The position numbers were made by a program, and so were the translations under genes. The notes under the pieces were generated by a model. It was not told where the DNA came from. It saw nothing but the letters and a program-made list of their open reading frames with translations, and did not search any database. Below are positions 1-64,000 of a stretch of 64,000 nt of DNA, one piece after another. Every line of letters starts with the position of its first letter. Positions within the stretch are counted from its first letter, which is position 1. The stretch comes from Qipengyuania profundimaris. Its GTDB lineage: Bacteria; Pseudomonadota; Alphaproteobacteria; Sphingomonadales; Sphingomonadaceae. Location of the stretch: the NCBI RefSeq assembly GCF_030717945.1, contig NZ_JAVAIM010000001.1, positions 123,131 through 187,130 of the forward strand. Reading direction: 5' to 3'.

Positions 1-12
1 AAGCAGTCCTGG

Positions 13-2406
13 TCATCCGCGCAACTCCGCGCCTTGCTTGCCGGCGGCGGCGACGACCTTGTCCGAGATCGCTTTAATCTCCTCGTCGGTGAAACTCTTT
101 TCGTCTGGCTGGAGCACGGTCTCGACTGCGACCGACTTCTTGCCTTCGGGCACACCCTGCCCGGCGAAGACGTCGAACACGCGCGCGGAGACGATCGCCT
201 GCTTGTCCGCACCCTTCACCGCCCGCACGAGGTCGGCGGCGGCGAGATCGGCGGGGACGAGGAAGGCGAAGTCGCGCGTAATCGCCTGCAATGCGGGCGG
301 CGTGTAGCTTGGGCGTGCGAAAGTCCCCTCACCCTTCTTCGCCGGGATGGCATCGAGGAAAATCTCAACCGCGACGACCGGGCCCTCGACGTCGAAGGCC
401 TTGAGCGTCTTCGGATGCAGCGCGCCGAAGCGCGCCAGCGCGTTCTTGGGTCCGAGCCGCAGCGTCGCGGACTGGCCGGGGTGGAACTGGTCGCCCGCTT
501 CACCCATGACCATAAGATTCTCGACCGGCGCACCAACGGCTTCGAGCAGCGCGAGCGCTTCGGCCTTGGCGTCATAGGCGTCGAACTGGCTAGCCTTGCC
601 CTGCGCCCATCCCCGCGGTGCCTTTTCGCCCGCGAGCACGACACCAAGCGTCGGCTTCTCGTCGCTCGCGCCGTCCTTGCCCCGGAAATAGCGCCGTCCA
701 ATTTCGAATAAGCGCGTACCCGGCGCGCCGCGATCCGCATTGCGCTTGGCCGCAGCGAGCAAGCCGGGGATGAGCGAGGGGCGCATCGCCTTCATGTCCT
801 CGCTGATCGGATTGTCGAGCACCCACAACTGTGCGCCGTCCGCGAAATGCTCGGCGTCACCGGTGGGAAGGAAGGACCAGGTCACCGCCTCGTTCAGCCC
901 ACGAGCGGCCGCCGCGCGGCGCAGTTTGCGCTCGAGCTTCTGCTGCGGCGAAGCGGTCGGTTGCGCGACACCGTCGGCGCGCGGCAGGGCGACGCTTGCG
1001 ACATTCTCAAGGCCGTAAATGCGAACCACTTCCTCGACCAGATCGGCCGGGCCTTCGATGTCATGGCGACGCGGCGGGCAGGTGACCTGCCAGTCGGGGC
1101 CTACCTTGAAGTCGAGTTCGGTCAGGATGCGACGCTGCTCGTCCTCGGCCACGTCGACGCCGCCCAAGCGGCTCGTCAGTGCGGGATCGAACGGCACCAC
1201 CATCGACTCGACCGGCGGCTTTCCGGCGCGCGTCGCCTCGGTCGGCGTGCCGCCGCAGGTTTGCGCGATCAGGTCTGTCAGCAGCGCAAGGCCATCGTCG
1301 AGAAACGCGGGATCGACGCCGCGCTCGAACCGCGTACGCGCGTCGGACGCGAGGCCCAGCTTGCGACCCGTCACACCGATGCGCTCGGGATCGAAATAGG
1401 CGATCTCGAGCAATACGTCGGTCGTGCCCTCGGTCGCGCCCGAATGCTCGCCGCCCATGATCCCGCCGATGTCGTGCACGCCGGCATCGTCGGCGATAAC
1501 CGTCATCGTGTCATCGAGCGTGTAGGTCTTCTCGTTCAGCGCCTCGATCGTCTCGCCATCCTGCGCGCGGCGCGCGACGACGGGACCGGACAGCCTGGCG
1601 ACATCGTAGACATGCGCCGGACGGCCGCAGGCGAGCATGAGATAATTCGTGCAGTCCACCAGAGCGCTGATCGGGCGCTGACCCGCTGCCTTTAGGCGGC
1701 GCTGCATCCACCCAGGCGAGGGTCTGGTGTTGTCGACGCCGCGGATGACGCGGCCATAGAACGCCGGGCAGCCCTCCGGATCGTCGGTGCGGATTTCGAC
1801 CGGGCACTCACCCTCGCCGTCGATACTCGGGACCTCGATCGGCTTAAACGTACCGAGCCCCGCTGCCGCGAGATCGCGCGCGATGCCCATCACGCCCATG
1901 CAATCGGGGCGGTTGGGAGTGATTGCCACGTCGAACACCGGAGAGGCGTCGCTGTAATCTGCGAAGCTCGTACCGACCGGCGCATCCTCTGGCAGTTCGA
2001 TGATGCCGTCATGCTCGTCGCCGAGCTCGAGTTCGCGCACCGAGCACATCATGCCGTTGCTTTCGACGCCGCGGATCGCGCTCTTGCGCAATTCCATACC
2101 GTTCGCGGGGACGACCGCTCCGGGCAGGCCGAGCACGCCCTTCATGCCGCTGCGTGCATTGGGCGCGCCGCAGACGACCTGTAGCGGCTGGCCATCACCG
2201 GTATCGACGCTGAGGACCTGCAGCTTGTCGGCATCGGGATGCTTTTCTGCCGTCAGCACCTTCGCGACGCGGAAACCGGCGAGCTTGTCCGCCGGGTCCT
2301 CGATCCCTTCGACCTCATGGCCGATCCGGTTCAGCGCAGCCGCGATCTCCGCCACCGAGGCATCGGTGTCGAGGAAGTGCTTCAGCCATTCGAGCGAGAA
2401 CTTCAT
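13..2406 (-). CDS. pheT: Phenylalanine--tRNA ligase beta subunit
   Basis: Beta subunit of the heterotetrameric cytoplasmic enzyme that charges tRNA-Phe. The 797-residue length is typical of bacterial PheT. It starts [13 protein letters not shown] and carries the N-terminal tRNA-binding OB-fold (residues about 40-150, with [15 protein letters not shown]), the B3/B4 editing region, the B5 domain, the catalytic-like core and a C-terminal FDX-ACB anticodon-binding domain (about 700-797). The start at 2406 overlaps the pheS stop by four bases (ATGA), so the two subunits are probably translationally coupled. The same reading frame stays open upstream through pheS to 3528, but that part is only a shadow of pheS. 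Confidence 0.97.
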
Positions 2407-3503
2407 GCGCGCGCTCCTACGCCGGCAGACAGGGTGGGCTGATCGAAGGGCGAGAAGCCGTAATGCTCCGCCCAGCGATAATCGCCGTCGAAGAAGGCGC
2501 GCAGGTCGTCCATGCCGTATTTGAGCATCGCGAGGCGATCGACGCCGAGGCCCCAGGCGAAGCCCGAATAGACGTCCGGATCGACGCCCGCGAATTCCAG
2601 CACGCGGCGGTTGACCATGCCGCTGCCGAGCAGCTCCATCCAGCCGTGGCCCGGTGCATCGCCGTCTCCGCCCAGAACGCGGCGACCATTCACATCCTGC
2701 CAGCCGACATCGACTTCGACCGACGGTTCGGTGAAGGGGAAGTAGCTCGGGCGCAGCCGCAGCACGATATCGTCGCGCTCGAAGAAGGCCTTGAGGAAAG
2801 TCTCCAGCGTCCACTTCAAGTGGCCCAGGTGGATGCCTTTGTCGATCACGAGACCTTCGACCTGGTGGAACATCGGTGTGTGCGTTGCGTCGCTGTCGCT
2901 GCGATAGACACGGCCCGGTGCGATTATGCGGATCGGCGCACCCTGCTCGGCCATGGAGCGGATCTGGACCGGGCTCGTGTGAGTCCGGAGCAGCATACGG
3001 CGACCCTCGCTGTCCAAATCCGGGAAATAGAACGTGTCGTGCATCGCGCGCGCGGGATGCGTTTCCGCCATGTTGAGCGCAGTGAAATTGTGCCAGTCGT
3101 CCTCGATCTCCGGCCCGGTGGCGACGGTAAAGCCGAGGTCCGCAAAAATCTCCGCCAGCTCGTCCATCACCTGACTGACCGGGTGGACCGAACCCTTCGG
3201 CGTTGCGGGTGCAGGCAGCGTCAGGTCGAGCACCTCGTTCGCCAGCCGCGCTTCGAGCTCGGCCTCGTCGAGCTGCTCTTTCTTGGCAGCGATCGCATCG
3301 GCCACGTCGCCGCGCAGGCCCTGGATCTTGGGCGCTTCGGTCTGGCGCTCTTCGGGCGTCATCTTGCCGAGCGTCTTCATGAGGCCCGAAATCGAGCCCT
3401 GCTTGCCGAGGAATTCGACCCGCAAAGCCTCCAGCGCAGCGGCATTCTGGGCGTCCGCAATCCTGCCGAGCGCTTCGGTTTTGAGAGTTTCGAGATCGGT
3501 CAT
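2403..3503 (-). CDS. pheS: Phenylalanine--tRNA ligase alpha subunit
   Basis: Catalytic alpha subunit of phenylalanyl-tRNA synthetase, 366 residues, a normal length. It begins [15 protein letters not shown] with the N-terminal coiled-coil arm (about 1-90). The class II core includes the motif 2 region ([11 protein letters not shown]), the conserved [10 protein letters not shown] and [13 protein letters not shown] near the C-terminus (motif 3). The frame is open upstream to 3572, but the ATG at 3503 matches the family N-terminus. It is first in a two-gene pheS-pheT operon. No rplT-pheS linkage is present: rpmI-rplT lie 3 kb away, beyond three AraC genes. Confidence 0.97.
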
Positions 3504-3592
3504 GGGTAGTGCGAAATGGCCCCGGCAATAAAGATGAACGCGCCCTCTAGCGCCTTCGGGCACCGTTCCCAAGCCCCGATTGCCGCACTACC

Positions 3593-4495
3593 CTAGCCGG
3601 TGCGAGGGGTGTGGAGCGCCTGCATCGCAACCCCCGCAGCCTTGCTCGTCACCCGCACCGCGGCCGACACGACCGGATGAGGACGTTTGGCGTATTGTCC
3701 CGGGGTCATGCCCATGATGTTGCGGAAGTCGCGAATGAAATGCGCCTGATCGGTATAGTGGCTGTCGAGGCTTTCGATCCAGCGCATAGATGGATCCATC
3801 ATATAGCGACCCAGGCTGCGCAAAAAACGTTGGCGCCGCCGGAGCACCCCCGGCGGGAAGCCGAAATGGCGTTTGCAGAACCGTTCGATCGCCCGCACGT
3901 TCATCCCCGCCATGCTGGCCAGCTGTTCGGTCGGAATCGGTCTTCCGGAAGCTATCGCGAGGTGGATTGCGTGGATCGTGCCCTCGCCGTCAATCCTGTC
4001 ACCCAGAAGCGCGCGAAACGTCGTGTCGAACAAGGTGATCACGCCGCTATCGTCCAGCGTCCCGGACAGGACTGTCTGGAACACGGCATGCAATGCGTCC
4101 AGGTGAGGGTAGCAGCCAAGATCGTCGAAGCGATTGGCAAAATCGCTGGCCGGCATGCCGATGAAGCGGGCCCACCCTGCAGGCGTGAGGCCGACCCCCC
4201 AATATTCTCCCGACGACACCTGGACATAAGTGCCGCGGTCGGTCGAGCCGCTCAGGATGATCGGAGGGACCGGTTGGGGCTCGCCCGGTCCGATAACGGC
4301 GCAATAGTGATCGGCAACGCCGGTGCGCAGGTTCGCCTCCTCCGGCGGCATCCATTCTTCCAGGATGCCGCCGGCCTCGATGCGCGTGCAGTAATAGCCC
4401 GAAAGGAATGGCGCCAGGTCAGGTGGAGGTCCGGCAACGAGCATCGCGACCTGATCGGTTGCTGTCTCGACAATTCTCGTGGGACGGTCATGCAT
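3593..4495 (-). CDS. AraC-family transcriptional regulator (tandem paralogue A)
   Basis: Predicted DNA-binding regulator of about 300 residues. The C-terminal third is an AraC-type double helix-turn-helix (LASMAGMNVRAIERFCKRHF, then HYTDQAHFIRDFRNIMGMTP). The N-terminal half is a ligand or dimerisation domain of unknown specificity. It contains YWGVGLTPAGWARFIG, a motif shared with the next two genes. The ATG at 4495 follows GAGG and is preferred to the TTG at 4543. It is the last of three same-strand paralogues separated by 80-90 bases. No metabolic gene on the same strand is adjacent except pheST, so the target is unknown. Confidence 0.85.
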   Translation of the reverse strand: MHDRPTRIVETATDQVAMLVAGPPPDLAPFLSGYYCTRIEAGGILEEWMPPEEANLRTGVADHYCAVIGPGEPQPVPPIILSGSTDRGTYVQVSSGEYWGVGLTPAGWARFIGMPASDFANRFDDLGCYPHLDALHAVFQTVLSGTLDDSGVITLFDTTFRALLGDRIDGEGTIHAIHLAIASGRPIPTEQLASMAGMNVRAIERFCKRHFGFPPGVLRRRQRFLRSLGRYMMDPSMRWIESLDSHYTDQAHFIRDFRNIMGMTPGQYAKRPHPVVSAAVRVTSKAAGVAMQALHTPRTG

Positions 4496-4579
4496 GGGCG
4501 CCTCGAAGGCCGGCTGCCTGCCAAATATTTTCAAGCTTTGCAAGGACTTGTTGGCGGTGGCTGCTTTGCGCCGGGCGGG

Positions 4580-5470
4580 TCAACCTTCCGGCGGTTTGTG
4601 CAGCACTTGCATCGCTTCCCCCGCGATCGCCTTGCGGGCATGCGCGGCGGCTCCGAGTACGGGGTGAGGCTGTTTGGCATAGGCGCTCGGGCTCATGCCC
4701 ATGAAACGCTTGAAGTCCCGCACGAAATGCGCCTGATCGTGATAGTGACTGTCGAGCGTTTCGATCCATTTGAGCGAAGGGTCGAGCATGAATTGCGCGA
4801 GGCTGCGCAGAAATCGCTGACGCCGCAATAGCAGCTGCGGAGTGAAACCGAATACGGATTTGGACAGTCGTTCGAGCGTCCGAAGGCTCATGCCGGTATG
4901 TGCTGCAAGATGCGAAACCGTATGCACGCTTTTGTCCACCAAGGCACGTTCCAACCCGACGATGTCCGTGTCGCGGGACTGTGGGGAGAGCAACAGCGCG
5001 CGGATCGCGTCGGCAAGACAATCCTTGAATGTCTGCGGATCAGCCGGTTCGATCGCGAGACACGCGGTAATCGGAGCCAGCCGTGCGAGTGCGCGCTCCT
5101 GCGAGAGGTCGGCGAAAAGATCGGCATACTCGTCTGCCGGCTGGTCGAGGATCCGCGCCCAACCGAGCGGCAAGAGTCCGATGCCCCAGCTCTGTGCCGC
5201 TTCAGCGCGGAAGCGGGTTGCGCGGCTGGTCGGTCCGACCAGGATCGCTCGCGGCACGCGCTCCAGCCGCGCGTCACCGACCGAGGCTTCGATGTCGCCT
5301 TGCGTAATCAAGCGGATATTGGCCCACTCGGGATGCAGGGCATCCTCGATCGGTCCGGCCGGATCCGGGCTCACATCCAGCCGATAGATGGTAGTTACGA
5401 AAGGGCGCAGGTCTTCGGGCGGCAGGTAAAAGCGCACTTTGACCGCGCTGCCCAACGCAGAGCCGCTCAT
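4580..5470 (-). CDS. AraC-family transcriptional regulator (tandem paralogue B)
   Basis: Predicted AraC-type regulator of 296 residues, middle member of a tandem trio. The N-terminal sensor-like domain carries SWGIGLLPLGWARILD. The C-terminal DNA-binding domain contains HTGMSLRTLERLSKSVFGF and HYHDQAHFVRDFKRFMGMSP, ending with the PHPVLGAA tail shared by all three copies. The frame is open to a TTG at 5542, but the ATG at 5470 is the likelier start. The ligand is not deducible. The shared architecture and motifs indicate local gene duplication, and the divergent N-terminal halves suggest different signals. Confidence 0.85.
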   Translation of the reverse strand: MSGSALGSAVKVRFYLPPEDLRPFVTTIYRLDVSPDPAGPIEDALHPEWANIRLITQGDIEASVGDARLERVPRAILVGPTSRATRFRAEAAQSWGIGLLPLGWARILDQPADEYADLFADLSQERALARLAPITACLAIEPADPQTFKDCLADAIRALLLSPQSRDTDIVGLERALVDKSVHTVSHLAAHTGMSLRTLERLSKSVFGFTPQLLLRRQRFLRSLAQFMLDPSLKWIETLDSHYHDQAHFVRDFKRFMGMSPSAYAKQPHPVLGAAAHARKAIAGEAMQVLHKPPEG

Positions 5471-5557
5471 GCGCGGGGCCCGCCCATGCGCAGGATCGAT
5501 GGCGTTCGGAACAACATCGGTACGGGCAATAGCAAAATGCAACCGCTTTGCGAGAAA

Positions 5558-6427
5558 CTATCGCTGCCTGTCTAAGGACTGGACGGGCGATCCCCAGACC
5601 CTGCGTCGTTCGGCAGCGAAGGCACCGAGCACGGGATGCGGCATCGCCACATACTCGCTCGGGCTCATACCTATGAAGAATTTGAATTCGTGAACGAAAT
5701 GCGCCTGATCGTGATAGTGCCGATCGATCACCGAGGTCCAGCTTCCGGGTTCCGTCAGAAAGGCGCCCAATGTGCGTACCAAACGCTGCCGCCGGAGCAG
5801 CACGCGCGGACTAAAGCCGCAATGGCGTTTACACAGTCGCTCCAGCGTTCGTTTCGACAGGTTCAGCCTGTCGGCGAAATCCTCGACATGGGTAAGGTAG
5901 GGATCGGCCATCGCCTCCTGTACGGCGATAATCCTGTCGGCGTCTTTCGGCATGGGCGCCGCCGTTCGCAATTGTTCGCACACTGACTCGAATTGCCGAT
6001 CGAGGTCTCGCTCGGCGCAGCATAGCGTTTCGCAAAGCGTGCTGAGCTTGGCGAACGCCTCTTCGGCCTCTCCGTCGAAAACCAGGTTCACAAAATCGGC
6101 CGCCTCCGCGCCCACATAGCGCGCCCAGCCCAGCGGACTGAGGCCCATGCCCCACACTCGGCTCCGCCCGATCTCGAAGCGCGTCGGCTGTGCGCTCGGC
6201 CCGGTTGCCTGGAAGCGTTGCGCCCCGGCGGACCGCAGCGCAGCCGAGTCCGGTCCCGCGACCGTATCGCTGTAAAAGCGCATGTTCGCCCACTCGGGCA
6301 GCAACATGTCGACCACTCGCTCGCCGGGCGGAAGATCGACAGTCATGAGATAGATAGTGGTAAAGCAGGGAGCGATATCCGCCGGTGCGGCAAAGAATTG
6401 CACGTCGATCTGGCAATCGCTGGCCAC
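5558..6427 (-). CDS. AraC-family transcriptional regulator (tandem paralogue C)
   Basis: First of three tandem AraC-type regulators, 289 residues. It starts at a GTG that is preceded by a good ribosome-binding site (AGGGAGGTG, about six bases upstream). The N-terminal half holds VWGMGLSPLGWARYVG. The C-terminal double helix-turn-helix includes RLNLSKRTLERLCKRHCGF and HYHDQAHFVHEFKFFIGMSP. The terminator of the rpmI-rplT operon lies just upstream, so the trio is probably transcribed from its own promoter between 6428 and 6485. No effector or target is evident. Confidence 0.84.
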   Translation of the reverse strand: MASDCQIDVQFFAAPADIAPCFTTIYLMTVDLPPGERVVDMLLPEWANMRFYSDTVAGPDSAALRSAGAQRFQATGPSAQPTRFEIGRSRVWGMGLSPLGWARYVGAEAADFVNLVFDGEAEEAFAKLSTLCETLCCAERDLDRQFESVCEQLRTAAPMPKDADRIIAVQEAMADPYLTHVEDFADRLNLSKRTLERLCKRHCGFSPRVLLRRQRLVRTLGAFLTEPGSWTSVIDRHYHDQAHFVHEFKFFIGMSPSEYVAMPHPVLGAFAAERRRVWGSPVQSLDRQR

Positions 6428-6485
6428 TCGACACCTCCCTCACTGTATCATTGTAGCGCCGCGGAAGCATTCGACAAGTTGGAAC

Positions 6486-6517
6486 GAAAAAGGGCGCCCG
6501 ACCGGACGCCCTTTTTC
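6486..6517 (-). terminator. Intrinsic terminator of rpmI-rplT
   Basis: A perfect 11-bp stem (GAAAAAGGGCG, 6486-6496, with CGCCCTTTTTC, 6507-6517) encloses a 10-base loop. Read on the minus strand, the 3' arm ends in a run of T, as in a rho-independent terminator. It lies 27 bases past the rplT stop and upstream of the AraC trio. The stem is symmetric enough to act in both directions, but no plus-strand gene reaches it. Confidence 0.9.
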
Positions 6518-6543
6518 ATATAGACAATCGCTGGAAGCGAAGT

Positions 6544-6903
6544 TTACGCCGGCAGCGCTTTTTTGGCCTGTTCGATGATCGCCTTGAAGGCCGCGCCTTC
6601 GTTCATGGCGAGATCGGCCATGACCTTGCGGTCGAGCTCGATGCCGGCCAGCTTGGTGCCGTGCATGAACTGCGAATAGGTCAGGCCTTCGGCGCGGACC
6701 GCGGCGTTGATACGCTGGATCCACAGGGCGCGGAAGTTGCGCTTCTTAACCTTGCGGTCGCGATAGGCATACTGGCCGGCCTTTTCGACGGCCTGGCGCG
6801 CGACGCGAATGGTGTTCTTGCGGCGACCGCGATAGCCCTTGGCCTGGTCCAGAAGCCGCTTGTGCTTGGTGCGGGTGGTAACCCCGCGCTTGATACGTGG
6901 CAT
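6544..6903 (-). CDS. rplT: 50S ribosomal protein L20
   Basis: Large-subunit ribosomal protein L20, which binds 23S rRNA early in assembly. The 119-residue length is normal. It begins [20 protein letters not shown] and contains the basic helix [21 protein letters not shown] and [19 protein letters not shown]. It follows rpmI after 32 bases and ends just before a strong terminator, so rpmI-rplT form a compact operon. infC, often placed upstream in other bacteria, is not in this window. Confidence 0.98.
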
Positions 6904-6935
6904 GCTGTTGTACTCCTAAAAAACGCAGACGGGCT

Positions 6936-7139
6936 TTAGTCGAGGCCGTAGGGGGCCCACTTCTTCACCGCTTTCCAGTCGTTTTCGGACAGGACGGTGG
7001 TGCCGCGGTTCTGGCGGATGTACTTGGCATTGTGGCTCATCAGGCGGTGACGCTTGCCGGCCACGCCGTGCTTTACCTTGCCGGTTGCGGTGATCTTGAA
7101 GCGCTTCTTCACACCGCTCTTGGTCTTCAGCTTGGGCAT
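6936..7139 (-). CDS. rpmI: 50S ribosomal protein L35
   Basis: Large-subunit ribosomal protein L35, 67 residues, very basic. It starts [20 protein letters not shown] and contains [16 protein letters not shown]. The frame is open upstream to 7256, but the ATG at 7139 gives the canonical N-terminus and is preceded by AGGAGATGAAA, a good ribosome-binding site. First gene of rpmI-rplT. Confidence 0.98.
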
Positions 7140-7228
7140 TTTCATCTCCTTTGCAGAGACACGTCCGACCAGCCCTGGCAGCCCTTTCGGCCAGACCGGC
7201 GGTGATTCACGTGTCGGTGAAGGGCGCG

Positions 7229-7256
7229 CAGATAGCGATTCTGGGCGGAAATGCAA
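7229..7256 (-). promoter_or_regulatory. Candidate promoter for rpmI-rplT
   Basis: On the minus strand TTGCAT (7256-7251) and TATCTG (7234-7229) are separated by 16 bases, a plausible sigma-70 pair about 90 bases upstream of the rpmI start. It lies just outside the 3' end of the neighbouring SDR gene. Assigned by eye from consensus only. Confidence 0.35.
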
Positions 7257-7262
7257 GCGCAG

Positions 7263-8015
7263 TCAGAAGTGCGTGACGTAGCCGCCGTCGACGATCAGCG
7301 TGTGACCGGTGACGTAGGATCCGTCCTCCGAAACCAGGAATGCCACCGCACCGGCAATCTCTTCCGGCTTGGCCCAACGGGCGAGCGAAGTGCGGCGCGC
7401 GAGATGGTCGGCGATCTCGCTCGATTCCTCGAACCACTCCGCATTCGCCTCGGTCAGCACGAAGCCCGGGGCGACCGCGTTGACCGTGATGCCGTCCGGC
7501 CCGAGCTCCGCCGCGAGCGAACGGGTCACGCCGTCGAGCCCCGCCTTGCTCGCCGTGTAGGACGCATCGCCGCGCGCTATCTCGCTGGCGATGGAAGTGA
7601 CATTGACGATCCGCCCATATCCGCGTGCGCGCATCAGCGGCACTACGCGCCGCGCAAGATCGAAGGGCGCGACGAGATTTGTGCGCAGCAGCCGCTCCAT
7701 GTCGGCGCGTTCGATTTCGGCGAAACCGCGCCGGTCGCGTGCTCCGGCATTGTTGACGAGGATGTCGAGCCCGGTGGCTTTCTCGATTTCGCCAAGAGCT
7801 GCGATGCAGGCGGCTTCGTCGTCGACATCGAAGGTGAGCACTCGCGCATCACCCTTAATTGTGCCGGTCGCTTCTTCGAGCGCCGTCCGATCCCGACCGC
7901 CCAGCCAGACGATCGCACCCTCGGCCGCCAGCCGCCGCGCGATCTCCAGCCCCATGCCGCGTGCTGCGCCGGTTACCAGCGCGACCCTGCCGCGAAGTCT
8001 GCCCCCCAGATCCAT
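7263..8015 (-). CDS. SDR-family NAD(P)-dependent oxidoreductase
   Basis: Classical short-chain dehydrogenase/reductase, 250 residues. It shows the cofactor motif VTGAARGMGLE (about 14-24), the structural NNAG motif, the catalytic Ser (NVTSIAS) and YTASK, and a C-terminal VDGGYVTHF. It is FabG-like in form, but the substrate cannot be inferred. It is the last gene of a minus-strand set, prs-hisN-SDR-SDR, and starts one base after the preceding SDR ends. The pairing of two different SDRs hints at successive steps on a polyol or sugar-like substrate, which is inference only. Confidence 0.9.
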   Translation of the reverse strand: MDLGGRLRGRVALVTGAARGMGLEIARRLAAEGAIVWLGGRDRTALEEATGTIKGDARVLTFDVDDEAACIAALGEIEKATGLDILVNNAGARDRRGFAEIERADMERLLRTNLVAPFDLARRVVPLMRARGYGRIVNVTSIASEIARGDASYTASKAGLDGVTRSLAAELGPDGITVNAVAPGFVLTEANAEWFEESSEIADHLARRTSLARWAKPEEIAGAVAFLVSEDGSYVTGHTLIVDGGYVTHF

Positions 8016-8016
8016 G

Positions 8017-8775
8017 TCAGTCTTCGTAGATCATCTTGCGTGTCATGCCACCATCGACATTGATGTGCTGGCCGGTGACGAAGCCCGCGCCATGAAGGTA
8101 TTCGATTGCCTCGGCGATGTCCTGCGGCGTGCCGACACGTCCGGCGGGATGCTGGTCGCAGTCCTTTTCGCGGTGGTTAGCTTCGCGTCGTTCGCCGGTC
8201 TTCTGCCATGGTCCCGTCTCAATCCAGCCGGGCCGGATGGCGTTGACGCGAACTTCGGGGCCGAGCGAGACTGCCATCGCATGGGTCAGCGCATCCAGCC
8301 CGCCCTTGGCCGAGGCGTAGGCGAAACATTCCGGCTCGCTCATCACCGCGCGCGTGCTGGAGATATTGACGATGCTCGCCCCGGTCTCGGCGCAGCGGAG
8401 CAGCGGCACAGCGGCCCGGCTGCACAGGAAGGCGGCAGTCAGGCTCGCATCGATCCACGCCTGCCAGTCGGACAACGCAAGGTCCTCCAGCGGCCCGCAA
8501 TAGGGATCGGCGACGCCGGCATTGTTGACGAGGCAATCGAGCGCTGCGCCATCGAGCCAATCCTCGATCCGCGCGAAACTGCGCGTCACATCACCTTCCT
8601 TGCCGACATCGCACGTCAGCAGCAGCGCAGTATCGCGCGGCAGGGCTGACCGCAGTTCGGCCAGAGCTTCGGCATCCTTGTCGAGGCCGACCACCCGCCA
8701 GCCAGCCCCGTGAAAATGCATCAGGGTCGCCCGGCCGATGCCCGCGCCCGCTCCGGTTACGCAAATCGTTTTCAT
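8017..8775 (-). CDS. SDR-family oxidoreductase
   Basis: Second short-chain dehydrogenase of the pair, 252 residues. It starts MKTICVTGAGAGIGRATLM with the glycine-rich cofactor loop, followed by NNAG, the catalytic Ser in NISSTRA and YASAKGG, and the C-terminal NVDGGMTRKM. The open frame extends to 8901, but that extension overlaps hisN and lacks family similarity, so the ATG at 8775 is chosen. Substrate unknown. Its sequence differs clearly from the adjacent SDR, so this is not a recent duplication. Confidence 0.9.
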   Translation of the reverse strand: MKTICVTGAGAGIGRATLMHFHGAGWRVVGLDKDAEALAELRSALPRDTALLLTCDVGKEGDVTRSFARIEDWLDGAALDCLVNNAGVADPYCGPLEDLALSDWQAWIDASLTAAFLCSRAAVPLLRCAETGASIVNISSTRAVMSEPECFAYASAKGGLDALTHAMAVSLGPEVRVNAIRPGWIETGPWQKTGERREANHREKDCDQHPAGRVGTPQDIAEAIEYLHGAGFVTGQHINVDGGMTRKMIYED

Positions 8776-8800
8776 TGTGGCGGAACGTGCCGCGCCTCGC

Positions 8801-9616
8801 TCAGTGCCCGTCGTGATTATGGCTGTCGCTGCCAATACCGCCCATCGCTTCGAGCACATCCTCCAGGCGGGCGGGTTCGCCCAGCGCCAGCACACGGCCA
8901 TCGCTGTTCGCGTCGAGCGGATTTCCCTGCCAGTCGCTCATCGTCCCGCCGGCGCCTTCGACCACCGGCACCAGCGCGGCAAAATCGTGCAGCTTGAGGC
9001 CGCTTTCGATGACGATGTCGAGATGGCCCGCTGCAAGCAGGCCGTAATTGTAGCAGTCCCCGCCATATACCGGCCACGGGCGCTGCGGATAGGCTTTGGC
9101 CACCACCCGCAAATAAGCGTCGACGTCGTCCTCGGCAAAAGCATGCGGGCTGGTCGTAGCGATCGACGCGCCTTCCAGCGCGCGGCACCGACGCGTCGTG
9201 ACCGCCTTGCCGTTGAGCGTTGTCGGCTGTCCGATAGCGCCCACCCAGCGCTCGCCGAGGATCGGCTGGTCGATGATCCCTAGCACCGGCCAACCGTCCT
9301 GAAGCAGGGCGATCAATGTCCCGAAGATCGGTCGGCCGGCAACGAAGCTCTGCGTCCCGTCGATCGGGTCGAGCACCCATTGGCGCGCCGCGCCTTCGCG
9401 CACGCTGCCGTATTCCTCGCCGATAATGCCGTCATCCGCGCGTTCGGCTTCCAGCAGGGAACGCATGGCGGCCTCGGCAGCGCGGTCCGCTTCGGTGACG
9501 GCGGAGTGATCTTCCTTCTGATCCGCCTGCCAGTCCCCGCGGAACAGTGGCCGGATCGCGTCCCCGGCAGCGTCAGCCAGGCGATTGGCGAGCGCGATAT
9601 CGTCTTGCATGTCCAT
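8801..9616 (-). CDS. hisN: Inositol monophosphatase-family phosphatase, probable histidinol-phosphatase
   Basis: Mg-dependent phosphatase of the IMPase fold, 271 residues. Visible motifs are the metal site GEEYG (near residue 70), the signature DPIDGTQSFVAGRP (about 90-103) and the C-terminal metal motif KLHDFAALVPVVEGAGG. In Sphingomonadales and Actinobacteria this branch commonly supplies histidinol-phosphate phosphatase (HisN); a generic IMPase role remains possible. The ATG at 9616 follows AAAGG with a good spacing. A second IMPase-fold enzyme, cysQ, is at 55965. It lies downstream of prs, which makes the histidine precursor PRPP, in agreement with HisN. Confidence 0.8.
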   Translation of the reverse strand: MDMQDDIALANRLADAAGDAIRPLFRGDWQADQKEDHSAVTEADRAAEAAMRSLLEAERADDGIIGEEYGSVREGAARQWVLDPIDGTQSFVAGRPIFGTLIALLQDGWPVLGIIDQPILGERWVGAIGQPTTLNGKAVTTRRCRALEGASIATTSPHAFAEDDVDAYLRVVAKAYPQRPWPVYGGDCYNYGLLAAGHLDIVIESGLKLHDFAALVPVVEGAGGTMSDWQGNPLDANSDGRVLALGEPARLEDVLEAMGGIGSDSHNHDGH

Positions 9617-9665
9617 ACGGCGCCTTTGCAATGCCCGCCGCAGCGGTCAAGCAGCGCGTTCGGCG

Positions 9666-10601
9666 TCAGTCGAACAGCGAGCTGACCGAGCTTTCGTCGG
9701 CGATGCGGCGCACCGCCTCGCCGATCAGCGGCGCGATGGTGAGGATGCGGATGCGGCTGGAATCCTGCGCCGCATCGGTCGCCCGGATCGTGTCGGTGAT
9801 GACCAGTTCCTTCAGCGCCGAGCCGTCGACCCGCGCCACCGCTCCGCCCGAGAGGACGCCGTGCGTGATATAGGCCGCGACCGAGCTGGCCCCCTGGTCG
9901 AGCAGGGCCTGTGCGGCGTTGCAGAGTGTGCCGCCCGAGTCGATGATGTCGTCGATCAGGATGCAGTGGTTGCCCTTCACATCGCCGATGATGTTCATCA
10001 CCTCGCTCTCGCCGGGGCGGTCGCGGCGCTTGTCGACGATGGCGAGCGGCGCATTATCGAGCCGCTTGGCGAGCGCCCGGGCGCGCACCACGCCGCCAAC
10101 GTCGGGAGAGACCACCATCAGCGCCTGGTCGCCGTAACGCGCTTGAATATCGGCAGCCATGACGGGCGCGGCGTAGAGGTTATCGGTCGGAATATCGAAG
10201 AAACCCTGGATCTGACCCGCATGCAGATCGACCGAAAGGACGCGGTCGGCCCCGGCCTCGGTAATCAAATTCGCCACTAACTTGGCCGAAATCGGTGTGC
10301 GCGGGCCGGGCTTCCGGTCCTGCCGCGCATAGCCGAAATAGGGCACCACCGCCGTGATCCGCCGCGCCGAGGCGCGCTTCAGCGCGTCGATGCAGATCAG
10401 CAGTTCCATGAGATTGTCGTTCGCCGGATAGCTGGTCGACTGGACGACGAAGACATCCTCGCCGCGCACGTTCTCGTGGATTTCGACGAAGATTTCCTCG
10501 TCCGCAAAACGGCGCACTTGCGCATCGACGAGCGGCATCTCGAGGTAGGCTGCGATCGCGCGGGCGAGCGGCAGGTTCGAGTTGGCGGCCATGATCTTCA
10601 T
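9666..10601 (-). CDS. prs: Ribose-phosphate pyrophosphokinase
   Basis: PRPP synthase, which transfers pyrophosphate from ATP to ribose 5-phosphate to feed purine, pyrimidine, histidine and tryptophan synthesis. 311 residues. It has the catalytic loop region [19 protein letters not shown], the metal/ribose site [14 protein letters not shown] and the PRPP-binding [10 protein letters not shown]. The frame is open to 10634, but [13 protein letters not shown] from 10601 is the natural start. It probably heads the prs-hisN-SDR-SDR unit. Confidence 0.97.
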
Positions 10602-10718
10602 TGCTGGCGAATCCCCGTCGGCTGGCAGTGCCACTCGCCTAGCGACACGTCATGGGATTGCAACATGGGATAGAGGGTTTTGAAGAGGAGCGGGTTGGCT
10701 GTGTGGGGGATTTTTGTT

Positions 10719-10752
10719 GCGTGCGGAAAGCGCGGATGCGCTTTCCGCACGC
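10719..10752. repeat. Perfect 15-bp inverted repeat downstream of glpX
   Basis: GCGTGCGGAAAGCGC (10719-10733) and its exact complement (10738-10752) flank a GGAT loop. The hairpin starts six bases past the glpX stop. Read with glpX transcription it is followed by A-rich, not T-rich, sequence, so it is not a canonical intrinsic terminator. TTTTTGTT directly precedes it on the plus strand, as in the repeats at 44431 and 53577. The opposite-strand loop is ATCC, the loop of the first hairpin of those repeats. Confidence 0.85.
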
Positions 10753-10758
10753 AGCCAA

Positions 10759-11733
10759 CTACCCTACCTTGTGCTCGCCCTTGATCCAGCGAACTGTGCC
10801 GCTGCTGGCGCGCATCACCACGCTTTCGGTCGTCATCGTGCCGCCCCGGCGGTACTTCACCCCTTCGAGCAGGCTGCCGCTGGTCACGCCGGTCGCGGCG
10901 AAGATGCAGTCACCCTTCACCAGATCGTCGCGCGTGTAGATGCGGTCGAAATCCTCGATGCCCCATTTGCGGGCGCGAGCCTTCTCGTCCTCGTTGCGGA
11001 AGACGAGGCGACCGTTGAACTGCCCGCCGACGCAGCGCAGCGCGGCCGCTGCCAGCACGCCCTCGGGCGCGCCGCCTTGTCCCATGTACATGTCTATCGT
11101 GGTGTCCTCGTCGGTCACGGCGATCACGCCCGCCACGTCGCCGTCGCCTATCAGAACGACACCGCAGCCGATCCCGCGCAGTTCCGCGATCAGGTCCGCA
11201 TGACGCGGCCGGTCGAGCACACAGACGATGATGTCGGCAGGCTTCACGCCCTTGGCGTCGGCCACCGCCGTGACGTTCTCGGTCGGGGTCTTGGCGAGGT
11301 CGATAATGCCGTCGGGATAGCCCGGCCCGACCGCGATCTTGTCCATGTATACATCGGGCGCGTTGAGCAGGCAGCCCTCGGCGCTGGCGGCCAGAACGGC
11401 CAGCGAATTCGGGCCGGCCTTGGCGGTGATCGTGGTGCCTTCGAGCGGATCGAGCGCGATGTCGATTTTCGGGCCCTTGCCCGGCGCGCCGCCGACCTTT
11501 TCACCGATATACAGCATCGGCGCTTCGTCGCGTTCGCCCTCGCCGATCACGACGGTGCCGTCCATATAGAGCGTGTCGAACGCCTTGCGCATCGCCTCGA
11601 CGGCGGCGGCGTCGGCGGCCTTCTCGTCGCCGCGACCGATCAGCTTGGAAGCCGCGACCGCAGCCGCTTCGGTGACGCGGACCATTTCAAGCACGAGGAT
11701 GCGGTCGAGCGGGTTGTCGGCAGGCGAATTCAT
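10759..11733 (-). CDS. glpX: Class II fructose-1,6-bisphosphatase
   Basis: GlpX-type phosphatase that hydrolyses fructose 1,6-bisphosphate in gluconeogenesis. 324 residues. It starts MNSPADNPLDRILVLEMVRV, followed by VVIGEGERDEAPMLYIGE and the metal site DIALDPLEGTTITAKAGPNS, which are family signatures. The open frame extends to 11877, but the ATG at 11733 fits the family. In many alphaproteobacteria hom and glpX are adjacent. Here hom lies upstream on the same strand, separated by two oppositely oriented genes. Confidence 0.95.
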   Translation of the reverse strand: MNSPADNPLDRILVLEMVRVTEAAAVAASKLIGRGDEKAADAAAVEAMRKAFDTLYMDGTVVIGEGERDEAPMLYIGEKVGGAPGKGPKIDIALDPLEGTTITAKAGPNSLAVLAASAEGCLLNAPDVYMDKIAVGPGYPDGIIDLAKTPTENVTAVADAKGVKPADIIVCVLDRPRHADLIAELRGIGCGVVLIGDGDVAGVIAVTDEDTTIDMYMGQGGAPEGVLAAAALRCVGGQFNGRLVFRNEDEKARARKWGIEDFDRIYTRDDLVKGDCIFAATGVTSGSLLEGVKYRRGGTMTTESVVMRASSGTVRWIKGEHKVG

Positions 11734-11834
11734 AAGCGGTTCAGTCCCTGATAGGTGTATCGGACCCGGAAGTCGGGTGGAGCTTCGATCATGCAATCGT
11801 ATGCGCGAGCGCCCGATAGACAGGGAGCCATGCA

Positions 11835-12254
11835 TTGTCGAGACGACTGGTCGTGCTGACCCCGGTCCTGGTCGCATTCGCTCCCGGACCCGCCCTTGCG
11901 CAGGGCACGCAATCGGAAAGCCTCTCGGCAGACGAACGCGACTGCCAACGCAAACAGGAAGCGGCGCTTATCTCCGGCGAAATCGTGGTCTGCGGCGACC
12001 GGTCGGAGAATGACCGATATCGGCTCAGCCCGCCGGGCGAGGCGCGCAAACGCTATGCAGAAGAGACCATGGATCGCGGCCTCGGCTTGGCCCCCGATTT
12101 CAAACCACCTCCCTGCCGACCGAGCCTCTTGACGTTGTGCCCCGAGTTGGGAACCGCGGGAGACCGCCCGGTCCTCGTCGATTTCGACTCCCTGCCCGAA
12201 GCACCGGAAGGATCGGACGCGGACCGGATCGCAAAAGGAGAGTTGCGGCAATGA
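11835..12254 (+). CDS. Small exported Cys-containing protein of unknown function (pair member 1)
   Basis: 139-residue protein with an apparent Sec signal (hydrophobic VVLTPVLVAF, ending ALAQ). The mature part holds several cysteines. The best start is a TTG at 11835, placed seven bases after AGGGAG. The ATG at 11830 is out of frame. It shares KQEAALISGEIVVC, RYAEETMDRG and EGSDADRIAKG with the next gene, so the two are tandem paralogues. Its stop overlaps the next start by four bases (ATGA). I do not recognise the family. Periplasmic location is inferred from the signal peptide. Confidence 0.75.
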   Translation: MSRRLVVLTPVLVAFAPGPALAQGTQSESLSADERDCQRKQEAALISGEIVVCGDRSENDRYRLSPPGEARKRYAEETMDRGLGLAPDFKPPPCRPSLLTLCPELGTAGDRPVLVDFDSLPEAPEGSDADRIAKGELRQ

Positions 12255-12847
12255 GGGGCATGTGCATCGCCTCCACCTTGGCTTTCCTCATGGCCACACC
12301 GCTCGTGGCGCAAGACAGTGAAGAGGCGCTGCCACCGCAGCAAGGCTCGCCTCCCGAACGGATCGATTTGCTTGCCGCAGCGCGCGAGGCGGACGAGCCG
12401 CTCGAGAACTGTAGCGAGGAGCAGGAAGCTGCGCTTCTGTCCGGCGAGATCATCGTCTGCCGCCGTCGCAGCGACCTCGATGAGTATGGCTACGACAAGG
12501 AGCGGGCCGAACGTCGCTACGCCCGTGAGACGATGAACAAGGGCAACCCAAGCGCGCCCGATGTCTTCGGCATACCCGATCACGGCGTGGTCGCAGCCCG
12601 GGGCTGCTTCATTCCGCCATGCCCGCCCTCGCCGGCCTACATCATCGACTTCGAGAGCCTGCCGGACGCGCCGCCAGGATCTGACGCCGATCGTATTGCG
12701 CGGGGGTTGCCGCCGCTGGGGCGCGACGTTGCGACGCCTGAAGCCGCAGCGAGAGCTCGCGCCGAGCAACTCGGCCTGCCGCAGCCGGACACCGACGAGG
12801 TCAGTTCCCCAGAATCGGCATCACCAGAGGATCCGCCGCAAGACTAG
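12251..12847 (+). CDS. Small exported Cys-containing protein of unknown function (pair member 2)
   Basis: 198-residue paralogue of the preceding gene, with a signal peptide (CIASTLAFLMATPLVAQ). Conserved blocks in the same order are EQEAALLSGEIIVC, RYARETMNKG, a short Cys/Pro segment (GCFIPPCPPSP), FESLPDAPPG and GSDADRIARG. The start ATG at 12251 is coupled to the upstream stop. The last 47 bases overlap the 3' end of hom on the other strand. Function unknown. The conserved Cys in SGEIxVC and the Cys pair around the proline segment may form disulphides in the periplasm, which is inference. Confidence 0.78.
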   Translation: MRGMCIASTLAFLMATPLVAQDSEEALPPQQGSPPERIDLLAAAREADEPLENCSEEQEAALLSGEIIVCRRRSDLDEYGYDKERAERRYARETMNKGNPSAPDVFGIPDHGVVAARGCFIPPCPPSPAYIIDFESLPDAPPGSDADRIARGLPPLGRDVATPEAAARARAEQLGLPQPDTDEVSSPESASPEDPPQD

Positions 12848-14111
12848 GCGATCCTTCGAGCAATTCGAGCGCGGCGGTCACGCAGCGTTCCGGCCCCTCA
12901 TGCGTCACCATTGCGACCTGCACCTCGCCGCCGTCGCGATCGCGACCGCGCTGGATGAGGCTTTCGATCGAGACCCCCGCATCCCGCATCGCGGCCGTGA
13001 TTTCCGCAAGCACGCCCGGCCGGTCGGCCACAGTAAAGCGGATATAGTCGCGCCCCATGCGCTCGCCGGGATCGCCCTGCTCTGCTGTAGCGAGCTGGTT
13101 CACCGGCACCGAGAAAGGAGCTCCGGCCTGCCCGCGCGCGATGTCGATCAGGTCGGCGACGACGGCGCTGGCCGTCGGCTTGTCGCCCGCGCCCGCGCCC
13201 TGAAACAGCAGGCGCCCGGAGAAATCGCCCTCTGCCACGACGGCATTGGTCGGTCCGGTCACTGCGGCAAGCGGGTGGCGGAAGGGGACGAGGCACGGGC
13301 GCACGCGCTGCAGCAACCGTCCGGTCGCCTCGTCGCCGTTCTCCATACTGGCGATCCCAACGAGCCGCACGACATAACCGAGCGCATCGGCCTGCGCGAT
13401 ATCGGTAGCGCTGACTTGGGTGATGCCACTGCACCGCACCGCTTCGAAATCGATGCGCGTGCCGAAGCCGATTGCGGCGAGGATCGCCAGCTTGTGGGCG
13501 GCGTCCACGCCCTCGATGTCGAAGGTCGGATCGGCCTCGGCATAGCCCTTTTCCTGTGCCGCACTCAGCATCTCGCCGAAATCGGCACCGGTCCGCTCCA
13601 TCTCCGACAGGATGTAATTGCAGGTGCCATTGAGGATGCCGTAGATGCGAGTGAGCGCATTGGCGGCCGTTCCTTCGCGCAGGCCCTTCACCACCGGAAT
13701 GCCACCGGCGACCGCCGCCTCGAAAGCGAAGGGCGCGGATTTGATCGCGGCCAGTTCGGCCAGCTCCATCCCGTGATGCGCCACCATCGCCTTGTTCGCG
13801 GTGACGAAGCCCTTGCCCGCATCGAGTGCGGAGCGGGCGAGCGTCAGCGCCGGTCCGTCCGATCCGCCGACCAGCTCGACCACGACATCGACATCCGCGC
13901 GGGTCGCCATGGCCTGCATGTCGTCGACCCAGGCGAAGCGGGAAAGGTCGACGCCGCGATCCTTGCCCCGTTCGCGCGCATTGACTGCGACTACTTCGAT
14001 CGCGCGGCCCGCACGGCGCTCCACGACCTCGCGATTGGCTTCGAGCAGGCGAATGACGCCGGTGCCGACCGTACCGAGACCGGCGATCGCAAGGCGCAGC
14101 GGCTCAGCCAT
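12801..14111 (-). CDS. hom: Homoserine dehydrogenase
   Basis: NAD(P)-dependent reduction of aspartate semialdehyde to homoserine, the branch point to threonine and methionine. 436 residues with an N-terminal Rossmann motif (IAGLGTVGTGV, about 9-19), the substrate region GILNGTCNYILSEME, GYAEADPTFDIEGVDAAHK in the catalytic domain, and a C-terminal ACT domain starting near residue 350 (RFTVADRPGVLAEIT) that usually gives threonine feedback. The 3' end overlaps a convergent exported-protein gene by 47 bases. Confidence 0.97.
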   Translation of the reverse strand: MAEPLRLAIAGLGTVGTGVIRLLEANREVVERRAGRAIEVVAVNARERGKDRGVDLSRFAWVDDMQAMATRADVDVVVELVGGSDGPALTLARSALDAGKGFVTANKAMVAHHGMELAELAAIKSAPFAFEAAVAGGIPVVKGLREGTAANALTRIYGILNGTCNYILSEMERTGADFGEMLSAAQEKGYAEADPTFDIEGVDAAHKLAILAAIGFGTRIDFEAVRCSGITQVSATDIAQADALGYVVRLVGIASMENGDEATGRLLQRVRPCLVPFRHPLAAVTGPTNAVVAEGDFSGRLLFQGAGAGDKPTASAVVADLIDIARGQAGAPFSVPVNQLATAEQGDPGERMGRDYIRFTVADRPGVLAEITAAMRDAGVSIESLIQRGRDRDGGEVQVAMVTHEGPERCVTAALELLEGSPSLAADPLVMPILGN

Positions 14112-14238
14112 GGCTCGAGTGAGTCACAGTCAGGAGGGGGATATATGAGTAGAAGATCATGCGCTGCCGACTAGCGCAGCGCCGGGGTGCTTTGGAACCA
14201 GTTTGTCTTGCCCCGCGCCAAGGCGAAGCTTTCGGCCC

Positions 14239-15078
14239 TCAACTTGGTGAGCGGGTGCGCGGGCAGGCGCCCAATTGCTCGATAACCAGCGCGTAGTCCT
14301 GTTCGGCCAACTCACGGGCACGCGGATCGCGCGAGATATTGGCCTCTCCCGGCAACTCCGACGGCAGGAAGCAGGCGAGGCGATACCATTCGAGCGTGTC
14401 CCGGCGCGGCGGACGGGCGGCCTGGTCGACGATTTCGGTCCATGAAACACCCCAGCGCGGTGCCTGGTTCGGCCGCCGCACGACGGTCACGGAAACCGGC
14501 CCGTCGTTCTCGGTATCGAGGAACAGCTGGGTTTCGGATTCGCCGACCAGCGTCCCTTCGACTGCGAGCGCATCACGCACGCCGGTAACGCGTGGCGGGG
14601 CGTTTGGCGCAAGCAACGAAGCCAGAACCGACCGCAGGCTGTCGGCAAACGCGTCACTATAGGGGAACTGAGCATCGGCCTCGACCAGCTGGATTTCGGC
14701 TGGTCGGCCGGGCACGGTGTGCGCGAACAGGACGACGTCCTGCTTCTTCAGTTTCGGGGCCTTGCCTTTCTCGTCCAGCGGAAGATCGACGAGGTAGCGC
14801 AGCGATTCGCCAACCGGAACATTCCCGGCGATCAGGGCTGTAGTCTCCGCTTCGATGTAAAGCCGGACATGGCCCGGGGCGAGGCCCGGCGAGCGCTCCG
14901 GCTCGACCGTCGCCTGATCGCGGATTTTGGCACGAAGGACCAAGGGCGACTTGTCCGCCAGATCCACAATGTCAGCGTAGGTCAGCTGCGTTTGCGGCGC
15001 AGGTTCCTGCGCAGCAAGCGGGGTTACTGCCAAAGCGGCAGCGAGCGCTATCGGGGTAAATAAGGTAGATCGGATCAT
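14239..15078 (-). CDS. Exported protein of unknown function
   Basis: 279-residue protein with a clear Sec signal (MIRSTLFTPIALAAAL, then AVTPLAAQ). The mature part has no membrane segment. It begins with LTYADIVDLADKSPLVLRAKI and includes ETTALIAGNVPVGESLRYLVDLP and a WGVSWTEIVDQAA segment near the C-terminus. I do not recognise a named family. The frame is open to 15258, but the ATG at 15078 gives the signal peptide. It lies 127 bases upstream of hom on the same strand and is divergent from tonB. Confidence 0.75.
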   Translation of the reverse strand: MIRSTLFTPIALAAALAVTPLAAQEPAPQTQLTYADIVDLADKSPLVLRAKIRDQATVEPERSPGLAPGHVRLYIEAETTALIAGNVPVGESLRYLVDLPLDEKGKAPKLKKQDVVLFAHTVPGRPAEIQLVEADAQFPYSDAFADSLRSVLASLLAPNAPPRVTGVRDALAVEGTLVGESETQLFLDTENDGPVSVTVVRRPNQAPRWGVSWTEIVDQAARPPRRDTLEWYRLACFLPSELPGEANISRDPRARELAEQDYALVIEQLGACPRTRSPS

Positions 15079-15447
15079 GATGTTTCCAGCTGGGGGAATG
15101 CCAATTGTTCGGGCGGGCGATTCGGTCAATGGCAGGCGAGGGCCCGAGGTTCCCTGACAGGTTCGGGGTAACGCACTGAATCGGTCCTTAACCGACAAAG
15201 CGTTTGCGGTGCGCGGGCATCGTGGGTAAGGGGTTGGCGGGCCCAAGCGATGATACATTGTTGCTTGGGGGAGAGGTCTTGGGGTTCTTTGAGGAACTTC
15301 GGGTCTTCTGCATCGCTATGGACCTCAGGGTCCATTAGATGTTCTGAATGAAAAACGAGGCAGCGGGTCGCATGCATGTTGCACCCCCGCATTAAGCCTC
15401 TCAATCCCGGCCTCGCACCGGGATGACCGATGGAGTGAAGCGACCGA
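15079..15447. promoter_or_regulatory. 369-base divergent intergenic region upstream of tonB
   Basis: No credible gene is seen here. It must carry promoters for tonB (plus) and the exported protein (minus). It holds two short dyads: TGGACC/GGTCCA with a TCAG loop (15319-15334), and ATCCCGG/CCGGGAT with a seven-base loop (15404-15424). The second lies in the tonB leader, 23 bases before the start codon and just before the GGAG ribosome-binding site. I found no clear Fur-like site by eye. Confidence 0.5.
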
Positions 15448-16125
15448 ATGGCATATGCTGACCAGGAGATGAGCGGCAATCGCATTGTCGCGATTATCAT
15501 CGTTGCTCTCATCCATATCGCTCTCGGTTACGCTCTCATCACCGGCCTCGCATACAATGCGGTGCAGCAGGTGGTGGAGCGCGTGACCACGATCGATATC
15601 GAGGAGCCGCCGCCGCCCGAGCCGGAGGATGAGCCTCCGCCGCCACCTGAGCCCGATACGGCACCGCCGCCGCCGGTGGCGCCCCCGCCGCCGATCAGTA
15701 TCGCGCCGGCACCGCCGCCGATCCGTACGCAGCAGACGATCCCGCCGCCGGCCCCGCCTGCGCTGCGCATCCCGCCGCCTGCGCCGCCGGCTCCGCCGCC
15801 GCCGCCGCCGGCTCCGCCTCCTCCGTCCAAGGCCCAGGGCGCTACGCCCCGTGGTCAGGCCGGCTGGGCGCGCCGCATCCAGTCGAACTATCCGCGCCGT
15901 GCGGAACGCGAAGGCACCGAGGGCAATGTCGGCGTTTCGGTGACGGTCGGAACCGATGGCCGCGTAGCCAGCTGTTCCGTCACCAGTTCGAGCGGATCGA
16001 GCGATCTCGATTCGGCCGCCTGCGACGGTATGACCCGCTATGCGCGGTTCAACCCGGCACTCGACCGGGCGGGCAACCCGATCACGGATACCTATCGGAC
16101 GACGATCGTCTACCAGCTCAACTAG
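15448..16125 (+). CDS. tonB: Energy transducer TonB
   Basis: Inner-membrane-anchored periplasmic protein that passes proton-motive energy from ExbB/ExbD to TonB-dependent outer-membrane receptors. 225 residues: one N-terminal membrane helix (about 13-35), a very long proline-rich spacer (about 52-128, with runs of 4-7 prolines), and a C-terminal TonB domain (about 140-225) including YPRRAEREGTEGNVGVSVTVGTDG and the final TTIVYQLN. It leads tonB-exbB-exbD-exbD on the plus strand. Confidence 0.94.
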   Translation: MAYADQEMSGNRIVAIIIVALIHIALGYALITGLAYNAVQQVVERVTTIDIEEPPPPEPEDEPPPPPEPDTAPPPPVAPPPPISIAPAPPPIRTQQTIPPPAPPALRIPPPAPPAPPPPPPAPPPPSKAQGATPRGQAGWARRIQSNYPRRAEREGTEGNVGVSVTVGTDGRVASCSVTSSSGSSDLDSAACDGMTRYARFNPALDRAGNPITDTYRTTIVYQLN

Positions 16126-16176
16126 GCTTTCCCGTCGTCCGCGGCGGAACCCAATTACTCAAGAGGACTACTCGCT

Positions 16177-17001
16177 ATGACCTTTCAATTCCTTGCTGCC
16201 GCCGGCGAAGCGGCCCCGCAGAACTCCTTCGGCTTTCTCGAGGCAATGGAACAGGGCGGCTTCGTCGCCTGGTTCATCCTCGGCGTCATGGTCATCATGT
16301 CGGTCGGCTCGTTCTACATTCTGTTCACCAAGCTGTTCGAACAGCGCAAGGTGATGAACCAGTACGGTGCCGTGCGTAACCAGTTCTGGAAGCAGAACAG
16401 CCTCAAGGAAGGCGCGGCCAAGCTGGAAAAGAACAGCGCCTGGCGCCAGCTGGTCGACGATGCCCTGATGGCTGAAGACCAGCACTCGAAGATGACCGAC
16501 AAGCTCGAAGCGCACGACTGGATGCACGGCTCGCTCGCACGTTCGGAAGACGCGATCAACGCGAAGCTCGCCAGCGGCCTGCCGTTCCTCGCCACCGTCG
16601 GCGCGACTGCACCGTTCGTCGGCTTGCTCGGCACCGTGATCGGGATCTACCGCGCGCTGATCAACATCGGCATCGCCGGGTCGGCCTCGATCGACAAGGT
16701 TGCCGGCCCCGTCGGCGAGGCGCTGATCATGACCGCCATCGGCCTGCTGGTCGCGGTTCCCGCCGTGTTCGCCTATAACTGGCTGCAGAGCCGCAACCGC
16801 CGGATCGCCGAGATGCTCAACGGCTTCTCGACCGACCTGCTGGCGAACATCAACTCGAACGGTACCGTCAAGCCGGTGACCACGACTGCTGCGGCTCGCC
16901 CTTCAACCGCCAAGGCTGCGTCGGCAACCAAGACGACCACGACCGCTGGTGCGAAGCCTGCCACGACCAACCCAGGCACCACCGGCGCGATCAAGAAGTA
17001 A
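16177..17001 (+). CDS. exbB: MotA/TolQ/ExbB proton channel family protein
   Basis: ExbB-type channel subunit, 274 residues, three predicted membrane helices (about 27-50, 145-170 and 186-206). The second and third flank the family motif region PFLATVGATAPFVGLLGTVIGI and GPVGEALIMTAIGLLVAVPAV. The Thr in helix 3 and Glu in GEALI fit a functional channel. A good AGAGGA ribosome-binding site precedes the ATG. The last 40 or so residues are an Ala/Thr/Lys low-complexity tail, longer than in typical ExbB. Confidence 0.94.
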   Translation: MTFQFLAAAGEAAPQNSFGFLEAMEQGGFVAWFILGVMVIMSVGSFYILFTKLFEQRKVMNQYGAVRNQFWKQNSLKEGAAKLEKNSAWRQLVDDALMAEDQHSKMTDKLEAHDWMHGSLARSEDAINAKLASGLPFLATVGATAPFVGLLGTVIGIYRALINIGIAGSASIDKVAGPVGEALIMTAIGLLVAVPAVFAYNWLQSRNRRIAEMLNGFSTDLLANINSNGTVKPVTTTAAARPSTAKAASATKTTTTAGAKPATTNPGTTGAIKK

Positions 17002-17078
17002 TTCGGCATCGGGCGGGGCGCGAGGCGACCCCGCCCATCCGTCGAGTGAACCCAAGCTAGAACGATAGGATTTAAACC

Positions 17079-17609
17079 ATGGCGATTTCGACAGGAGGGG
17101 GCGCTAATACGCCGATGTCGGACATCAACACCACGCCGCTCGTGGACGTGATGCTGGTGCTTCTCATCATCTTCCTCATCGCGGTCCCGGTCGCGATCCA
17201 GACGATCGAAAAGCTCGAGATCCCGGTTTTCGAATCGGTGGAATCGAAAGACAAGGTCGAGAATCTGCTTCTGACCGTCAGCACCACCGATAGTTCAGGC
17301 CGCAGCGCGGGCGAACCCGGTTTCGAAGGTGCCTCGCGGAACGGCGAATGCCGCGTGTATTTCAACAATATCTCGCCGGTGACCTCGGAAGAACTGTACG
17401 ACCAGGCATTCGAACGTCTCGATGCAATCGTGCAGCGCGCAGGTGGCCCGGAAGCGATCATGGACGATCCGGATGCCATCCCGCAGGTGCATATCCGCGG
17501 CGATGTGAACGCGCCGTGGTCCTGCGTGGCCGGCGCCATTTATAATGTACAGGCGGCCGGTTATCCGACCGTCGGCTTCATCTCGAACCCGGTCGACCCG
17601 AACGCGTAA
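17079..17609 (+). CDS. exbD: Biopolymer transporter ExbD (paralogue 1)
   Basis: ExbD subunit of the TonB energising complex, 176 residues. One N-terminal membrane helix with the signature [20 protein letters not shown] contains the proton-carrying Asp. The periplasmic domain is longer than that of the other ExbD copies here and has two cysteines (GECRVYF and WSCVAGA) that could form a disulphide. AGGA precedes the ATG. The different C-terminal domain suggests that it forms a hetero-oligomer with the next ExbD rather than duplicating it. Confidence 0.93.
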
Positions 17610-17647
17610 TCGCGGGTCCGGCAGAGAAGAATTAGGAGTAACCCACT

Positions 17648-18085
17648 ATGGCAATGTCAGGCGGCAAGGATGATGGCGCCCCGATGATGGAAATGAACAT
17701 GACGCCGTTGATCGACGTCCTGCTCGTGCTCCTCATCATGTTCATCATCACGATCCCGGTTGCGACCCACGCGGTCAATATCGACCTCCCGGCGCCGAGC
17801 CCGACCCCGCCCGACGTGATCGTCGAGCCGGAGAAGAACAAGCTCGTCCTCACCGCGACCGACGAGATCCTGTGGAACGGCAATACGATCAACGACGGCC
17901 AGTTGCGCACGCTCCTCGCCCAGTCGACGCAGATGGCCGTCGAGCCCGAACTGCAGTTCGAGCCTGAAGCGCTCGCCAGTTACGATCTGGCAGCGCGCGT
18001 GCTGCAGATCATCAAGGCCAGCGGCGTGACCAAGTTCGGCTTCGTCGGCAACGAGCGGTACCGGACCTTCGGCTCCGCCGGTTGA
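17648..18085 (+). CDS. exbD: Biopolymer transporter ExbD (paralogue 2)
   Basis: 145-residue ExbD. N-terminal signature EMNMTPLIDVLLVLLIMFII with the membrane Asp, then IPVATHAVNIDLP and a compact periplasmic domain ending KFGFVGNERYRTFG. It ends 28 bases before a strong terminator, closing the tonB-exbB-exbD-exbD operon. It is closer to the third ExbD (18688) than to the first: both share ATHA and the FVGNERYR ending. Confidence 0.93.
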   Translation: MAMSGGKDDGAPMMEMNMTPLIDVLLVLLIMFIITIPVATHAVNIDLPAPSPTPPDVIVEPEKNKLVLTATDEILWNGNTINDGQLRTLLAQSTQMAVEPELQFEPEALASYDLAARVLQIIKASGVTKFGFVGNERYRTFGSAG

Positions 18086-18112
18086 TCCGGACCAAATGCA
18101 TGAGACCACAAG

Positions 18113-18140
18113 AGGGGCGGAGCGATCCGCCCCTTTTTTT
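18113..18140 (+). terminator. Intrinsic terminator of the tonB-exbBDD operon
   Basis: Nine-bp perfect stem AGGGGCGGA (18113-18121) and TCCGCCCCT (18126-18134) with a GCGA loop, followed by seven T in total (18134-18140). Textbook rho-independent form. It separates the main Exb operon from the small peptide gene and the two further exbD-like genes. Confidence 0.93.
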
Positions 18141-18304
18141 GGCCTGACGTTCTCGTCAGCTGCGCCGGATGGACTTAGTAGGGTCAGGGCGACACCTGCC
18201 CTCTGACGAACGAACTAGTCCGGCCGACCTATCGCGCGCACCGTCTAATCCTTCCACCATCTTTCGGCGCTAAAGTTGGCGCAGACAGCAGGAAGGATGA
18301 CCCA

Positions 18305-18526
18305 ATGCAGACTCTCGAACTCCAGGAAATCGAAATCGTCGGTGGCGGCGACTACGCCCGAGAAGCGGCGATAGCAGCTGGCGCAGCATTCGGCGGAACC
18401 TATGGTGGTGCTGTGGGCGGTGCGATCGGCGGCTTTGCCGGCGGTCTCTGGTACGACTGGGCCGAATCTGTCGGCGGTAGCAACGTGGCTTCGGTGAGCG
18501 ATCGCTACGACCGCTACCAACAGTAA
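18305..18526 (+). CDS. Double-glycine leader peptide, bacteriocin-like
   Basis: 73-residue peptide. The first 15 residues, MQTLELQEIEIVGGG, resemble a double-glycine leader for PCAT-type exporters. With cleavage after Gly15 the positions are L at -12, E at -8, I at -7, V at -4 and GG at -2/-1. The predicted 58-residue mature part has a Gly/Ala stretch with repeated GG and GxxxG spacing (residues about 25-47), then a polar tail with WYDW and YDRYQQ. AGGAAGGA precedes the ATG. No exporter, peptidase or immunity gene is recognised nearby. Other possibilities are a glycine-zipper membrane peptide or a toxin. Coding status rests on the start, RBS and composition. Confidence 0.7.
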   Translation: MQTLELQEIEIVGGGDYAREAAIAAGAAFGGTYGGAVGGAIGGFAGGLWYDWAESVGGSNVASVSDRYDRYQQ

Positions 18527-18540
18527 TGAGCGATGCTCAA

Positions 18541-18571
18541 GGGGGTGTGGGAGAAGGTGCCCACATCCCCC
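18541..18571 (+). terminator. Terminator-like hairpin after the double-glycine peptide gene
   Basis: GGGGG and TGTGGG (18541-18551) pair with CCCACA and CCCCC (18560-18571) around an eight-base loop, with a single bulged T. The stem is strong and begins 14 bases after the peptide stop codon, but no T run follows. It may stabilise or end the peptide transcript. The exbD-like genes downstream need their own promoter in 18572-18687, where an AT-rich TATAAC lies near 18650. Confidence 0.5.
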
Positions 18572-18687
18572 GCCCTCTGCCATTTGTGCGTATCACTGCC
18601 TCATTCTGCACAGCGAGAACCGCTTTATCGCTGAGTTGCGTTATGCTATAACATTAATTCTGGGGTCGAACGGAACAGGAGCGCTCT

Positions 18688-19116
18688 ATGTCCTATCGCA
18701 GCCGATCGTCTACACCACCGATGCAACCAATGTCCGAGATGAACATCACGCCGTTGATCGATGTTATGCTCGTCCTGTTGATCATGTTCATCATCGTGAT
18801 CCCAATCGCAACGCATGCGCTCGCCATCCCCCTGCCCAATGGCAAAGGCATCTTCAGGACCGAAGCCATCAATACGGTCCATATCGATGCGCGCGACCGT
18901 CTCTACTGGAACGGGCAGTCGCTCGATCGCCAGCAGCTCCTAAACCAGCTTGCCGGAGCCGCAGCCCTCACCGATCAACCGCAGATCCGCTTCGATCCCG
19001 ATCCCCGCGCCAGCTACGATCGCAGCTCGCGCACGATCGCGCTCATCAAGGACTCGGGCATCGAAAAATTCGCCTTCGTCGGCAATGAACGGTATCGCGC
19101 TCTCGGTGCCGACTGA
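18688..19116 (+). CDS. exbD: Biopolymer transporter ExbD (paralogue 3)
   Basis: 142-residue ExbD outside the main Exb operon. It keeps the membrane signature [20 protein letters not shown] with the proton-carrying Asp, then IPIATHALAIPLP and an ending KFAFVGNERYRALG like paralogue 2. No exbB accompanies it, so it must share the ExbB at 16177 or one elsewhere. It lies downstream of the double-glycine peptide and overlaps the next exbD-like gene by about 11 bases if that gene starts at GTG 19106. Confidence 0.88.
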   Translation: MSYRSRSSTPPMQPMSEMNITPLIDVMLVLLIMFIIVIPIATHALAIPLPNGKGIFRTEAINTVHIDARDRLYWNGQSLDRQQLLNQLAGAAALTDQPQIRFDPDPRASYDRSSRTIALIKDSGIEKFAFVGNERYRALGAD

Positions 19117-19618
19117 TCGGTGCAGGCGGCCACGCCGCCGCTACTGCCACGGCGAGCCGATCGGCAGGCCCGACAGCCTGCCGATCCTGCTTTTCGTCTT
19201 TGCGCTCATCGCGGCCCTGCTCGCAATGTCGCCGCGCGCCACGCACTTCCTGAAGGTGGACCTGCCGGCTCCGTATCCACCCGGCTATTTAGAAGTCCTG
19301 ACACCGAGCTATGACCGGATCGTGATCGCCGCCAACGGGAATGCCCGATGGAATTCGGTTCCGGTGAACGATGCGCAGCTTCGTTTCATTCTCGATCAGT
19401 CCGCCATGCGTCCGCTGCAGCATAGCCTCCTTCTGACGCCCGACGCGCAAACTCCCTATCCGCGCGTCCTCGAAATACTCCGCCTTGTCGCCGCCGCAGG
19501 GCTGAACGACCGATGCTTTCGTTTCTCCGGAAATGCCCGCTTTGCGCGCTACGACAGGCCCGAAACCTTCGACAACCTCGTCTCTCCCGAAACGGTCGAA
19601 TGCCTCCCCTATGGCTGA
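19106..19618 (+). CDS. Divergent ExbD-like protein lacking the membrane aspartate
   Basis: About 170 residues, ExbD-like. An ungapped alignment to paralogue 3 anchored on the shared ATH puts Leu where the essential membrane Asp of ExbD lies: the helix here reads LPILLFVFALIAALLAM. The rest (HFLKVDLPAPYP, RWNSVPVNDAQLRFIL and a C-terminal FRFSGNARFARYD) parallels the ExbD periplasmic domain. The start is uncertain: GTG 19106 overlaps the previous stop, and ATG 19085 is also in frame. It is probably not able to carry protons and may be a regulatory or decaying paralogue. It ends 10 bases inside the convergent helicase gene. Confidence 0.7.
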   Translation: MPTDRCRRPRRRYCHGEPIGRPDSLPILLFVFALIAALLAMSPRATHFLKVDLPAPYPPGYLEVLTPSYDRIVIAANGNARWNSVPVNDAQLRFILDQSAMRPLQHSLLLTPDAQTPYPRVLEILRLVAAAGLNDRCFRFSGNARFARYDRPETFDNLVSPETVECLPYG

Positions 19619-22074
19619 GGCAACTCGTCCACCCGCATCGCCGCACCGGCAAGGCTCTCTGCCTCTAACAAAAGTTCATCGTCCACCGCCCCCTGCGGTG
19701 TCGCCTCGCGCCCGATCATCACCATCACCGGTACCGCCAGCGGGCTAACCCGGTCGAGCTCGACATGGACCAGTTGCTCGGCCGAACGGTCGAGCAAATC
19801 GCCCAACCGCCCGACATCGGTCATCCTCGTGCGCGCGTCGGCCCAAGCGGCCTCCAGCAGCACGTGGTCGGGCTCGTATTTTCGCAGCACGTCGTATATC
19901 AGGTCGGTCGAAAAGGTGACCTGCTTGCCGGTCTTGCGCTTGCCCGGATGCTGCCGTTCGACCAAACCGCCGATCACCGCCACCTCGCGGAAAGCACGGC
20001 GCAACAGGTGCGAGTTCTGCACCCAATCGATGAATTCGTCCTGCAGGATATCCGGCGACAGCAGCGGCGCCGGGTCGGTTACCGGTTTCAAACCCCACAC
20101 CGCCAGCGAGTAATCGTTCGCCACGAAGCCGCCCGGTAGCAGCCCCATGTCTTCCATGCGCCGGGTTATCAGCATGCCGAGGCTCTGGTTCGCGTTCCAC
20201 CCCTCGAACGTATAATAGACGCTGTAGTGGCGCTTGGCGTGCGGGAAGCTTTCGACCAGCAGTTGGCCCGGCCCCGGCATCCGGCTGCGCCAGTCCTGCA
20301 CCTCCAGCCATTCGCGCACATCGTCCGGGAAACGCGCCCAGCCAGCGCGATCGACCAGCATTTCGCGCACCCGCTCGGCAAGGTGCGTTGTCAACGGCAT
20401 GCGCTGGCCGCCATAGCTCGGGATCATCGCATTGGACGTCGCGGCCTTCACCAGCACTTCCATGTCCTGCAGCTTGACGACCTCCAGGCTCATCCCGGCA
20501 AAGGCGAAGGTGTCGCCGGGTGACAGCGAGGCGGCGAACCGCTCTTCGATCTTGCCGAGACTGCGCCCGCCGCGCCCGCGCCCCGAGTTGATCCGCACCT
20601 CCAGCATCTCGCTGTCGATGATGATCCCGGCGTTCATCCGGTGCCGCTGCGCCTGTTCGGGATGGGTGAGCCGCCAGACGCCCTGCTTGTCGCGCAAGAT
20701 GCGCTTGAACTTGTCGTAGGCCTTGAGCGAATAGCCGCCGGTTTCGACGAAGGAGAGCACCCGCTGCCATGCCTCTTCGTCGACCCAGGCATAGGCAAGG
20801 CTGGAGCGTATTTCAGCGAGCAATTCGTCTTCATGGAACGGCGCCGCGCAGGCGCACGCCATCACATGCTGGGCAAGCACGTCCAGCCCGCCGGGGCGAA
20901 AATCCTCGCCGTCCCGCTGCCCCTCGTCCACCGCCTCGCGCGCTGCCGTCGCCTCTAGAAATTCGAAGCGATTGCCCGGCACCAGCAGCGCGCGGCTCGG
21001 TTGGTCCAGCCGGTGATTCGCGCGGCCGATACGCTGGAGCAGGCGGCTCGAGCCCTTCGGCGCGCCCATCTGCACGACGAGGTCGATATCGCCCCAGTCG
21101 ACCCCGAGGTCGAGGCTGGCCGTCGCCACCAGCGCGCGCAATTCGCCGCGCGCCATCGCGCCCTCCACCTTGCGCCGCGCCTCTTTCGAGAGGGAGCCGT
21201 GATGGACGCCGATGGGGAGGTTGTCCTCGTTCACGTCCCATAGGTGCTGGAAGATATATTCCGCAAGGAAGCGGGTGTTGGTGAAGATCAGCGAGGTACG
21301 GTTGGTCTTGATCTGCTCGTAGAGCTGCGGGATCGCCCAGGTCGCGGCGTGCCCGCCCCATGGCACGCGCTCTTCGTCGGGCAGCAGGATCTCGACCTCC
21401 GCCGGCGCGCCGGCCTCGCCCTCGACCAGTTCGACCGTGTCGATATCGCCCCAAGGCGCAAGCCATTCGCGAAATTTCTCCGGTTCGGCGACGGTGGCCG
21501 ATAGCGCGGCGCGCTGGAGGTCCGGCGCAATCCCCTGCAAGCGCGACAGGGCCAGCGCCAGAAGATCGCCGCGCTTGCCGGTGGCGAAAGCATGCACCTC
21601 GTCGATTACGATGCGTTTGAGACCGGCGAACAGCTCGAAACTATCGGGATAGCTGAGCAGCAGCGACAGGCTTTCCGGCGTGGTCAGGAGCACATGCGGC
21701 GGCTTCGTCCGCTGGCGTTTCTTGCGACCCGACGGTGTATCGCCGCTGCGGGTTTCGACGCGGATCGGCAGGCCGATCTCCTCGATCGGCGTCAGCAGGT
21801 TGCGCTGAACGTCATGCGCCAGCGCCTTGAGAGGCGAGACATAGAGCGTGTGGAGACCATCAGGTGGCGCGGCGCCATCAAGCCGCGAAGACGCGAAGTC
21901 GGCAAGAGTCGGCAGGAAGCCCGCCAGCGTCTTGCCCGCCCCCGTATCGGCCACCAGCAGCGCATGCCGCCCCGCATCGCTGGCGCCGAGCATCTCCGCC
22001 TGATGTCGCCGAACGCGCCAGTCACGCGCCGCAAACCATTCGGCGATTTCGGGAGGCACGGCACCGGGCTTCAT
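19609..22074 (-). CDS. Lhr-type DEXH-box helicase (ligase-associated family)
   Basis: Superfamily 2 ATP-dependent helicase of 821 residues. Motif I ADTGAGKTLAG (near residue 45), the DEVH box VIDEVHAF, motif III SATVAEPEKF, then a RecA2 domain with STRRLLQRIGRANH-like sequence (GSSRLLQRIGRANHRL) and the Lhr-core C-terminal domain. It matches the family named ligase-associated DNA damage response DEXH helicase. The usual partners, an ATP-dependent DNA ligase and a metallophosphoesterase exonuclease, are not adjacent. MKPGAVPPEIAEW from 22074 is preferred to the start at 22095. Confidence 0.9.
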   Translation of the reverse strand: MKPGAVPPEIAEWFAARDWRVRRHQAEMLGASDAGRHALLVADTGAGKTLAGFLPTLADFASSRLDGAAPPDGLHTLYVSPLKALAHDVQRNLLTPIEEIGLPIRVETRSGDTPSGRKKRQRTKPPHVLLTTPESLSLLLSYPDSFELFAGLKRIVIDEVHAFATGKRGDLLALALSRLQGIAPDLQRAALSATVAEPEKFREWLAPWGDIDTVELVEGEAGAPAEVEILLPDEERVPWGGHAATWAIPQLYEQIKTNRTSLIFTNTRFLAEYIFQHLWDVNEDNLPIGVHHGSLSKEARRKVEGAMARGELRALVATASLDLGVDWGDIDLVVQMGAPKGSSRLLQRIGRANHRLDQPSRALLVPGNRFEFLEATAAREAVDEGQRDGEDFRPGGLDVLAQHVMACACAAPFHEDELLAEIRSSLAYAWVDEEAWQRVLSFVETGGYSLKAYDKFKRILRDKQGVWRLTHPEQAQRHRMNAGIIIDSEMLEVRINSGRGRGGRSLGKIEERFAASLSPGDTFAFAGMSLEVVKLQDMEVLVKAATSNAMIPSYGGQRMPLTTHLAERVREMLVDRAGWARFPDDVREWLEVQDWRSRMPGPGQLLVESFPHAKRHYSVYYTFEGWNANQSLGMLITRRMEDMGLLPGGFVANDYSLAVWGLKPVTDPAPLLSPDILQDEFIDWVQNSHLLRRAFREVAVIGGLVERQHPGKRKTGKQVTFSTDLIYDVLRKYEPDHVLLEAAWADARTRMTDVGRLGDLLDRSAEQLVHVELDRVSPLAVPVMVMIGREATPQGAVDDELLLEAESLAGAAMRVDELPQP

Positions 22075-22109
22075 CAGAATAGAGCGCTGGCGCAAGGCGA
22101 GCGTTCCCG

Positions 22110-23339
22110 TCAGATGGCGCGGAGCAAAGCAGTCGGCGCTTCCTCCGGATCGGCCAGCGCCGCTTCGACGACTGCGATGCGCGCGTCGCAGGCGGCAGGA
22201 TGGGTTTCGTCGCCGAGGGCCCGAGCGATTTCGGTGACGCTCAGGCCTGTCTCGGCAGTGGCGGCAGCCGCAATGTCTTCCGGTATGGTGTAGCCTTCCT
22301 CCTCCTGAAGCTGCGGCCGCAGCCAGCCTCGATCGAGCAAGTCTCGCGCCACCTGCCGCTCGCGCACGGCCGACTCGCCCGACAGCTGCGGTATGCCTTC
22401 GAAAAAGCTGCGACTGAGCACCTCGCGGCAGTTGCCATTGCCTGAGTCCCGCGCTGCGCGAAGCCAGTCGAGATAGAGCCTGTCGATGGCGATCAGTGTT
22501 TCCCGATCGGCAATGTCGCGCGCCGATAGGATCCCGACCCTCAGATCTTCGCGCAGCCTGAAATGGGGGTCGTTGCCGCGCATGATATTACCGAGCACTC
22601 CGGCAACCAGACGTGGCTCTCGCTCGCCGACATAGGCCACGGTCGCATCCGCCCCGAGAGCCTCGGCCAGCAGCCGGTCCGCCTCGGCTAGATCCTCCGA
22701 CGACGCGCGGTCCTGCAAATCCTGGACGACGCGTTCCGAAGGATCGGATCGATCCGCAGCGTATTCGGCGAACTCGGTGAACGCGAAGACCGCCACAAGA
22801 AGGAGGACGAGCACTACGCAACCGGATGATGTCCGCTCCTTCGACGGAGCCCCGCTCGACTGCGCCACATCCTTCGGCCTCCCGACGACGAGCCGACCGG
22901 CCTGTTCGAAAGAGGGATCGACATACTCGGCCACTGGCAGTCGGGGGATACGCCCCGAACCTGTTTCGGGAGCGCGAGCGGGTGACTCTGTTTCCAGCGC
23001 CGTCGCGTCAACCGGAGCGGGCCTGAAATCCTCCGCATCGAGTTCCTCGGCTTCGGGCAGAGCGATCTCGGGCGGAACTGGGGGCGGTGCGAGATCCGCG
23101 ATCGGCGGCGGCGCCACAACGCTCGGTCGCCCTGCCGGGCCACAATCCCCGCGCTCTGCCGCGCGGAGCATCTCGGAAGCCAGAAACAGGGCCTTCTCGC
23201 GCGCCTCGGTCAGGCGCGCGAAGGCCGAGATCTGCATCGCTTTGTTGAGCTCGGCCTTTTGCGCCGCATAGGCTGTGCGGATTGCCTCCTTGTCGGAAGT
23301 TTCTCCGATACCAAGTGCGGACCAGGGCCACTCAGCCAC
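22110..23339 (-). CDS. J-domain-like single-pass membrane protein of unknown function
   Basis: 409 residues, GTG start. Residues about 3-60 (WPWSALGIGETSDKEAIRTA, then a helix and RLTEAREKAL) look like a J-domain fold, but the HPD tripeptide that stimulates DnaK is absent. A Pro/Glu-rich linker follows (about 75-165). One membrane helix (about 176-195, VVLVLLLVAVFAFTEF) precedes a helical, probably periplasmic C-terminal domain (about 200-409). It lies 35 bases upstream of the helicase on the same strand. I know no assigned function. It may be a membrane scaffold rather than a co-chaperone. Confidence 0.7.
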   Translation of the reverse strand: MAEWPWSALGIGETSDKEAIRTAYAAQKAELNKAMQISAFARLTEAREKALFLASEMLRAAERGDCGPAGRPSVVAPPPIADLAPPPVPPEIALPEAEELDAEDFRPAPVDATALETESPARAPETGSGRIPRLPVAEYVDPSFEQAGRLVVGRPKDVAQSSGAPSKERTSSGCVVLVLLLVAVFAFTEFAEYAADRSDPSERVVQDLQDRASSEDLAEADRLLAEALGADATVAYVGEREPRLVAGVLGNIMRGNDPHFRLREDLRVGILSARDIADRETLIAIDRLYLDWLRAARDSGNGNCREVLSRSFFEGIPQLSGESAVRERQVARDLLDRGWLRPQLQEEEGYTIPEDIAAAATAETGLSVTEIARALGDETHPAACDARIAVVEAALADPEEAPTALLRAI

Positions 23340-23379
23340 AGCTTGTCAAAACCACCAGTGCTACCCGGACACCGTACCC

Positions 23380-24228
23380 CTACAGTTCTTCCAGTTCGCC
23401 GTCGGCTTCATCCATCGGTTTGGGTGGCTTGACCACGTCTTCCAATGTCGCTGCATCAACTCCCAGCAATCCGGCCATCCTCGCTCGCTCTGCGTCGGTA
23501 AGATCGGCATAGCTGCGTTCTGCCGGCAATGTCGCCATCGCCTCCGTCATTGCGGTCTCCATGTCCCCAAAACTGCCCATCATCGCGGGCAATGCCTGCA
23601 TGCTCGATTGCATGACCTGTGGATCGGCGAACAGCGCCATCTGCTCGCGCGCATAGATCTCCCCCGTCGGCGTCGCGAAGAAAGTGGCAATGTCAGCCAA
23701 TTGGTCCTCGTCGAACCGCACCGCATAGGCCTTCGACAAGCCTTCCCGCATCGGCTTTTCCATGACGGAGAAGGCGCCGCCCATCTTGTCGGTCATCACG
23801 GTGATGATCGCATCGGCGCGTTCGGCATAACCGGGATCGAGCAGGCCGGCGAGCTCGGCACGCTGGCCATCGTCAAGCGCCTCAATCCGCTCTTCGTCGA
23901 TCTCCAGCCGGCCCGCGAGGACGAATTTCGGTTGAGTGAACATCGACATCATCGGACGCAACATCTTGTCCATCATGTCGCTCATCATGGTGCCATAGAA
24001 CCCTTCCGGCATCATGGTGCCAACCAGTGCCTCGGCCTGCGGCAGCCGCGCCGCCTGCTCGGCAGTCAGTGGCTCGGTCTGGAAAATACCTCCCATCATC
24101 TTTGCGAACTCGGCCATGCCATCGCCGGCCGGAACCTCGCTCGTAACCTCGACTTGGTCCTGAGCCAAAGCCGGTGTCGTCATGGCAAGAGTCAGGCTGA
24201 AGGTTGCCGTTTTCAGAACATTGCGCAT
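23380..24228 (-). CDS. DUF2059-like exported protein
   Basis: 282 residues with a Sec signal ending TPALAQ. The C-terminal half contains FDEDQLADIATFFATPTGEIYAREQ, a pattern typical of DUF2059 proteins. It is rich in methionine (repeated MM and PMMSMF). Function unknown, presumably periplasmic. It follows pgm after 22 bases on the same strand and may be the last gene of the mipZ-dnaJ-pgm unit. Confidence 0.78.
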   Translation of the reverse strand: MRNVLKTATFSLTLAMTTPALAQDQVEVTSEVPAGDGMAEFAKMMGGIFQTEPLTAEQAARLPQAEALVGTMMPEGFYGTMMSDMMDKMLRPMMSMFTQPKFVLAGRLEIDEERIEALDDGQRAELAGLLDPGYAERADAIITVMTDKMGGAFSVMEKPMREGLSKAYAVRFDEDQLADIATFFATPTGEIYAREQMALFADPQVMQSSMQALPAMMGSFGDMETAMTEAMATLPAERSYADLTDAERARMAGLLGVDAATLEDVVKPPKPMDEADGELEEL

Positions 24229-24250
24229 CGTCGATCCCCCTAGTTGACTA

Positions 24251-25657
24251 TCAGTGCCCCACGCTTTCGCCGCGCTCCAGCCCGCTCAGCGCCAGTTGCT
24301 CGTCGATTTGGGCCATCAAGCGGGTCAGCCCCGCCTGCGTTTCGCTTTCAGCGCGGGCGACAAGCACGTCCTGCGTGTTCGAAGCGCGTAGCAGCCACCA
24401 GCCATCGTCATTGGTCACACGCACACCATCGGTGCCGTCGACCTCGTCCGGGCTGTCCTTCAGACGCTCCTTGACCTCCTCGATCGCGGCGAATTTACGG
24501 CTCTCATCGACCTGGAAGCGCATTTCGGGCGTGTTGATCATATCCGGCATCGCGCTGCGCAGATCGGTGACCGACTTGCCGAGCCGCGCCGACGCCGCGA
24601 GCAACCGCACCCCGGCATAGAGCGCATCGTCGAAACCATAATATTCGTCGGCAAAGAACACGTGGCCGCTCATTTCGCCCGCCAGCGGCGATCCCGTTTC
24701 CTTCATCTTGGACTTGATTAGCGAGTGGCCGGTCTTCCACATCAGCGGCTTGCCACCGCAGGCGGCGACGTGGTCGTAAAGCGCACGGCTGGCCTTCACA
24801 TCGGCGATGATCACGGGCGAATCACCGCGGCGCGCCAGCAGGTCCTCGGCATAGATCATCAGCAGCTGGTCACCCCAGATGACCCGGCCCTGCCCGTCGA
24901 TCGCCCCGATCCTGTCCCCGTCCCCGTCGAAAGCGATACCGAAATCGAGCGATTTCTCCGCGACAAGCGTGCGCAGGTCTTCGAGATTGGCCTCCACCGT
25001 CGGATCGGGATGATGATTGGGGAAATTGCCATCGACTTCGGTAAACAGCAGGTGATGCTCGCCCGGCAGCCGCTCGACGAGTTGCTCCAGCGCCGGACCG
25101 GCCGCGCCGTTGCCCGCGTCCCAGCCGACGCGCAGCTTTGCGAGCGCCGTCCCGTCGATATCGACCAGCGCATCGACCATCTTGGCGATATAGGCGTCCA
25201 TCACATCTCGGGTTTCGACCTCGCCCCTCCCGTCGGCCCATTCGCCGGCGGCAGACCGGCGACCCAATTCTTGAATGTCCGCGCCGAAAAACGGACGCCC
25301 CTGGAATACCATCTTGAAGCCATTGTAATTGGCGGGATTATGGCTACCGGTAATCTGGATGCCGCCGTCGATCTTATCGTCTGATGCCTCGGCATAATAT
25401 AGCATAGGGGTCGGCCCCATGCCGACGCGGACCGCGTCGCAGCCCGCCGCCGTCAGCCCTTCGACGAGAGCATGTTCGAGGATCGGCGAGGACACGCGCC
25501 CGTCGTAGCCGACTGCCACGCGCGAGCCGCCCGCTTCGCGCAGCATCGACCCGAAGGTCCGCCCGATGGCGCGCGCATCATCCGGGCTAAGGGTTTCGCC
25601 GATAATTCCGCGAATGTCGTATTCGCGCAGCACGGTGGGATCGAAGTCGTGGCTCAT
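24251..25657 (-). CDS. Phosphomannomutase/phosphoglucomutase
   Basis: Alpha-D-phosphohexomutase of 468 residues that interconverts hexose 1- and 6-phosphates for exopolysaccharide, LPS and glycogen precursors. It has the phosphoserine loop QITGSHNPANYNG (Ser about 105), the metal loop FDGDGDRIGAID (about 245), the sugar-binding GEMSGHVFF (near 330) and a C-terminal phosphate-binding RASNTQDVLVARAE. Its start overlaps the J-domain protein stop by four bases. The AlgC/PgmG branch often acts on both mannose and glucose phosphates; the substrate preference is not decided here. Confidence 0.93.
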   Translation of the reverse strand: MSHDFDPTVLREYDIRGIIGETLSPDDARAIGRTFGSMLREAGGSRVAVGYDGRVSSPILEHALVEGLTAAGCDAVRVGMGPTPMLYYAEASDDKIDGGIQITGSHNPANYNGFKMVFQGRPFFGADIQELGRRSAAGEWADGRGEVETRDVMDAYIAKMVDALVDIDGTALAKLRVGWDAGNGAAGPALEQLVERLPGEHHLLFTEVDGNFPNHHPDPTVEANLEDLRTLVAEKSLDFGIAFDGDGDRIGAIDGQGRVIWGDQLLMIYAEDLLARRGDSPVIIADVKASRALYDHVAACGGKPLMWKTGHSLIKSKMKETGSPLAGEMSGHVFFADEYYGFDDALYAGVRLLAASARLGKSVTDLRSAMPDMINTPEMRFQVDESRKFAAIEEVKERLKDSPDEVDGTDGVRVTNDDGWWLLRASNTQDVLVARAESETQAGLTRLMAQIDEQLALSGLERGESVGH

Positions 25658-25956
25658 TCGGGTCGCTCCGGTGGTTCGTGGGGCAGGTCGCCCAGAAGCA
25701 GGTCGCGCGCGGCGTTGAGGTCCTGCATTGCGGCATTCGTTCCGCCGCGATCCGGATGGATCATGGCAGTCATTCGGCGGTGGGCGTCACGGATGTCGCG
25801 CGCCTTTGCCCCCTTGCGCACGCCCAGCAATTTGCGTGCCCTGAACAACGCCTGCGAGCGGGTGTCCCGTGCCCGCAGATATTCCCAAGGCCAGCGCCCG
25901 AATATCCACCGACAGGCGACCGACAGGAGCACGGCCAGGGCGATGAGGCGAAGCAT
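25654..25956 (-). CDS. Small membrane-anchored J-domain protein
   Basis: 100 residues: an N-terminal membrane helix (LIALAVLLSVACRWIFG), a basic linker and a C-terminal J-domain with the HPD motif intact (TAMIHPDRGG). The layout resembles TIM14/DjlA-like anchored co-chaperones, which recruit Hsp70 to the membrane. Start ATG 25956 shares one base with the mipZ stop, and its stop overlaps the pgm start by four bases. The open frame upstream to 26619 is a shadow of mipZ. Confidence 0.88.
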   Translation of the reverse strand: MLRLIALAVLLSVACRWIFGRWPWEYLRARDTRSQALFRARKLLGVRKGAKARDIRDAHRRMTAMIHPDRGGTNAAMQDLNAARDLLLGDLPHEPPERPE

Positions 25957-26765
25957 CAGGCGGCGCTTTCGGCAGGTTGGGCACCGGACGCGCCCGGTAA
26001 GCGGAGATGCGCGATCAGCGTGCGCAATTCCTGTCGCGCGACGAGGTGACTGGTGCCGAGATCGCCGAGGTGCCCTTTGTCGAGCAAGGTCAGACCCGAG
26101 GGGAACAGCTCGCGATAAATCACGCGCTCGGACAATCCTTTCGCGACACGGAAGCCCACACGTTTCGACATCTCGGTCAGCGCCTGTTCGATGCGCGCCA
26201 TGTTGCGCGCCTCGGTATAGCCCGTCCGGTTGCGCACGACGACCCAGTCCATCTCGCGCCGGTTCTGCTCGAGGCCTGCGCGGCTGCGCTTGATCCGCGC
26301 CTCCCAGATCAACTCGGCATAGAAGGACAGTTTCTTGACCTTGAAGCTTTCGCCCTCGACCTGGCCGATGAGGTCGAAATCGACGAAGCTGTCGTTCATC
26401 GGGGTTACGAGCGTGTCGGCCGTAGTGGCGGCATGGCGCGCTAGCGGATCGTCGCGCCCCGGCGTGTCGATGACGACGATGTCGGCGCCGTCGGAATGCT
26501 CGCCGACGAAAGCCTCGAACTGACTCTCGTCCATTCCGTCCACCACATGGCACTCGGCGGTAGGCAACTCGATGCCCCGCCGGGCCATCGTGTCGGCACG
26601 GTTCTCGAAATAGCGGCACATGGTGCGCTGGCGATGGTCGAGATCGAAAGCGACTACGCGGGCCCCGCGAAACGCCAGTGCGACAGCCACATGGACGGCG
26701 GTCGTCGACTTACCCGTACCGCCCTTTTCATTGGCGAAAACAATACGGTGGGGGACGGACGTCAT
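25956..26765 (-). CDS. mipZ: MipZ/ParA-family division-plane ATPase
   Basis: 269-residue deviant Walker ATPase. It starts MTSVPHRIVFANEKGGTGKS with the lysine-bearing P-loop KGGTGKST, then DLDHRQRTMCRYFENR and VVIDTPGRDDPLARHAA. This matches MipZ, which in Caulobacter forms bipolar gradients that inhibit FtsZ away from midcell; general ParA function is less likely. ATG 26765 is preferred to the upstream open frame. It heads a tight operon with a membrane J-domain protein and a phosphohexomutase. Confidence 0.88.
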   Translation of the reverse strand: MTSVPHRIVFANEKGGTGKSTTAVHVAVALAFRGARVVAFDLDHRQRTMCRYFENRADTMARRGIELPTAECHVVDGMDESQFEAFVGEHSDGADIVVIDTPGRDDPLARHAATTADTLVTPMNDSFVDFDLIGQVEGESFKVKKLSFYAELIWEARIKRSRAGLEQNRREMDWVVVRNRTGYTEARNMARIEQALTEMSKRVGFRVAKGLSERVIYRELFPSGLTLLDKGHLGDLGTSHLVARQELRTLIAHLRLPGASGAQPAESAA

Positions 26766-26988
26766 CGAGCGAGAATACCTGTAAAACGAGTTATCGCCCT
26801 TTCCCCTATCCAACCCGCCGCCGGGCCGCAACGCACCGAAGCTGGCCGACCGAGGAATAATCGGGATTTGGCGTTGCTATACAAGCCTTCTGCATAAGTC
26901 TGGCGTATCTCGAGCATCAGGGGCGCAATGGATCGGTGGTCGCGGCAAGAGCCGGCTGCCGTAAAGTTGGAATGGGGGATACCTTACA

Positions 26989-27762
26989 ATGAACAAGTTC
27001 GCAGTGGCGGCGCTGGCCGTGGTCGCGTCCTTCAGCATGGCAGCCGAGCCGGTCAATGCGCAGGGCCGCTCGTCCGGCCGCAAGGCGCAGGATCGCGCCA
27101 CGATGGAAATTCCGCGTTGCACGCGCAACCTGGGCACTGTCGCAATCGTCGAGCCCGACAATCAATGGTGGCGCGAGTTCAATCTCGGCAGCCCCGAAGC
27201 GATCATCCGCGTATTCGTGCAGCGATCTGGCTGCTTCACGCTCGTCAATCGCGGTCGGTCCATGCAGAGCCGCGCGATGGAGCGAGCGCTGGCCGACCAG
27301 GGCGAGTTGCAGGAAGGCTCGAACCTCGGTCGCGGCCAGGTGAAGGCAGCCGATTACTTCCTCCAGCCCGACATCGTCTCGGCCAATTCGAACTCCGGCG
27401 GTGGCGGCGGCGTGCTTGGCGGCGTCGTTGGCGGCCTATTCGGCCGCACCGCAGGCGCGCTGGCCGGTGGGATCCGAGTCAAGAAGGGCGAGGCCAATGT
27501 TACGCTCTCGATCGTCAACGCGCGCACCACAGTGGAGGAAGCGCTGGTCGAAGGCTATTTCCGTAAGAAGGACCTCGGCTGGGCAGCCGGCGGCGGCCTG
27601 TTTGGTGGCGGCGGCGGGGCTGCGGGAGGCTTCGGCAGCTATGAGAACACGGCGATCGGACAGATCATCGTGCTCGCCTATCTCAACGCCTATAGCGACC
27701 TCGTCTACCAGTTGGGCGGCTTGCCGGAAGATGCGGCCGCAGCGGCGCCGGAAGCCCGCTAG
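26989..27762 (+). CDS. CsgG/HfaB-like exported protein
   Basis: 257 residues with a Sec signal (ALAVVASFSMAAEPVNAQ) and no lipobox. The core (TVAIVEPDNQWW, FVQRSGCFTLVNRG, DYFLQPDIVSANSNSGG, EANVTLSIVNARTTVEEALVEGYFRKK) matches CsgG-family proteins. Two Gly-rich segments (about 138-162 and 196-217) interrupt it. CsgG proteins form outer-membrane pores or holdfast-type anchors, but without a lipidation Cys the role here is unclear. GGGGGA lies 10 bases before the ATG. It is divergent from mipZ across 223 bases. Confidence 0.78.
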   Translation: MNKFAVAALAVVASFSMAAEPVNAQGRSSGRKAQDRATMEIPRCTRNLGTVAIVEPDNQWWREFNLGSPEAIIRVFVQRSGCFTLVNRGRSMQSRAMERALADQGELQEGSNLGRGQVKAADYFLQPDIVSANSNSGGGGGVLGGVVGGLFGRTAGALAGGIRVKKGEANVTLSIVNARTTVEEALVEGYFRKKDLGWAAGGGLFGGGGGAAGGFGSYENTAIGQIIVLAYLNAYSDLVYQLGGLPEDAAAAAPEAR

Positions 27763-27852
27763 TCCGATAGCCCAACACGCGATAGAGGGGCGGTGCGGCT
27801 ACGGTCGCGCCGCCCTTTCTTTATCCGCTGCCTATCCGCCGGAGAAATTGCC

Positions 27853-28701
27853 TTGGATACCATCACGACGCTCGCCGAGCTACGCCCCGCGACCGATACA
27901 CTGCGAAGCGAGGGCACGCTGGCGCTGGTGCCTACGATGGGCGCGCTCCACGAAGGCCACCTCACTCTGGTGCGCGCGGCGAAAGCGGCAGCCGACCATG
28001 TGGCGGTATCGATCTTCGTCAATCCGCGGCAGTTCGGCGAAGGCGAGGATCTGGACGCCTATCCGCGCCAGCTCGCCCGGGATTCCGAACTGCTCGAACA
28101 CGAGGGCGTGGCGCTGCTGTGGGCGCCGCCTCCCAGTGAAGTCTATCCGCCGGGCTATGCGACCAATATCTCGGTGGCGGGCGTCAGCGAAGGGCTGTGC
28201 GGTGGCAGCCGCCCGGGCCATTTCGACGGTGTGGCGACCGTGGTCTGCAAGCTGTTCAACCAAGTCCGGCCCGACATGGCGTTCTTCGGCGAAAAAGATT
28301 GGCAGCAACTGGCCGTGATCCGGCGAATGGCGCGCGACCTCGACCTCGTCCGCCCGCATGTCGATGCGATTCATGGCGTTGCCATCGTACGCGAGAGCGA
28401 CGGGCTCGCGATGAGCAGCCGCAATGCCTATCTTTCGGCGGAACAGCGGGCGGCCGCTGCGGCCCTGCCCAGAGCGATGCGAGATGCGATTGCCGTCTTG
28501 GCGGAGGGTGGGGATCCCGAAAGACCGCTCGGCAATCTGCGCGAAGTGCTGAACGTATCCGGCTTCGATTCGGTGGACTATGCCGAGCTACGCGATGCGG
28601 AGAGCCTGGGCCCGCTGGACAGCGACAATGGCAATGCCCGGCTGTTCGTCGCGGCCCGTATCGGCGGCACGCGACTGATCGACAATATGGCGGTGGAATG
28701 A
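27853..28701 (+). CDS. panC: Pantoate--beta-alanine ligase
   Basis: ATP-dependent condensation of pantoate and beta-alanine to pantothenate, the coenzyme A precursor. 282 residues. It shows the nucleotidyl-transferase signature VPTMGALHEGHLTLVR, FGEKDWQQLAVIRRM and the KMSKS-like MSSRNAYLS. The frame is open from 27793, but the TTG at 27853, nine bases after GGAG, gives the normal family N-terminus. No panB or panD is adjacent. Confidence 0.93.
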   Translation: MDTITTLAELRPATDTLRSEGTLALVPTMGALHEGHLTLVRAAKAAADHVAVSIFVNPRQFGEGEDLDAYPRQLARDSELLEHEGVALLWAPPPSEVYPPGYATNISVAGVSEGLCGGSRPGHFDGVATVVCKLFNQVRPDMAFFGEKDWQQLAVIRRMARDLDLVRPHVDAIHGVAIVRESDGLAMSSRNAYLSAEQRAAAAALPRAMRDAIAVLAEGGDPERPLGNLREVLNVSGFDSVDYAELRDAESLGPLDSDNGNARLFVAARIGGTRLIDNMAVE

Positions 28702-28709
28702 GGAGAACT

Positions 28710-28783
28710 TGGAGCGGGTAAGGGGAATCGAACCCCTCTAGCCAGCTTGGAAGGCTGGAGCATTACCACTATGCTATACCCGC
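28710..28783 (-). tRNA. tRNA-Gly (anticodon TCC)
   Basis: 74-nt tRNA with a 7-bp acceptor stem (GCGGGTA/TACCCGC), anticodon stem CCAGC/GCTGG enclosing CTTCCAA, so anticodon TCC, and the T-loop GTTCGATTCC. The 3' CCA is encoded. It is convergent with panC, whose stop is nine bases away. Confidence 0.97.
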
Positions 28784-28870
28784 CCGACCTCGGTGCGCAT
28801 GACCTGTGCGACAACAGCGCCCTTGCCACTGCTTCGGGCCTTTCGTCAACAAGGCTTCTTCGTCGGACTG

Positions 28871-29503
28871 CTATTGTGGAGAGTTGTCCGCCTCGGCGGT
28901 CTCGGCTTCCAGTTCACCGGCCAGCGATTCCGCAATAGTCGGCTCTTCCGGTGCGGCAGACGTTTCCTGGCCATCGGGCGCGGCGACGTAAATTTCGACG
29001 CGCCGGTTTCGGCGACGCCCCTCTTCGTTGGGAGTTCCATCCGGCAGCGCGTTCGGAGCTACGGGATTCTGCTCGCCGAACGCGATAATCTCGATCCGGT
29101 CTTCAGCCACACCGCCATCGATCAGGAACGCCGCAATCGCTTCGGCTCGCTCCTGCGAAGCAGTCATGTTCGCCTCGTCGCTGCCACCTGCGTCCGAATG
29201 CCCGCGCAGGACGATTTCCCCGCCTTGCGCGATCTGGGGCGAGCGAAGGATGGTGGCGAGTTCGGCCCGGGCCGCTTCGGTCAGCTCGGCTCCGTCCGGG
29301 AAGGCGATCGTCGTCTCGAGCGGGGCGATGAGCGGCGCTGACTCGGCACCCTCGCCGGTTTCGCCATCGGTAAAGATGGAGCGCGGTTCGTCGCTCGGTT
29401 GCGGCGGCGGGGGCGGTTCGCTTTCACGGTCGCCGCACGCGACAAGCAGAGCCGAGCCGGCGGCCAGCGAAAACATTGCTTTAAGAGTAATGATTGGCCT
29501 CAC
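28871..29503 (-). CDS. OmpA-family lipoprotein
   Basis: 210 residues. The signal peptide ends in a lipobox (LLVAC), followed by a proline-rich linker. The OmpA-like peptidoglycan-binding domain covers about 70-180, with IAFPDGAEL, LRGHSDAGGSDEANMTASQERA and RRRNRRVEIYV. An acidic tail follows. Its ATG overlaps the stop of the upstream antiporter by four bases, so expression is probably coupled. Outer-membrane or periplasmic tethering to peptidoglycan is inferred from the domain. Confidence 0.88.
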   Translation of the reverse strand: MRPIITLKAMFSLAAGSALLVACGDRESEPPPPPQPSDEPRSIFTDGETGEGAESAPLIAPLETTIAFPDGAELTEAARAELATILRSPQIAQGGEIVLRGHSDAGGSDEANMTASQERAEAIAAFLIDGGVAEDRIEIIAFGEQNPVAPNALPDGTPNEEGRRRNRRVEIYVAAPDGQETSAAPEEPTIAESLAGELEAETAEADNSPQ

Positions 29504-31365
29504 GCCGGTGCCTCCTTGCCACCTTCACGCGGCTTCTTCTTGCTTGCACGTTTCGCCGCGACGCCCTCCGGGCTGCGCTCCTGCGGCGGGGAGAAACTGA
29601 TGATAGTATCGCCGGCGCGCGGTTCGGGGCGCGCGGCATGGGTGAAGAAACGGATCGTCCCGTTCTCCCGCATCAACAGCAGCATATTGGCCGCTTCGGG
29701 CAACCGCTCTTGAGCTGCCTCGAAATCGAATTCGTCGGACAACTTGGTCTTGCGGAAGACCCAGCCCTGCGCCTGCCGTTCGTTTACGTCCTCGACGCCG
29801 AAACCGGATTCGAACAGCGCGCGCCCGCGCAGACCGATCGGGAGCGCGTGCTTGTCGTCCTCGTCGGCGGATTCGCCGAGCTGGAAGACCTTGTCGCGCC
29901 CGATTTCATGCGCGAATTCGTTGCAAACGAGCGTGTTGTACGCCTCGTTCTCGGTGGCCGCGACGAGGTTCTGGTAAGGTGCCAGCTCGAGATTGTGCTC
30001 GGTCGCCTCGTTCAGGATTTCACCGTGATAGAACGGCAGGCCTTTCTGGCGGGCGAGGCCCAGCCGCTGCCAGCTGGCGTCGACCACCAGCACCGGCGCC
30101 TTCAGATCGCGGATCTGTTCGGCCAGCGCGATCGTCCATGGCGTGCTGCCGACGAACAGGATGCCGGGGCGGCTTGCTCCCTTCACGTTGAGCCATCGCG
30201 CAACGATGTCGACGGTGAAGCCATGCGCCACGATTGTTACCACGACGACGGCGAAACTCAGCCCGATTAGCAAATTCCCGTCGCTGAAGCCCAGTTCAGA
30301 AAGGCGCAGCGCGAACAGGCCGGAGATGGCGACCAGCACGATCCCGCGCGGTGCGATCCAGGCGAGGAAGAGGCGCTCGTTCCAGGGGATCGAGCTGCCG
30401 AGCAGGCTCAGAATGATCGTCGCCGGGCGCACGACGAAGAGCAGCGCCAGCAGGAACAGACCGATCGACCAGTTGAAATAGCGGACATCGGCCGGCTCCA
30501 GCGAGGCCGAGAGCAGGATGAATATGCCCGACACCAGCAGGACCGCGACATTTTCCTTGAAGGGATGAATGCTGCGTAGGCTGGAGACGTTCATATTTGC
30601 CAGGGCAACGCCCATGACAGTAACGGCGACGAGGCCGGCCTCATGCTCGATCAGGTTCGAGATCACGAAGACGCAAATTACCGTGGTCAGAAGCACGGGC
30701 ACCTTGAGATATTCCGGAACTGCCCCGCGCGGGAAGGCCCAGGCGATGGCTACGGCCGCAACATAGCCGATGAGCCCTGCGATGATGGCTGCGATGATGA
30801 GCGGCGGCACGACTTCGAAAAGGCTGGCGCCCGGCGACTCGGCGACCTTGCGGAAGTATTCGTAAGCGATCACGGCACAGAGCGCGCCGGTGGGATCGTT
30901 GACGATCGCCTCCCATTTGAGGATCGATGCGGGGCGCGACTTAATCGAACTTTGCCGGAGTAGCGGAATGACCACTGTCGGGCCGGTAACCACCAGGATA
31001 CCGCCGAACAGGATTGCGACTTCGGGAGCGAGTCCGGCGATATAAATGCCGGCCAATGCGCCGAAGAGCCAGCCGAGAATGACGCCGATTGTCGCAAGCC
31101 GGATAACGGCGCTGCCAGTATGGCGGAGCTCTCGGAAATCGAGGCTCAGCCCGCCTTCGAACAGGATGAGGGCGACACCGATAGCGACCATCGGTTCAAG
31201 CAGGCTGCCAAAAGCATGTTCTGGATCGAATACCCCCAAAACCGGCCCGGCAAGAAAACCTGCGGCGAGCATGAGGACGATGGCCGGCCAGCCGGTCCGC
31301 CAGGCAAGCCATTGGGCGCCAATGCCCAGTATGCCGACCATCGCAATGACTAGTGTCTGTTCCAT
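29500..31365 (-). CDS. CPA1-type cation:proton antiporter with TrkA-N-like cytosolic domain
   Basis: 621 residues. About 12 membrane helices span residues 5-390, with the ion-site pair in EAIVNDPTGAL (helix 5, Asn-Asp) and the loop IAPRGIVLVAISGLF near residue 335, both typical of Na+(K+)/H+ antiporters. The C-terminal part (about 400-600) starts GILFVGSTPWTIALAEQI, an RCK/TrkA-N-like nucleotide-binding fold, and ends in a basic Lys/Arg-rich tail. The ion is not certain. The coupled OmpA-like lipoprotein downstream is an unusual partner. Confidence 0.9.
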   Translation of the reverse strand: MEQTLVIAMVGILGIGAQWLAWRTGWPAIVLMLAAGFLAGPVLGVFDPEHAFGSLLEPMVAIGVALILFEGGLSLDFRELRHTGSAVIRLATIGVILGWLFGALAGIYIAGLAPEVAILFGGILVVTGPTVVIPLLRQSSIKSRPASILKWEAIVNDPTGALCAVIAYEYFRKVAESPGASLFEVVPPLIIAAIIAGLIGYVAAVAIAWAFPRGAVPEYLKVPVLLTTVICVFVISNLIEHEAGLVAVTVMGVALANMNVSSLRSIHPFKENVAVLLVSGIFILLSASLEPADVRYFNWSIGLFLLALLFVVRPATIILSLLGSSIPWNERLFLAWIAPRGIVLVAISGLFALRLSELGFSDGNLLIGLSFAVVVVTIVAHGFTVDIVARWLNVKGASRPGILFVGSTPWTIALAEQIRDLKAPVLVVDASWQRLGLARQKGLPFYHGEILNEATEHNLELAPYQNLVAATENEAYNTLVCNEFAHEIGRDKVFQLGESADEDDKHALPIGLRGRALFESGFGVEDVNERQAQGWVFRKTKLSDEFDFEAAQERLPEAANMLLLMRENGTIRFFTHAARPEPRAGDTIISFSPPQERSPEGVAAKRASKKKPREGGKEAPA

Positions 31366-31463
31366 GCCCCTCGCATTTATGGCTGAGCCTGCGACAGGAC
31401 TTCGCAGGTGTGTTCCTACGTCAATGCCCTAAGCCGAGGATATTTCCAAATTTCCAGCGAGGA

Positions 31464-31994
31464 TTAGTCGCCTTCGAAATCCATGAGGGCGCGGACGGCC
31501 ACGTTCTCTGCCAGCAGTCTGCTGCTGCCGCCCAAATCGGGCAGATCGATCACGAATGCCGCGGTGGTCACCGTAGCCCCCGCCTCGCGCAAAAGCTTCG
31601 TCGCGGCCCGGGCAGTCCCGCCGGTCGCCAAGAGGTCATCGACAATCGCAACGGATGGCCCGTCGCTCACAGATTGGGGATCGAGTTCGAGCCGATCCAT
31701 TCCGTATTCGAGCTCGTAATCGACACCGATAACCTCGCAAGGAAGTTTCCCGGGCTTGCGGATCGGCAGGAAGGGCAGGCCGAGGCGCGCTGCCACTGCC
31801 GCGCCAAAAATAAAACCTCGCGCCTCCATGCCCGCGACCGCCTCGCTGCCCTCCACCTGTTCGGCCAGCCAGTCTACCGACGCGGAAAAACCCGGCCCGT
31901 GGCCGATGAGGGTCGTTATGTCGCGGAACTGGATGCCCTGCTTGGGAAAATCCGGAATGGTGCGCACCAGTGCTTTCAACTCTGTCGGAGTCAT
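31464..31994 (-). CDS. apt: Adenine phosphoribosyltransferase
   Basis: Purine salvage enzyme that joins adenine and PRPP to give AMP. 176 residues, normal length. It has the core FPKQGIQFRDITTLI, GMEARGFIFGAAVAARLG and the PRPP loop VAIVDDLLATGGTARAA. It lies downstream of petABC on the same strand but beyond a hairpin, so it may be partly or wholly independent of that operon. Confidence 0.97.
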   Translation of the reverse strand: MTPTELKALVRTIPDFPKQGIQFRDITTLIGHGPGFSASVDWLAEQVEGSEAVAGMEARGFIFGAAVAARLGLPFLPIRKPGKLPCEVIGVDYELEYGMDRLELDPQSVSDGPSVAIVDDLLATGGTARAATKLLREAGATVTTAAFVIDLPDLGGSSRLLAENVAVRALMDFEGD

Positions 31995-32006
31995 CTGCTC
32001 TCTCCC

Positions 32007-32048
32007 AAAACCGAAAGCGCCCCTCGCATCCGGTGGATGGAGGGGCGC
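32007..32048 (-). terminator. Terminator downstream of petC
   Basis: GCGCCCCTC (32017-32025) pairs with GAGGGGCGC (32040-32048), and inside it CATCC pairs with GGATG around a GGT loop, giving about 14 pairs with one bulge. Minus-strand transcription then meets TTTCGGTTTT. The hairpin is strong and the U tract interrupted, so some read-through to apt is possible. Confidence 0.75.
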
Positions 32049-32081
32049 CCGTTGTTGCGATATTCGCGATGATTTGTCGGC

Positions 32082-32933
32082 CTACTTCTTCTTCGGCTTC
32101 ACCGCGGCCCAGATCTGGTTCTTCGACAGATAAGCCAGCACAGTGGCGAACAGAAGGAAGATCAGCACCGGCCAGCCGGTCTGCTTGCGCTGCACCAGCG
32201 TAGGCTCAGCCGTCCACGTCAGGAAGGCCGCGACGTCCTTCGACATCTGCTCGATGGTCGCTTCGGTGCCGTCGTCATAGGTCACCTGCCCGTCCATCGA
32301 TAGCGGCGGCGCCATGGCTAGATTGAGATTCGGGAAATACGGGTTGTGGTAAAGGCCCGGGCCGGGTGCGGCCTCTGGATGCTCGGCAAGGAGCTCTGCG
32401 CTCGGCTCCTGATAGCCCGAAAGCAGCGATGCGACGTAATTGGTGCCATCTCCACGCGCCTTGGTGATCAGCGAGAGATCGGGCGGAATAGCGTTGTTAT
32501 TCGCCGCTGCAGCGGCAACCGCATTGGGATAGGGCGACGGGAAATAGTCGGTCGGCAAGCCCGGACGCGTCGTGGCCTCACCAGTCACAGGATCGATTCC
32601 CGGGACCTGCTTGGCGGCGGCATAAGCTTTCACCTGGCCTTCATCGTAACCAATCTGCGAAAGGTTGCGGAACGCGACAAATTTGAGGCTATGGCAGGCC
32701 GAACAGACCTCGTCATAGACCTTCAGGCCGCGTTGCAGCTGCTGCACGTCCCACTTGCCGGCAGGACCGTCGAAGGAAAAGGCGAAGTCGCGCGGTTCCT
32801 CGTAGGGAAGGTGCGGGGCCGTCTCTTCGGTCAGGAAGGCGAAAGCGCCAACGACGAAAGAATAGAGCGCGACAAGGGCGAAGCCGAGCCCCGCGAGAAT
32901 GGCAACGAGGCGGATGCTGAGAAGCTTGGTCAT
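32082..32933 (-). CDS. petC: Cytochrome c1 (bc1 complex)
   Basis: Haem-bearing subunit that passes electrons from the Rieske protein to cytochrome c. 283 residues with an N-terminal membrane/signal helix (LVAILAGLGFALVALYSFVV), the haem-binding CSACH (VCSACHSLKFVAFRNLSQIG), a probable axial Met in LAMAPPLSMDGQV, and a C-terminal membrane anchor (WPVLIFLLFATVLAYLSKNQIW). Third gene of petABC, 19 bases after petB. Confidence 0.96.
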   Translation of the reverse strand: MTKLLSIRLVAILAGLGFALVALYSFVVGAFAFLTEETAPHLPYEEPRDFAFSFDGPAGKWDVQQLQRGLKVYDEVCSACHSLKFVAFRNLSQIGYDEGQVKAYAAAKQVPGIDPVTGEATTRPGLPTDYFPSPYPNAVAAAAANNNAIPPDLSLITKARGDGTNYVASLLSGYQEPSAELLAEHPEAAPGPGLYHNPYFPNLNLAMAPPLSMDGQVTYDDGTEATIEQMSKDVAAFLTWTAEPTLVQRKQTGWPVLIFLLFATVLAYLSKNQIWAAVKPKKK

Positions 32934-32952
32934 GTCTTTTCTCGTTACTCGC

Positions 32953-34248
32953 TTAGACGGCCGGCGAAGCGTTTTCGCCGAGCACTGCCTTCTTGTCCGA
33001 TCCCAGCACGGCTTCGGTGATGGAATAGGGCAGCGGTTCGGGCTTCTCGATCTGGCCGACGATCGGCAGGATCACGAGGAAGTGAAGGAAATAATACGCC
33101 GTCGCCAGCTGGCTGAGCATGACATAGGGCTCTTCCGCCGGCGCACCGCCGCAGATGAACAGGACGATCATCGCCGGGATCAGGCCGAACCAGAAGAACT
33201 TGCGGAACAGCGGGCGATAGTGGCCGCTGCGCACCGGCGACCGGTCGAGCCACGGCAGGATGAACCACAGCAGGATCGAGCCGAACATCGCGATCACGCC
33301 AAGCAGCTTCGCCGGAATGAACAGGAAGTCGACCGTGAAGGCGCGCAGGATCGCGTAGAACGGCCAGAAGTACCATTCCGGGACGATATGCGCCGGGGTC
33401 GAGAGCGGGTTTGCTTCGATGTAATTGTCCGGGTGACCGAGCGCGTTCGGGAGGAAGAAGACCATGGTCATGAACAGGATCAGGGCGACACCGAGGCCGA
33501 AGCCGTCCTTCACCGTATAATACGGGTGGAAGGGTAGCGTGTCGCTCTCGCTCTTGATTTCGACGCCGGTCGGGTTCGAGGACCCCGGAATGTGCAGCGC
33601 CCAGATGTGCAGGATGACACAGCCTGCAATCACGAAGGGCAGCAGGAAGTGCAGGCTGAAGAAGCGATTGAGCGCGGCATTGTCGGGCGCGTAACCGCCG
33701 AGCAGCCAGATCTGGATCGGCTCGCCCACCAGCGGGATAGCTCCGAACAGGCCGGTGATGACCTTTGCCCCCCAGAAGCTCATCTGGCCCCAGGGCAGGA
33801 CGTAGCCCATGAATGCGGTCGCCATCATCAGCAGGAAGATCGTGACGCCGAGCAGCCAGATCATTTCGCGGGGGGCTTTGTACGAACTGTAGTAGAAGCC
33901 GCGGAAGATGTGCAGGTAGACGACGATGAAGAAGAAGCTCGCCCCGTTGGCATGGGCATAGCGCATTAGCCAGCCCCAGTTGACGTTGCGCATGATGTGC
34001 TCGGTCGTCGCGAAGGCGACCTGAGCGTTCGCGGCATAATGCATCGCCAGGATGATGCCGGTGACGATCTGCAGCACGAGGAAAAAGCCGGCGAGCACGC
34101 CGAAATTCCAGAAATAGCTGAGATTGCGCGGCACCGGATAGCCCGCACCCACGGCGTTGTAGACAAGGCGCGGCAGCGGCAGCTTCTCGTCGAGGAACTT
34201 GGTGAAGCCGTTGGCCGGCGTATATTCCTTGGCCCAGGGAAAGCTCAT
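32953..34248 (-). CDS. petB: Cytochrome b (bc1 complex)
   Basis: Integral di-haem subunit with the quinol oxidation and reduction sites. 431 residues and eight membrane helices. The paired haem-ligand histidines appear as [23 protein letters not shown] and in the later [16 protein letters not shown]. The quinol-site [13 protein letters not shown] is intact. It is a full-length bacterial-type cytochrome b rather than the split b6/IV form. Middle gene of petABC. Confidence 0.97.
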
Positions 34249-34271
34249 GATCGTATCTCTCGTCTCTTGGC

Positions 34272-34844
34272 TCAGCCGACCTGGATGGTGGTGTCGGAGG
34301 TGAAGGTGTATTCCGGCACTTCGAGATTGGTCGGAGCCGGCCCCTTACGAATGCGTCCGGCAGTGTCGTAGTGCGATCCGTGGCAGGGGCAGAAGTATCC
34401 GCCGAACTCGCCCTTGACCTCGCCTTCGGCGGCACCCAGCGGAACGCAGCCGAGGTGGGTGCACACACCCATGGTCACGAGCATGTCCTCGTGCCCTTCC
34501 TCCGTACGCTCGGCGAGCGTCTGCGGATCGCGCAGCGCGCCCACGGGCGTGGCGTTCGCTGCCTGGACTTCGGCGGGCGTCAGGCGGCGCACGAATAGCG
34601 GCTGTTTGCGGAACACGGCCTTGATCGCCTGCCCCGGCTGGATCGCCGAGACGTCGACCTCGGTCGTGCTCGCGGCGAGCACGTCTTTCGACGGCGCCAT
34701 CTGGCTGATCAGCGGATAAAGCACCGCCAGACCGCCGACGCCGGCGGCGCTCACAGCAGCGATGTCGATGAAATCGCGGCGGCGGATGCCGTCGCCGGGT
34801 TCGCCTGCGGTTTCGGGTGTTGCGGTTGCAGCCGTGTCTGCCAT
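34272..34844 (-). CDS. petA: Ubiquinol-cytochrome c reductase iron-sulfur (Rieske) subunit
   Basis: Rieske [2Fe-2S] protein of complex III. 190 residues. An [18 protein letters not shown] segment serves as Tat-type signal and membrane anchor. The cluster motifs are CTHLGC (near 130) and CPCHGS (near 153). The frame is open to 34976, but [14 protein letters not shown] from 34844 fits the family. First gene of petABC. The 212 bases upstream (34845-35056) should hold its promoter; I could not identify it by eye. Confidence 0.96.
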
Positions 34845-35056
34845 CAGCGCTATGCCTTGCCTGCCTTGTCGAAGCACCGGCGGGTGGCCCGCACAGTGCG
34901 TTTGCGATTGCTTCCGACCCTGCGAAGGGGCGCTATTGGCACGTCTGCGAGAAACCTGCGCGAAAGCCCCCGGCAAGCCGGTTTGGAGGGGCCTCTAGCG
35001 GGTCAACGCCCCCTTGCCAACCGCGATTTTGGCAAGCTTTGTGGCATGGGGTGCAA

Positions 35057-35719
35057 TCAGTGTGGCAGGCCGATGACGCTGAGCTGCCGACCTGTCGTAT
35101 TTTCGCCGCGATGGCTGGCACGCCGGAACGAGTGGAAACGGTCCGGTTGGGAGTAGGTGTCCTCTCGCAGGTCATCAACTTGTGTGACACCTGCCCGAAC
35201 CAGCCGGTTGGCGGCAAATGCGGGTAGATCGAATTGCCAATGGCCCTCGCGCCCCTGCTCGAAGAATTGATCGTCCGCGTCGGAAAAGTTCGCCCTGAAG
35301 GCCTCGTCCACTTCGTAGCTTGGCTGCGCGATCGTCGGCCCGATCGCAGCGCGGATATCGGCCGGATCGCTTCCCGATCGCGCCATCGCCGCTACCGTAT
35401 TCTCGAGTACGCCGGATACCGCACCGCGCCAGCCCGCATGAGCAGCCCCGACGACGCCCGCCTGTTCGTCCACCAGCAAGACCGGCGCGCAATCGGCGGT
35501 GACGATGCCGAGCAGCAAGCCCGGCCGGTCGGTGACCAATGCATCGGCCTCGAGCGGTGAGGCCATGGCCTCCGTTGCGAAAACCACTTCCGGCGAATGG
35601 ACTTGCTCCACACGGACGAGCACGCCGTCCGGCAGGATCTCCTCGAGATCGAGCGGCGCGCATGTCGAAAAGGCGTGCGGTATCCCTTTCAGCAGGTTCG
35701 ATTGTAGTGCCTCAGCCAA
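35057..35719 (-). CDS. pgeF: Peptidoglycan editing factor PgeF / YfiH-family (laccase-domain) protein
   Basis: 220 residues, COG1496 family. The metal/active-site signature is TADCAPVLLVDEQAGVVGAAHAGWRG, with His in EQVHSPEV upstream and TYSQPDRFHSFRR near the end. In E. coli the family removes L-Ser-type misincorporated UDP-MurNAc peptides; others act on purine nucleosides. A TTG start at 35719 is used because AGGTGAG stands about eight bases upstream and no nearer ATG fits. The start lies eight bases inside the pepN 3' end. It is slightly shorter than usual at the N-terminus. Confidence 0.88.
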   Translation of the reverse strand: MAEALQSNLLKGIPHAFSTCAPLDLEEILPDGVLVRVEQVHSPEVVFATEAMASPLEADALVTDRPGLLLGIVTADCAPVLLVDEQAGVVGAAHAGWRGAVSGVLENTVAAMARSGSDPADIRAAIGPTIAQPSYEVDEAFRANFSDADDQFFEQGREGHWQFDLPAFAANRLVRAGVTQVDDLREDTYSQPDRFHSFRRASHRGENTTGRQLSVIGLPH

Positions 35720-38363
35720 GTGAGCGGCTCACCTGCTCATAGGTATCCCGCGACAGCTTGGGCGAGGCCGCGATCCGCTCGAGCTGCTTGCGCATCAGCG
35801 CAGCGCGTCCGGGCTCGATCCGCCGCCAACGGCCAAGCGGCGGCACGAAGCGCGCCGCCGTCTGCGGATTGATCGGATCGAGCGCGAGGATGAGGTCGGC
35901 GATCATGCGATAGCCTTCGCCGTCTTCGGCATGGAAGGCGTGCGGATTGGCCGCGAACGCCATGTAGAGCGATCGGACGCGATTGGGATTCTTCAGCGTG
36001 AAATCCGGATGCTCGGCCAGCGCCCTCACGTGCTCGATCGCATTCGGATGGAGCGACGAGGCCTGCAGCGCGAACCACTTGTCGATCACCAGCGCATTGC
36101 CCTGGAAGCGGTTGTAGAAATCGAGCAGCCGCGCAGTCCGCTCGGCACTGTCGGTCCCGGCCAGCACCATCAGCGCGCCCTGCCGGTCAGTCATGTTGTC
36201 GGCGCGATCGTATTGATGCGCTGCGAGTTCGACCGCCTTCGCCGGATCGCTTGCGGCGGCATAGGTCAGCACTTGGGTCTTGACCTTGCGCGCGCCACGG
36301 GCGGCCAGATCGAGCGAATACGGTAGTTGCTCCGCCCGCTCGTACAGACGGTGCATTTCGCTTTGCAGTCGCTTGCCCAACTCGCGCTTGAGTTGTTCGC
36401 GCTCGCTATGGATGCGGGCCGGATCGGCAACGAGCATCTGCTCGGCGAGATAGGTCTGGCTCGGGAGCAGCATCAGCTCGCCCCGCATCAGGTCGTCGAG
36501 CCTTTCGTCCACCAGCACAGCACGCATCGCTTCGGCGATATCGCCGACCGCTTCTTCGCGTTCCTGCTCCTCCAGTCCGCCGCCCGCTGCCGCGGCTAGA
36601 TGGCCGGTCATCAACTCCTGCATCGCCTCGTAGCGAGCGAAGGGATCATCGTCATGAGCAGCGAGAAACACCAGATCCTCGCGCGGGATGTCGCGCTCGA
36701 TCGTGACTGGCGCAGAGAAAGTCCGGTTGATTGAAAGCACAGGCTTGCGCTCGAAACCTTCGAACTCGTACTCCGCCTTCGCCGAATCGAGCACGACCAG
36801 CTCCTCGCCCGAATGCGTGCCCGCCTCGCGGTCGAACAGCGCGATCTTGAGGGGGATCGGCATGGGCTGCTTGTCGGGCTGGCCAGGCGTCGGCGGCACA
36901 TCCTGCGAGAGCGTCAGCCTGGCGGTCTGCCCCTCATGATGCAACTCAGCCGTGACCTTGGGGGTGCCGGCTTGCGAATACCACAGACGGAATTGCTTTA
37001 GATCGAGACCGGCCCCTTCCTCGATCGAGCTCACGAAATCCTCGCAGGTCGCCGCCTCGCCGTCGTGGCGCTCGAAATAGAGGTCGGTGCCCTGCCGGAA
37101 ACGCTCTTCGCCGGCCATCGTCCGCATCATGCGGATGACCTCGGCACCCTTGTTGTAGACGGTCGAGGTGTAGAAGTTGTTGATCTCGCGATAGGAATCG
37201 GGCCGGATCGGGTGCGCCAGCGGACCGGAATCCTCGGGGAATTGCACGCTACGCAGGATGCGCACATCCTCGATCCGCTTGACCGGCGCGCTGCCCATGT
37301 CGGCGCTGAACAGCTGGTCGCGCAGGACGGTGAAGCCTTCCTTCAGGCTCAGCTGGAACCAGTCGCGGCAGGTGATGCGATTGCCCGACCAATTGTGAAA
37401 ATACTCGTGGCCGATGACGCCCTCGATGCCATCGAAGTCGCCGTCGGTCGCGGTTTCCAGGTCGGCGAGGACGTATTTCGTGTTGAAGACGTTGAGGCCC
37501 TTGTTCTCCATCGCACCCATGTTGAAATCGCTCACCGCGACGATGTTGAACAGGTCGAGGTCGTATTCGCGCCCGAACACCTCCTCGTCCCATTTCATCG
37601 AGCGCTTGAGGCTCTCCATGGCGTGCGCGGTGCGTTCGAGATCGCCGTCGCGGACATAGACGTTCAGTTCGACCTCGCGCCCGCCCATGGTGGTGAAGCT
37701 GTCGGTCCGCGCCACCAGATCGCCGGCGACCAGCGCGAAGAGGTAGGAGGGCTTGGGCCAGGGATCGTGCCATTCGGCCCAATGCTGCTCCCCATCTTCG
37801 CCGGTCTCGACGCGGTTGCCGTTGCACAGAAGCACCGGGAACTGCGCCTTCGGGCCGCGCATGCGAACGGTATAAGTGCTGAGCACGTCGGGGCGGTCGG
37901 GGAAGAAGGTGATGCGGCGGAAGCCCTCGGCCTCGCACTGCGTGCAGAGCATGCCGTTCGAGGCGTAGAGGCCCATCAGCTGCGAATTGGCCGAAGGATC
38001 GATCTCGGTGACGATCTCGATCGTGTGACTGTAGCCCTCGAGCGTTACGACCAGATCGTCGCCATCCATCGTGTGGCCGGCGCATTCGGCTCCGTCGCAG
38101 GACAGCGAAAACAGCTCCAGCCCATCGCCGTTCAGGCGTATCGTGGGAGAGGCTTCGGCATCGGGATTGCGCTCTACCGAGAGGGTCGCGGTGACCCGGG
38201 TCCGCTCCAGCCCGAGCTCGAAATCGAGCCGCGTTTCGGTCACCAGCCAGGGGAACGGGGTGTAGTCCTCGCGCCGGATGGTCGCGGGCTCATGCGGCTC
38301 GGGAGCTGCATCGGCCATCGCGACATTGCCTTCGGGCGTGGCGGGGGTGCGGGCGATATCCAT
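35712..38363 (-). CDS. pepN: Aminopeptidase N (M1 family)
   Basis: Zinc aminopeptidase of 883 residues that removes N-terminal residues from cytosolic peptides. It has the exopeptidase motif GAMEN (about 283-287) and the zinc site HEYFHNW (about 319-325) followed by the third ligand in LKEGFT. Length and the large helical C-terminal half match E. coli-type PepN. The ATG at 38363 has AGGA upstream; a second in-frame ATG lies 15 codons later. It is divergent from the YeeZ-like gene by 42 bases and precedes pgeF. Confidence 0.97.
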   Translation of the reverse strand: MDIARTPATPEGNVAMADAAPEPHEPATIRREDYTPFPWLVTETRLDFELGLERTRVTATLSVERNPDAEASPTIRLNGDGLELFSLSCDGAECAGHTMDGDDLVVTLEGYSHTIEIVTEIDPSANSQLMGLYASNGMLCTQCEAEGFRRITFFPDRPDVLSTYTVRMRGPKAQFPVLLCNGNRVETGEDGEQHWAEWHDPWPKPSYLFALVAGDLVARTDSFTTMGGREVELNVYVRDGDLERTAHAMESLKRSMKWDEEVFGREYDLDLFNIVAVSDFNMGAMENKGLNVFNTKYVLADLETATDGDFDGIEGVIGHEYFHNWSGNRITCRDWFQLSLKEGFTVLRDQLFSADMGSAPVKRIEDVRILRSVQFPEDSGPLAHPIRPDSYREINNFYTSTVYNKGAEVIRMMRTMAGEERFRQGTDLYFERHDGEAATCEDFVSSIEEGAGLDLKQFRLWYSQAGTPKVTAELHHEGQTARLTLSQDVPPTPGQPDKQPMPIPLKIALFDREAGTHSGEELVVLDSAKAEYEFEGFERKPVLSINRTFSAPVTIERDIPREDLVFLAAHDDDPFARYEAMQELMTGHLAAAAGGGLEEQEREEAVGDIAEAMRAVLVDERLDDLMRGELMLLPSQTYLAEQMLVADPARIHSEREQLKRELGKRLQSEMHRLYERAEQLPYSLDLAARGARKVKTQVLTYAAASDPAKAVELAAHQYDRADNMTDRQGALMVLAGTDSAERTARLLDFYNRFQGNALVIDKWFALQASSLHPNAIEHVRALAEHPDFTLKNPNRVRSLYMAFAANPHAFHAEDGEGYRMIADLILALDPINPQTAARFVPPLGRWRRIEPGRAALMRKQLERIAASPKLSRDTYEQVSRSLG

Positions 38364-38405
38364 GGAAATCCTGTGCTTTTGCGTGTCTTCGGGTAATACG
38401 CCCCG

Positions 38406-39191
38406 ATGCCACAAATGTTCATCTTCGGCCTCGGCTACACGGCCAAGCGGATCGCGCAAGCGCTGAGCAACGCCGGCTGGTCAGTCGAGGCTACCGGAAG
38501 CGACGGGACGATCGCCTTCGATGACGAGCCTGCCGTGCTTTCCGCGCTGGCCGCATCGAGCCATGTTGTGAGTTCCGTCCCGCCCTCCGATGGCAGCGAT
38601 CCGGTGCTGGACCGCTATGGCGCGGCGCTCGGCGACAAATGGCTGGGCTACCTTTCCTCGACCGGCGTTTACGGCGACTGGCAAGGCGCGTGGGTGGACG
38701 AGGCAACCCCGACCGGCGGCGGGCGGCGAACCGCGCGCAGCGACTGCGATGCGCGCTGGCTGGAAATGGGCGCGCGGGTCTTCCGTCTACCGGGTATCTA
38801 CGGGCCGGGACGCAGTGCCTTCGAGCGGATACGCGAGGGCAAGGCCCACCGGATCGATCTGCCGGGGCAGGTCTTCAGCCGCGTACACGTCGACGATATC
38901 GTGAGCGGCGTGGTCGCTGCCGTCGAGACCCATGCACCGCCCGGCGCCTACAATCTCGCCGACGACCTGCCGACCGGCCAGAATGCGGTGATCGAAGAAG
39001 CGTGCCGCCTGCTCGGGGTCGAGCCCCCGCCGCTTCAGACGATGGACGAAGCCGACCTGTCGCCCATGGCGCGCGGTTTCTATGCCGAAAACCGCCGGGT
39101 GGCGAACGCCAAGGCGAAACGGGTGCTGGGTTGGCAGCCGGAATATCCGACTTTCCAGAAAGGTCTCGTTGCGATCAAGGCTCGGGAGTAG
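38406..39191 (+). CDS. YeeZ-like NAD(P)-dependent epimerase/reductase
   Basis: 261-residue extended-SDR protein. N-terminal Rossmann motif FGLGYTAKRIAQAL, STGVYGDWQGAWVDE in the active-site region and FRLPGIYGPGRSAFERI, typical of the YeeZ branch. The substrate is not known. An alternative ATG lies three codons downstream. The last 17 bases overlap the convergent DMT transporter gene. Confidence 0.88.
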   Translation: MPQMFIFGLGYTAKRIAQALSNAGWSVEATGSDGTIAFDDEPAVLSALAASSHVVSSVPPSDGSDPVLDRYGAALGDKWLGYLSSTGVYGDWQGAWVDEATPTGGGRRTARSDCDARWLEMGARVFRLPGIYGPGRSAFERIREGKAHRIDLPGQVFSRVHVDDIVSGVVAAVETHAPPGAYNLADDLPTGQNAVIEEACRLLGVEPPPLQTMDEADLSPMARGFYAENRRVANAKAKRVLGWQPEYPTFQKGLVAIKARE

Positions 39192-40110
39192 CGCGTCTCG
39201 GTGGCGGGGCCGCTCGGCCGCGCATGGCCACGATCATCCCGGTCAGCGTGATCGCCGCACCTGTTGCGGGCAGTGGCCCCCACACGAAGCCCTCGAACAG
39301 GGTGGACAGGATCATGGCCACGACCGGCACGATGACCGAGCTGTAGGCTGCCTTGCCAGCGCCGACCTTGCGGACGAGGCCGTAGTAGAGCGGGAAGGTC
39401 ACCACCGATCCGGCAAGCCCGAGATAGAGGATGCCGAGCGTATAAGCCGGTCGCTGGTCGAACACCGGCGGTCCCGAGACGACCAGCGCGAAGACAGCAT
39501 TGATCGCGACACCGACCAGCATTGCCCAAGCGAGCAGCGTGAGCAGCGGCTGGCGTTTCGCCCCCTCCATCGCCTGCACGATATTGGCAGCGCTGGCGGC
39601 GAGAATTCCGCCGACAGTCAACGCCGCGCCGGTCAACACTTCGCCGAGCGTGGCCGGAGAGGCGCGATACTCCTGTGCGAACAACATCGCTACGCCGACC
39701 GCGGCAATCGACGAACCAAGCACGAATTCGCGGCTGATCGGCTGGCCGAGAAACATGCGCCCCAGCATCGCGTTCGGCACCACAAGCAGCGCGAACATCA
39801 CCGCCACCAGCCCCGAGGTAATGAACCGCTCCGCATTGTAGACAAAGCCGAAATTGAGCGAGAACTGGAACAGCGCCAGAGCGACAACCCAGCGCCATCC
39901 GCCAGCTGCGACACGAAGGCTCTCGCCGCGCAACTTGGCCAGCGCGAACATGCCGAGCGCGGCGACGATGAAACGATAGGTGATGGACCAGGCAGGCGGG
40001 ACGCTCGAGATCTGGTCGCGGATGACCAGCCAGGTCCCGCCCCAAATGACGCTGACGAGCAGGAAGGCCCCGAAGTTGCGCGGGGTGAACAGGCTCTCGC
40101 TTGGCGTCAT
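39175..40110 (-). CDS. DMT-superfamily (EamA) transporter
   Basis: 311 residues with ten predicted membrane helices in two EamA repeats. It starts TPRNFGAFLLVSVIWGGTWLVIRDQ; the second repeat includes ILYLGLAGSVVTFPLYYGLVRKVG. EamA proteins export amino acids or other metabolites, and the substrate is unknown. The start overlaps the ltaE stop by four bases (ATGA). Coupling with a threonine aldolase suggests amino-acid export, which is inference. Confidence 0.9.
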   Translation of the reverse strand: MTPSESLFTPRNFGAFLLVSVIWGGTWLVIRDQISSVPPAWSITYRFIVAALGMFALAKLRGESLRVAAGGWRWVVALALFQFSLNFGFVYNAERFITSGLVAVMFALLVVPNAMLGRMFLGQPISREFVLGSSIAAVGVAMLFAQEYRASPATLGEVLTGAALTVGGILAASAANIVQAMEGAKRQPLLTLLAWAMLVGVAINAVFALVVSGPPVFDQRPAYTLGILYLGLAGSVVTFPLYYGLVRKVGAGKAAYSSVIVPVVAMILSTLFEGFVWGPLPATGAAITLTGMIVAMRGRAAPPPRRATPEP

Positions 40111-41114
40111 AGGTCGGCGATAGCCTTCGACAGTGCCCGCGCATCCTCTTCGCGCGTGTTCCAGGCGGTCACGAAGCGGGCGGCATCCGCGCCCCAGTCG
40201 TAGAAGCCGAAGCCCTGTTCGCGCAGCGTCTCGCGTTCGGCGGCGGTGCAGCGCACGAACAGTTCGTTCGCCTCGACCGGGTGCATCAGGCGCTCGCCGC
40301 ACGCACCGGCGATCTCCGCCGCCGCCGCATTGGCGGAGCGCGCATTGGCAAGCCACAGATCGTCTTTCAGCATCGCATGGACCTGCGCGGCGAGAAAACG
40401 GCCCTTGGACTGCAGATGGCCTGCCCGCTTGCGGCGATAGCGCGCAATATCGGCGGCCTGCGGGTCGAAGAACACGATCGCCTCCGCGCTCATCGCGCCG
40501 TTCTTCACGAAGCCGAAGCTGAGCGCATCGACCGGGCCAGCGGCATCCGCGGCGCTGCAATCGAGGAAAGCCGCGGCATTGCCGAAGCGCGCGCCGTCCA
40601 TATGCAGGCCGAGCCCGCGTTCCTTCGCCAGCGCGGCAATCGCGGCGACTTCGTCCGCGCGATAGCTGCCGCCGTATTCGCTGGCTTGGGTGATCGAGAT
40701 TGCATGTGGCTGGACCTGGTGCACATCGTCGCGAATCGGGTCGATCACCGCGCGAATGCTTTCGGGAGTCAGCTTCGCGCCCTCGCCCTCGGCCAGCAGC
40801 AGCTTCGCACCGTGGAGGTAGAAACCGGGTGCGCCGCCTTCGTCCATCTCGATATGCGCCTCGCGGTGGCAGACCACCCCGCCATGGGGCTGCACCATGG
40901 TGGCGAGCGCGATGCAGTTGGCCGCCGTGCCGGTTGCGACCCAAAGTCCCGCGCATTCGCGGCCGAACAGCGCCGAGAGTTTCTCGTCGAGCGCGCCGCT
41001 CAGCGCGTCGCCGTCATAGGGGCTGTCCGGCTCGTCGGCAGCGCGCATCGCCTCCCACACGGCAGGGTGAACGCTGGCGGCATTGTCGGACAGGAACTGC
41101 ATGGGAACGCGCAT
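40107..41114 (-). CDS. ltaE: Low-specificity threonine aldolase-type PLP enzyme
   Basis: 335-residue fold-type I PLP enzyme that splits threonine or allo-threonine to glycine and acetaldehyde. It shows FLSDNAASVHPAVWEAM at the N-terminus, ATGTAANCIAL, GLGLHMDGARFGNAA with the cofactor Asp, and SFGFVKNGAM with the likely Schiff-base Lys. Family members that act on related beta-hydroxy amino acids cannot be excluded. It is first in a two-gene unit with a DMT transporter. Confidence 0.88.
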   Translation of the reverse strand: MRVPMQFLSDNAASVHPAVWEAMRAADEPDSPYDGDALSGALDEKLSALFGRECAGLWVATGTAANCIALATMVQPHGGVVCHREAHIEMDEGGAPGFYLHGAKLLLAEGEGAKLTPESIRAVIDPIRDDVHQVQPHAISITQASEYGGSYRADEVAAIAALAKERGLGLHMDGARFGNAAAFLDCSAADAAGPVDALSFGFVKNGAMSAEAIVFFDPQAADIARYRRKRAGHLQSKGRFLAAQVHAMLKDDLWLANARSANAAAAEIAGACGERLMHPVEANELFVRCTAAERETLREQGFGFYDWGADAARFVTAWNTREEDARALSKAIADL

Positions 41115-41153
41115 AACGAGGCAGGCATTGGTTGCACAGAAAGGAATTCATGC

Positions 41154-41453
41154 ATGAGCGAGAGCAGCGAAATCACTGTCGAGAAAAAGGGCGACGAGAG
41201 CCGGGGCGCCTATACGGTCGACCTAAAGGGCGTCGAGCGGCAGGCGGAACTCACTTGGGTGACGCAGAACGGCGTGCGCCATGCCAATCACACCTTCGTG
41301 CCGCCCGAGATGCGCGGCAAGGGAATCGCTGGTAAGCTGGTCGATGCGCTAATCGCCGATGCGCGCAATCAAGGCTTCAAGATCGCGCCCGACTGCTCCT
41401 ATGTCGAGGCAGCCTTCCGCCGCAATCCCGAATGGTCGGACTTACGCGCCTGA
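41154..41453 (+). CDS. GNAT-family N-acetyltransferase, YjdJ-like small type
   Basis: 99 residues. It is a short GNAT of the GCN5-related N-acetyltransferase-like (YjdJ) class: ANHTFVPPEMRGKGIAGKLVDALIADARNQGFKI contains the acetyl-CoA-binding RGKGIA loop, and CSYVEAAFRRNPEWSDL is the typical ending. AAGGA lies nine bases before the ATG at 41154. The longer open frame upstream is a shadow of ltaE. It converges with the PH-domain gene and overlaps it by 12 bases. Confidence 0.88.
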   Translation: MSESSEITVEKKGDESRGAYTVDLKGVERQAELTWVTQNGVRHANHTFVPPEMRGKGIAGKLVDALIADARNQGFKIAPDCSYVEAAFRRNPEWSDLRA

Positions 41454-42968
41454 GGGTTCGCGCTCAAGCATCTGCGAGAAATCGGTGGTGGCAATGCTGT
41501 CGAGGATCGCGCTGCGCCAGCGCCGCGCCTGATCGACCGGCATCGCTTCGACTTCGAAGGTGCCGCCCGCAAGGCCGAGCTTCAGGACGGCATAACCACG
41601 TAGTTTCGCGAGCGGGCCCTGTTTTATCTCGACCGACTGCAGACGAACTCTCGAGCCGATGGTGGTTTTCGGGGCCAGCCAGCCGTGGCGGGAATAGATA
41701 AAGCGGTCGCCGAGAGAATGACGGTCGAAGCGGTAGAGGTAATACTCACGCACCGCGCCCAACACGCCGATGCCGAGCGGCAGGAGAGCGCTCCACCACA
41801 GCGGCGAGAACAGCCACACGGGAACGGCGATCGCGCCCATGATGGCGAGATCGATCAGCGCGCCATCGACGCTCGCCTTGGCGCTGCGCCTGCTCCAGTA
41901 CAAATCCTTGCTCGGTAGGGCGAAGCCGGTGGTCGCGGCAATCGGCTCGATCTCCCGCATCTTTGCGAAAGGCGCGGCTTCGTGATTGGCCGACGCGCTG
42001 TCGCTGGCGAGGCTGACCACGCCGAGCCCGTACCAACCGAAGAAGCGCCGCACGAGGCCCGTTTTCAGCCGCAAGGCCTGCACGCGGTGGATCGGCATGA
42101 CGACATCGGTCCGCGTGACGAGGCCGCGCCGTCGCCGCAACCCGGTCTCGGTGCGCTCCAACAGGAAATCCCATTCGCGAAGGGCCGTGCGCACGACCCC
42201 CGTCGCGACTCCGACCGCGAGGAGCGCCGCGACCCCTGCCGCGATGCCCACGAACTGGGCGAGAGGGCCGAGCCCGGCCAGATACTGTCCCGGCCCGGCC
42301 AGCCGCTGCTGCCATTCGTCGATATCCCACAGGTCGAAATCGATCAGGAAATCGAACTGCTGGACCGCGCCGAAAACCACGGCGACGACTGCCAGCGAAA
42401 ACTCGAACAGGCCGAAGGTCAGCACGCGGCGGGGCGGCATGGCAAAGAGCACGTCGGCTTCGGCGCGCTCGACCTCGACTGCTGCTTCCGGGACCTCGCG
42501 CCCCTCGCGTCGCGCCTTGACGGTATCGCGGAGGCGATCACCCTCGGCTTCGGTCAGGTAGGCGAGCTTGAGATCGTCGCCCCCACCCGCGCCGGTTTCG
42601 AACTTCACCTCGACCAGGCCGAACAGCCGTGGGATGAGCTTCTGCTCGACGCTGACGTCCTGAATGCGCTCGTAGGGGACGGAGCGCGCAGCGCGCGACA
42701 GCAAGCCGCTTTCGACCCGGATGTCGCTTTCGCGCACCTCGTAGGTGAGCCGGGTCCACTGGAAATAGGCAAGCACGAAGTTCAGGCCGATCACGACCAC
42801 GATCAGCGGCAGGAAATAGGTCAGCAGATCCGCCAGATCGCCATCGTCGAGAATCGTGTAGCCGCCCACCACGATCGGCACGACCAGCTGCGTGAGCATC
42901 GTCGCCGCCTTGACCGCGAAGGTCTTCGGATGGGTGCGCTGCGGCTTGCCGGCCGCTTCGGGGCTCAT
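41442..42968 (-). CDS. PH-domain (bPH2/YdbT-like) membrane protein
   Basis: 508 residues with several membrane helices and three bacterial PH-like domains, marked by repeated patterns such as LTYEVRESDIRVESGLLSRAARSVPYERIQDV and FIYSRHGWLAPKTTIGSRVRLQSVEI. This is the YdbT layout; function is poorly known, with roles proposed in membrane stress or bacteriocin resistance in Bacillus. The start is coupled by a four-base overlap to the smaller YdbS-like gene upstream. Confidence 0.87.
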   Translation of the reverse strand: MSPEAAGKPQRTHPKTFAVKAATMLTQLVVPIVVGGYTILDDGDLADLLTYFLPLIVVVIGLNFVLAYFQWTRLTYEVRESDIRVESGLLSRAARSVPYERIQDVSVEQKLIPRLFGLVEVKFETGAGGGDDLKLAYLTEAEGDRLRDTVKARREGREVPEAAVEVERAEADVLFAMPPRRVLTFGLFEFSLAVVAVVFGAVQQFDFLIDFDLWDIDEWQQRLAGPGQYLAGLGPLAQFVGIAAGVAALLAVGVATGVVRTALREWDFLLERTETGLRRRRGLVTRTDVVMPIHRVQALRLKTGLVRRFFGWYGLGVVSLASDSASANHEAAPFAKMREIEPIAATTGFALPSKDLYWSRRSAKASVDGALIDLAIMGAIAVPVWLFSPLWWSALLPLGIGVLGAVREYYLYRFDRHSLGDRFIYSRHGWLAPKTTIGSRVRLQSVEIKQGPLAKLRGYAVLKLGLAGGTFEVEAMPVDQARRWRSAILDSIATTDFSQMLEREPSGA

Positions 42969-43429
42969 TGCGTGTCGCGCCGGATGGCAGCGCGGATTTC
43001 CTCGCGCATCGCAGCCGCGTCCTCCTGCGCAAGGCCGGGCAGCGACACCGAGGCGTTATGCGATCCGGCGGTATGCACGGTGAGCGTGGCGAGGTGGAAC
43101 AAGCGCTCCAGCGGACCCTGGTTCACATCTATGTGCTGCACCCGCCCGAACGGCACGACCGTGTCCGAGCGGAACAATATCCCGCGCACCACGCGCAGCC
43201 GCTCTTCGGCCAGCGAGTATCCGCGCGCGGCATAGCGGCGCATCGGCATGCGGATCAGCAGCCAGAGCGAAATGACGATGACCGGGATCCAGACCGCTCC
43301 GGTATAGCCCGGTATCGCGATTTCCGCCGCCGTCGCTCCGGCGAGCAGCACCAGCGCGAAAATCGCGAATTGCAGGCGGAGCATGGAGGCATAGGCCGGG
43401 TCGAGCGGCGTGAGCGGTTGGTCTTCCAT
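42965..43429 (-). CDS. PH-domain (YdbS-like) membrane protein
   Basis: 154 residues: two membrane helices near the N-terminus (LQFAIFALVLLAGATAAEI and AVWIPVIVISLWLLIRM), then one PH-like domain with YAARGYSLAEERLRVVRGILFRSDTVVPFGRVQHIDV. It is the YdbS partner of the larger YdbT-like protein. The ATG at 43429 (MEDQPLTPLDPAYA) is preferred to a TTG 12 codons upstream. Confidence 0.86.
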   Translation of the reverse strand: MEDQPLTPLDPAYASMLRLQFAIFALVLLAGATAAEIAIPGYTGAVWIPVIVISLWLLIRMPMRRYAARGYSLAEERLRVVRGILFRSDTVVPFGRVQHIDVNQGPLERLFHLATLTVHTAGSHNASVSLPGLAQEDAAAMREEIRAAIRRDTQ

Positions 43430-43514
43430 ACCGTCATAGCTACGCAATACAGCGCGCGCTTTCAATTGTTTCCGCCGCCCGTTTCGTTAGGCTCCGACAG
43501 CGAAGGAGAGAGTT

Positions 43515-44411
43515 ATGGAAATCGACAGACTGATGTTCCGCGACGGGCTGATGGAGGGGGAGCGCATTCTGGTAACCGGCGGCGGGACGGGCCTCGGCAA
43601 GGTAATGACCGAGGCTTTCCTCAAGCTGGGCGCAGAGGTTCATATTTGCGGACGGCGGCAGGGCAAGCTGGACGAAACCGCGCAACAGCTGATGGATGCG
43701 CACGGCGGCACGGTAATCGGCCATGCCTGCGACATCCGCGATGCCGACGCGATCAAGGCGATGGTCGATGCCATCTGGGAGCGCGGGCCGCTGACCGGCG
43801 TGGTCAACAATGCGGCGGGCAATTTTGTCAGCCGGACGGAGGATCTGTCGGTGAACGGCTTCAACGCCATCAGCGATATCGTGTTTCGGGGCACGTTTTA
43901 CGTCACGCTGGAAGTGGGCAAGCGACTGATCGCAGAAAAGCGCAAGGCAAGCTTCCTCTCGATCCTCACGACATGGGTGTGGAACGGCAGCGCTTTCGTG
44001 GTCCCGAGTGCGATGAGCAAGGCGGGCATCAACGCGATGACGCAGAGCCTCGCCGTCGAATGGGGCCGCTACGGCCTGCGTTTCAACGCGATCGCCCCCG
44101 GCCTCTTCCCGACCAAGGGTATGAGCGCGCGGCTCTCACCCGGCGGGCGCGGCGGCAATTCGAACGACGAAATGAACCCGATGGGCCGCCACGGCGAGAT
44201 GCACGAACTCGCCAACCTCGCGACCTTCCTGATGGGGCCGGGCGCGGAATGGGTGAACGGCCAGACCATCGCCATCGACGGAGCAGGCTACCAGGCGACC
44301 GGCGGCACCTTCTGGGGCACGCTGCACGGCCTCGGCGACGAGGAATGGAGCGCCATGCGCGACATGATCAAGGGGACGAATGCGCAGGATAAGGCGGAGC
44401 GGAGTATTTAG
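43515..44411 (+). CDS. SDR-family oxidoreductase, 2,4-dienoyl-CoA reductase-like
   Basis: 298 residues. Cofactor loop VTGGGTGLGKVMTEAF (about 21-36), CDIRDADAIK, VVNNAAGNFVSRTEDLS and a C-terminal GAEWVNGQTIAIDGAGYQATGG resemble the 2,4-dienoyl-CoA reductase/peroxisomal branch of SDRs, where a Lys near the usual Tyr position participates (SAMSKAGIN here, with Tyr absent). A role in unsaturated fatty-acyl-CoA oxidation is likely but unproven. AAGGAGAG precedes the ATG. Confidence 0.82.
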   Translation: MEIDRLMFRDGLMEGERILVTGGGTGLGKVMTEAFLKLGAEVHICGRRQGKLDETAQQLMDAHGGTVIGHACDIRDADAIKAMVDAIWERGPLTGVVNNAAGNFVSRTEDLSVNGFNAISDIVFRGTFYVTLEVGKRLIAEKRKASFLSILTTWVWNGSAFVVPSAMSKAGINAMTQSLAVEWGRYGLRFNAIAPGLFPTKGMSARLSPGGRGGNSNDEMNPMGRHGEMHELANLATFLMGPGAEWVNGQTIAIDGAGYQATGGTFWGTLHGLGDEEWSAMRDMIKGTNAQDKAERSI

Positions 44412-44430
44412 GTTTCGCTGCGCTTTCTGA

Positions 44431-44548
44431 TTTTTGTTTTTCGCACCGACATCCGTCGGTGCGTCCTCGGCGCTGATCTTCCCTCGCTTCGCTCGGACAG
44501 GCACCTGCGGGCGGGCGGTCGCCCTTGCCGGGCCTCCGCCGGCCCGGA
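44431..44548 (+). repeat. Multi-hairpin interspersed repeat, copy 1
   Basis: Starts in a T-rich run (44431-44441). Hairpin A is CGCACCGAC/GTCGGTGCG with an ATCC loop (44442-44463). GTCCTCGG follows, then a CTGCGGGCG block. The next hairpin is GGGC-GGTC-GCCC (44513-44524). Hairpin C is CCGGGCC/GGCCCGG with a TCCGCC loop (44528-44547). The same order occurs at 53577, with compensatory changes in two stems. It lies in a convergent intergenic region past the SDR stop. It is not a gene and has no coding signal. Confidence 0.85.
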
Positions 44549-44590
44549 TTTTGCGCGAGCCCTCCTCTCCCAGAGCACCGAGCGCAGCGA

Positions 44591-44647
44591 GGCAAGGCCG
44601 ACCGGCCGCCCGCAGCGACGCGACCGCAGGTCGCATGAGCGAGGATA
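44591..44647 (-). repeat. Inverted partial copy of the multi-hairpin repeat
   Basis: Read on the minus strand it gives TATCCTCGCTCATGCG, a GCGACC-TGC-GGTCGC hairpin (44634-44620), CGCTGCGGGCG, then GGCC-GGTC-GGCC (44607-44596) and TTGCC. This is the order seen in the copy at 53577, and the GGTC loop is conserved while its stem differs from both other copies. It lacks hairpins A and C. It lies 14 bases from the DUF3035 stop and faces copy 1. Confidence 0.75.
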
Positions 44648-44660
44648 GCCTGAGGCTAAA

Positions 44661-45074
44661 TCAACCCGGTATCACCGCGACCGCGGTTGCGCCGTCGCCT
44701 TCGGGTGCCGCGATGATGTCGCGGGTGACCGAACCCTTGGCCACCGTCGCAGTGCCGGGATCGCCCACGCTCGAGCGGATGCCGGGCGCTGCTGCACCGG
44801 CGCGGTCGAGGACGCTGGTTTCCACGCTGGAGCGCGGGGCCGGACCGCCGAACAGGGCGTCGAGCGCCTGTTCCGCCGTGGTGCCTTCGGCCGGACGCGG
44901 GGCGCCGGGGGCGGGCGGTTCGAGGTTGAAATCGGGCGGGACCACCAGCGGCGCCTGGCGCTGCACGGCGAATTCGTCGGGCCGGTCGCGATTGAGCAGG
45001 CCGCCGCTGCCGCAGGCTGCGGTCATGGCGCCGAGCCCGGCGATGAGGGCGATACGGGCGAATTTGGTCATCAC
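44661..45074 (-). CDS. DUF3035-type lipoprotein
   Basis: 137 residues. The lipoprotein signal ends in MTAAC. The mature protein is proline-rich and disordered-looking, with the family feature PDEFAVQRQAPLVVPPDFNLEPP near residues 32-54. Function unknown. In alphaproteobacteria it is commonly placed after lspA, the signal peptidase that would process it, as here: the start overlaps the lspA stop by four bases. The last codons adjoin the inverted repeat copy. Confidence 0.85.
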   Translation of the reverse strand: MMTKFARIALIAGLGAMTAACGSGGLLNRDRPDEFAVQRQAPLVVPPDFNLEPPAPGAPRPAEGTTAEQALDALFGGPAPRSSVETSVLDRAGAAAPGIRSSVGDPGTATVAKGSVTRDIIAAPEGDGATAVAVIPG

Positions 45075-45619
45075 TTGCTCTCCGCGGCATCGGCCGCCTT
45101 GGTGTTCATGAGGTCGTCGACCTCCTTATCGTCATTGTCGCGCATGAAGAAGGCGCGCGCAAGGACGATGACGACGCCGATGGTAATGGCGGCATCGGCG
45201 ACATTGAAGATCAGGAAGGGGCGGAAATCCCCGAAATGCAGATCGGCGAAATCGACCACATAGCCGAGTTCGTAGCGATCCTTGATATTGCCCAGCGCCC
45301 CGCCGAGGATGAAGGACAGCGCGATGATGTCGCCGAGCAGCTTCTCGCGCAGCATCCACACCGTCACGACCAGCGCGATCAGGCCCGTCACCAGCACCAG
45401 GCCCCAGCGCATCTCCGGGCTGGTCGCCTCGAACATGCCGAGCGAGACGCCGAAATTGCGGGTGAAGCGCAGGTCGAAGATCGGCAGCAGCTCCATCGAT
45501 TTGCCGATCTCGTTTATACCGAGAGTCTTGGTGACGTAGTTCTTCGACCACTGGTCGAGTGCGAACAGCACCAGCGCGACGATGCAGCCGATCAGGCGGT
45601 TCTTCATGACCGGGTTCAT
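45071..45619 (-). CDS. lspA: Lipoprotein signal peptidase (signal peptidase II)
   Basis: 182 residues with four membrane helices. An aspartic peptidase that cleaves prolipoprotein signal peptides after lipidation. It shows DQWSKNYVTKTL, the first catalytic region RFTRNFGVSLG, GGALGNIKDRYELGYVVDF and FNVADAAITIGVV with the second catalytic Asp. The start at 45619 overlaps the ileS stop by four bases. ileS-lspA linkage is common in bacteria. Confidence 0.96.
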   Translation of the reverse strand: MNPVMKNRLIGCIVALVLFALDQWSKNYVTKTLGINEIGKSMELLPIFDLRFTRNFGVSLGMFEATSPEMRWGLVLVTGLIALVVTVWMLREKLLGDIIALSFILGGALGNIKDRYELGYVVDFADLHFGDFRPFLIFNVADAAITIGVVIVLARAFFMRDNDDKEVDDLMNTKAADAAESK

Positions 45620-48435
45620 GCGGCTGCGTCCTGCCGGGCGACGACGTCCTCGCAGCGGTCGCACAGTGCGCCGTCCTCGGCCACGCTCGGCAGCAGGCGC
45701 CAGCAGCGCCCGCATTTGTTTTCGTCTGTCCGGCTCACGGTCACCGCGTCGCCCTGCCCCCGCGTGACTGACGCGGTGATGAACAATTCGGCGAGATCCT
45801 CGTCAGTGAAACCTTCGGGCACCGCATCGGCGGGCACGGTCACATCGGCTTCGAGGCCGGAGCGGATCACCTTCTCGCGGCGCAGCGGTTCGATCGCTTC
45901 CATCACGTCTTCGCGCAGGTCGCGCAGCTTGGCCCATTTCGCGCCGTCGGCAGTCACACCCGGGACTTGCGGCCACTCGAGCAGGTGAACACTTCCGCCA
46001 TCGGGGTAGCGTGTGCTCCAAACCTCTTCCGCCGTGAAGACCAGCACCGGCGCCGCATAGCGGACCAGCGCGTGGAACAGCAGGTCGAGCACGGTGCGAT
46101 AGGCATTGCGCTTCGTGCTGTCCGGCCCGTCGCAATAGAGCACGTCCTTGCGGATATCGAAGAAGAAGGCCGACAGGTCCTCGTTGCAGAAATCGACCAG
46201 CAGGCGCGTATAGGCATTGAAGTCGTACTCATCGACCGCCTTGCGCAGCTTGCCGTCCAGATCAGCCAGCAGGGCGAGCACATAGAGTTCCAGCTCCGGC
46301 ACTTCGCCCGCATCGCCCATGTCGCCGACGAAGCCGTCGAGCGCGCCCAGCAAATAGCGGAAGGTGTTGCGCAGCTTGCGATACTGGTCGGCGACGCCCT
46401 TCAGGATCTCGTCGCCGATGCGGTGATCCTCGGTATAGTCGACGGAGAGCGCCCACAGGCGGATGATGTCCGCGCCGTATTGCTCCATGACCTTCAGCGG
46501 ATCGATGGTGTTGCCGAGGCTCTTTGACATCTTCTTGCCCTTGGCATCCATGGTGAAGCCGTGGGTCAGGATCTGGTTATAGGGCGCGCGGCCGCGGGTG
46601 GCGCAGCTTTCCAGCAGGGAAGACTGGAACCAGCCGCGATGCTGGTCGCTGCCTTCGAGATAGAGGTCCGCCGGCCACTGCATTTCCGGCCAGCGCCCGC
46701 TTTCGAGCACGAAAGCATGGGTGCATCCCGAATCGAACCAGACGTCGAGAATGTCGGTGACCATCTCGTAATCGTCGGGATTGTGGTCGGCCCCGAGGAA
46801 TTCGGCCTTGCGGCTTTCGTCCCAGGCATCGACACCCTGCTCGCGCACCGCCTCGACGACGCGCGCGTTGACGGCGGGGTCCTGCAGATACTCGCCGGTG
46901 CCGGTCTTCACGAACAGCGTAATCGGCACGCCCCAGGCGCGCTGGCGGGAGAGCACCCAGTCCGGGCGGCCTTCGACCATACTGCCGATGCGGTTGCGGC
47001 CCTTCTCCGGCACGAAGCGCGTGTCGGCGATGGCCTGTGTCGCGCGCTCGCGCAGCGTGCCGCCGCCGCTCAGCTCCTTGTCCATCGGCACGAACCACTG
47101 CGGCGTGCAGCGGTAGATGACCTTGGCCTTGGAGCGCCAGCTGTGCGGGTAGGAGTGTTCGTAGTCGTCGCTTGCCGAAAGCAGTGCGCCCGCTTCGCGC
47201 AGGTCGGAGCAGATCGGGCCGTCGGGCGAGTTGAACGTCTTGTTGATCACCGCGCGGCGGCGATCGTCGTCCCCGCCCAGCCACGGCCAGTCGTCGCGAT
47301 AGCGCCCGTCGGCCATGACCGCGAATTGCGGCTCCAGCCCGTATTCGCGGCACAGCAGGAAGTCGTCCTCGCCATGGTCGGGCGACATATGGACGAGGCC
47401 CGTGCCGCTATCGGTAGTGACGAAATCGCCCGGCAGGAAAGGGCGGGGCTTGGCGTAGAACCCGCCGAGTTTGTGCATTGGGTGGCGCGCGACGGTTCCG
47501 GCGAGGTCGGAGCCTTTATAAGTTGTGTAGTCGATCCCAGTATCCTCGCCAGAGCGAACCTCCTTCACGTTTGGCCATAGGCCTGAGCGCGCAAGAAATT
47601 CGGGAAGCAAGGTTATTGCGACCAAGTAATGTTTAGCGTCTGCGCCCATAAAATGAGCGTATTCGATCGCCTCGCCATACGCCAAAGCCTGGTTCACCGG
47701 AATCGTCCACGGCGTCGTCGTCCAGATCACCGCATGCGCGCCGACCAGCTCCGGAATCGGGCTCTCCGTGATCTCGAACGCCACGTCGATCTGGGTCGAG
47801 ACGATGTCCTCGTACTCCACCTCCGCCTCGGCCAGCGCGGTTTCCTCGACCGGGCTCCACATCACCGGCTTCGAGCCGCGATAGAGATTGCCCGCTTCGG
47901 CGAACTTCATCAGCTCGGCCACGATGGTCGCCTCGCTGTCGAACTGCATGGTGAGATAGGGATTGTCCCAGTCCGCCATCACGCCGAGGCGCTTCAATTG
48001 CTCGCGCTGCACATCGACCCAGTGCTGCGCATAGGCGCGGCATTCGGCGCGGAATTCCGCCGGAGGAACGGCCTTCTTGTCGAGCTTCTTCTTGCGATAC
48101 TGCTCCTCGACCTTCCATTCGATCGGCAGGCCGTGGCAATCCCAGCCGGGCACATAGGGCGCATCCTTGCCGAGCAGGTTCTGCGTGCGGCAGACCATGT
48201 CCTTCAGCACATGGTTCAGCGCATGGCCGATATGCATGTCGCCATTGGCGTAGGGCGGGCCGTCGTGGAAGATGAACTTTTCGCGGCCGATGCGGGCCTC
48301 GCGCAGCTGGGTGTAGAGCTGCTTGTCCTCCCAGCGCGACTGGATACCCGGCTCCTTCTGCGGCAGGCCGGCCTTCATGGGAAAATCGGTCTTGGGCAGG
48401 AAGACCGTGTCTCTATAATCGCGCTGTTCGGACAT
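45616..48435 (-). CDS. ileS: Isoleucine--tRNA ligase
   Basis: Class I synthetase of 939 residues that charges tRNA-Ile and edits valine. HIGH-type motif GPPYANGDMHIGHALN (near 60-75), CP1 editing domain in the middle, KMSKS as GKKMSKSLGN (near 630), an anticodon-binding domain, and a C-terminal zinc finger CGRCWRLLP ... CDRCEDVV. Length and zinc finger match the bacterial E. coli-like type. It starts a coupled trio with lspA and the DUF3035 lipoprotein. Confidence 0.98.
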   Translation of the reverse strand: MSEQRDYRDTVFLPKTDFPMKAGLPQKEPGIQSRWEDKQLYTQLREARIGREKFIFHDGPPYANGDMHIGHALNHVLKDMVCRTQNLLGKDAPYVPGWDCHGLPIEWKVEEQYRKKKLDKKAVPPAEFRAECRAYAQHWVDVQREQLKRLGVMADWDNPYLTMQFDSEATIVAELMKFAEAGNLYRGSKPVMWSPVEETALAEAEVEYEDIVSTQIDVAFEITESPIPELVGAHAVIWTTTPWTIPVNQALAYGEAIEYAHFMGADAKHYLVAITLLPEFLARSGLWPNVKEVRSGEDTGIDYTTYKGSDLAGTVARHPMHKLGGFYAKPRPFLPGDFVTTDSGTGLVHMSPDHGEDDFLLCREYGLEPQFAVMADGRYRDDWPWLGGDDDRRRAVINKTFNSPDGPICSDLREAGALLSASDDYEHSYPHSWRSKAKVIYRCTPQWFVPMDKELSGGGTLRERATQAIADTRFVPEKGRNRIGSMVEGRPDWVLSRQRAWGVPITLFVKTGTGEYLQDPAVNARVVEAVREQGVDAWDESRKAEFLGADHNPDDYEMVTDILDVWFDSGCTHAFVLESGRWPEMQWPADLYLEGSDQHRGWFQSSLLESCATRGRAPYNQILTHGFTMDAKGKKMSKSLGNTIDPLKVMEQYGADIIRLWALSVDYTEDHRIGDEILKGVADQYRKLRNTFRYLLGALDGFVGDMGDAGEVPELELYVLALLADLDGKLRKAVDEYDFNAYTRLLVDFCNEDLSAFFFDIRKDVLYCDGPDSTKRNAYRTVLDLLFHALVRYAAPVLVFTAEEVWSTRYPDGGSVHLLEWPQVPGVTADGAKWAKLRDLREDVMEAIEPLRREKVIRSGLEADVTVPADAVPEGFTDEDLAELFITASVTRGQGDAVTVSRTDENKCGRCWRLLPSVAEDGALCDRCEDVVARQDAAA

Positions 48436-48476
48436 ACAGGCGAGCCGTTAGGGGATTTGGCCCCCGGGGTGAAGCG

Positions 48477-49529
48477 TCAATCGCCCCGCCGCGCCCGCCT
48501 GCGCTCCAGCCCGGCCTGCAAGCGCTCGAATTCCTCTGGCGTGCGGTCGTCGAAGCGCTGGATCAGGGCGGGGATCACCGCGAGGCTGTCGTCGCCCATG
48601 ATATAGCCGTTGAAGCTGGCCGGGATTTCGCCGAGCTGTTCGGGCAGGTCGAGCCCGCGCGGGCGACCTTCGCCCTGCGGTCCGAGCACCACGATGTGCG
48701 CGCCGACCGATTCCATGCGTGCGATCATGCGGTTGGGCCAGCCCCAGAACGCCCATTGGTAGTCCAGCGGTACGAAGGCGGTGCCGTTGCGGCAGCTGTC
48801 GGGTACATAGCCGCTCCAGCCGAGCAGAAGGTAATCGCGCGAGCATTGCTCGCCCTCCTCCAGCGAGAAGGCCCAGGCATCGGGGAAATGCGTGCGGATG
48901 CGGTCCACCGGCGCTTGCGCACCGTAAAACGCGTCGCCGCGCGGGCCGGTGTCGCGATCGGCCGTTTTCATCTTCGCCGCCAGCAGGTCGGCCTCCGCTG
49001 GGTTCTTGCTCTTGAAATTGTAGAGCAACTGCGCCCGGCCAGATGCCTGCATCGCTTCCTCGAGCGAGGGAATCGCGCCCACGCCCTGCCCACGGAACGG
49101 GAAAGTCTCGCCGCCGTCGGCAGTGTAGCCATAGCCCGCGTCGAGCGCTTTCAGCTCTGCCAGCGTAAAGTCCCGCGTGTCGCCGCTCGCCTCTGTCCGG
49201 CAATCGACGGTCCAGTCGTGGAACACCACCATTTCGCCATCGCTGGTCGGCGCGATATCGACCTCTACCAGAGTGGCACCCAGCTTCGCCGTGCGGGCAA
49301 TCGAGCGGGTGGTGTTCTCCAAGTAATCGTGGACCGGTTGCTCGATCCGCGTGGCCGTGCAATCGTCGCGGCCCAGCCCGGTCTTGTCGTATTGCTGGTA
49401 GATTCCGCGATGGGCGATGATCTTGGCCGCGCCCTTGGGTTCGGGCGCAAGCCAGCTGGCATTGACTACGGTCAGGACGAGGAACAGCACCGCGCCCGCC
49501 AGGCCGAGAATCTTGAGCCAGCGCTTCAC
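48477..49529 (-). CDS. Glycerophosphodiester phosphodiesterase family protein
   Basis: 350 residues. An N-terminal hydrophobic helix (LKILGLAGAVLFLVLTVVNASWL) probably anchors or exports it. The GDPD catalytic signature appears as IIAHRGIYQQYDKTG, then VEVDIAPTSDGEMVVFHDWTVD with the metal and catalytic residues. The substrate may be glycerophosphodiesters or a lysophospholipid. GTG start; the GTGA overlaps the ribF stop by four bases. Periplasmic location is inferred from the N-terminus. Confidence 0.88.
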   Translation of the reverse strand: MKRWLKILGLAGAVLFLVLTVVNASWLAPEPKGAAKIIAHRGIYQQYDKTGLGRDDCTATRIEQPVHDYLENTTRSIARTAKLGATLVEVDIAPTSDGEMVVFHDWTVDCRTEASGDTRDFTLAELKALDAGYGYTADGGETFPFRGQGVGAIPSLEEAMQASGRAQLLYNFKSKNPAEADLLAAKMKTADRDTGPRGDAFYGAQAPVDRIRTHFPDAWAFSLEEGEQCSRDYLLLGWSGYVPDSCRNGTAFVPLDYQWAFWGWPNRMIARMESVGAHIVVLGPQGEGRPRGLDLPEQLGEIPASFNGYIMGDDSLAVIPALIQRFDDRTPEEFERLQAGLERRRARRGD

Positions 49530-50452
49530 GCGAGCAGTTCTCTCGCCCGGTCGCAGTCACGCTCCATCTGCTCGATCAGCGCATCGAGACTGTCGAACTT
49601 CGCCTCGCCGCGCAGGAAGTGGTGGAAGGCCACCTCGATCTCCTGCCCGTAGAGATCGCCGGAAAAGTCGAAGAAATAGGGCTCGAGCAATTCCTTGGGC
49701 GGATCGAATTGCGGGCGCACGCCGATATTCGCCGCGCCCTTCAAATCCTGCCCGGTCGAGAGGATGCGCCCGGTGACGGCGTAGATACCGTATTTCGGGC
49801 GCAGGTAGTGTTCGATCGGGAGGTTCGCGGTGGGATAGCCGATCTCGCGCCCGCGCTTGTCGCCATGCTGCACGATGCCGCGAATCGCGAAGGGGCGCGT
49901 GAGGAGCCGCGCGGCCTCCTGCGGGTCACCTTCGCGCAAGGCATCGCGCACGCGGCTGGAGGAGACGGGCTTGCCATGATCCATCACCGGCGTGGCAGCG
50001 CGCGCTTTGATGCCGACCTCGTTGCCGAGACTCACCAGTTTGTCGAAATTGCCTCCGCGCGCCTTGCCGAAAGTGAAGTCCTCGCCCGTGACCACTCCTG
50101 CCACACCGAGATGCTCGCCGAGCAGCTTGCGGACGAAATCCTCCGCCGTCGTACCCGCCAGTTCGGCGTCGAAATGGAACACCAGCATCGCGGTGGCCCC
50201 GGCGGCAAGGTAGAGTTCCTGCCGCTGTTCCAGCGTCGTCAGGCGGAACGGCGGCGCGTCAGGCTGGAAATGGCGCACGGGATGCGGATCGAAGGTCGCG
50301 ATGATGCTGGGCCGGCCCTCGGCCCGCGCCCAGTCGATCGCCTGCTGTGCGACCGCCTGGTGGCCGAGATGGAAGCCGTCGAAATTGCCCAGCGCGATCA
50401 CTGCGCCGCGCAGGCTCTCGGGCAGTTCGTCGCGGTGATCGAGGAACCTCAT
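49526..50452 (-). CDS. ribF: Bifunctional riboflavin kinase/FAD synthetase
   Basis: 308 residues. The N-terminal FAD synthetase domain has ALGNFDGFHLGHQAV and ATFDPHPVRHFQPD, and the flavokinase domain (from about 185) has GYPTANLPI and YGIYAV. It converts riboflavin to FMN and then FAD. ATG 50452 overlaps the folA stop by four bases; the frame upstream of it is a folA shadow. Confidence 0.96.
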   Translation of the reverse strand: MRFLDHRDELPESLRGAVIALGNFDGFHLGHQAVAQQAIDWARAEGRPSIIATFDPHPVRHFQPDAPPFRLTTLEQRQELYLAAGATAMLVFHFDAELAGTTAEDFVRKLLGEHLGVAGVVTGEDFTFGKARGGNFDKLVSLGNEVGIKARAATPVMDHGKPVSSSRVRDALREGDPQEAARLLTRPFAIRGIVQHGDKRGREIGYPTANLPIEHYLRPKYGIYAVTGRILSTGQDLKGAANIGVRPQFDPPKELLEPYFFDFSGDLYGQEIEVAFHHFLRGEAKFDSLDALIEQMERDCDRARELLA

Positions 50453-50955
50453 ACCGCGCTTTCGCCGACGCGTTCGTAGGTGAGGAAGGAATAGGCCGGC
50501 ACGTCGCCCTCGGCTTCGAAATCCTGCCGTCCGGCGATTTCCCATTCGGGGCCGAGCGGCTGCATGAAGACGTCGCCGTCGAATTCCTGGTGGATCTGCG
50601 TCAGCTCGACCCGCTCCGCCTGCGGCAGGAAGACATCGAAAATTGCCGCGCCGCCGATGACCGCGATGTCGGTCTCGCCTGCGACGGCAAGCGCTTCCTC
50701 GACCGAGCGGACGACTTCCGCGCCGGTCGAATCCCACCGCTCGCGCCGGGTCAGCACGATATGGCGACGGCCGGGAAGCAGGCCGGGCAGGCTCTCGAAG
50801 GTCTTGCGGCCCATGATCATCGGCAGGCCCTGCTTGTCCGGCCCCATCGTCAGCGCCTTGAAGCGCTTGAGGTCGGCAGGCAGGTGCCATGGCAGGCGGC
50901 CGTCCTTGCCGATCGCGCCATTGGCGGCGCGGGCGTAGATGCAGAACAGGCTCAT
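50449..50955 (-). CDS. folA: Dihydrofolate reductase
   Basis: 168 residues. NADPH-dependent reduction of dihydrofolate to tetrahydrofolate. Typical features are NGAIGKDGRLPWHLPADLKRFK with the catalytic acidic residue, MGRKTFESLPGLLPGRRHIVLTR and IGGAAIFDVFLP. thyA, often a neighbour elsewhere, is not in the window. Overlaps purK and ribF by four bases on each side. Confidence 0.97.
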   Translation of the reverse strand: MSLFCIYARAANGAIGKDGRLPWHLPADLKRFKALTMGPDKQGLPMIMGRKTFESLPGLLPGRRHIVLTRRERWDSTGAEVVRSVEEALAVAGETDIAVIGGAAIFDVFLPQAERVELTQIHQEFDGDVFMQPLGPEWEIAGRQDFEAEGDVPAYSFLTYERVGESAV

Positions 50956-52010
50956 GCGCGCGTCAGACGTGTCAGATGGCCCATCTTGCGCCCTTCGCGC
51001 ACCTCGCGCTTGCCGTAATCGTGCAGATGGCTGTCGGCATCGGCGAGGAAGGCGTGCGCACCCTCGATCTCGCCGCCGAGGATATTGCGCATCTCCACGC
51101 CCGCCGCGGTGGTGGCGGTATCGCCGAGCGGCAGGCCTGCGACGGCGCGGATGTGATTCTCAAATTGGCTGGTGGCCGCGCCCTCGATCGTCCAGTGGCC
51201 CGAATTGTGCACTCGGGGGGCCATCTCGTTGAAGATCGGCCCTTCATGCGTGGCGAAGAATTCGCAGGTCAGCACGCCGACATATTTCAGCGCATCGGCG
51301 ACTTCGCCCGCCAGCCGCCGGGCTTCGACGACCTGCGCATCGACCAGCTCGCCCGCCGGCCAGAGCGAGGCCGACAATATACCGTCCTCATGCACGTTGC
51401 GCGTGCTGTCCCAGAAGCGGATTTCGCCATCTTGCCCGCGGACGAGGATAACGGAGAACTCCGCCCCGAATTCGACGAAGCCTTCGTAGATCAGCGGAGC
51501 GTCGGGCAGGCGCAGCGCGTCCGCATCGCGGCTCGATCCGATGCGCCACTGGCCCTTGCCGTCGTATCCGTCGCGCCGGGTCTTGAGGATGCCGGGCGCA
51601 CCGAGGCGATCAACCGCCGCCATCAGTTCGCCGGGCGAATCGACGCGGGCGTAGGCTGCGGGCTTCCCGCCGAGACCCTCGACGAAGCGCTTCTCGTTCA
51701 GCCGGTCCTGCGCCGTTTCCAGCGCGCGCGGATGCGGGAAGATGCGGCCCCCCGGCATCGCCACGGCGGTGGCGATAGGGACATTCTCGAACTCCCACGT
51801 CACGACATCGCATTTGGCGGCGAAGGCGGCGAGCGCGGCGGTATCGTCCCAGCGATTGGTGAACACATCGTCGCAGACGTCCGCCGCCACGGTGTCGCCG
51901 TCGGGTGCGTAAGCAATGCAGCGATAGCCGAGCTGGACGGCGCTCATCGCCATCATCCGGCCGAGCTGGCCGCCGCCGAGAATACCGATCGTGCCCCCGC
52001 GCTTCAGCAT
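50952..52010 (-). CDS. purK: 5-(Carboxyamino)imidazole ribonucleotide synthase
   Basis: ATP-grasp enzyme that carboxylates AIR with bicarbonate in purine synthesis. 352 residues. It begins [26 protein letters not shown] and includes VTWEFENVPI, the grasp region ILKTRRDGYDGKGQWRI, and NEMAPRVHNSGHWTIEGA near the C-terminus. Start 52010 shares one base with the purE stop. PurE follows in the pathway and is encoded immediately upstream. Confidence 0.97.
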   Translation of the reverse strand: MLKRGGTIGILGGGQLGRMMAMSAVQLGYRCIAYAPDGDTVAADVCDDVFTNRWDDTAALAAFAAKCDVVTWEFENVPIATAVAMPGGRIFPHPRALETAQDRLNEKRFVEGLGGKPAAYARVDSPGELMAAVDRLGAPGILKTRRDGYDGKGQWRIGSSRDADALRLPDAPLIYEGFVEFGAEFSVILVRGQDGEIRFWDSTRNVHEDGILSASLWPAGELVDAQVVEARRLAGEVADALKYVGVLTCEFFATHEGPIFNEMAPRVHNSGHWTIEGAATSQFENHIRAVAGLPLGDTATTAAGVEMRNILGGEIEGAHAFLADADSHLHDYGKREVREGRKMGHLTRLTRA

Positions 52011-52504
52011 CAGTCGACCGGCCGCTCGGTCACGGCTGCGCTGCGCGCTGCGCGCCAATCCTGCAAGCGCTGGGAGAGGGCGGCGTCGTGGTTTGCGAGG
52101 ATCGCGGCTGCGAGCAGGCCCGCATTGGTCGCGCCCGCCTGTCCGATAGCGAGCGTGCCCACCGGAACCCCGGCAGGCATCTGCACGATGGAGAGTAGGC
52201 TGTCCTGCCCCGACAGTGCTTTCGATTGCACCGGCACGCCCAGCACCGGCACATGCGTCAGCGCCGCGATCATGCCCGGCAGATGCGCCGCGCCGCCTGC
52301 ACCGGCGATGATGACCTCGAACCCGGCCTCGGCCGCGCCCTTGGCGAAATCATACATGCGGTCGGGCGTCCGGTGCGCCGAGACGATCCGCACATCGCTC
52401 TCGACCTTGAGCTCTTCGAGCACATCGGCAGCGCAGCGCATGGTGTCCCAGTCGGACTGGCTACCCATGACTATCGCGACTTTCGGCGAACTTGGGGCAG
52501 CCAT
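52010..52504 (-). CDS. purE: N5-carboxyaminoimidazole ribonucleotide mutase
   Basis: 164 residues. Moves the carboxyl group of N5-CAIR to give CAIR after PurK. It has [28 protein letters not shown] and [13 protein letters not shown]. Two ATGs are possible: GAAGG adjoins the one at 52513 directly but stands nine bases before the one at 52504, so 52504 is preferred. With 52513 the gene would overlap gpmA by eight bases. Confidence 0.96.
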
Positions 52505-52505
52505 C

Positions 52506-53192
<687 letters not shown>

Positions 53193-53223
53193 CGATGCTC
53201 CCCGGCTTGCGTGGCCTCGCGCG

Positions 53224-53367
53224 TTAGCGGGCCCGCCCATCCTTGGAAAGCCCGTCCTCGCCCGAGTCGCGCAATTCGCGCCCTTGTGCCTTGCGGCGGC
53301 GGAGGTTCTCGCGAAGTTTCGCGGCGAGGCGCTCTTCGCGGGTCGATTTGTCGGTGTCGGCGCTCAT
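53224..53367 (-). CDS. Small basic protein of unknown function
   Basis: 47 residues: MSADTDKSTREERLAAKLRE, then a very basic helix (NLRRRKAQGR) and an acidic end. It resembles short conserved proteins found in many Sphingomonadales, but I know no assigned function. It lies 31 bases upstream of gpmA on the same strand and may be cotranscribed. Its charged, helical character could suit RNA or protein binding, which is inference. Confidence 0.65.
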   Translation of the reverse strand: MSADTDKSTREERLAAKLRENLRRRKAQGRELRDSGEDGLSKDGRAR

Positions 53368-53478
53368 CGCGCAACCTTTTGCCAATTTCGCTGCGCGGCT
53401 CAAGCGAAGGTTGACTTTGCTGCCCGCTCTGCCATTAGCGCGCGCCTCCACCCCGCGAGGCTTCTCGCAGGGCCATGT

Positions 53479-53553
53479 GCTGCTGTAGCTCAGTGGTAGA
53501 GCGCACCCTTGGTAAGGGTGAGGCCGGGAGTTCAATCCTCCCCAGCAGCACCA
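53479..53553 (+). tRNA. tRNA-Thr (anticodon GGT)
   Basis: 75-nt tRNA with a GCTGCTG/CAGCAGC acceptor stem, D-arm AGCTCAGTGGTAGAGC, anticodon stem CACCC/GGGTG around TTGGTAA (anticodon GGT), T-arm GGGAGTTCAATCCTCCC and encoded CCA. A terminator overlaps its 3' end. Confidence 0.97.
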
Positions 53554-53584
53554 TTTTTCGAAGAAAGATGGTTTTCTTGTTTTT
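53550..53584 (+). terminator. Intrinsic terminator of tRNA-Thr
   Basis: ACCATTTTTC (53550-53559, including the CCA end) pairs with GAAAGATGGT (53563-53572), with one G-U pair and a GAA loop, then TTTCTTGTTTTT. The T run also forms the left edge of repeat copy 2. The terminator therefore uses the mature tRNA 3' end as part of its stem. Confidence 0.75.
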
Positions 53585-53680
53585 CGCATCGACATCCGTC
53601 GATGCGTCCTCGCTATGCGTGCAGCAAGCTGCACCCGCTGCGGGCGCGTGGTCACGCTGGCCGGGCCTCCGCCGGCCCGG
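53577..53680 (+). repeat. Multi-hairpin interspersed repeat, copy 2
   Basis: Starts TTGTTTTTCGCA. Hairpin A is CGCATCGAC/GTCGATGCG with an ATCC loop (53585-53606). GTCCTCGCTATGC follows, then hairpin B GTGCAG-CAAG-CTGCAC (53619-53634), CCGCTGCGGGC, a GCGT-GGTC-ACGC hairpin (53645-53656), and hairpin C, identical to copy 1 (53661-53680). Relative to copy 1 the A stem swaps C-G for T-A, and the GGTC stem changes on both sides. It lies between tRNA-Thr and the 3' end of a convergent gene. Confidence 0.85.
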
Positions 53681-53701
53681 AACCAGTTCACCTATCTAAA
53701 C

Positions 53702-55015
53702 CTAGGCTTCTTCCGCGTTTTCGCTCGCGTCGGACACCAGCAGCTTGTCGATCCGGCGGCCGTCCATGTCGACGACTTCGAATCGCCAGCCCTGATCGGT
53801 GAAATACTCGCCCTCCGAGGGGAGCTTCTTGAGGACGTGCAACGCGTAGCCTGCCGCCGTGCCGAACTCGCGGTCTTCGCCATATTCGAGGTCGAGGCGG
53901 TCGGCGAGAGCATCGGCGGAGAGTGAGCCGGAGACCAGCAGCGAACCGTCCTCCCGCTCGACCACGCCGGGAGTGTCGCCGGGATCCTGGTCGCTGGCGA
54001 AATCGCCGACCAGCGCGGTCAGCAGGTCGACCGGGCTGACGATCCCGTCAAGATGGCCGTATTCGTCATGCACCATCGCCAACGGCACTTCGGCCTGCTG
54101 CAGCACGCGCAGTGCATCAACCGCGTCGAGCTGGTCGGGCACGACCTCGGCTTTCTTGAGCAGCGCGACGAGATCGATCGGATCGCCCGCCACCATGCGC
54201 GTCATGATATCGCGCACCTTGACCACGCCGATGACCTTGTCGGGCGAGCCTTCGGCCACCGGCATCAACGAGTGGGGGGAGGTTTCGATCGCAGCACGGA
54301 TCGCGTCCTCGTCCGCTGCGACGTCGAGCCAGTCGATTTCAGGACGCGGGGTCATCACCTCGCGCACCGGGCGCTGGGCGAGACGGACCACGCCCTGGAG
54401 CATCTGGTGCTGCTCGTGCTCGATCACCCCGCTCTGCGTGGCTTCGGCGAACAGCATGTGCAGCTCCTCGGCCGTCACTGCCGCCTGCCCGCTCTTTCGC
54501 ACGCCGAGCAGCTTGATGAGCAGGCCGGACGACGTATCGAGCAACCATACAATGGGCGCGGCCACCTTCGCGAGCAGCGCCATGGGACGCGCCATGACCA
54601 GCGAAATCGGCATGGCCGCCCGCAAGGCTATCTGTTTCGGAACGAGCTCGCCCACGACCAGCGTCGCATAGGTGGTCAGCGCGATGACCAGCGCGAAGCC
54701 GACCTCCTGCGCATATTCGGCAGGCACGCCCAGCATCGCCAGGCGCTCGCCAACCGGACCGCCGAGACTTGCGCCCGAATAGGCCCCTGAGACGATGCCC
54801 ACCAGCGTGATGCCGATCTGCACGGTGGAGAGGAACTTGCCCGGATCGGCCGCCAGATCGAGCGCCGTCTGCGCCGCACCACTACCCTTGTTCGCAGCCT
54901 GCTGCAGGCGCGAGGTCTTGGCGGAAACGATCGCGAGCTCGCTCATGGCGAAAACGCCGTTGAGCACGATGAGGCCCGCGATGATGAACAGGTCGGTCCA
55001 GGGAAAGGGTGTCAC
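53702..55015 (-). CDS. CNNM/CorC-type hemolysin-family membrane protein
   Basis: 437 residues: an N-terminal DUF21 domain with three or four membrane helices (FIIAGLIVLNGVFAMSELAIV to about 170), two CBS repeats (about 210-330, with RPVREVMTPRPEIDWL and DEYGHLDGIVSPVDLL), and a C-terminal CorC/HlyC transporter-associated domain. These proteins are linked to magnesium or cobalt homeostasis; hemolysin is a historical label. GTG 55015 is the family start; the open frame to 55207 runs into the next gene's leader. Confidence 0.88.
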   Translation of the reverse strand: MTPFPWTDLFIIAGLIVLNGVFAMSELAIVSAKTSRLQQAANKGSGAAQTALDLAADPGKFLSTVQIGITLVGIVSGAYSGASLGGPVGERLAMLGVPAEYAQEVGFALVIALTTYATLVVGELVPKQIALRAAMPISLVMARPMALLAKVAAPIVWLLDTSSGLLIKLLGVRKSGQAAVTAEELHMLFAEATQSGVIEHEQHQMLQGVVRLAQRPVREVMTPRPEIDWLDVAADEDAIRAAIETSPHSLMPVAEGSPDKVIGVVKVRDIMTRMVAGDPIDLVALLKKAEVVPDQLDAVDALRVLQQAEVPLAMVHDEYGHLDGIVSPVDLLTALVGDFASDQDPGDTPGVVEREDGSLLVSGSLSADALADRLDLEYGEDREFGTAAGYALHVLKKLPSEGEYFTDQGWRFEVVDMDGRRIDKLLVSDASENAEEA

Positions 55016-55206
55016 GCCGCTGGCGCTAGCACAATTGCACGGCTCTGCCAGCGCCTGCGCGCACTTTCTGTGAAAGCGCCGCGATACTCTCGCTTGGAAC
55101 GAGGACGGGCAACGACGGTTGATGGGGCACGACGCGGGATGGGCGCGTCCCAAACCGCGTGCGGAATTCCCGGAGGATACCGGGCCGCCTTGAAGGAGGA
55201 ATGACA

Positions 55207-55905
55207 ATGAAAAAGTCGCGTGTTCTTACAGCCAGCCTCGCAGCCGTTTCGCTGATGACGGTATCGGCCTGCGTTACCGATCCCAACACCGGCGAGCGAA
55301 AGGTTTCGCGCACCGTGCTCGGCGGGGCCGGCGGTGCCGTCGTCGGCGGCCTGCTGGGCGGCGTTATCGGCGGCAAGACCGGACGCATCATCGGTGCCGT
55401 CGGCGGCGCCGCAGCGGGTGGCTATGTCGGCTATCGCATGGACCAGCAGATCAAGGAACTCGAAGAGCAGACCGCCGGCTCGGGCGTCGATGTCAGCTCG
55501 GTCGATGGCGGTGACGCGATTCTCGTCAACCTGCCCGACGGTGTGACGTTCGCCACCGGCAGCTACACCATCACGCCGGGCTTCCGCGACCTGCTCGACC
55601 GCGTGGCGGACAGCCTGCGCCAGTATCCGAACAGCCTCGTCGACGTGTACGGCCATACCGACACGACCGGCCCGTCCGATGCCAACCAGCGCCTATCCGA
55701 ACAGCGCGCCCAGGCGGTCGCCAACTACCTGATCTCACAGGGCGTCGCCTCGTCGCGCATCCGCTGGATGGGCTTCGGCGAAACGCGCCTCGCGGTGCAG
55801 ACCGCCGACGGCGTGAACGAGCCGCTCAACCGCCGCGTCGAAATCAAGATCATCCCGTTCGACCAAGAAGATGTCGAGGCTGCCCAGCAGTCGCAAGGCT
55901 ACTGA
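55207..55905 (+). CDS. OmpA-family glycine-zipper lipoprotein
   Basis: 232 residues. The lipoprotein signal ends MTVSAC, followed by a glycine-zipper region (about 35-80, GGAGGAVVGGLLGGVIGGKTG) and an OmpA-like domain (about 115-225) with VYGHTDTTGPSDANQRLSEQRAQ and EPLNRRVEIKI. It resembles YiaD-type envelope proteins that bind peptidoglycan. AAGGAGGA abuts an ATG at 55201 but is six bases from the ATG at 55207, so 55207 is used. Confidence 0.92.
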   Translation: MKKSRVLTASLAAVSLMTVSACVTDPNTGERKVSRTVLGGAGGAVVGGLLGGVIGGKTGRIIGAVGGAAAGGYVGYRMDQQIKELEEQTAGSGVDVSSVDGGDAILVNLPDGVTFATGSYTITPGFRDLLDRVADSLRQYPNSLVDVYGHTDTTGPSDANQRLSEQRAQAVANYLISQGVASSRIRWMGFGETRLAVQTADGVNEPLNRRVEIKIIPFDQEDVEAAQQSQGY

Positions 55906-55925
55906 TAGCAGCTGAACAGCAGGGG

Positions 55926-55954
55926 AAGGGCCGGTCTTCGGATCGGCCCTTTTC
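55926..55954 (+). terminator. Intrinsic terminator after the OmpA-family gene
   Basis: AAGGGCCGGTC (55926-55936) and GATCGGCCCTT (55941-55951) with a TTCG loop and one G-U pair, followed by TTTC. It also lies 11 bases beyond the cysQ stop on the other strand, so it may serve both convergent genes. Confidence 0.88.
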
Positions 55955-55964
55955 TTTGCAGAAC

Positions 55965-56747
55965 CTATTTCTGCCCGATCTGTGCCGCGCGTCCGGCCAA
56001 CCGCTTGACGGCGGCTCCGTGGATATTGGGCGAGCAAGCCAGCACGCCGAAAGCGCGCGGATCGCGCTTGTTGTAATCGAGCTTCTTGCCGAAGGCATCG
56101 GTGACAGCCGCGCCCGCCTCGCGGGCAATCAGCCCCGCTGCGGCGATATCCCATTCGAAGCCCCAGCGCAGCGTCGCGACGAGATCGGCCTCGTCGGCGG
56201 CGACCATTGCGATTCGCAGGGCGATGGAATTGGGCTGGTCGACGCAGACGAGGTCGCGGTCGGTCTTAGGTAGCGAGGCCGCAGGCACGCGCGAACCGTC
56301 GAACCGATCGCGCATCGATGCCGTCAGGGCCGCGCCATTGCGCTCCGCACCGCGCCCGGCGACCGCGCTCCACATCTCTCCACGCGCCGGGGCGGACAGC
56401 ATGGCGATCAGGGGTCGCCCCGCGCTGATGAGCGCTACCGACACTGCCCAGCCGCTGCGGCCCCGGATGAAATCGCGCGTGCCGTCCACCGGATCGACCA
56501 GCCAGATCAGATCGCATCCCAGCCGCGCCGGATCGTCCGCCGTCTCTTCCGACAACCACCCCGCCGCAGGCAGCAGCGCGCCCAGCTCGCGCTTCAGGAA
56601 AGCGTCCACCGCCAGATCGGCTTCGCAAACCGGGCTGTTGGGCTCCTTCTCCCAGCTATGCACGGAATTGCCCGCCCCCGGCCAAAGGTCGTAGGCGATC
56701 CGTCCCGCTTCGGAGACGATCGATTCGAGGCGTTGGCTGTCGATCAT
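55965..56747 (-). CDS. cysQ: 3'(2'),5'-bisphosphate nucleotidase, CysQ-type
   Basis: 260-residue Mg-dependent phosphatase of the IMPase superfamily. CysQ removes the 3' phosphate from PAP and PAPS during sulfate assimilation. It shows LSEETADDPARL, the signature LVDPVDGTRDFIRGRSG and WDIAAAGLIAREAGAAVTD. ATG 56747 is preferred to the open frame at 56789. The assignment against generic inositol monophosphatase rests on length and motif pattern. Confidence 0.87.
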   Translation of the reverse strand: MIDSQRLESIVSEAGRIAYDLWPGAGNSVHSWEKEPNSPVCEADLAVDAFLKRELGALLPAAGWLSEETADDPARLGCDLIWLVDPVDGTRDFIRGRSGWAVSVALISAGRPLIAMLSAPARGEMWSAVAGRGAERNGAALTASMRDRFDGSRVPAASLPKTDRDLVCVDQPNSIALRIAMVAADEADLVATLRWGFEWDIAAAGLIAREAGAAVTDAFGKKLDYNKRDPRAFGVLACSPNIHGAAVKRLAGRAAQIGQK

Positions 56748-56866
56748 GAGAGCGGTGTGGCAGTTGCACCCGAACGCGGCACTTTTCAAGCAGGCCTACG
56801 TATGCTTATGCGCCCACAAAACTTTCCACCCCCAGCCGCGCATCCGCGCGAAGGACAAACGCTCCC

Positions 56867-58066
56867 ATGAACATTCACGAATATCAGGCCAAGGAACTGC
56901 TCGCGAAATACGGCATCGCCGTGCCCACCGGCTATGCCGCGATGACTGTCGAAGAAGCGGTCGAGGGCGCGAAGAAGCTTCCCGGGCCGCTCTATGTCGT
57001 GAAGGCGCAGATCCACGCCGGCGGCCGCGGTAAGGGCAAATTCAAAGAGCTTGGTCCCGATGCCAAGGGCGGCGTGCGCCTCTCGAAGAGCGTCGAGGAA
57101 GTCGAAGCGAATGCCAAGGAAATGCTCGGCAACACGCTGGTGACGATCCAGACCGGCGACGAGGGCAAGCAGGTCAATCGCCTCTACGTTACCGACGGCG
57201 TCGATATCGAGAAGGAATACTACCTTTCGATGCTCGTAGACCGTGCCAGCGGACAGGTCGCCATGATCGCCTCGACCGAAGGCGGCATGGACATCGAGGA
57301 CGTCGCGCATGAGACGCCCGAGAAGATCACCACCATCACCATCGACCCGGCGCAAGGCTTCATGCCGCACCATGGCCGCGCCGTTGCCTTCGCTCTCAAG
57401 CTGACGGGCGATACCAACAAGCAGTGCCAGAAGCTTGCCAAGCAACTCTACACCGCCTTCATGGACCTCGACATGGAAATGCTCGAGATCAACCCGCTGG
57501 TGGAAGACAAGGACGGCAACCTCCTCGTCCTCGACACAAAGATGAGCTTCGACGGCAACGCGCTCTATCGCCATAAGGACGTGGAGGAGATGCGCGACGA
57601 GACCGAGGAAGACCCGGCCGAAGTCGAGGCCTCCGAATACGACCTCGCCTACATCAAGCTCGACGGCAACATCGGCTGCATGGTGAACGGCGCAGGCCTT
57701 GCCATGGCGACCATGGACATCATCAAGCTGAACGGCGCCTTCCCGGCGAACTTCCTCGACGTGGGCGGCGGCGCGACGACCGAGAAGGTCACCGCGGCGT
57801 TCAAGATCATCCTCAAGGACCCGGCGGTCGAGGGCATCCTCGTCAACATCTTCGGCGGCATCATGAAATGCGACGTGATCGCCAACGGCATCGTCCAGGC
57901 GGCGAAGGACGTGAACCTCTCAGTCCCGCTGGTCGTGCGCCTCGAAGGCACGAATGTGGAAGCGGGCAAGGAAATCCTCGAGAACTCCGGCCTGCCGATC
58001 GTCAGCGCCGACGATCTGGGCGACGCCGCCCGCAAGATCGTGGCCGAGGTGAAGAAGGCAGCCTGA
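56867..58066 (+). CDS. sucC: Succinate--CoA ligase, ADP-forming, beta subunit
   Basis: 399 residues. Beta subunit of the TCA-cycle ligase with an N-terminal ATP-grasp domain ([59 protein letters not shown]) and a C-terminal CoA-ligase domain ([40 protein letters not shown]). sucD does not follow; etfBA do. The alpha subunit must be encoded elsewhere in the genome. The 119 bases upstream hold its own promoter. Confidence 0.97.
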
Positions 58067-58096
58067 ACCGGTTCTCTTTTTTCGTACGGCATATCG

Positions 58097-58132
58097 AAGG
58101 GGCGGGCACGCGGCAGCGGGTCCGCCCTTTTC
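58097..58132 (+). terminator. Probable terminator of sucC
   Basis: AAGGGGCGG (58097-58105) can pair with CCGCCCTTT (58122-58130), with one G-U pair and a 16-base loop, and TTTTC follows (58128-58132). The large loop makes it a moderate candidate. It lies 30 bases past the sucC stop. Confidence 0.6.
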
Positions 58133-58190
58133 GTTTGCCGCACGGGAACGCCCAGCTTTCCGCGGCTTTCTGAAAGTAAGCATCGCCGAC

Positions 58191-58230
58191 GGCCCACTTG
58201 ACGTTTACGTAAACGCAAGGTAGGTGGGCC
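58191..58230 (+). promoter_or_regulatory. Nested palindromic operator upstream of etfB
   Basis: A perfect 14-base palindrome CGTTTACGTAAACG (58202-58215) lies inside outer arms GGCCCAC (58191-58197) and GTGGGCC (58224-58230). TTGACG (58198-58203), a good -35, overlaps the left half, and TAGGTG (58221) is a weak -10 at 17 bases. The overlap suggests a repressor site. From memory the core is similar in kind to MerR-type LiuR sites that control branched-chain amino-acid genes; that identity is unverified. Confidence 0.7.
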
Positions 58231-58258
58231 GCGAATTCATTCGAGAGGAAGGAACGCC

Positions 58259-59005
58259 ATGAAAATCCTCGTCCCCGTCAAGCGGGTGATCGATTACAAC
58301 GTCAAGCCGCGGGTCAAGGCCGACGGCTCCGGCGTCGATCTTGCCAACGTCAAGATGAGCATGAACCCGTTCGACGAAATCGCCGTCGAGGAAGCCATCC
58401 GCATTAAGGAAGCGGGCAACGCCGAGGAAATCGTCGCCGTTTCAATCGGCCCGGCGAAGGCGCAGGAAACGCTGCGCACGGCGCTGGCGATGGGCGCCGA
58501 CCGCGCGATCCTGGTCGAGACGGACGACGAAGTCGAACCGCTGGCGGTCGCCAAAATCCTCAAGGCCATCGCCGAAGAAGAGCAGCCCGGCCTGATCATG
58601 CTCGGCAAGCAGGCGATCGACGACGATTCGAACCAGACCGGCCAGATGCTCGCCGCGCTGATGGAGCGTCCGCAGGGCACTTTCGCCAATACGGTCGAAG
58701 TCGATGGCGACAGCATCACCGTCAAACGCGAAGTCGACGGCGGCCTCCAGACCGTCAAGCTGACCATGCCGGCCATCGTCACCACCGATTTGCGCCTCAA
58801 CGAGCCGCGCTATGCTTCGCTGCCTAACATCATGAAGGCGAAGAAGAAGCCGCTCGATACCAAGAGCCCGTCCGATTACGGCGTCGATACCGCGCCGCGC
58901 CTCAAGACCACCAATGTCTCCGAACCGCCGGTTCGCCAGGCAGGCGAGAAGGTCGAGGATGTCGATGCGCTGGTCGCCAAGCTGAAGGCGATGGGCGTCG
59001 CCTGA
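58259..59005 (+). CDS. etfB: Electron transfer flavoprotein beta subunit
   Basis: 248 residues. With EtfA it carries electrons from acyl-CoA and other dehydrogenases to ETF-ubiquinone oxidoreductase. It starts [20 protein letters not shown] and has [39 protein letters not shown] and the family signature [35 protein letters not shown] region. GAGAGGAAGGA precedes the ATG. It is controlled by the palindrome 30 bases upstream, if that is an operator. Confidence 0.97.
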
Positions 59006-59032
59006 TCCACTCCAACGAGAAGGAATACGAAT

Positions 59033-59962
59033 ATGAAAACCCTCGTTTGGGTCGAACACGACAATTCCACCATGGCCGACGCCACGCTGGCTGCGGTCAC
59101 CGCCGCATCAAAGCTGGGTGAAGTCCACCTGCTGGTCGCCGGTTCGGGCTGCCGCGCCGTGGCCGATGCCGCCGCCAAGATCGCCGGAGTAGGCAAGGTC
59201 CACCTTGCCGACGATCCGGCTTACGAACATGCGCTGCCCGAGAATGTCGCGCCGCTGATCGCCGACCAGATGGGTCATCACGACGCTTTCGTCGCGCCGG
59301 CCACCACGACGGGCAAGAACGTCGCCCCGCGCGTCGCAGCGCTGCTCGACGTAATGCAGATTTCGGACATTCTCTCGGTCGAAGGCGATAAGACCTTCAC
59401 CCGCCCGATCTACGCCGGCAACGCCATCGCGACAGTCGAAAGCACCGAAGACAAGCTGGTCCTGACCGTACGCGGCACCGCTTTCGACAAGGCGGAACCA
59501 GAAGGCGGCTCGGGCACGGTCGAGGAAATCTCCGGTCCCACCGATGCGGGTATCTCCAGCTTCGTGAGCGAGGAAATCGCCGAGAGCGATCGCCCCGAGC
59601 TGACCAGCGCAAAGATCATCGTATCCGGGGGCCGCGCGCTCAAGGATTCCGAGACCTTCGACGAGATCATCACCCCGCTTGCCGACAAGCTTGGTGCGGG
59701 CATCGGCGCCAGCCGTGCGGCCGTCGATGCGGGCTACGTCCCCAACGACTACCAGGTCGGCCAGACGGGCAAGATCGTCGCGCCGGAAGTCTACATCGCC
59801 ATCGGTATCTCGGGCGCGATCCAGCACCTTGCCGGCATGAAGGATTCCAAGACCATCATTGCCATCAACAAGGACGAAGATGCCCCGATCTTCCAGGTCG
59901 CGGACATCGGTCTCGTCGCCGATCTCTACAAGGCGGTGCCGGAGCTGACCGAAAAGCTTTGA
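59033..59962 (+). CDS. etfA: Electron transfer flavoprotein alpha subunit
   Basis: 309 residues; the FAD-binding subunit. It begins [20 protein letters not shown], with [29 protein letters not shown] and the FAD motif [39 protein letters not shown], then [29 protein letters not shown]. It lies 27 bases after etfB, and its terminator includes the ribosome-binding site of the next gene. Confidence 0.97.
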
Positions 59963-59985
59963 TCGCCAAGCGATTTTGAATACAG

Positions 59986-60020
59986 ATCCCTCCGAAGCAT
60001 TGTGTTTCGGAGGGATTTTT
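59986..60020 (+). terminator. etfA terminator that also contains the next gene's ribosome-binding site
   Basis: An 11-bp perfect stem ATCCCTCCGAA (59986-59996) and TTCGGAGGGAT (60006-60016) encloses nine bases and is followed by TTTT. The 3' arm contains GGAGGG, the only Shine-Dalgarno-like sequence for the ATG at 60022, eight bases ahead. Folding would therefore stop etfA transcripts and also hide the downstream start on any read-through RNA. Confidence 0.85.
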
Positions 60021-60021
60021 A

Positions 60022-60945
60022 ATGGGTCGCCGTTTTTCCTTTTCAGTCGCTCTGGCGGCTCTGTCTTTTACTTGTCTTGCAACAACTGCCGGTGCGCAGG
60101 ATGCGCCGACAGCATTGCCGCCGTCCAGCAACTGGCACCTCGACATGGCAGAGAACAAATGCCGCCTGCTCCGCACCTTCGGTCCGGAAGACAGCCGGAC
60201 GATTTTCTTCCTTGAGCAATGGGATCCGTCCATGTCGGCGATCTGGGGGCTTGCAGGCCCGGCGGTCGACGACTTGAGAGTGTCGCGGGACGCTCGCTTC
60301 GCCTTCGGACCCGGCGGGGATACGGGCGAATTCCCGGTCGCCGATATGGACCTTGGCGAGCAGAAGCTCGTGAGCGCGACCACTTCGATCGCATTCCACC
60401 CCGGCAAGAATGCCGACGGCGAATGGACCGAAGAAGATCGCGATTGGACCAGCGATCCCCGCGGGCTGGCCCATCTCGACGAAGCCAACGCAGCCGGTAT
60501 TTCGACCTTTACCCTGTCCCAAAGGGGGCGGGACGATATCGTTCTCGACCTCGGTCCGATGGACAAACCGCTGGCGGCGATGAACGTGTGCATGGAGGAT
60601 CTCGTCACTCACTGGGGATTCGACCCCGAACAGCAACGCACGGTCGTCTCGCCGCCCGAGATCGTGAACATGAAGCGGGTCGTGCGCACGATCCAGTCGG
60701 AATATCCTGCGGAGGCTCTGCGCAAGGGGGCGCAAGCCTATTTCGCGCTGCGGCTGACCGTCGACGAGAGCGGAAGAGTAGAAGCCTGCGAAATGCTCAA
60801 CCAGACCGTGGCCGAGGATTTCGACATGCGGAAGCATCCCTGCTCCGTCATGCAGCGGACTGCGCAGATCGAACCGGCGCGCGATGCGGCCGGCCAGCCG
60901 GTGCGGAGCTATCTGGCCCACCGGATATTCTACCGTATCCGATGA
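60022..60945 (+). CDS. Exported protein with TonB-C-like C-terminal domain
   Basis: 307 residues. The Sec signal MGRRFSFSVALAALSFTCLA ends near ATTAGAQ. The middle part (about 35-210) is of no family I recognise. The C-terminal 95 residues (YPAEALRKGAQAYFALRLTVDESGRVEACEMLNQT to YLAHRIFYRIR) follow the TonB C-terminal pattern, with two Cys that may pair. There is no membrane anchor and no proline spacer, so it is not an energy transducer itself. Its ribosome-binding site lies in the preceding terminator. Confidence 0.8.
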   Translation: MGRRFSFSVALAALSFTCLATTAGAQDAPTALPPSSNWHLDMAENKCRLLRTFGPEDSRTIFFLEQWDPSMSAIWGLAGPAVDDLRVSRDARFAFGPGGDTGEFPVADMDLGEQKLVSATTSIAFHPGKNADGEWTEEDRDWTSDPRGLAHLDEANAAGISTFTLSQRGRDDIVLDLGPMDKPLAAMNVCMEDLVTHWGFDPEQQRTVVSPPEIVNMKRVVRTIQSEYPAEALRKGAQAYFALRLTVDESGRVEACEMLNQTVAEDFDMRKHPCSVMQRTAQIEPARDAAGQPVRSYLAHRIFYRIR

Positions 60946-60961
60946 GCTGGCGGGCGGGATC

Positions 60962-62242
60962 CTAGCCGAGAGTTTCGCTGAGGAAATGGATCGTCAGGCC
61001 CACCAGCCCGCCGACCATCGTCCCGTTGATGCGGATGAATTGCAGGTCGCGGCCGACGGCGCTTTCGACCCGGTCGGTGATGGTATGCGCATCCCAGCGG
61101 CGCACGGTTTCGGAGACTAGCCGCACGATCTGGTCGCCATAGCGTGTGGCGATCCCGACCGCCGTGCGGCGGGCGAATCGGTTTATCTGGCGTTGCAGGC
61201 GCAAATCGTCGCGTAGCGCCCCGCCAAGCTCGGCCAGCGTCTCGCTGACATAGCCCGAGCCGAGCCCGCCCGATTCGCGGATCGAAACGATCAGATTGGC
61301 GCGGATGCGCTCCCACGTGCCCTGCCACCATTCGGCGATGGCCGGATTGCCGAGCATCTCCCGCTTCATCCGCTCGATACGGGCCTGCAATTCGGGATCC
61401 TCGCGCAGGCCGGTCGCGAATTCGGCAAGGCCTTCCTCGATCTTGTCGCGCAAGGGGTGGTTCGGATCGACCAGCACTTCGGCGAGCAGCTTGTACAAGC
61501 CGTCGATCACCGAATTTGCGAGCCGCTCGTCAAGTCCGGTGAAGCGGAGGATGCCGTTGGCCCGGCGATGGACCATTTCGCGTACCAGCTGCTCATTGTC
61601 TTCGAGCACCAGCCCCGCCCAGCGGATGATCTTGTCGATCAGCGGCTTGTGCTTGCCGTCCGCCATCATGGCCGTGAGCATCCCGCCGATCAGCGGCGCG
61701 ATTTCCAGCTTGTCGAGCTGCGACTTGATGCCGCTGCGCACCTGCGTGCCCAGCCTTTCTGGGTCGAGCGACTCCAGCACCTCGACGGCCAATTCCCCTG
61801 CGCCCAGCCGGATACGCGAATCGCGCGTCGCCTTGGGATCGGCAAGATAGCTGCCGATCGCTTTCGCCAGATTCATCGACCCCATCCGACGCCCGACGAC
61901 GGCGGGGGTTAGGAAGTTTTCGCGCAGGAAGCCCGCCATCGTGTCGGCGATGCGATCCTTGTTCTCCGGAATGATCGCCGTGTGCGGGATGGGTAGGCCG
62001 AGCGGGCGGCGGAACAGCGCGGTCACCGCGAACCAGTCGGCCAGCCCGCCGACCATCGCGGCCTCCGCAAAGGCGTGGAGATAGCCCCACGCCGGATGCA
62101 GCTCGAGATAGCGGCCCGACAGCAGGAACAGGCCCGCCATCAGGACGATCAGGCCGGTGGCGGTACGCCGCATGATCCGTGCGCGATCCGGCGGCAGCGC
62201 TGGAGGCGCGGAGACTGGGCCGGCGTGGCGGGGATCGTTCAC
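60962..62242 (-). CDS. DUF445-family membrane protein
   Basis: 426 residues. Two membrane helices near the N-terminus (MRRTATGLIVLMAGLFLLSGRYL) are followed by WGYLHAFAEAAMVGGLADWFAVTALFRRPLGLPIPHTAIIPENKDRI, the signature of DUF445 (YheB/YjiN-like). A long helical domain follows. One helix near the C-terminus carries NGTMVGGLVGLTIHFLSETLG. Function unknown. The start overlaps the stop of the RND pump gene by four bases. Confidence 0.9.
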   Translation of the reverse strand: MNDPRHAGPVSAPPALPPDRARIMRRTATGLIVLMAGLFLLSGRYLELHPAWGYLHAFAEAAMVGGLADWFAVTALFRRPLGLPIPHTAIIPENKDRIADTMAGFLRENFLTPAVVGRRMGSMNLAKAIGSYLADPKATRDSRIRLGAGELAVEVLESLDPERLGTQVRSGIKSQLDKLEIAPLIGGMLTAMMADGKHKPLIDKIIRWAGLVLEDNEQLVREMVHRRANGILRFTGLDERLANSVIDGLYKLLAEVLVDPNHPLRDKIEEGLAEFATGLREDPELQARIERMKREMLGNPAIAEWWQGTWERIRANLIVSIRESGGLGSGYVSETLAELGGALRDDLRLQRQINRFARRTAVGIATRYGDQIVRLVSETVRRWDAHTITDRVESAVGRDLQFIRINGTMVGGLVGLTIHFLSETLG

Positions 62243-64000
62243 TCGGCGGGCTCTGCCCCCGGTTCGGCGGTTCCTGTGCCTGCCAGTCCGCGCTTGTCGT
62301 CACCCGGGCGATAGGTGAGCATGCGCTGGCGCAGCCACGGACCCGCGCGTTTCTCGAAGCCATCGGCGAGGCTGAATCCGGCCGGTACGATCAGCAGCGT
62401 GAGCAAGGTCGACAGGATCAGGCCCCCGATCACCACGGTACCCATCGGCGCGCGCCAGGCCCCGTCGCCCGAGCCGAGCACGCCGGAAAGCGCAATCGGC
62501 ACCATGCCGGCAGTCATCGCGACGGTGGTCATAACGATCGGCTGCGCACGCTTGTGGCCCGCATCGACGATGGCCTCCAGCTTGCGCGTGCCCTTGTCCA
62601 TTTCCTCGATCGCGAAGTCGATCAGCAGAATCGAGTTCTTCGAGACAATGCCCAGCAGCAGCAAGATGCCGATATAGACCGGCATCGATTGCGGCTGGCC
62701 GAACAGCCACACCAGCAGGATGCCCCCGAGCGGTGCGAGCGCGAGGCTGGCCATGTTCACCAACGGGCTCATGAGACGTTTGTACAGCAGCACGAGCACG
62801 GCAAACACCAGCAGCACGCCCGACGCGATAGCGATCGTCAGGCTGGTCATCAGCTCGGCCTGCCATTCTTCTTCGCCGACCACATCGCGGATAACGCCCT
62901 GGGGCAGGTCCTGGAGGATGGGCAACTGGTCGATTTCGGCCTGAGCCTCGCCCTTGACGACACCTTGCGCGAGGTCGGCTCCGACCAGCACGCGGCGGTT
63001 CTGGTTGTAGCGCTGGATGGTCGTCGGGCCGGAGCCGAAGCTGATCTCGGCCACTCGCGACAAGGGCACCGACCCACCGCTTGCCGTTTGCACCGGCAGA
63101 TTGCGGATCGTGTCCAGGTTCTCGCGCGATTGCTCGGGTAGCTTGACCCGGATCGGGATCTGGCGGTCCGAGAGCGAGAATTTCGCCGCGTTCTGCTCGA
63201 TCTCGCCCATGGTCGCGATGCGGATCGTCTGGCTGAGCGCGATGGTCGATACGCCGAGTTCCGCCGCGAGATCCTCGCGCGGAGAGATAATCAGCTCCGG
63301 CCGGTTGATGTCGGCGCTCACCCGCGGGGCGACGAGCGAGTCGATGGTCTTCATCTGCTCAACCAGCTGGGCAGCCGTATCGTTGAGCAGCTCGGGATCC
63401 GAACCGGCCAGCATTACCGTCATGTCGCGGCCCGAGCCGAAACCGCCCGATTGCGACGCGAAGCGAACCCGCGCATCGGCGATCTGCGAGAGCTCCGGCG
63501 CGAGACTGCGCTCGAATTCGATCGAGGTCCGCTCGCGGTCGGGGCGCAGCGTGATGTAGATCGTCGCCTGGCCTTCGCGGACGCGCTCCAGTGCCAGTTC
63601 CACCTCCTGCTGCTCGTAGAGGAGGTCGGCGACCTGATCGACGACCCGTTCGGTGGTCTCGAGCGTCGTGCCCGGCACCATCTCGATCTCGATGCGGCTG
63701 TTCTCGTCGTCGATCACCGGCTGGAACTGGGTGGGCACGATGCCGAACAGCAGCACGGTCAGCAGGAGGGAGAAATAGCCGACGCCGAGCATCCATACCC
63801 GGTGGTCGAGGAAGCGCGCGTAGAGATACTGCCAGGCCTGCTTCATGTGGCTGCCGAACAGCCCGGTAGTCAGGCCGAGGACCTTGAAGAACACAAGCGT
63901 CAGCAGGAAGCCTGCCAGCAGTGCGATGGCCAGCTGGATGATGCCGACGATTTTCACGATCGTTTCGGGCAGGAAGCCGGGATCGGGATCGCCCCCGGTG
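62239..64000 (-). CDS. RND efflux transporter, HAE1/AcrB type (5' part outside window)
   Basis: C-terminal 587 or so residues of an inner-membrane RND pump; the frame continues unbroken past the right edge (TGGDPDPGFLPETIVKIVGI at the edge). It includes a porter domain (DENSRIEIEMVPGTTLETTERVV, GSGRDMTVMLAGSDPELL) and the final membrane helices with LLLGIVSKNSILLIDFAIEEM and GHKRAQPIVMTTVAMTAGMVPIALS. The charged membrane residues of the relay lie in the missing part. It drives proton-coupled export of drugs or envelope compounds; the substrate cannot be told. It is coupled to DUF445 downstream. Confidence 0.92.
   Translation of the reverse strand, partial: TGGDPDPGFLPETIVKIVGIIQLAIALLAGFLLTLVFFKVLGLTTGLFGSHMKQAWQYLYARFLDHRVWMLGVGYFSLLLTVLLFGIVPTQFQPVIDDENSRIEIEMVPGTTLETTERVVDQVADLLYEQQEVELALERVREGQATIYITLRPDRERTSIEFERSLAPELSQIADARVRFASQSGGFGSGRDMTVMLAGSDPELLNDTAAQLVEQMKTIDSLVAPRVSADINRPELIISPREDLAAELGVSTIALSQTIRIATMGEIEQNAAKFSLSDRQIPIRVKLPEQSRENLDTIRNLPVQTASGGSVPLSRVAEISFGSGPTTIQRYNQNRRVLVGADLAQGVVKGEAQAEIDQLPILQDLPQGVIRDVVGEEEWQAELMTSLTIAIASGVLLVFAVLVLLYKRLMSPLVNMASLALAPLGGILLVWLFGQPQSMPVYIGILLLLGIVSKNSILLIDFAIEEMDKGTRKLEAIVDAGHKRAQPIVMTTVAMTAGMVPIALSGVLGSGDGAWRAPMGTVVIGGLILSTLLTLLIVPAGFSLADGFEKRAGPWLRQRMLTYRPGDDKRGLAGTGTAEPGAEPAE

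Follow-up and report, generated by a model that had tools for sequence, protein, structure and literature searches.

The window, the whole stretch of 64,000 nucleotides analysed here, carries the etfBA genes for both subunits of electron transfer flavoprotein (ETF), the common electron outlet of acyl-CoA dehydrogenases. The features of the locus are collected in Table 1. As sucC adjoins etfB, read-through from sucC into etfBA is possible; the same adjacency was observed for 17 of 27 etfB copies carrying the upstream site described below, and for 22 of 40 copies without it.

Table 1. Features of the sucC-etfBA region, in window positions
Feature	Position	Strand	Basis or remark
ORF taken for sucC, directly upstream of etfB	56867..58066		by eye
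Outer arm GGCCCAC	58191..58197	no strand	probably incidental
Operator TTGACGTTTACGTAAACG (LiuR-like MerR site)	58198..58215	+	putative; contains core palindrome and -35 box
-35 box TTGACG	58198..58203	+	inside operator; conserved in merR and etfB sites
14-bp perfect palindrome CGTTTACGTAAACG	58202..58215	no strand	sequence, window search, shuffles
Candidate -10 TAGGTG	58221..58226	+	17-bp spacer; weak hexamer
Outer arm GTGGGCC	58224..58230	no strand	probably incidental
Ribosome-binding site GAGAGGAAGG of etfB	58243..58252	+	by eye
etfB, electron transfer flavoprotein beta subunit, 248 aa	58259..59005	+	PF01012
etfA, electron transfer flavoprotein alpha subunit, 309 aa	59033..59962	+	PF01012, PF00766

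The palindrome upstream of etfB

An earlier note had described a 14-base palindrome within a second pair of 7-base arms at this position, its left half overlapping a TTGACG -35 box. Sequence and coordinates were exact, and the overlap consists of the first two bases of CGTTTACGTAAACG. This core is the sole match in the window at up to two mismatches (expected number 0.05). A 14-bp palindrome by itself is not rare in this window, where nine perfect ones were counted against 6.1 +/- 2.8 in 20 mononucleotide shuffles; the core with its left extension is significant through its recurrence, and the nesting is probably incidental. The extended site TTGACGTTTACGTAAACG, whose core reads TTTACGTAAA, scored 34.0 bits, the maximum of a weight matrix trained on merR promoters (38 sites from 38 genomes, own genome included).

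Outer 7-bp arms of such geometry occur at 0.95% of the window positions. We compared complementarity within each site with that after shuffled pairing. When the inner CTTG/CAAG extension was included, p was 0.0006 at etfB (39 sites) and 0.05 at merR (41 sites). In the stricter form with the inner extension removed, p was 0.08 for the 32 etfB sites of relatives and 0.12 after dereplication (29 sites, etfB only). The second arm pair, which had been proposed as part of the operator, was rejected as such, its conservation being not significant once the inner extension was removed, and is probably incidental. In a few relatives (L025, L014, L138) the outer arms look partly repeated.

The nested repeat might also be read as an RNA hairpin, either a sucC terminator or a leader element, or as a product of chance. 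The sense RNA does fold through both arm pairs, at -26.8 kcal/mol for 83 nt, and the number of palindromes of this size in the window is in keeping with chance. The z-score of the fold was, however, just -1.45, no terminator was predicted, the outer arms are not significantly conserved, and copies of the DNA motif precede a wide range of other genes. We rejected chance palindrome, hairpin and terminator on the motif recurrence, the z-score and the terminator prediction, and regard this whole group of explanations as scarcely credible.

Recurrence of the site before acyl-CoA genes

At up to one mismatch, TTGACGTTTACGTAAACG was found at three places only in the whole genome of 2.95 Mb: before etfBA, before a merR-acyl-CoA dehydrogenase operon (starting 35 bp before the merR ATG, with a downstream acyl-CoA dehydrogenase of 601 aa), and before a short-chain dehydrogenase (SDR) gene. 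Three mismatches added one intergenic site, between an enoyl-CoA hydratase (ECH)/acyl-CoA dehydrogenase pair and a divergent thiolase gene, and one site within coding sequence. The looser pattern TTGACSYTNRCGTNARS gave six matches against none for the reversed control, all adjoining acyl-CoA genes (etfB, thiolase, merR-acyl-CoA dehydrogenase, SDR, ECH-acyl-CoA dehydrogenase/thiolase, and acyl-CoA dehydrogenase); five of the six had served to build the pattern, and the thiolase site at 1030570 is the one blind match. With the matrix, a site of at least 15 bits was located within about 1.5 kb of 4 of the 21 genes with an acyl-CoA dehydrogenase domain, and also of etfBA.

The search was extended to a family sample of 59 genomes. 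The 18-mer returned 96 rows, or 83 unique sites when counted by hand, against 9 rows for the control. These unique sites are spread over 38 genomes and precede merR (31), etfB (18, with G014 counted), acyl-CoA dehydrogenase (10), ECH or thiolase (4), metallo-beta-lactamase-fold hydrolase (4), MaoC dehydratase (3), SDR (2) and nitronate monooxygenase (2) genes. Five single cases precede a flavin monooxygenase, a luciferase-like monooxygenase, a reductase without Pfam hit, a phosphotransferase and a PQQ dehydrogenase; four of the 83 sites lie inside coding sequence. Most targets were assigned by Pfam, seven (L116, L118, L252, L255, L268, L277, L278) by eye, and a site between divergent genes was counted for the catabolic one. 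The genome scan for further copies suggested in the earlier note was thereby borne out, own-genome and family-wide copies preceding genes of acyl-CoA catabolism. Three related SnoaL-like coding sequences (L107, L116, L118; Pfam on L107 only) carry a copy with two mismatches, which we regard as a coding false positive. One genome (G038) alone has 11 sites, before acyl-CoA dehydrogenases, a nitronate monooxygenase, a PQQ dehydrogenase and others, a strongly enlarged set.

Upstream of etfB, a matrix site of at least 11 bits was detected for 27 of 67 copies, each from a different one of 27 among 58 genomes, whereas only 0.3% of dinucleotide shuffles reached 10 bits. The scores were bimodal; four of the 27 were weak (11.8-14.6 bits; G022, G055, G010, G048) and were kept in the counts. 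In one further genome, G014, etfB is cut by a contig end with its first 25 codons and the site present, which raises the count to 28 of 59 genomes. Among 80 named etfB loci, two lacking upstream DNA were dropped; 21 of the remaining 78 reached 15 bits and 23 reached 8 bits, those of at least 15 bits including Qipengyuania, Sphingopyxis, Blastomonas, Aurantiacibacter, Aureimonas and Acidovorax. Conservation upstream of etfB in relatives, on which the operator proposal had been made to depend, was thus observed in both collections.

A LiuR-like MerR protein as candidate regulator

The gene at the second of the three sites encodes a LiuR-like MerR protein of 152 aa (contig C1, 1750559-1751014, between hisI and the acyl-CoA dehydrogenase gene), in which both the MerR helix-turn-helix and the MerR DNA-binding domain are present (PF13411, 59.2 bits; PF09278, 57.5 bits). 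Among five MerR matches in the own genome it is the only one of LiuR-like type; by eye, the other four resemble sensors of metal or mercury, SoxR, and a MerR whose gene lies close to an IHF-like one. Assignment to the metal or redox MerR proteins (CueR, ZntR, SoxR) was rejected, all 14 NCBIfam matches falling far under their cut-offs (best 56.6 against 143 bits).

A match to the 152-aa protein was found in 44 of the 59 family genomes, three of which have only a homologue of 42-47% identity (class B); the other 41 constitute clade A. The motif is present at the promoter of merR itself, at up to four mismatches, in 38 of the 41 clade-A genomes and in none of five class-B copies. In 40 of the 41 genomes the neighbour of the clade-A merR is the same acyl-CoA dehydrogenase gene, and hisI was found in 31 of 41, the upstream stretch being short for 11 of them. 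An etfB site (G014 included) occurs in 27 of 41 clade-A genomes against 1 of 18 others (p = 1e-5), and any 18-mer site at up to two mismatches in 36 of 41 against 2 of 18 (p = 2e-8), both values treating genomes as independent, which they are not. As 14 of the 41 regulator genomes lack an etfB site, the etfB target is optional. Two exceptions have sites without clade A. In G032 the sole site lies inside coding sequence; in G010, whose genome is 91% complete, no clade-A MerR was found even at a loose threshold. Its etfB site is weak, but G010 has good ones upstream of a hydrolase gene and an acyl-CoA dehydrogenase gene (L223, L262, L263).

Outside the family sample, MerR proteins were searched in 13 named genomes, eight of which have an etfB site. 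Four of the eight possess a clade-A type MerR (L013, L040, L045, L064). In two others (Acidovorax L074, Aureimonas L079) the homologues all belong to the LIU clade, and the remaining two (L017 and L018, from genomes G064 and G065) have only class-B homologues. In the last two the etfB site takes the form TTGACCTATACGTCAA with 18.4 and 20.5 bits, respectively; they break the rule, seen in the family sample, that the site co-occurs with a clade-A MerR, which points to a related MerR being able to recognise a site of this kind and slightly lowers our confidence in the clade-A protein as the reader. The site of our locus could, by the same token, be read by a class-B MerR, or by a fatty-acid regulator of TetR or GntR type (FadR, PsrA or FadP type). 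TetR and GntR regulators govern fatty-acid degradation elsewhere, according to the available part of PMC5343134. In Azospirillum sp. B510, a MerR outside clade A is encoded on plasmid pAB510c in a merR-thiolase-HAD/ECH-acyl-CoA dehydrogenase operon (L300), and the motif stands before that merR with 28.5 bits. Against such another reader, however, stand the motif at nearly every clade-A merR promoter and its near absence where that gene is lacking; besides, one of the five own MerR matches is of the fitting type, in a survey that covered MerR genes. We consider this explanation very improbable.

The relation to LiuR itself was examined on a tree that used 23 of 45 available clade-A rows. LIU rows formed their own branch (98/97) and clade A a separate one (92/93, not starred), with long branches noted, and the own regulator fell outside the clade formed by MerR proteins whose genes adjoin liuA. 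One alphaproteobacterial genome has both MerR types (L283 and L294), and the L294 locus reached only 9.3 bits with the matrix. Judged from the tree, the own regulator and LiuR are not orthologues in the strict sense; a label of functioning like LiuR, without membership in the LiuR clade, fits.

The LiuR proteins nevertheless have related sites. In Vibrio campbellii, liuR is placed between liu and ivd-type operons in the accessible portion of PMC3858670. We found a MerR gene between these operons (liuA and liuB identified by eye) together with two matrix sites of 26.6 and 23.8 bits. Sites were also detected near the MerR gene adjoining liuA in Acidovorax (L290). An Aeromonas locus of 12.4 kb (L298), a stretch outside which the liuA promoter lies, had no site of at least 6 bits. 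Going by these sites, clade A shares its DNA code with the LIU clade or, at the least, with a part of it.

The etfB site could accordingly be a canonical LiuR site, tying etfBA to the breakdown of leucine, isoleucine and valine. Besides the sites in V. campbellii and Acidovorax, the two named genomes having an etfB site with only LIU-clade homologues speak for this, as does PMC3858670, in a passage where etfABD is grouped with operons for branched-chain amino acids falling along with liuR. On the other side are the position of the own regulator on the tree, the presence of both MerR types in one alphaproteobacterium, and the own liu genes. The own liuA, 60% identical to Vibrio LiuA and adjoining liuB, has no site in 360 bp around its start (best -9.5 bits), and nothing of at least 4 bits was found with the matrix in the surroundings of liuA-liuB (L302, L324). 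Canonical LiuR membership was rejected on the separate clade and the site-free own liu genes, and we hold this connection to be improbable.

The earlier note had offered a fatty-acid or branched-chain amino-acid regulator of LiuR, FadR or TetR type. Its interpretation of the site is supported overall, and the LiuR side was right in kind, as the candidate is a MerR-family protein, although of a separate clade. As to the pathway, beta-oxidation of the fatty-acid type is a better fit than the breakdown of branched-chain amino acids, because the own regulator belongs to that separate clade and the own liuA-liuB lack the site.

Predicted mode of control and relation to known regulons

With a probability of about 0.78, the etfB site is the operator of the LiuR-like 152-aa MerR, which would control a small regulon of acyl-CoA catabolism. 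The site itself, its recurrence before acyl-CoA genes and the sites at the regulator's own promoter were established computationally. The same holds for the joint occurrence of site and regulator across the family sample, and for a 17-bp promoter geometry at etfB and merR.

A strict sigma-70 scan at etfB returned no promoter, and the -10 candidate TAGGTG is a poor hexamer. At the 17-bp spacing, the -10 element begins with T in 13 and has A second in 14 of 18 etfB sites; for the 37 plus-oriented merR promoters the corresponding numbers are 32 and 34. In the own genome, TA was found at this position for three of the six sites (etfB, merR, thiolase), and was absent at the SDR, ECH and acyl-CoA dehydrogenase sites. 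The operator motif at etfB takes in the -35 box and the greater part of the 17-bp spacer, a position that suits a repressor. By eye, the merR start codon comes only about 5-8 bases after the -10 in the majority of these 37 promoters (L165-L194, L232-L242), and merR mRNA is therefore probably leaderless.

Classical MerR proteins sit between the -35 and -10 elements and activate. The same MerR at the same site might, on this pattern and with the poor -10 of etfB, activate etfBA instead of repressing it. Promoters of MerR metal regulators have a spacer of 19-20 bp in the part of PMC5045206 that describes them. That spacer of MerR-type activators was not found here, the -10 candidate lying 17 bp from the -35 box, with TA at its start, at most etfB and merR sites. 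Moreover, LiuR is termed a MerR-family repressor in the available text of PMC3223726. Repression is the simplest role for a protein lying over the -35 box and spacer where the promoter has normal spacing, and activation is unlikely, though less so than any other alternative considered here.

For repression by the LiuR-like MerR, the following course is proposed. A MerR dimer would occupy TTGACGTTTACGTAAACG and, while bound, keep RNA polymerase off the etfB promoter. Acyl-CoA from the breakdown of fatty acids or similar substrates would release it, and etfBA would then rise in step with the acyl-CoA dehydrogenases, which depend on ETF to accept their electrons. What we infer here is that the protein binds, that it represses and does not activate, and that acyl-CoA is the signal. 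The electron carrier looks wired to the enzymes that it serves, an extension of a known kind of regulation with no new mechanism.

The balance tilts slightly toward a broader proposal: a separate clade of LiuR-like MerR proteins in alphaproteobacteria, encoded beside an acyl-CoA dehydrogenase gene and often hisI, in which the LiuR DNA code would have moved from amino-acid catabolism to general acyl-CoA oxidation. The etfBA target would have been gained or lost repeatedly, with one repressor setting both the dehydrogenases and their electron outlet. LiuR regulation is already known, and so is the grouping of etfABD with LiuR-linked operons. Within the literature searched, which was without RegPrecise and Kazakov 2009, the separate clade with its hisI-merR-acyl-CoA dehydrogenase context, the list of acyl-CoA targets and etfBA as an often-kept target in the family seem new; one or the other of those sources may list the regulon already, or etf among the targets of LiuR. 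The analysis names a regulator together with its motif and a small set of targets, all accessible to tests in a marine or soil laboratory bacterium, and provides a case of one DNA code common to regulator clades with different target sets.

The proposed system resembles the LiuR regulon in the MerR family of its regulator, in the motif shared with the V. campbellii liuR promoter region, in targets of acyl-CoA type and in the repression described for LiuR. It differs in the separate clade, in the hisI-merR-acyl-CoA dehydrogenase context, in the absence of the site from the own liu genes, and in its own targets, namely ETF, acyl-CoA dehydrogenases, thiolases, ECH and SDR. Branched-chain acyl-CoA as effector is a defining trait of LiuR.

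The ILV box and LiuR of Rhodospirillum rubrum are said, in the accessible part of PMC7238569, to extend past branched-chain amino acids to the use of butyrate. This is an alphaproteobacterial LiuR with a broader reach, and it differs in that this part of the source describes no ETF operator; nor does it give the sequence of the box. The PsrA, FadR and FadP regulons control beta-oxidation and thus share with the present system the control of fatty-acid degradation genes, but FadR is of GntR type and FadP of TetR type, in the portion of PMC5343134 available. The sites of PsrA, FadR and FadP presumably differ from the etfB motif.

The class-B MerR proteins (L301, for example), with 42-47% identity and genes for long-chain acyl-CoA ligase, thiolase and HAD beside them, are alike in context. 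They differ in lying outside clade A and in that the five family copies have no such site at their own promoter. Altogether, class-B genes at 40-48% identity (L243-L247, L287, L288, L301) were observed beside acyl-CoA ligase or other beta-oxidation genes.
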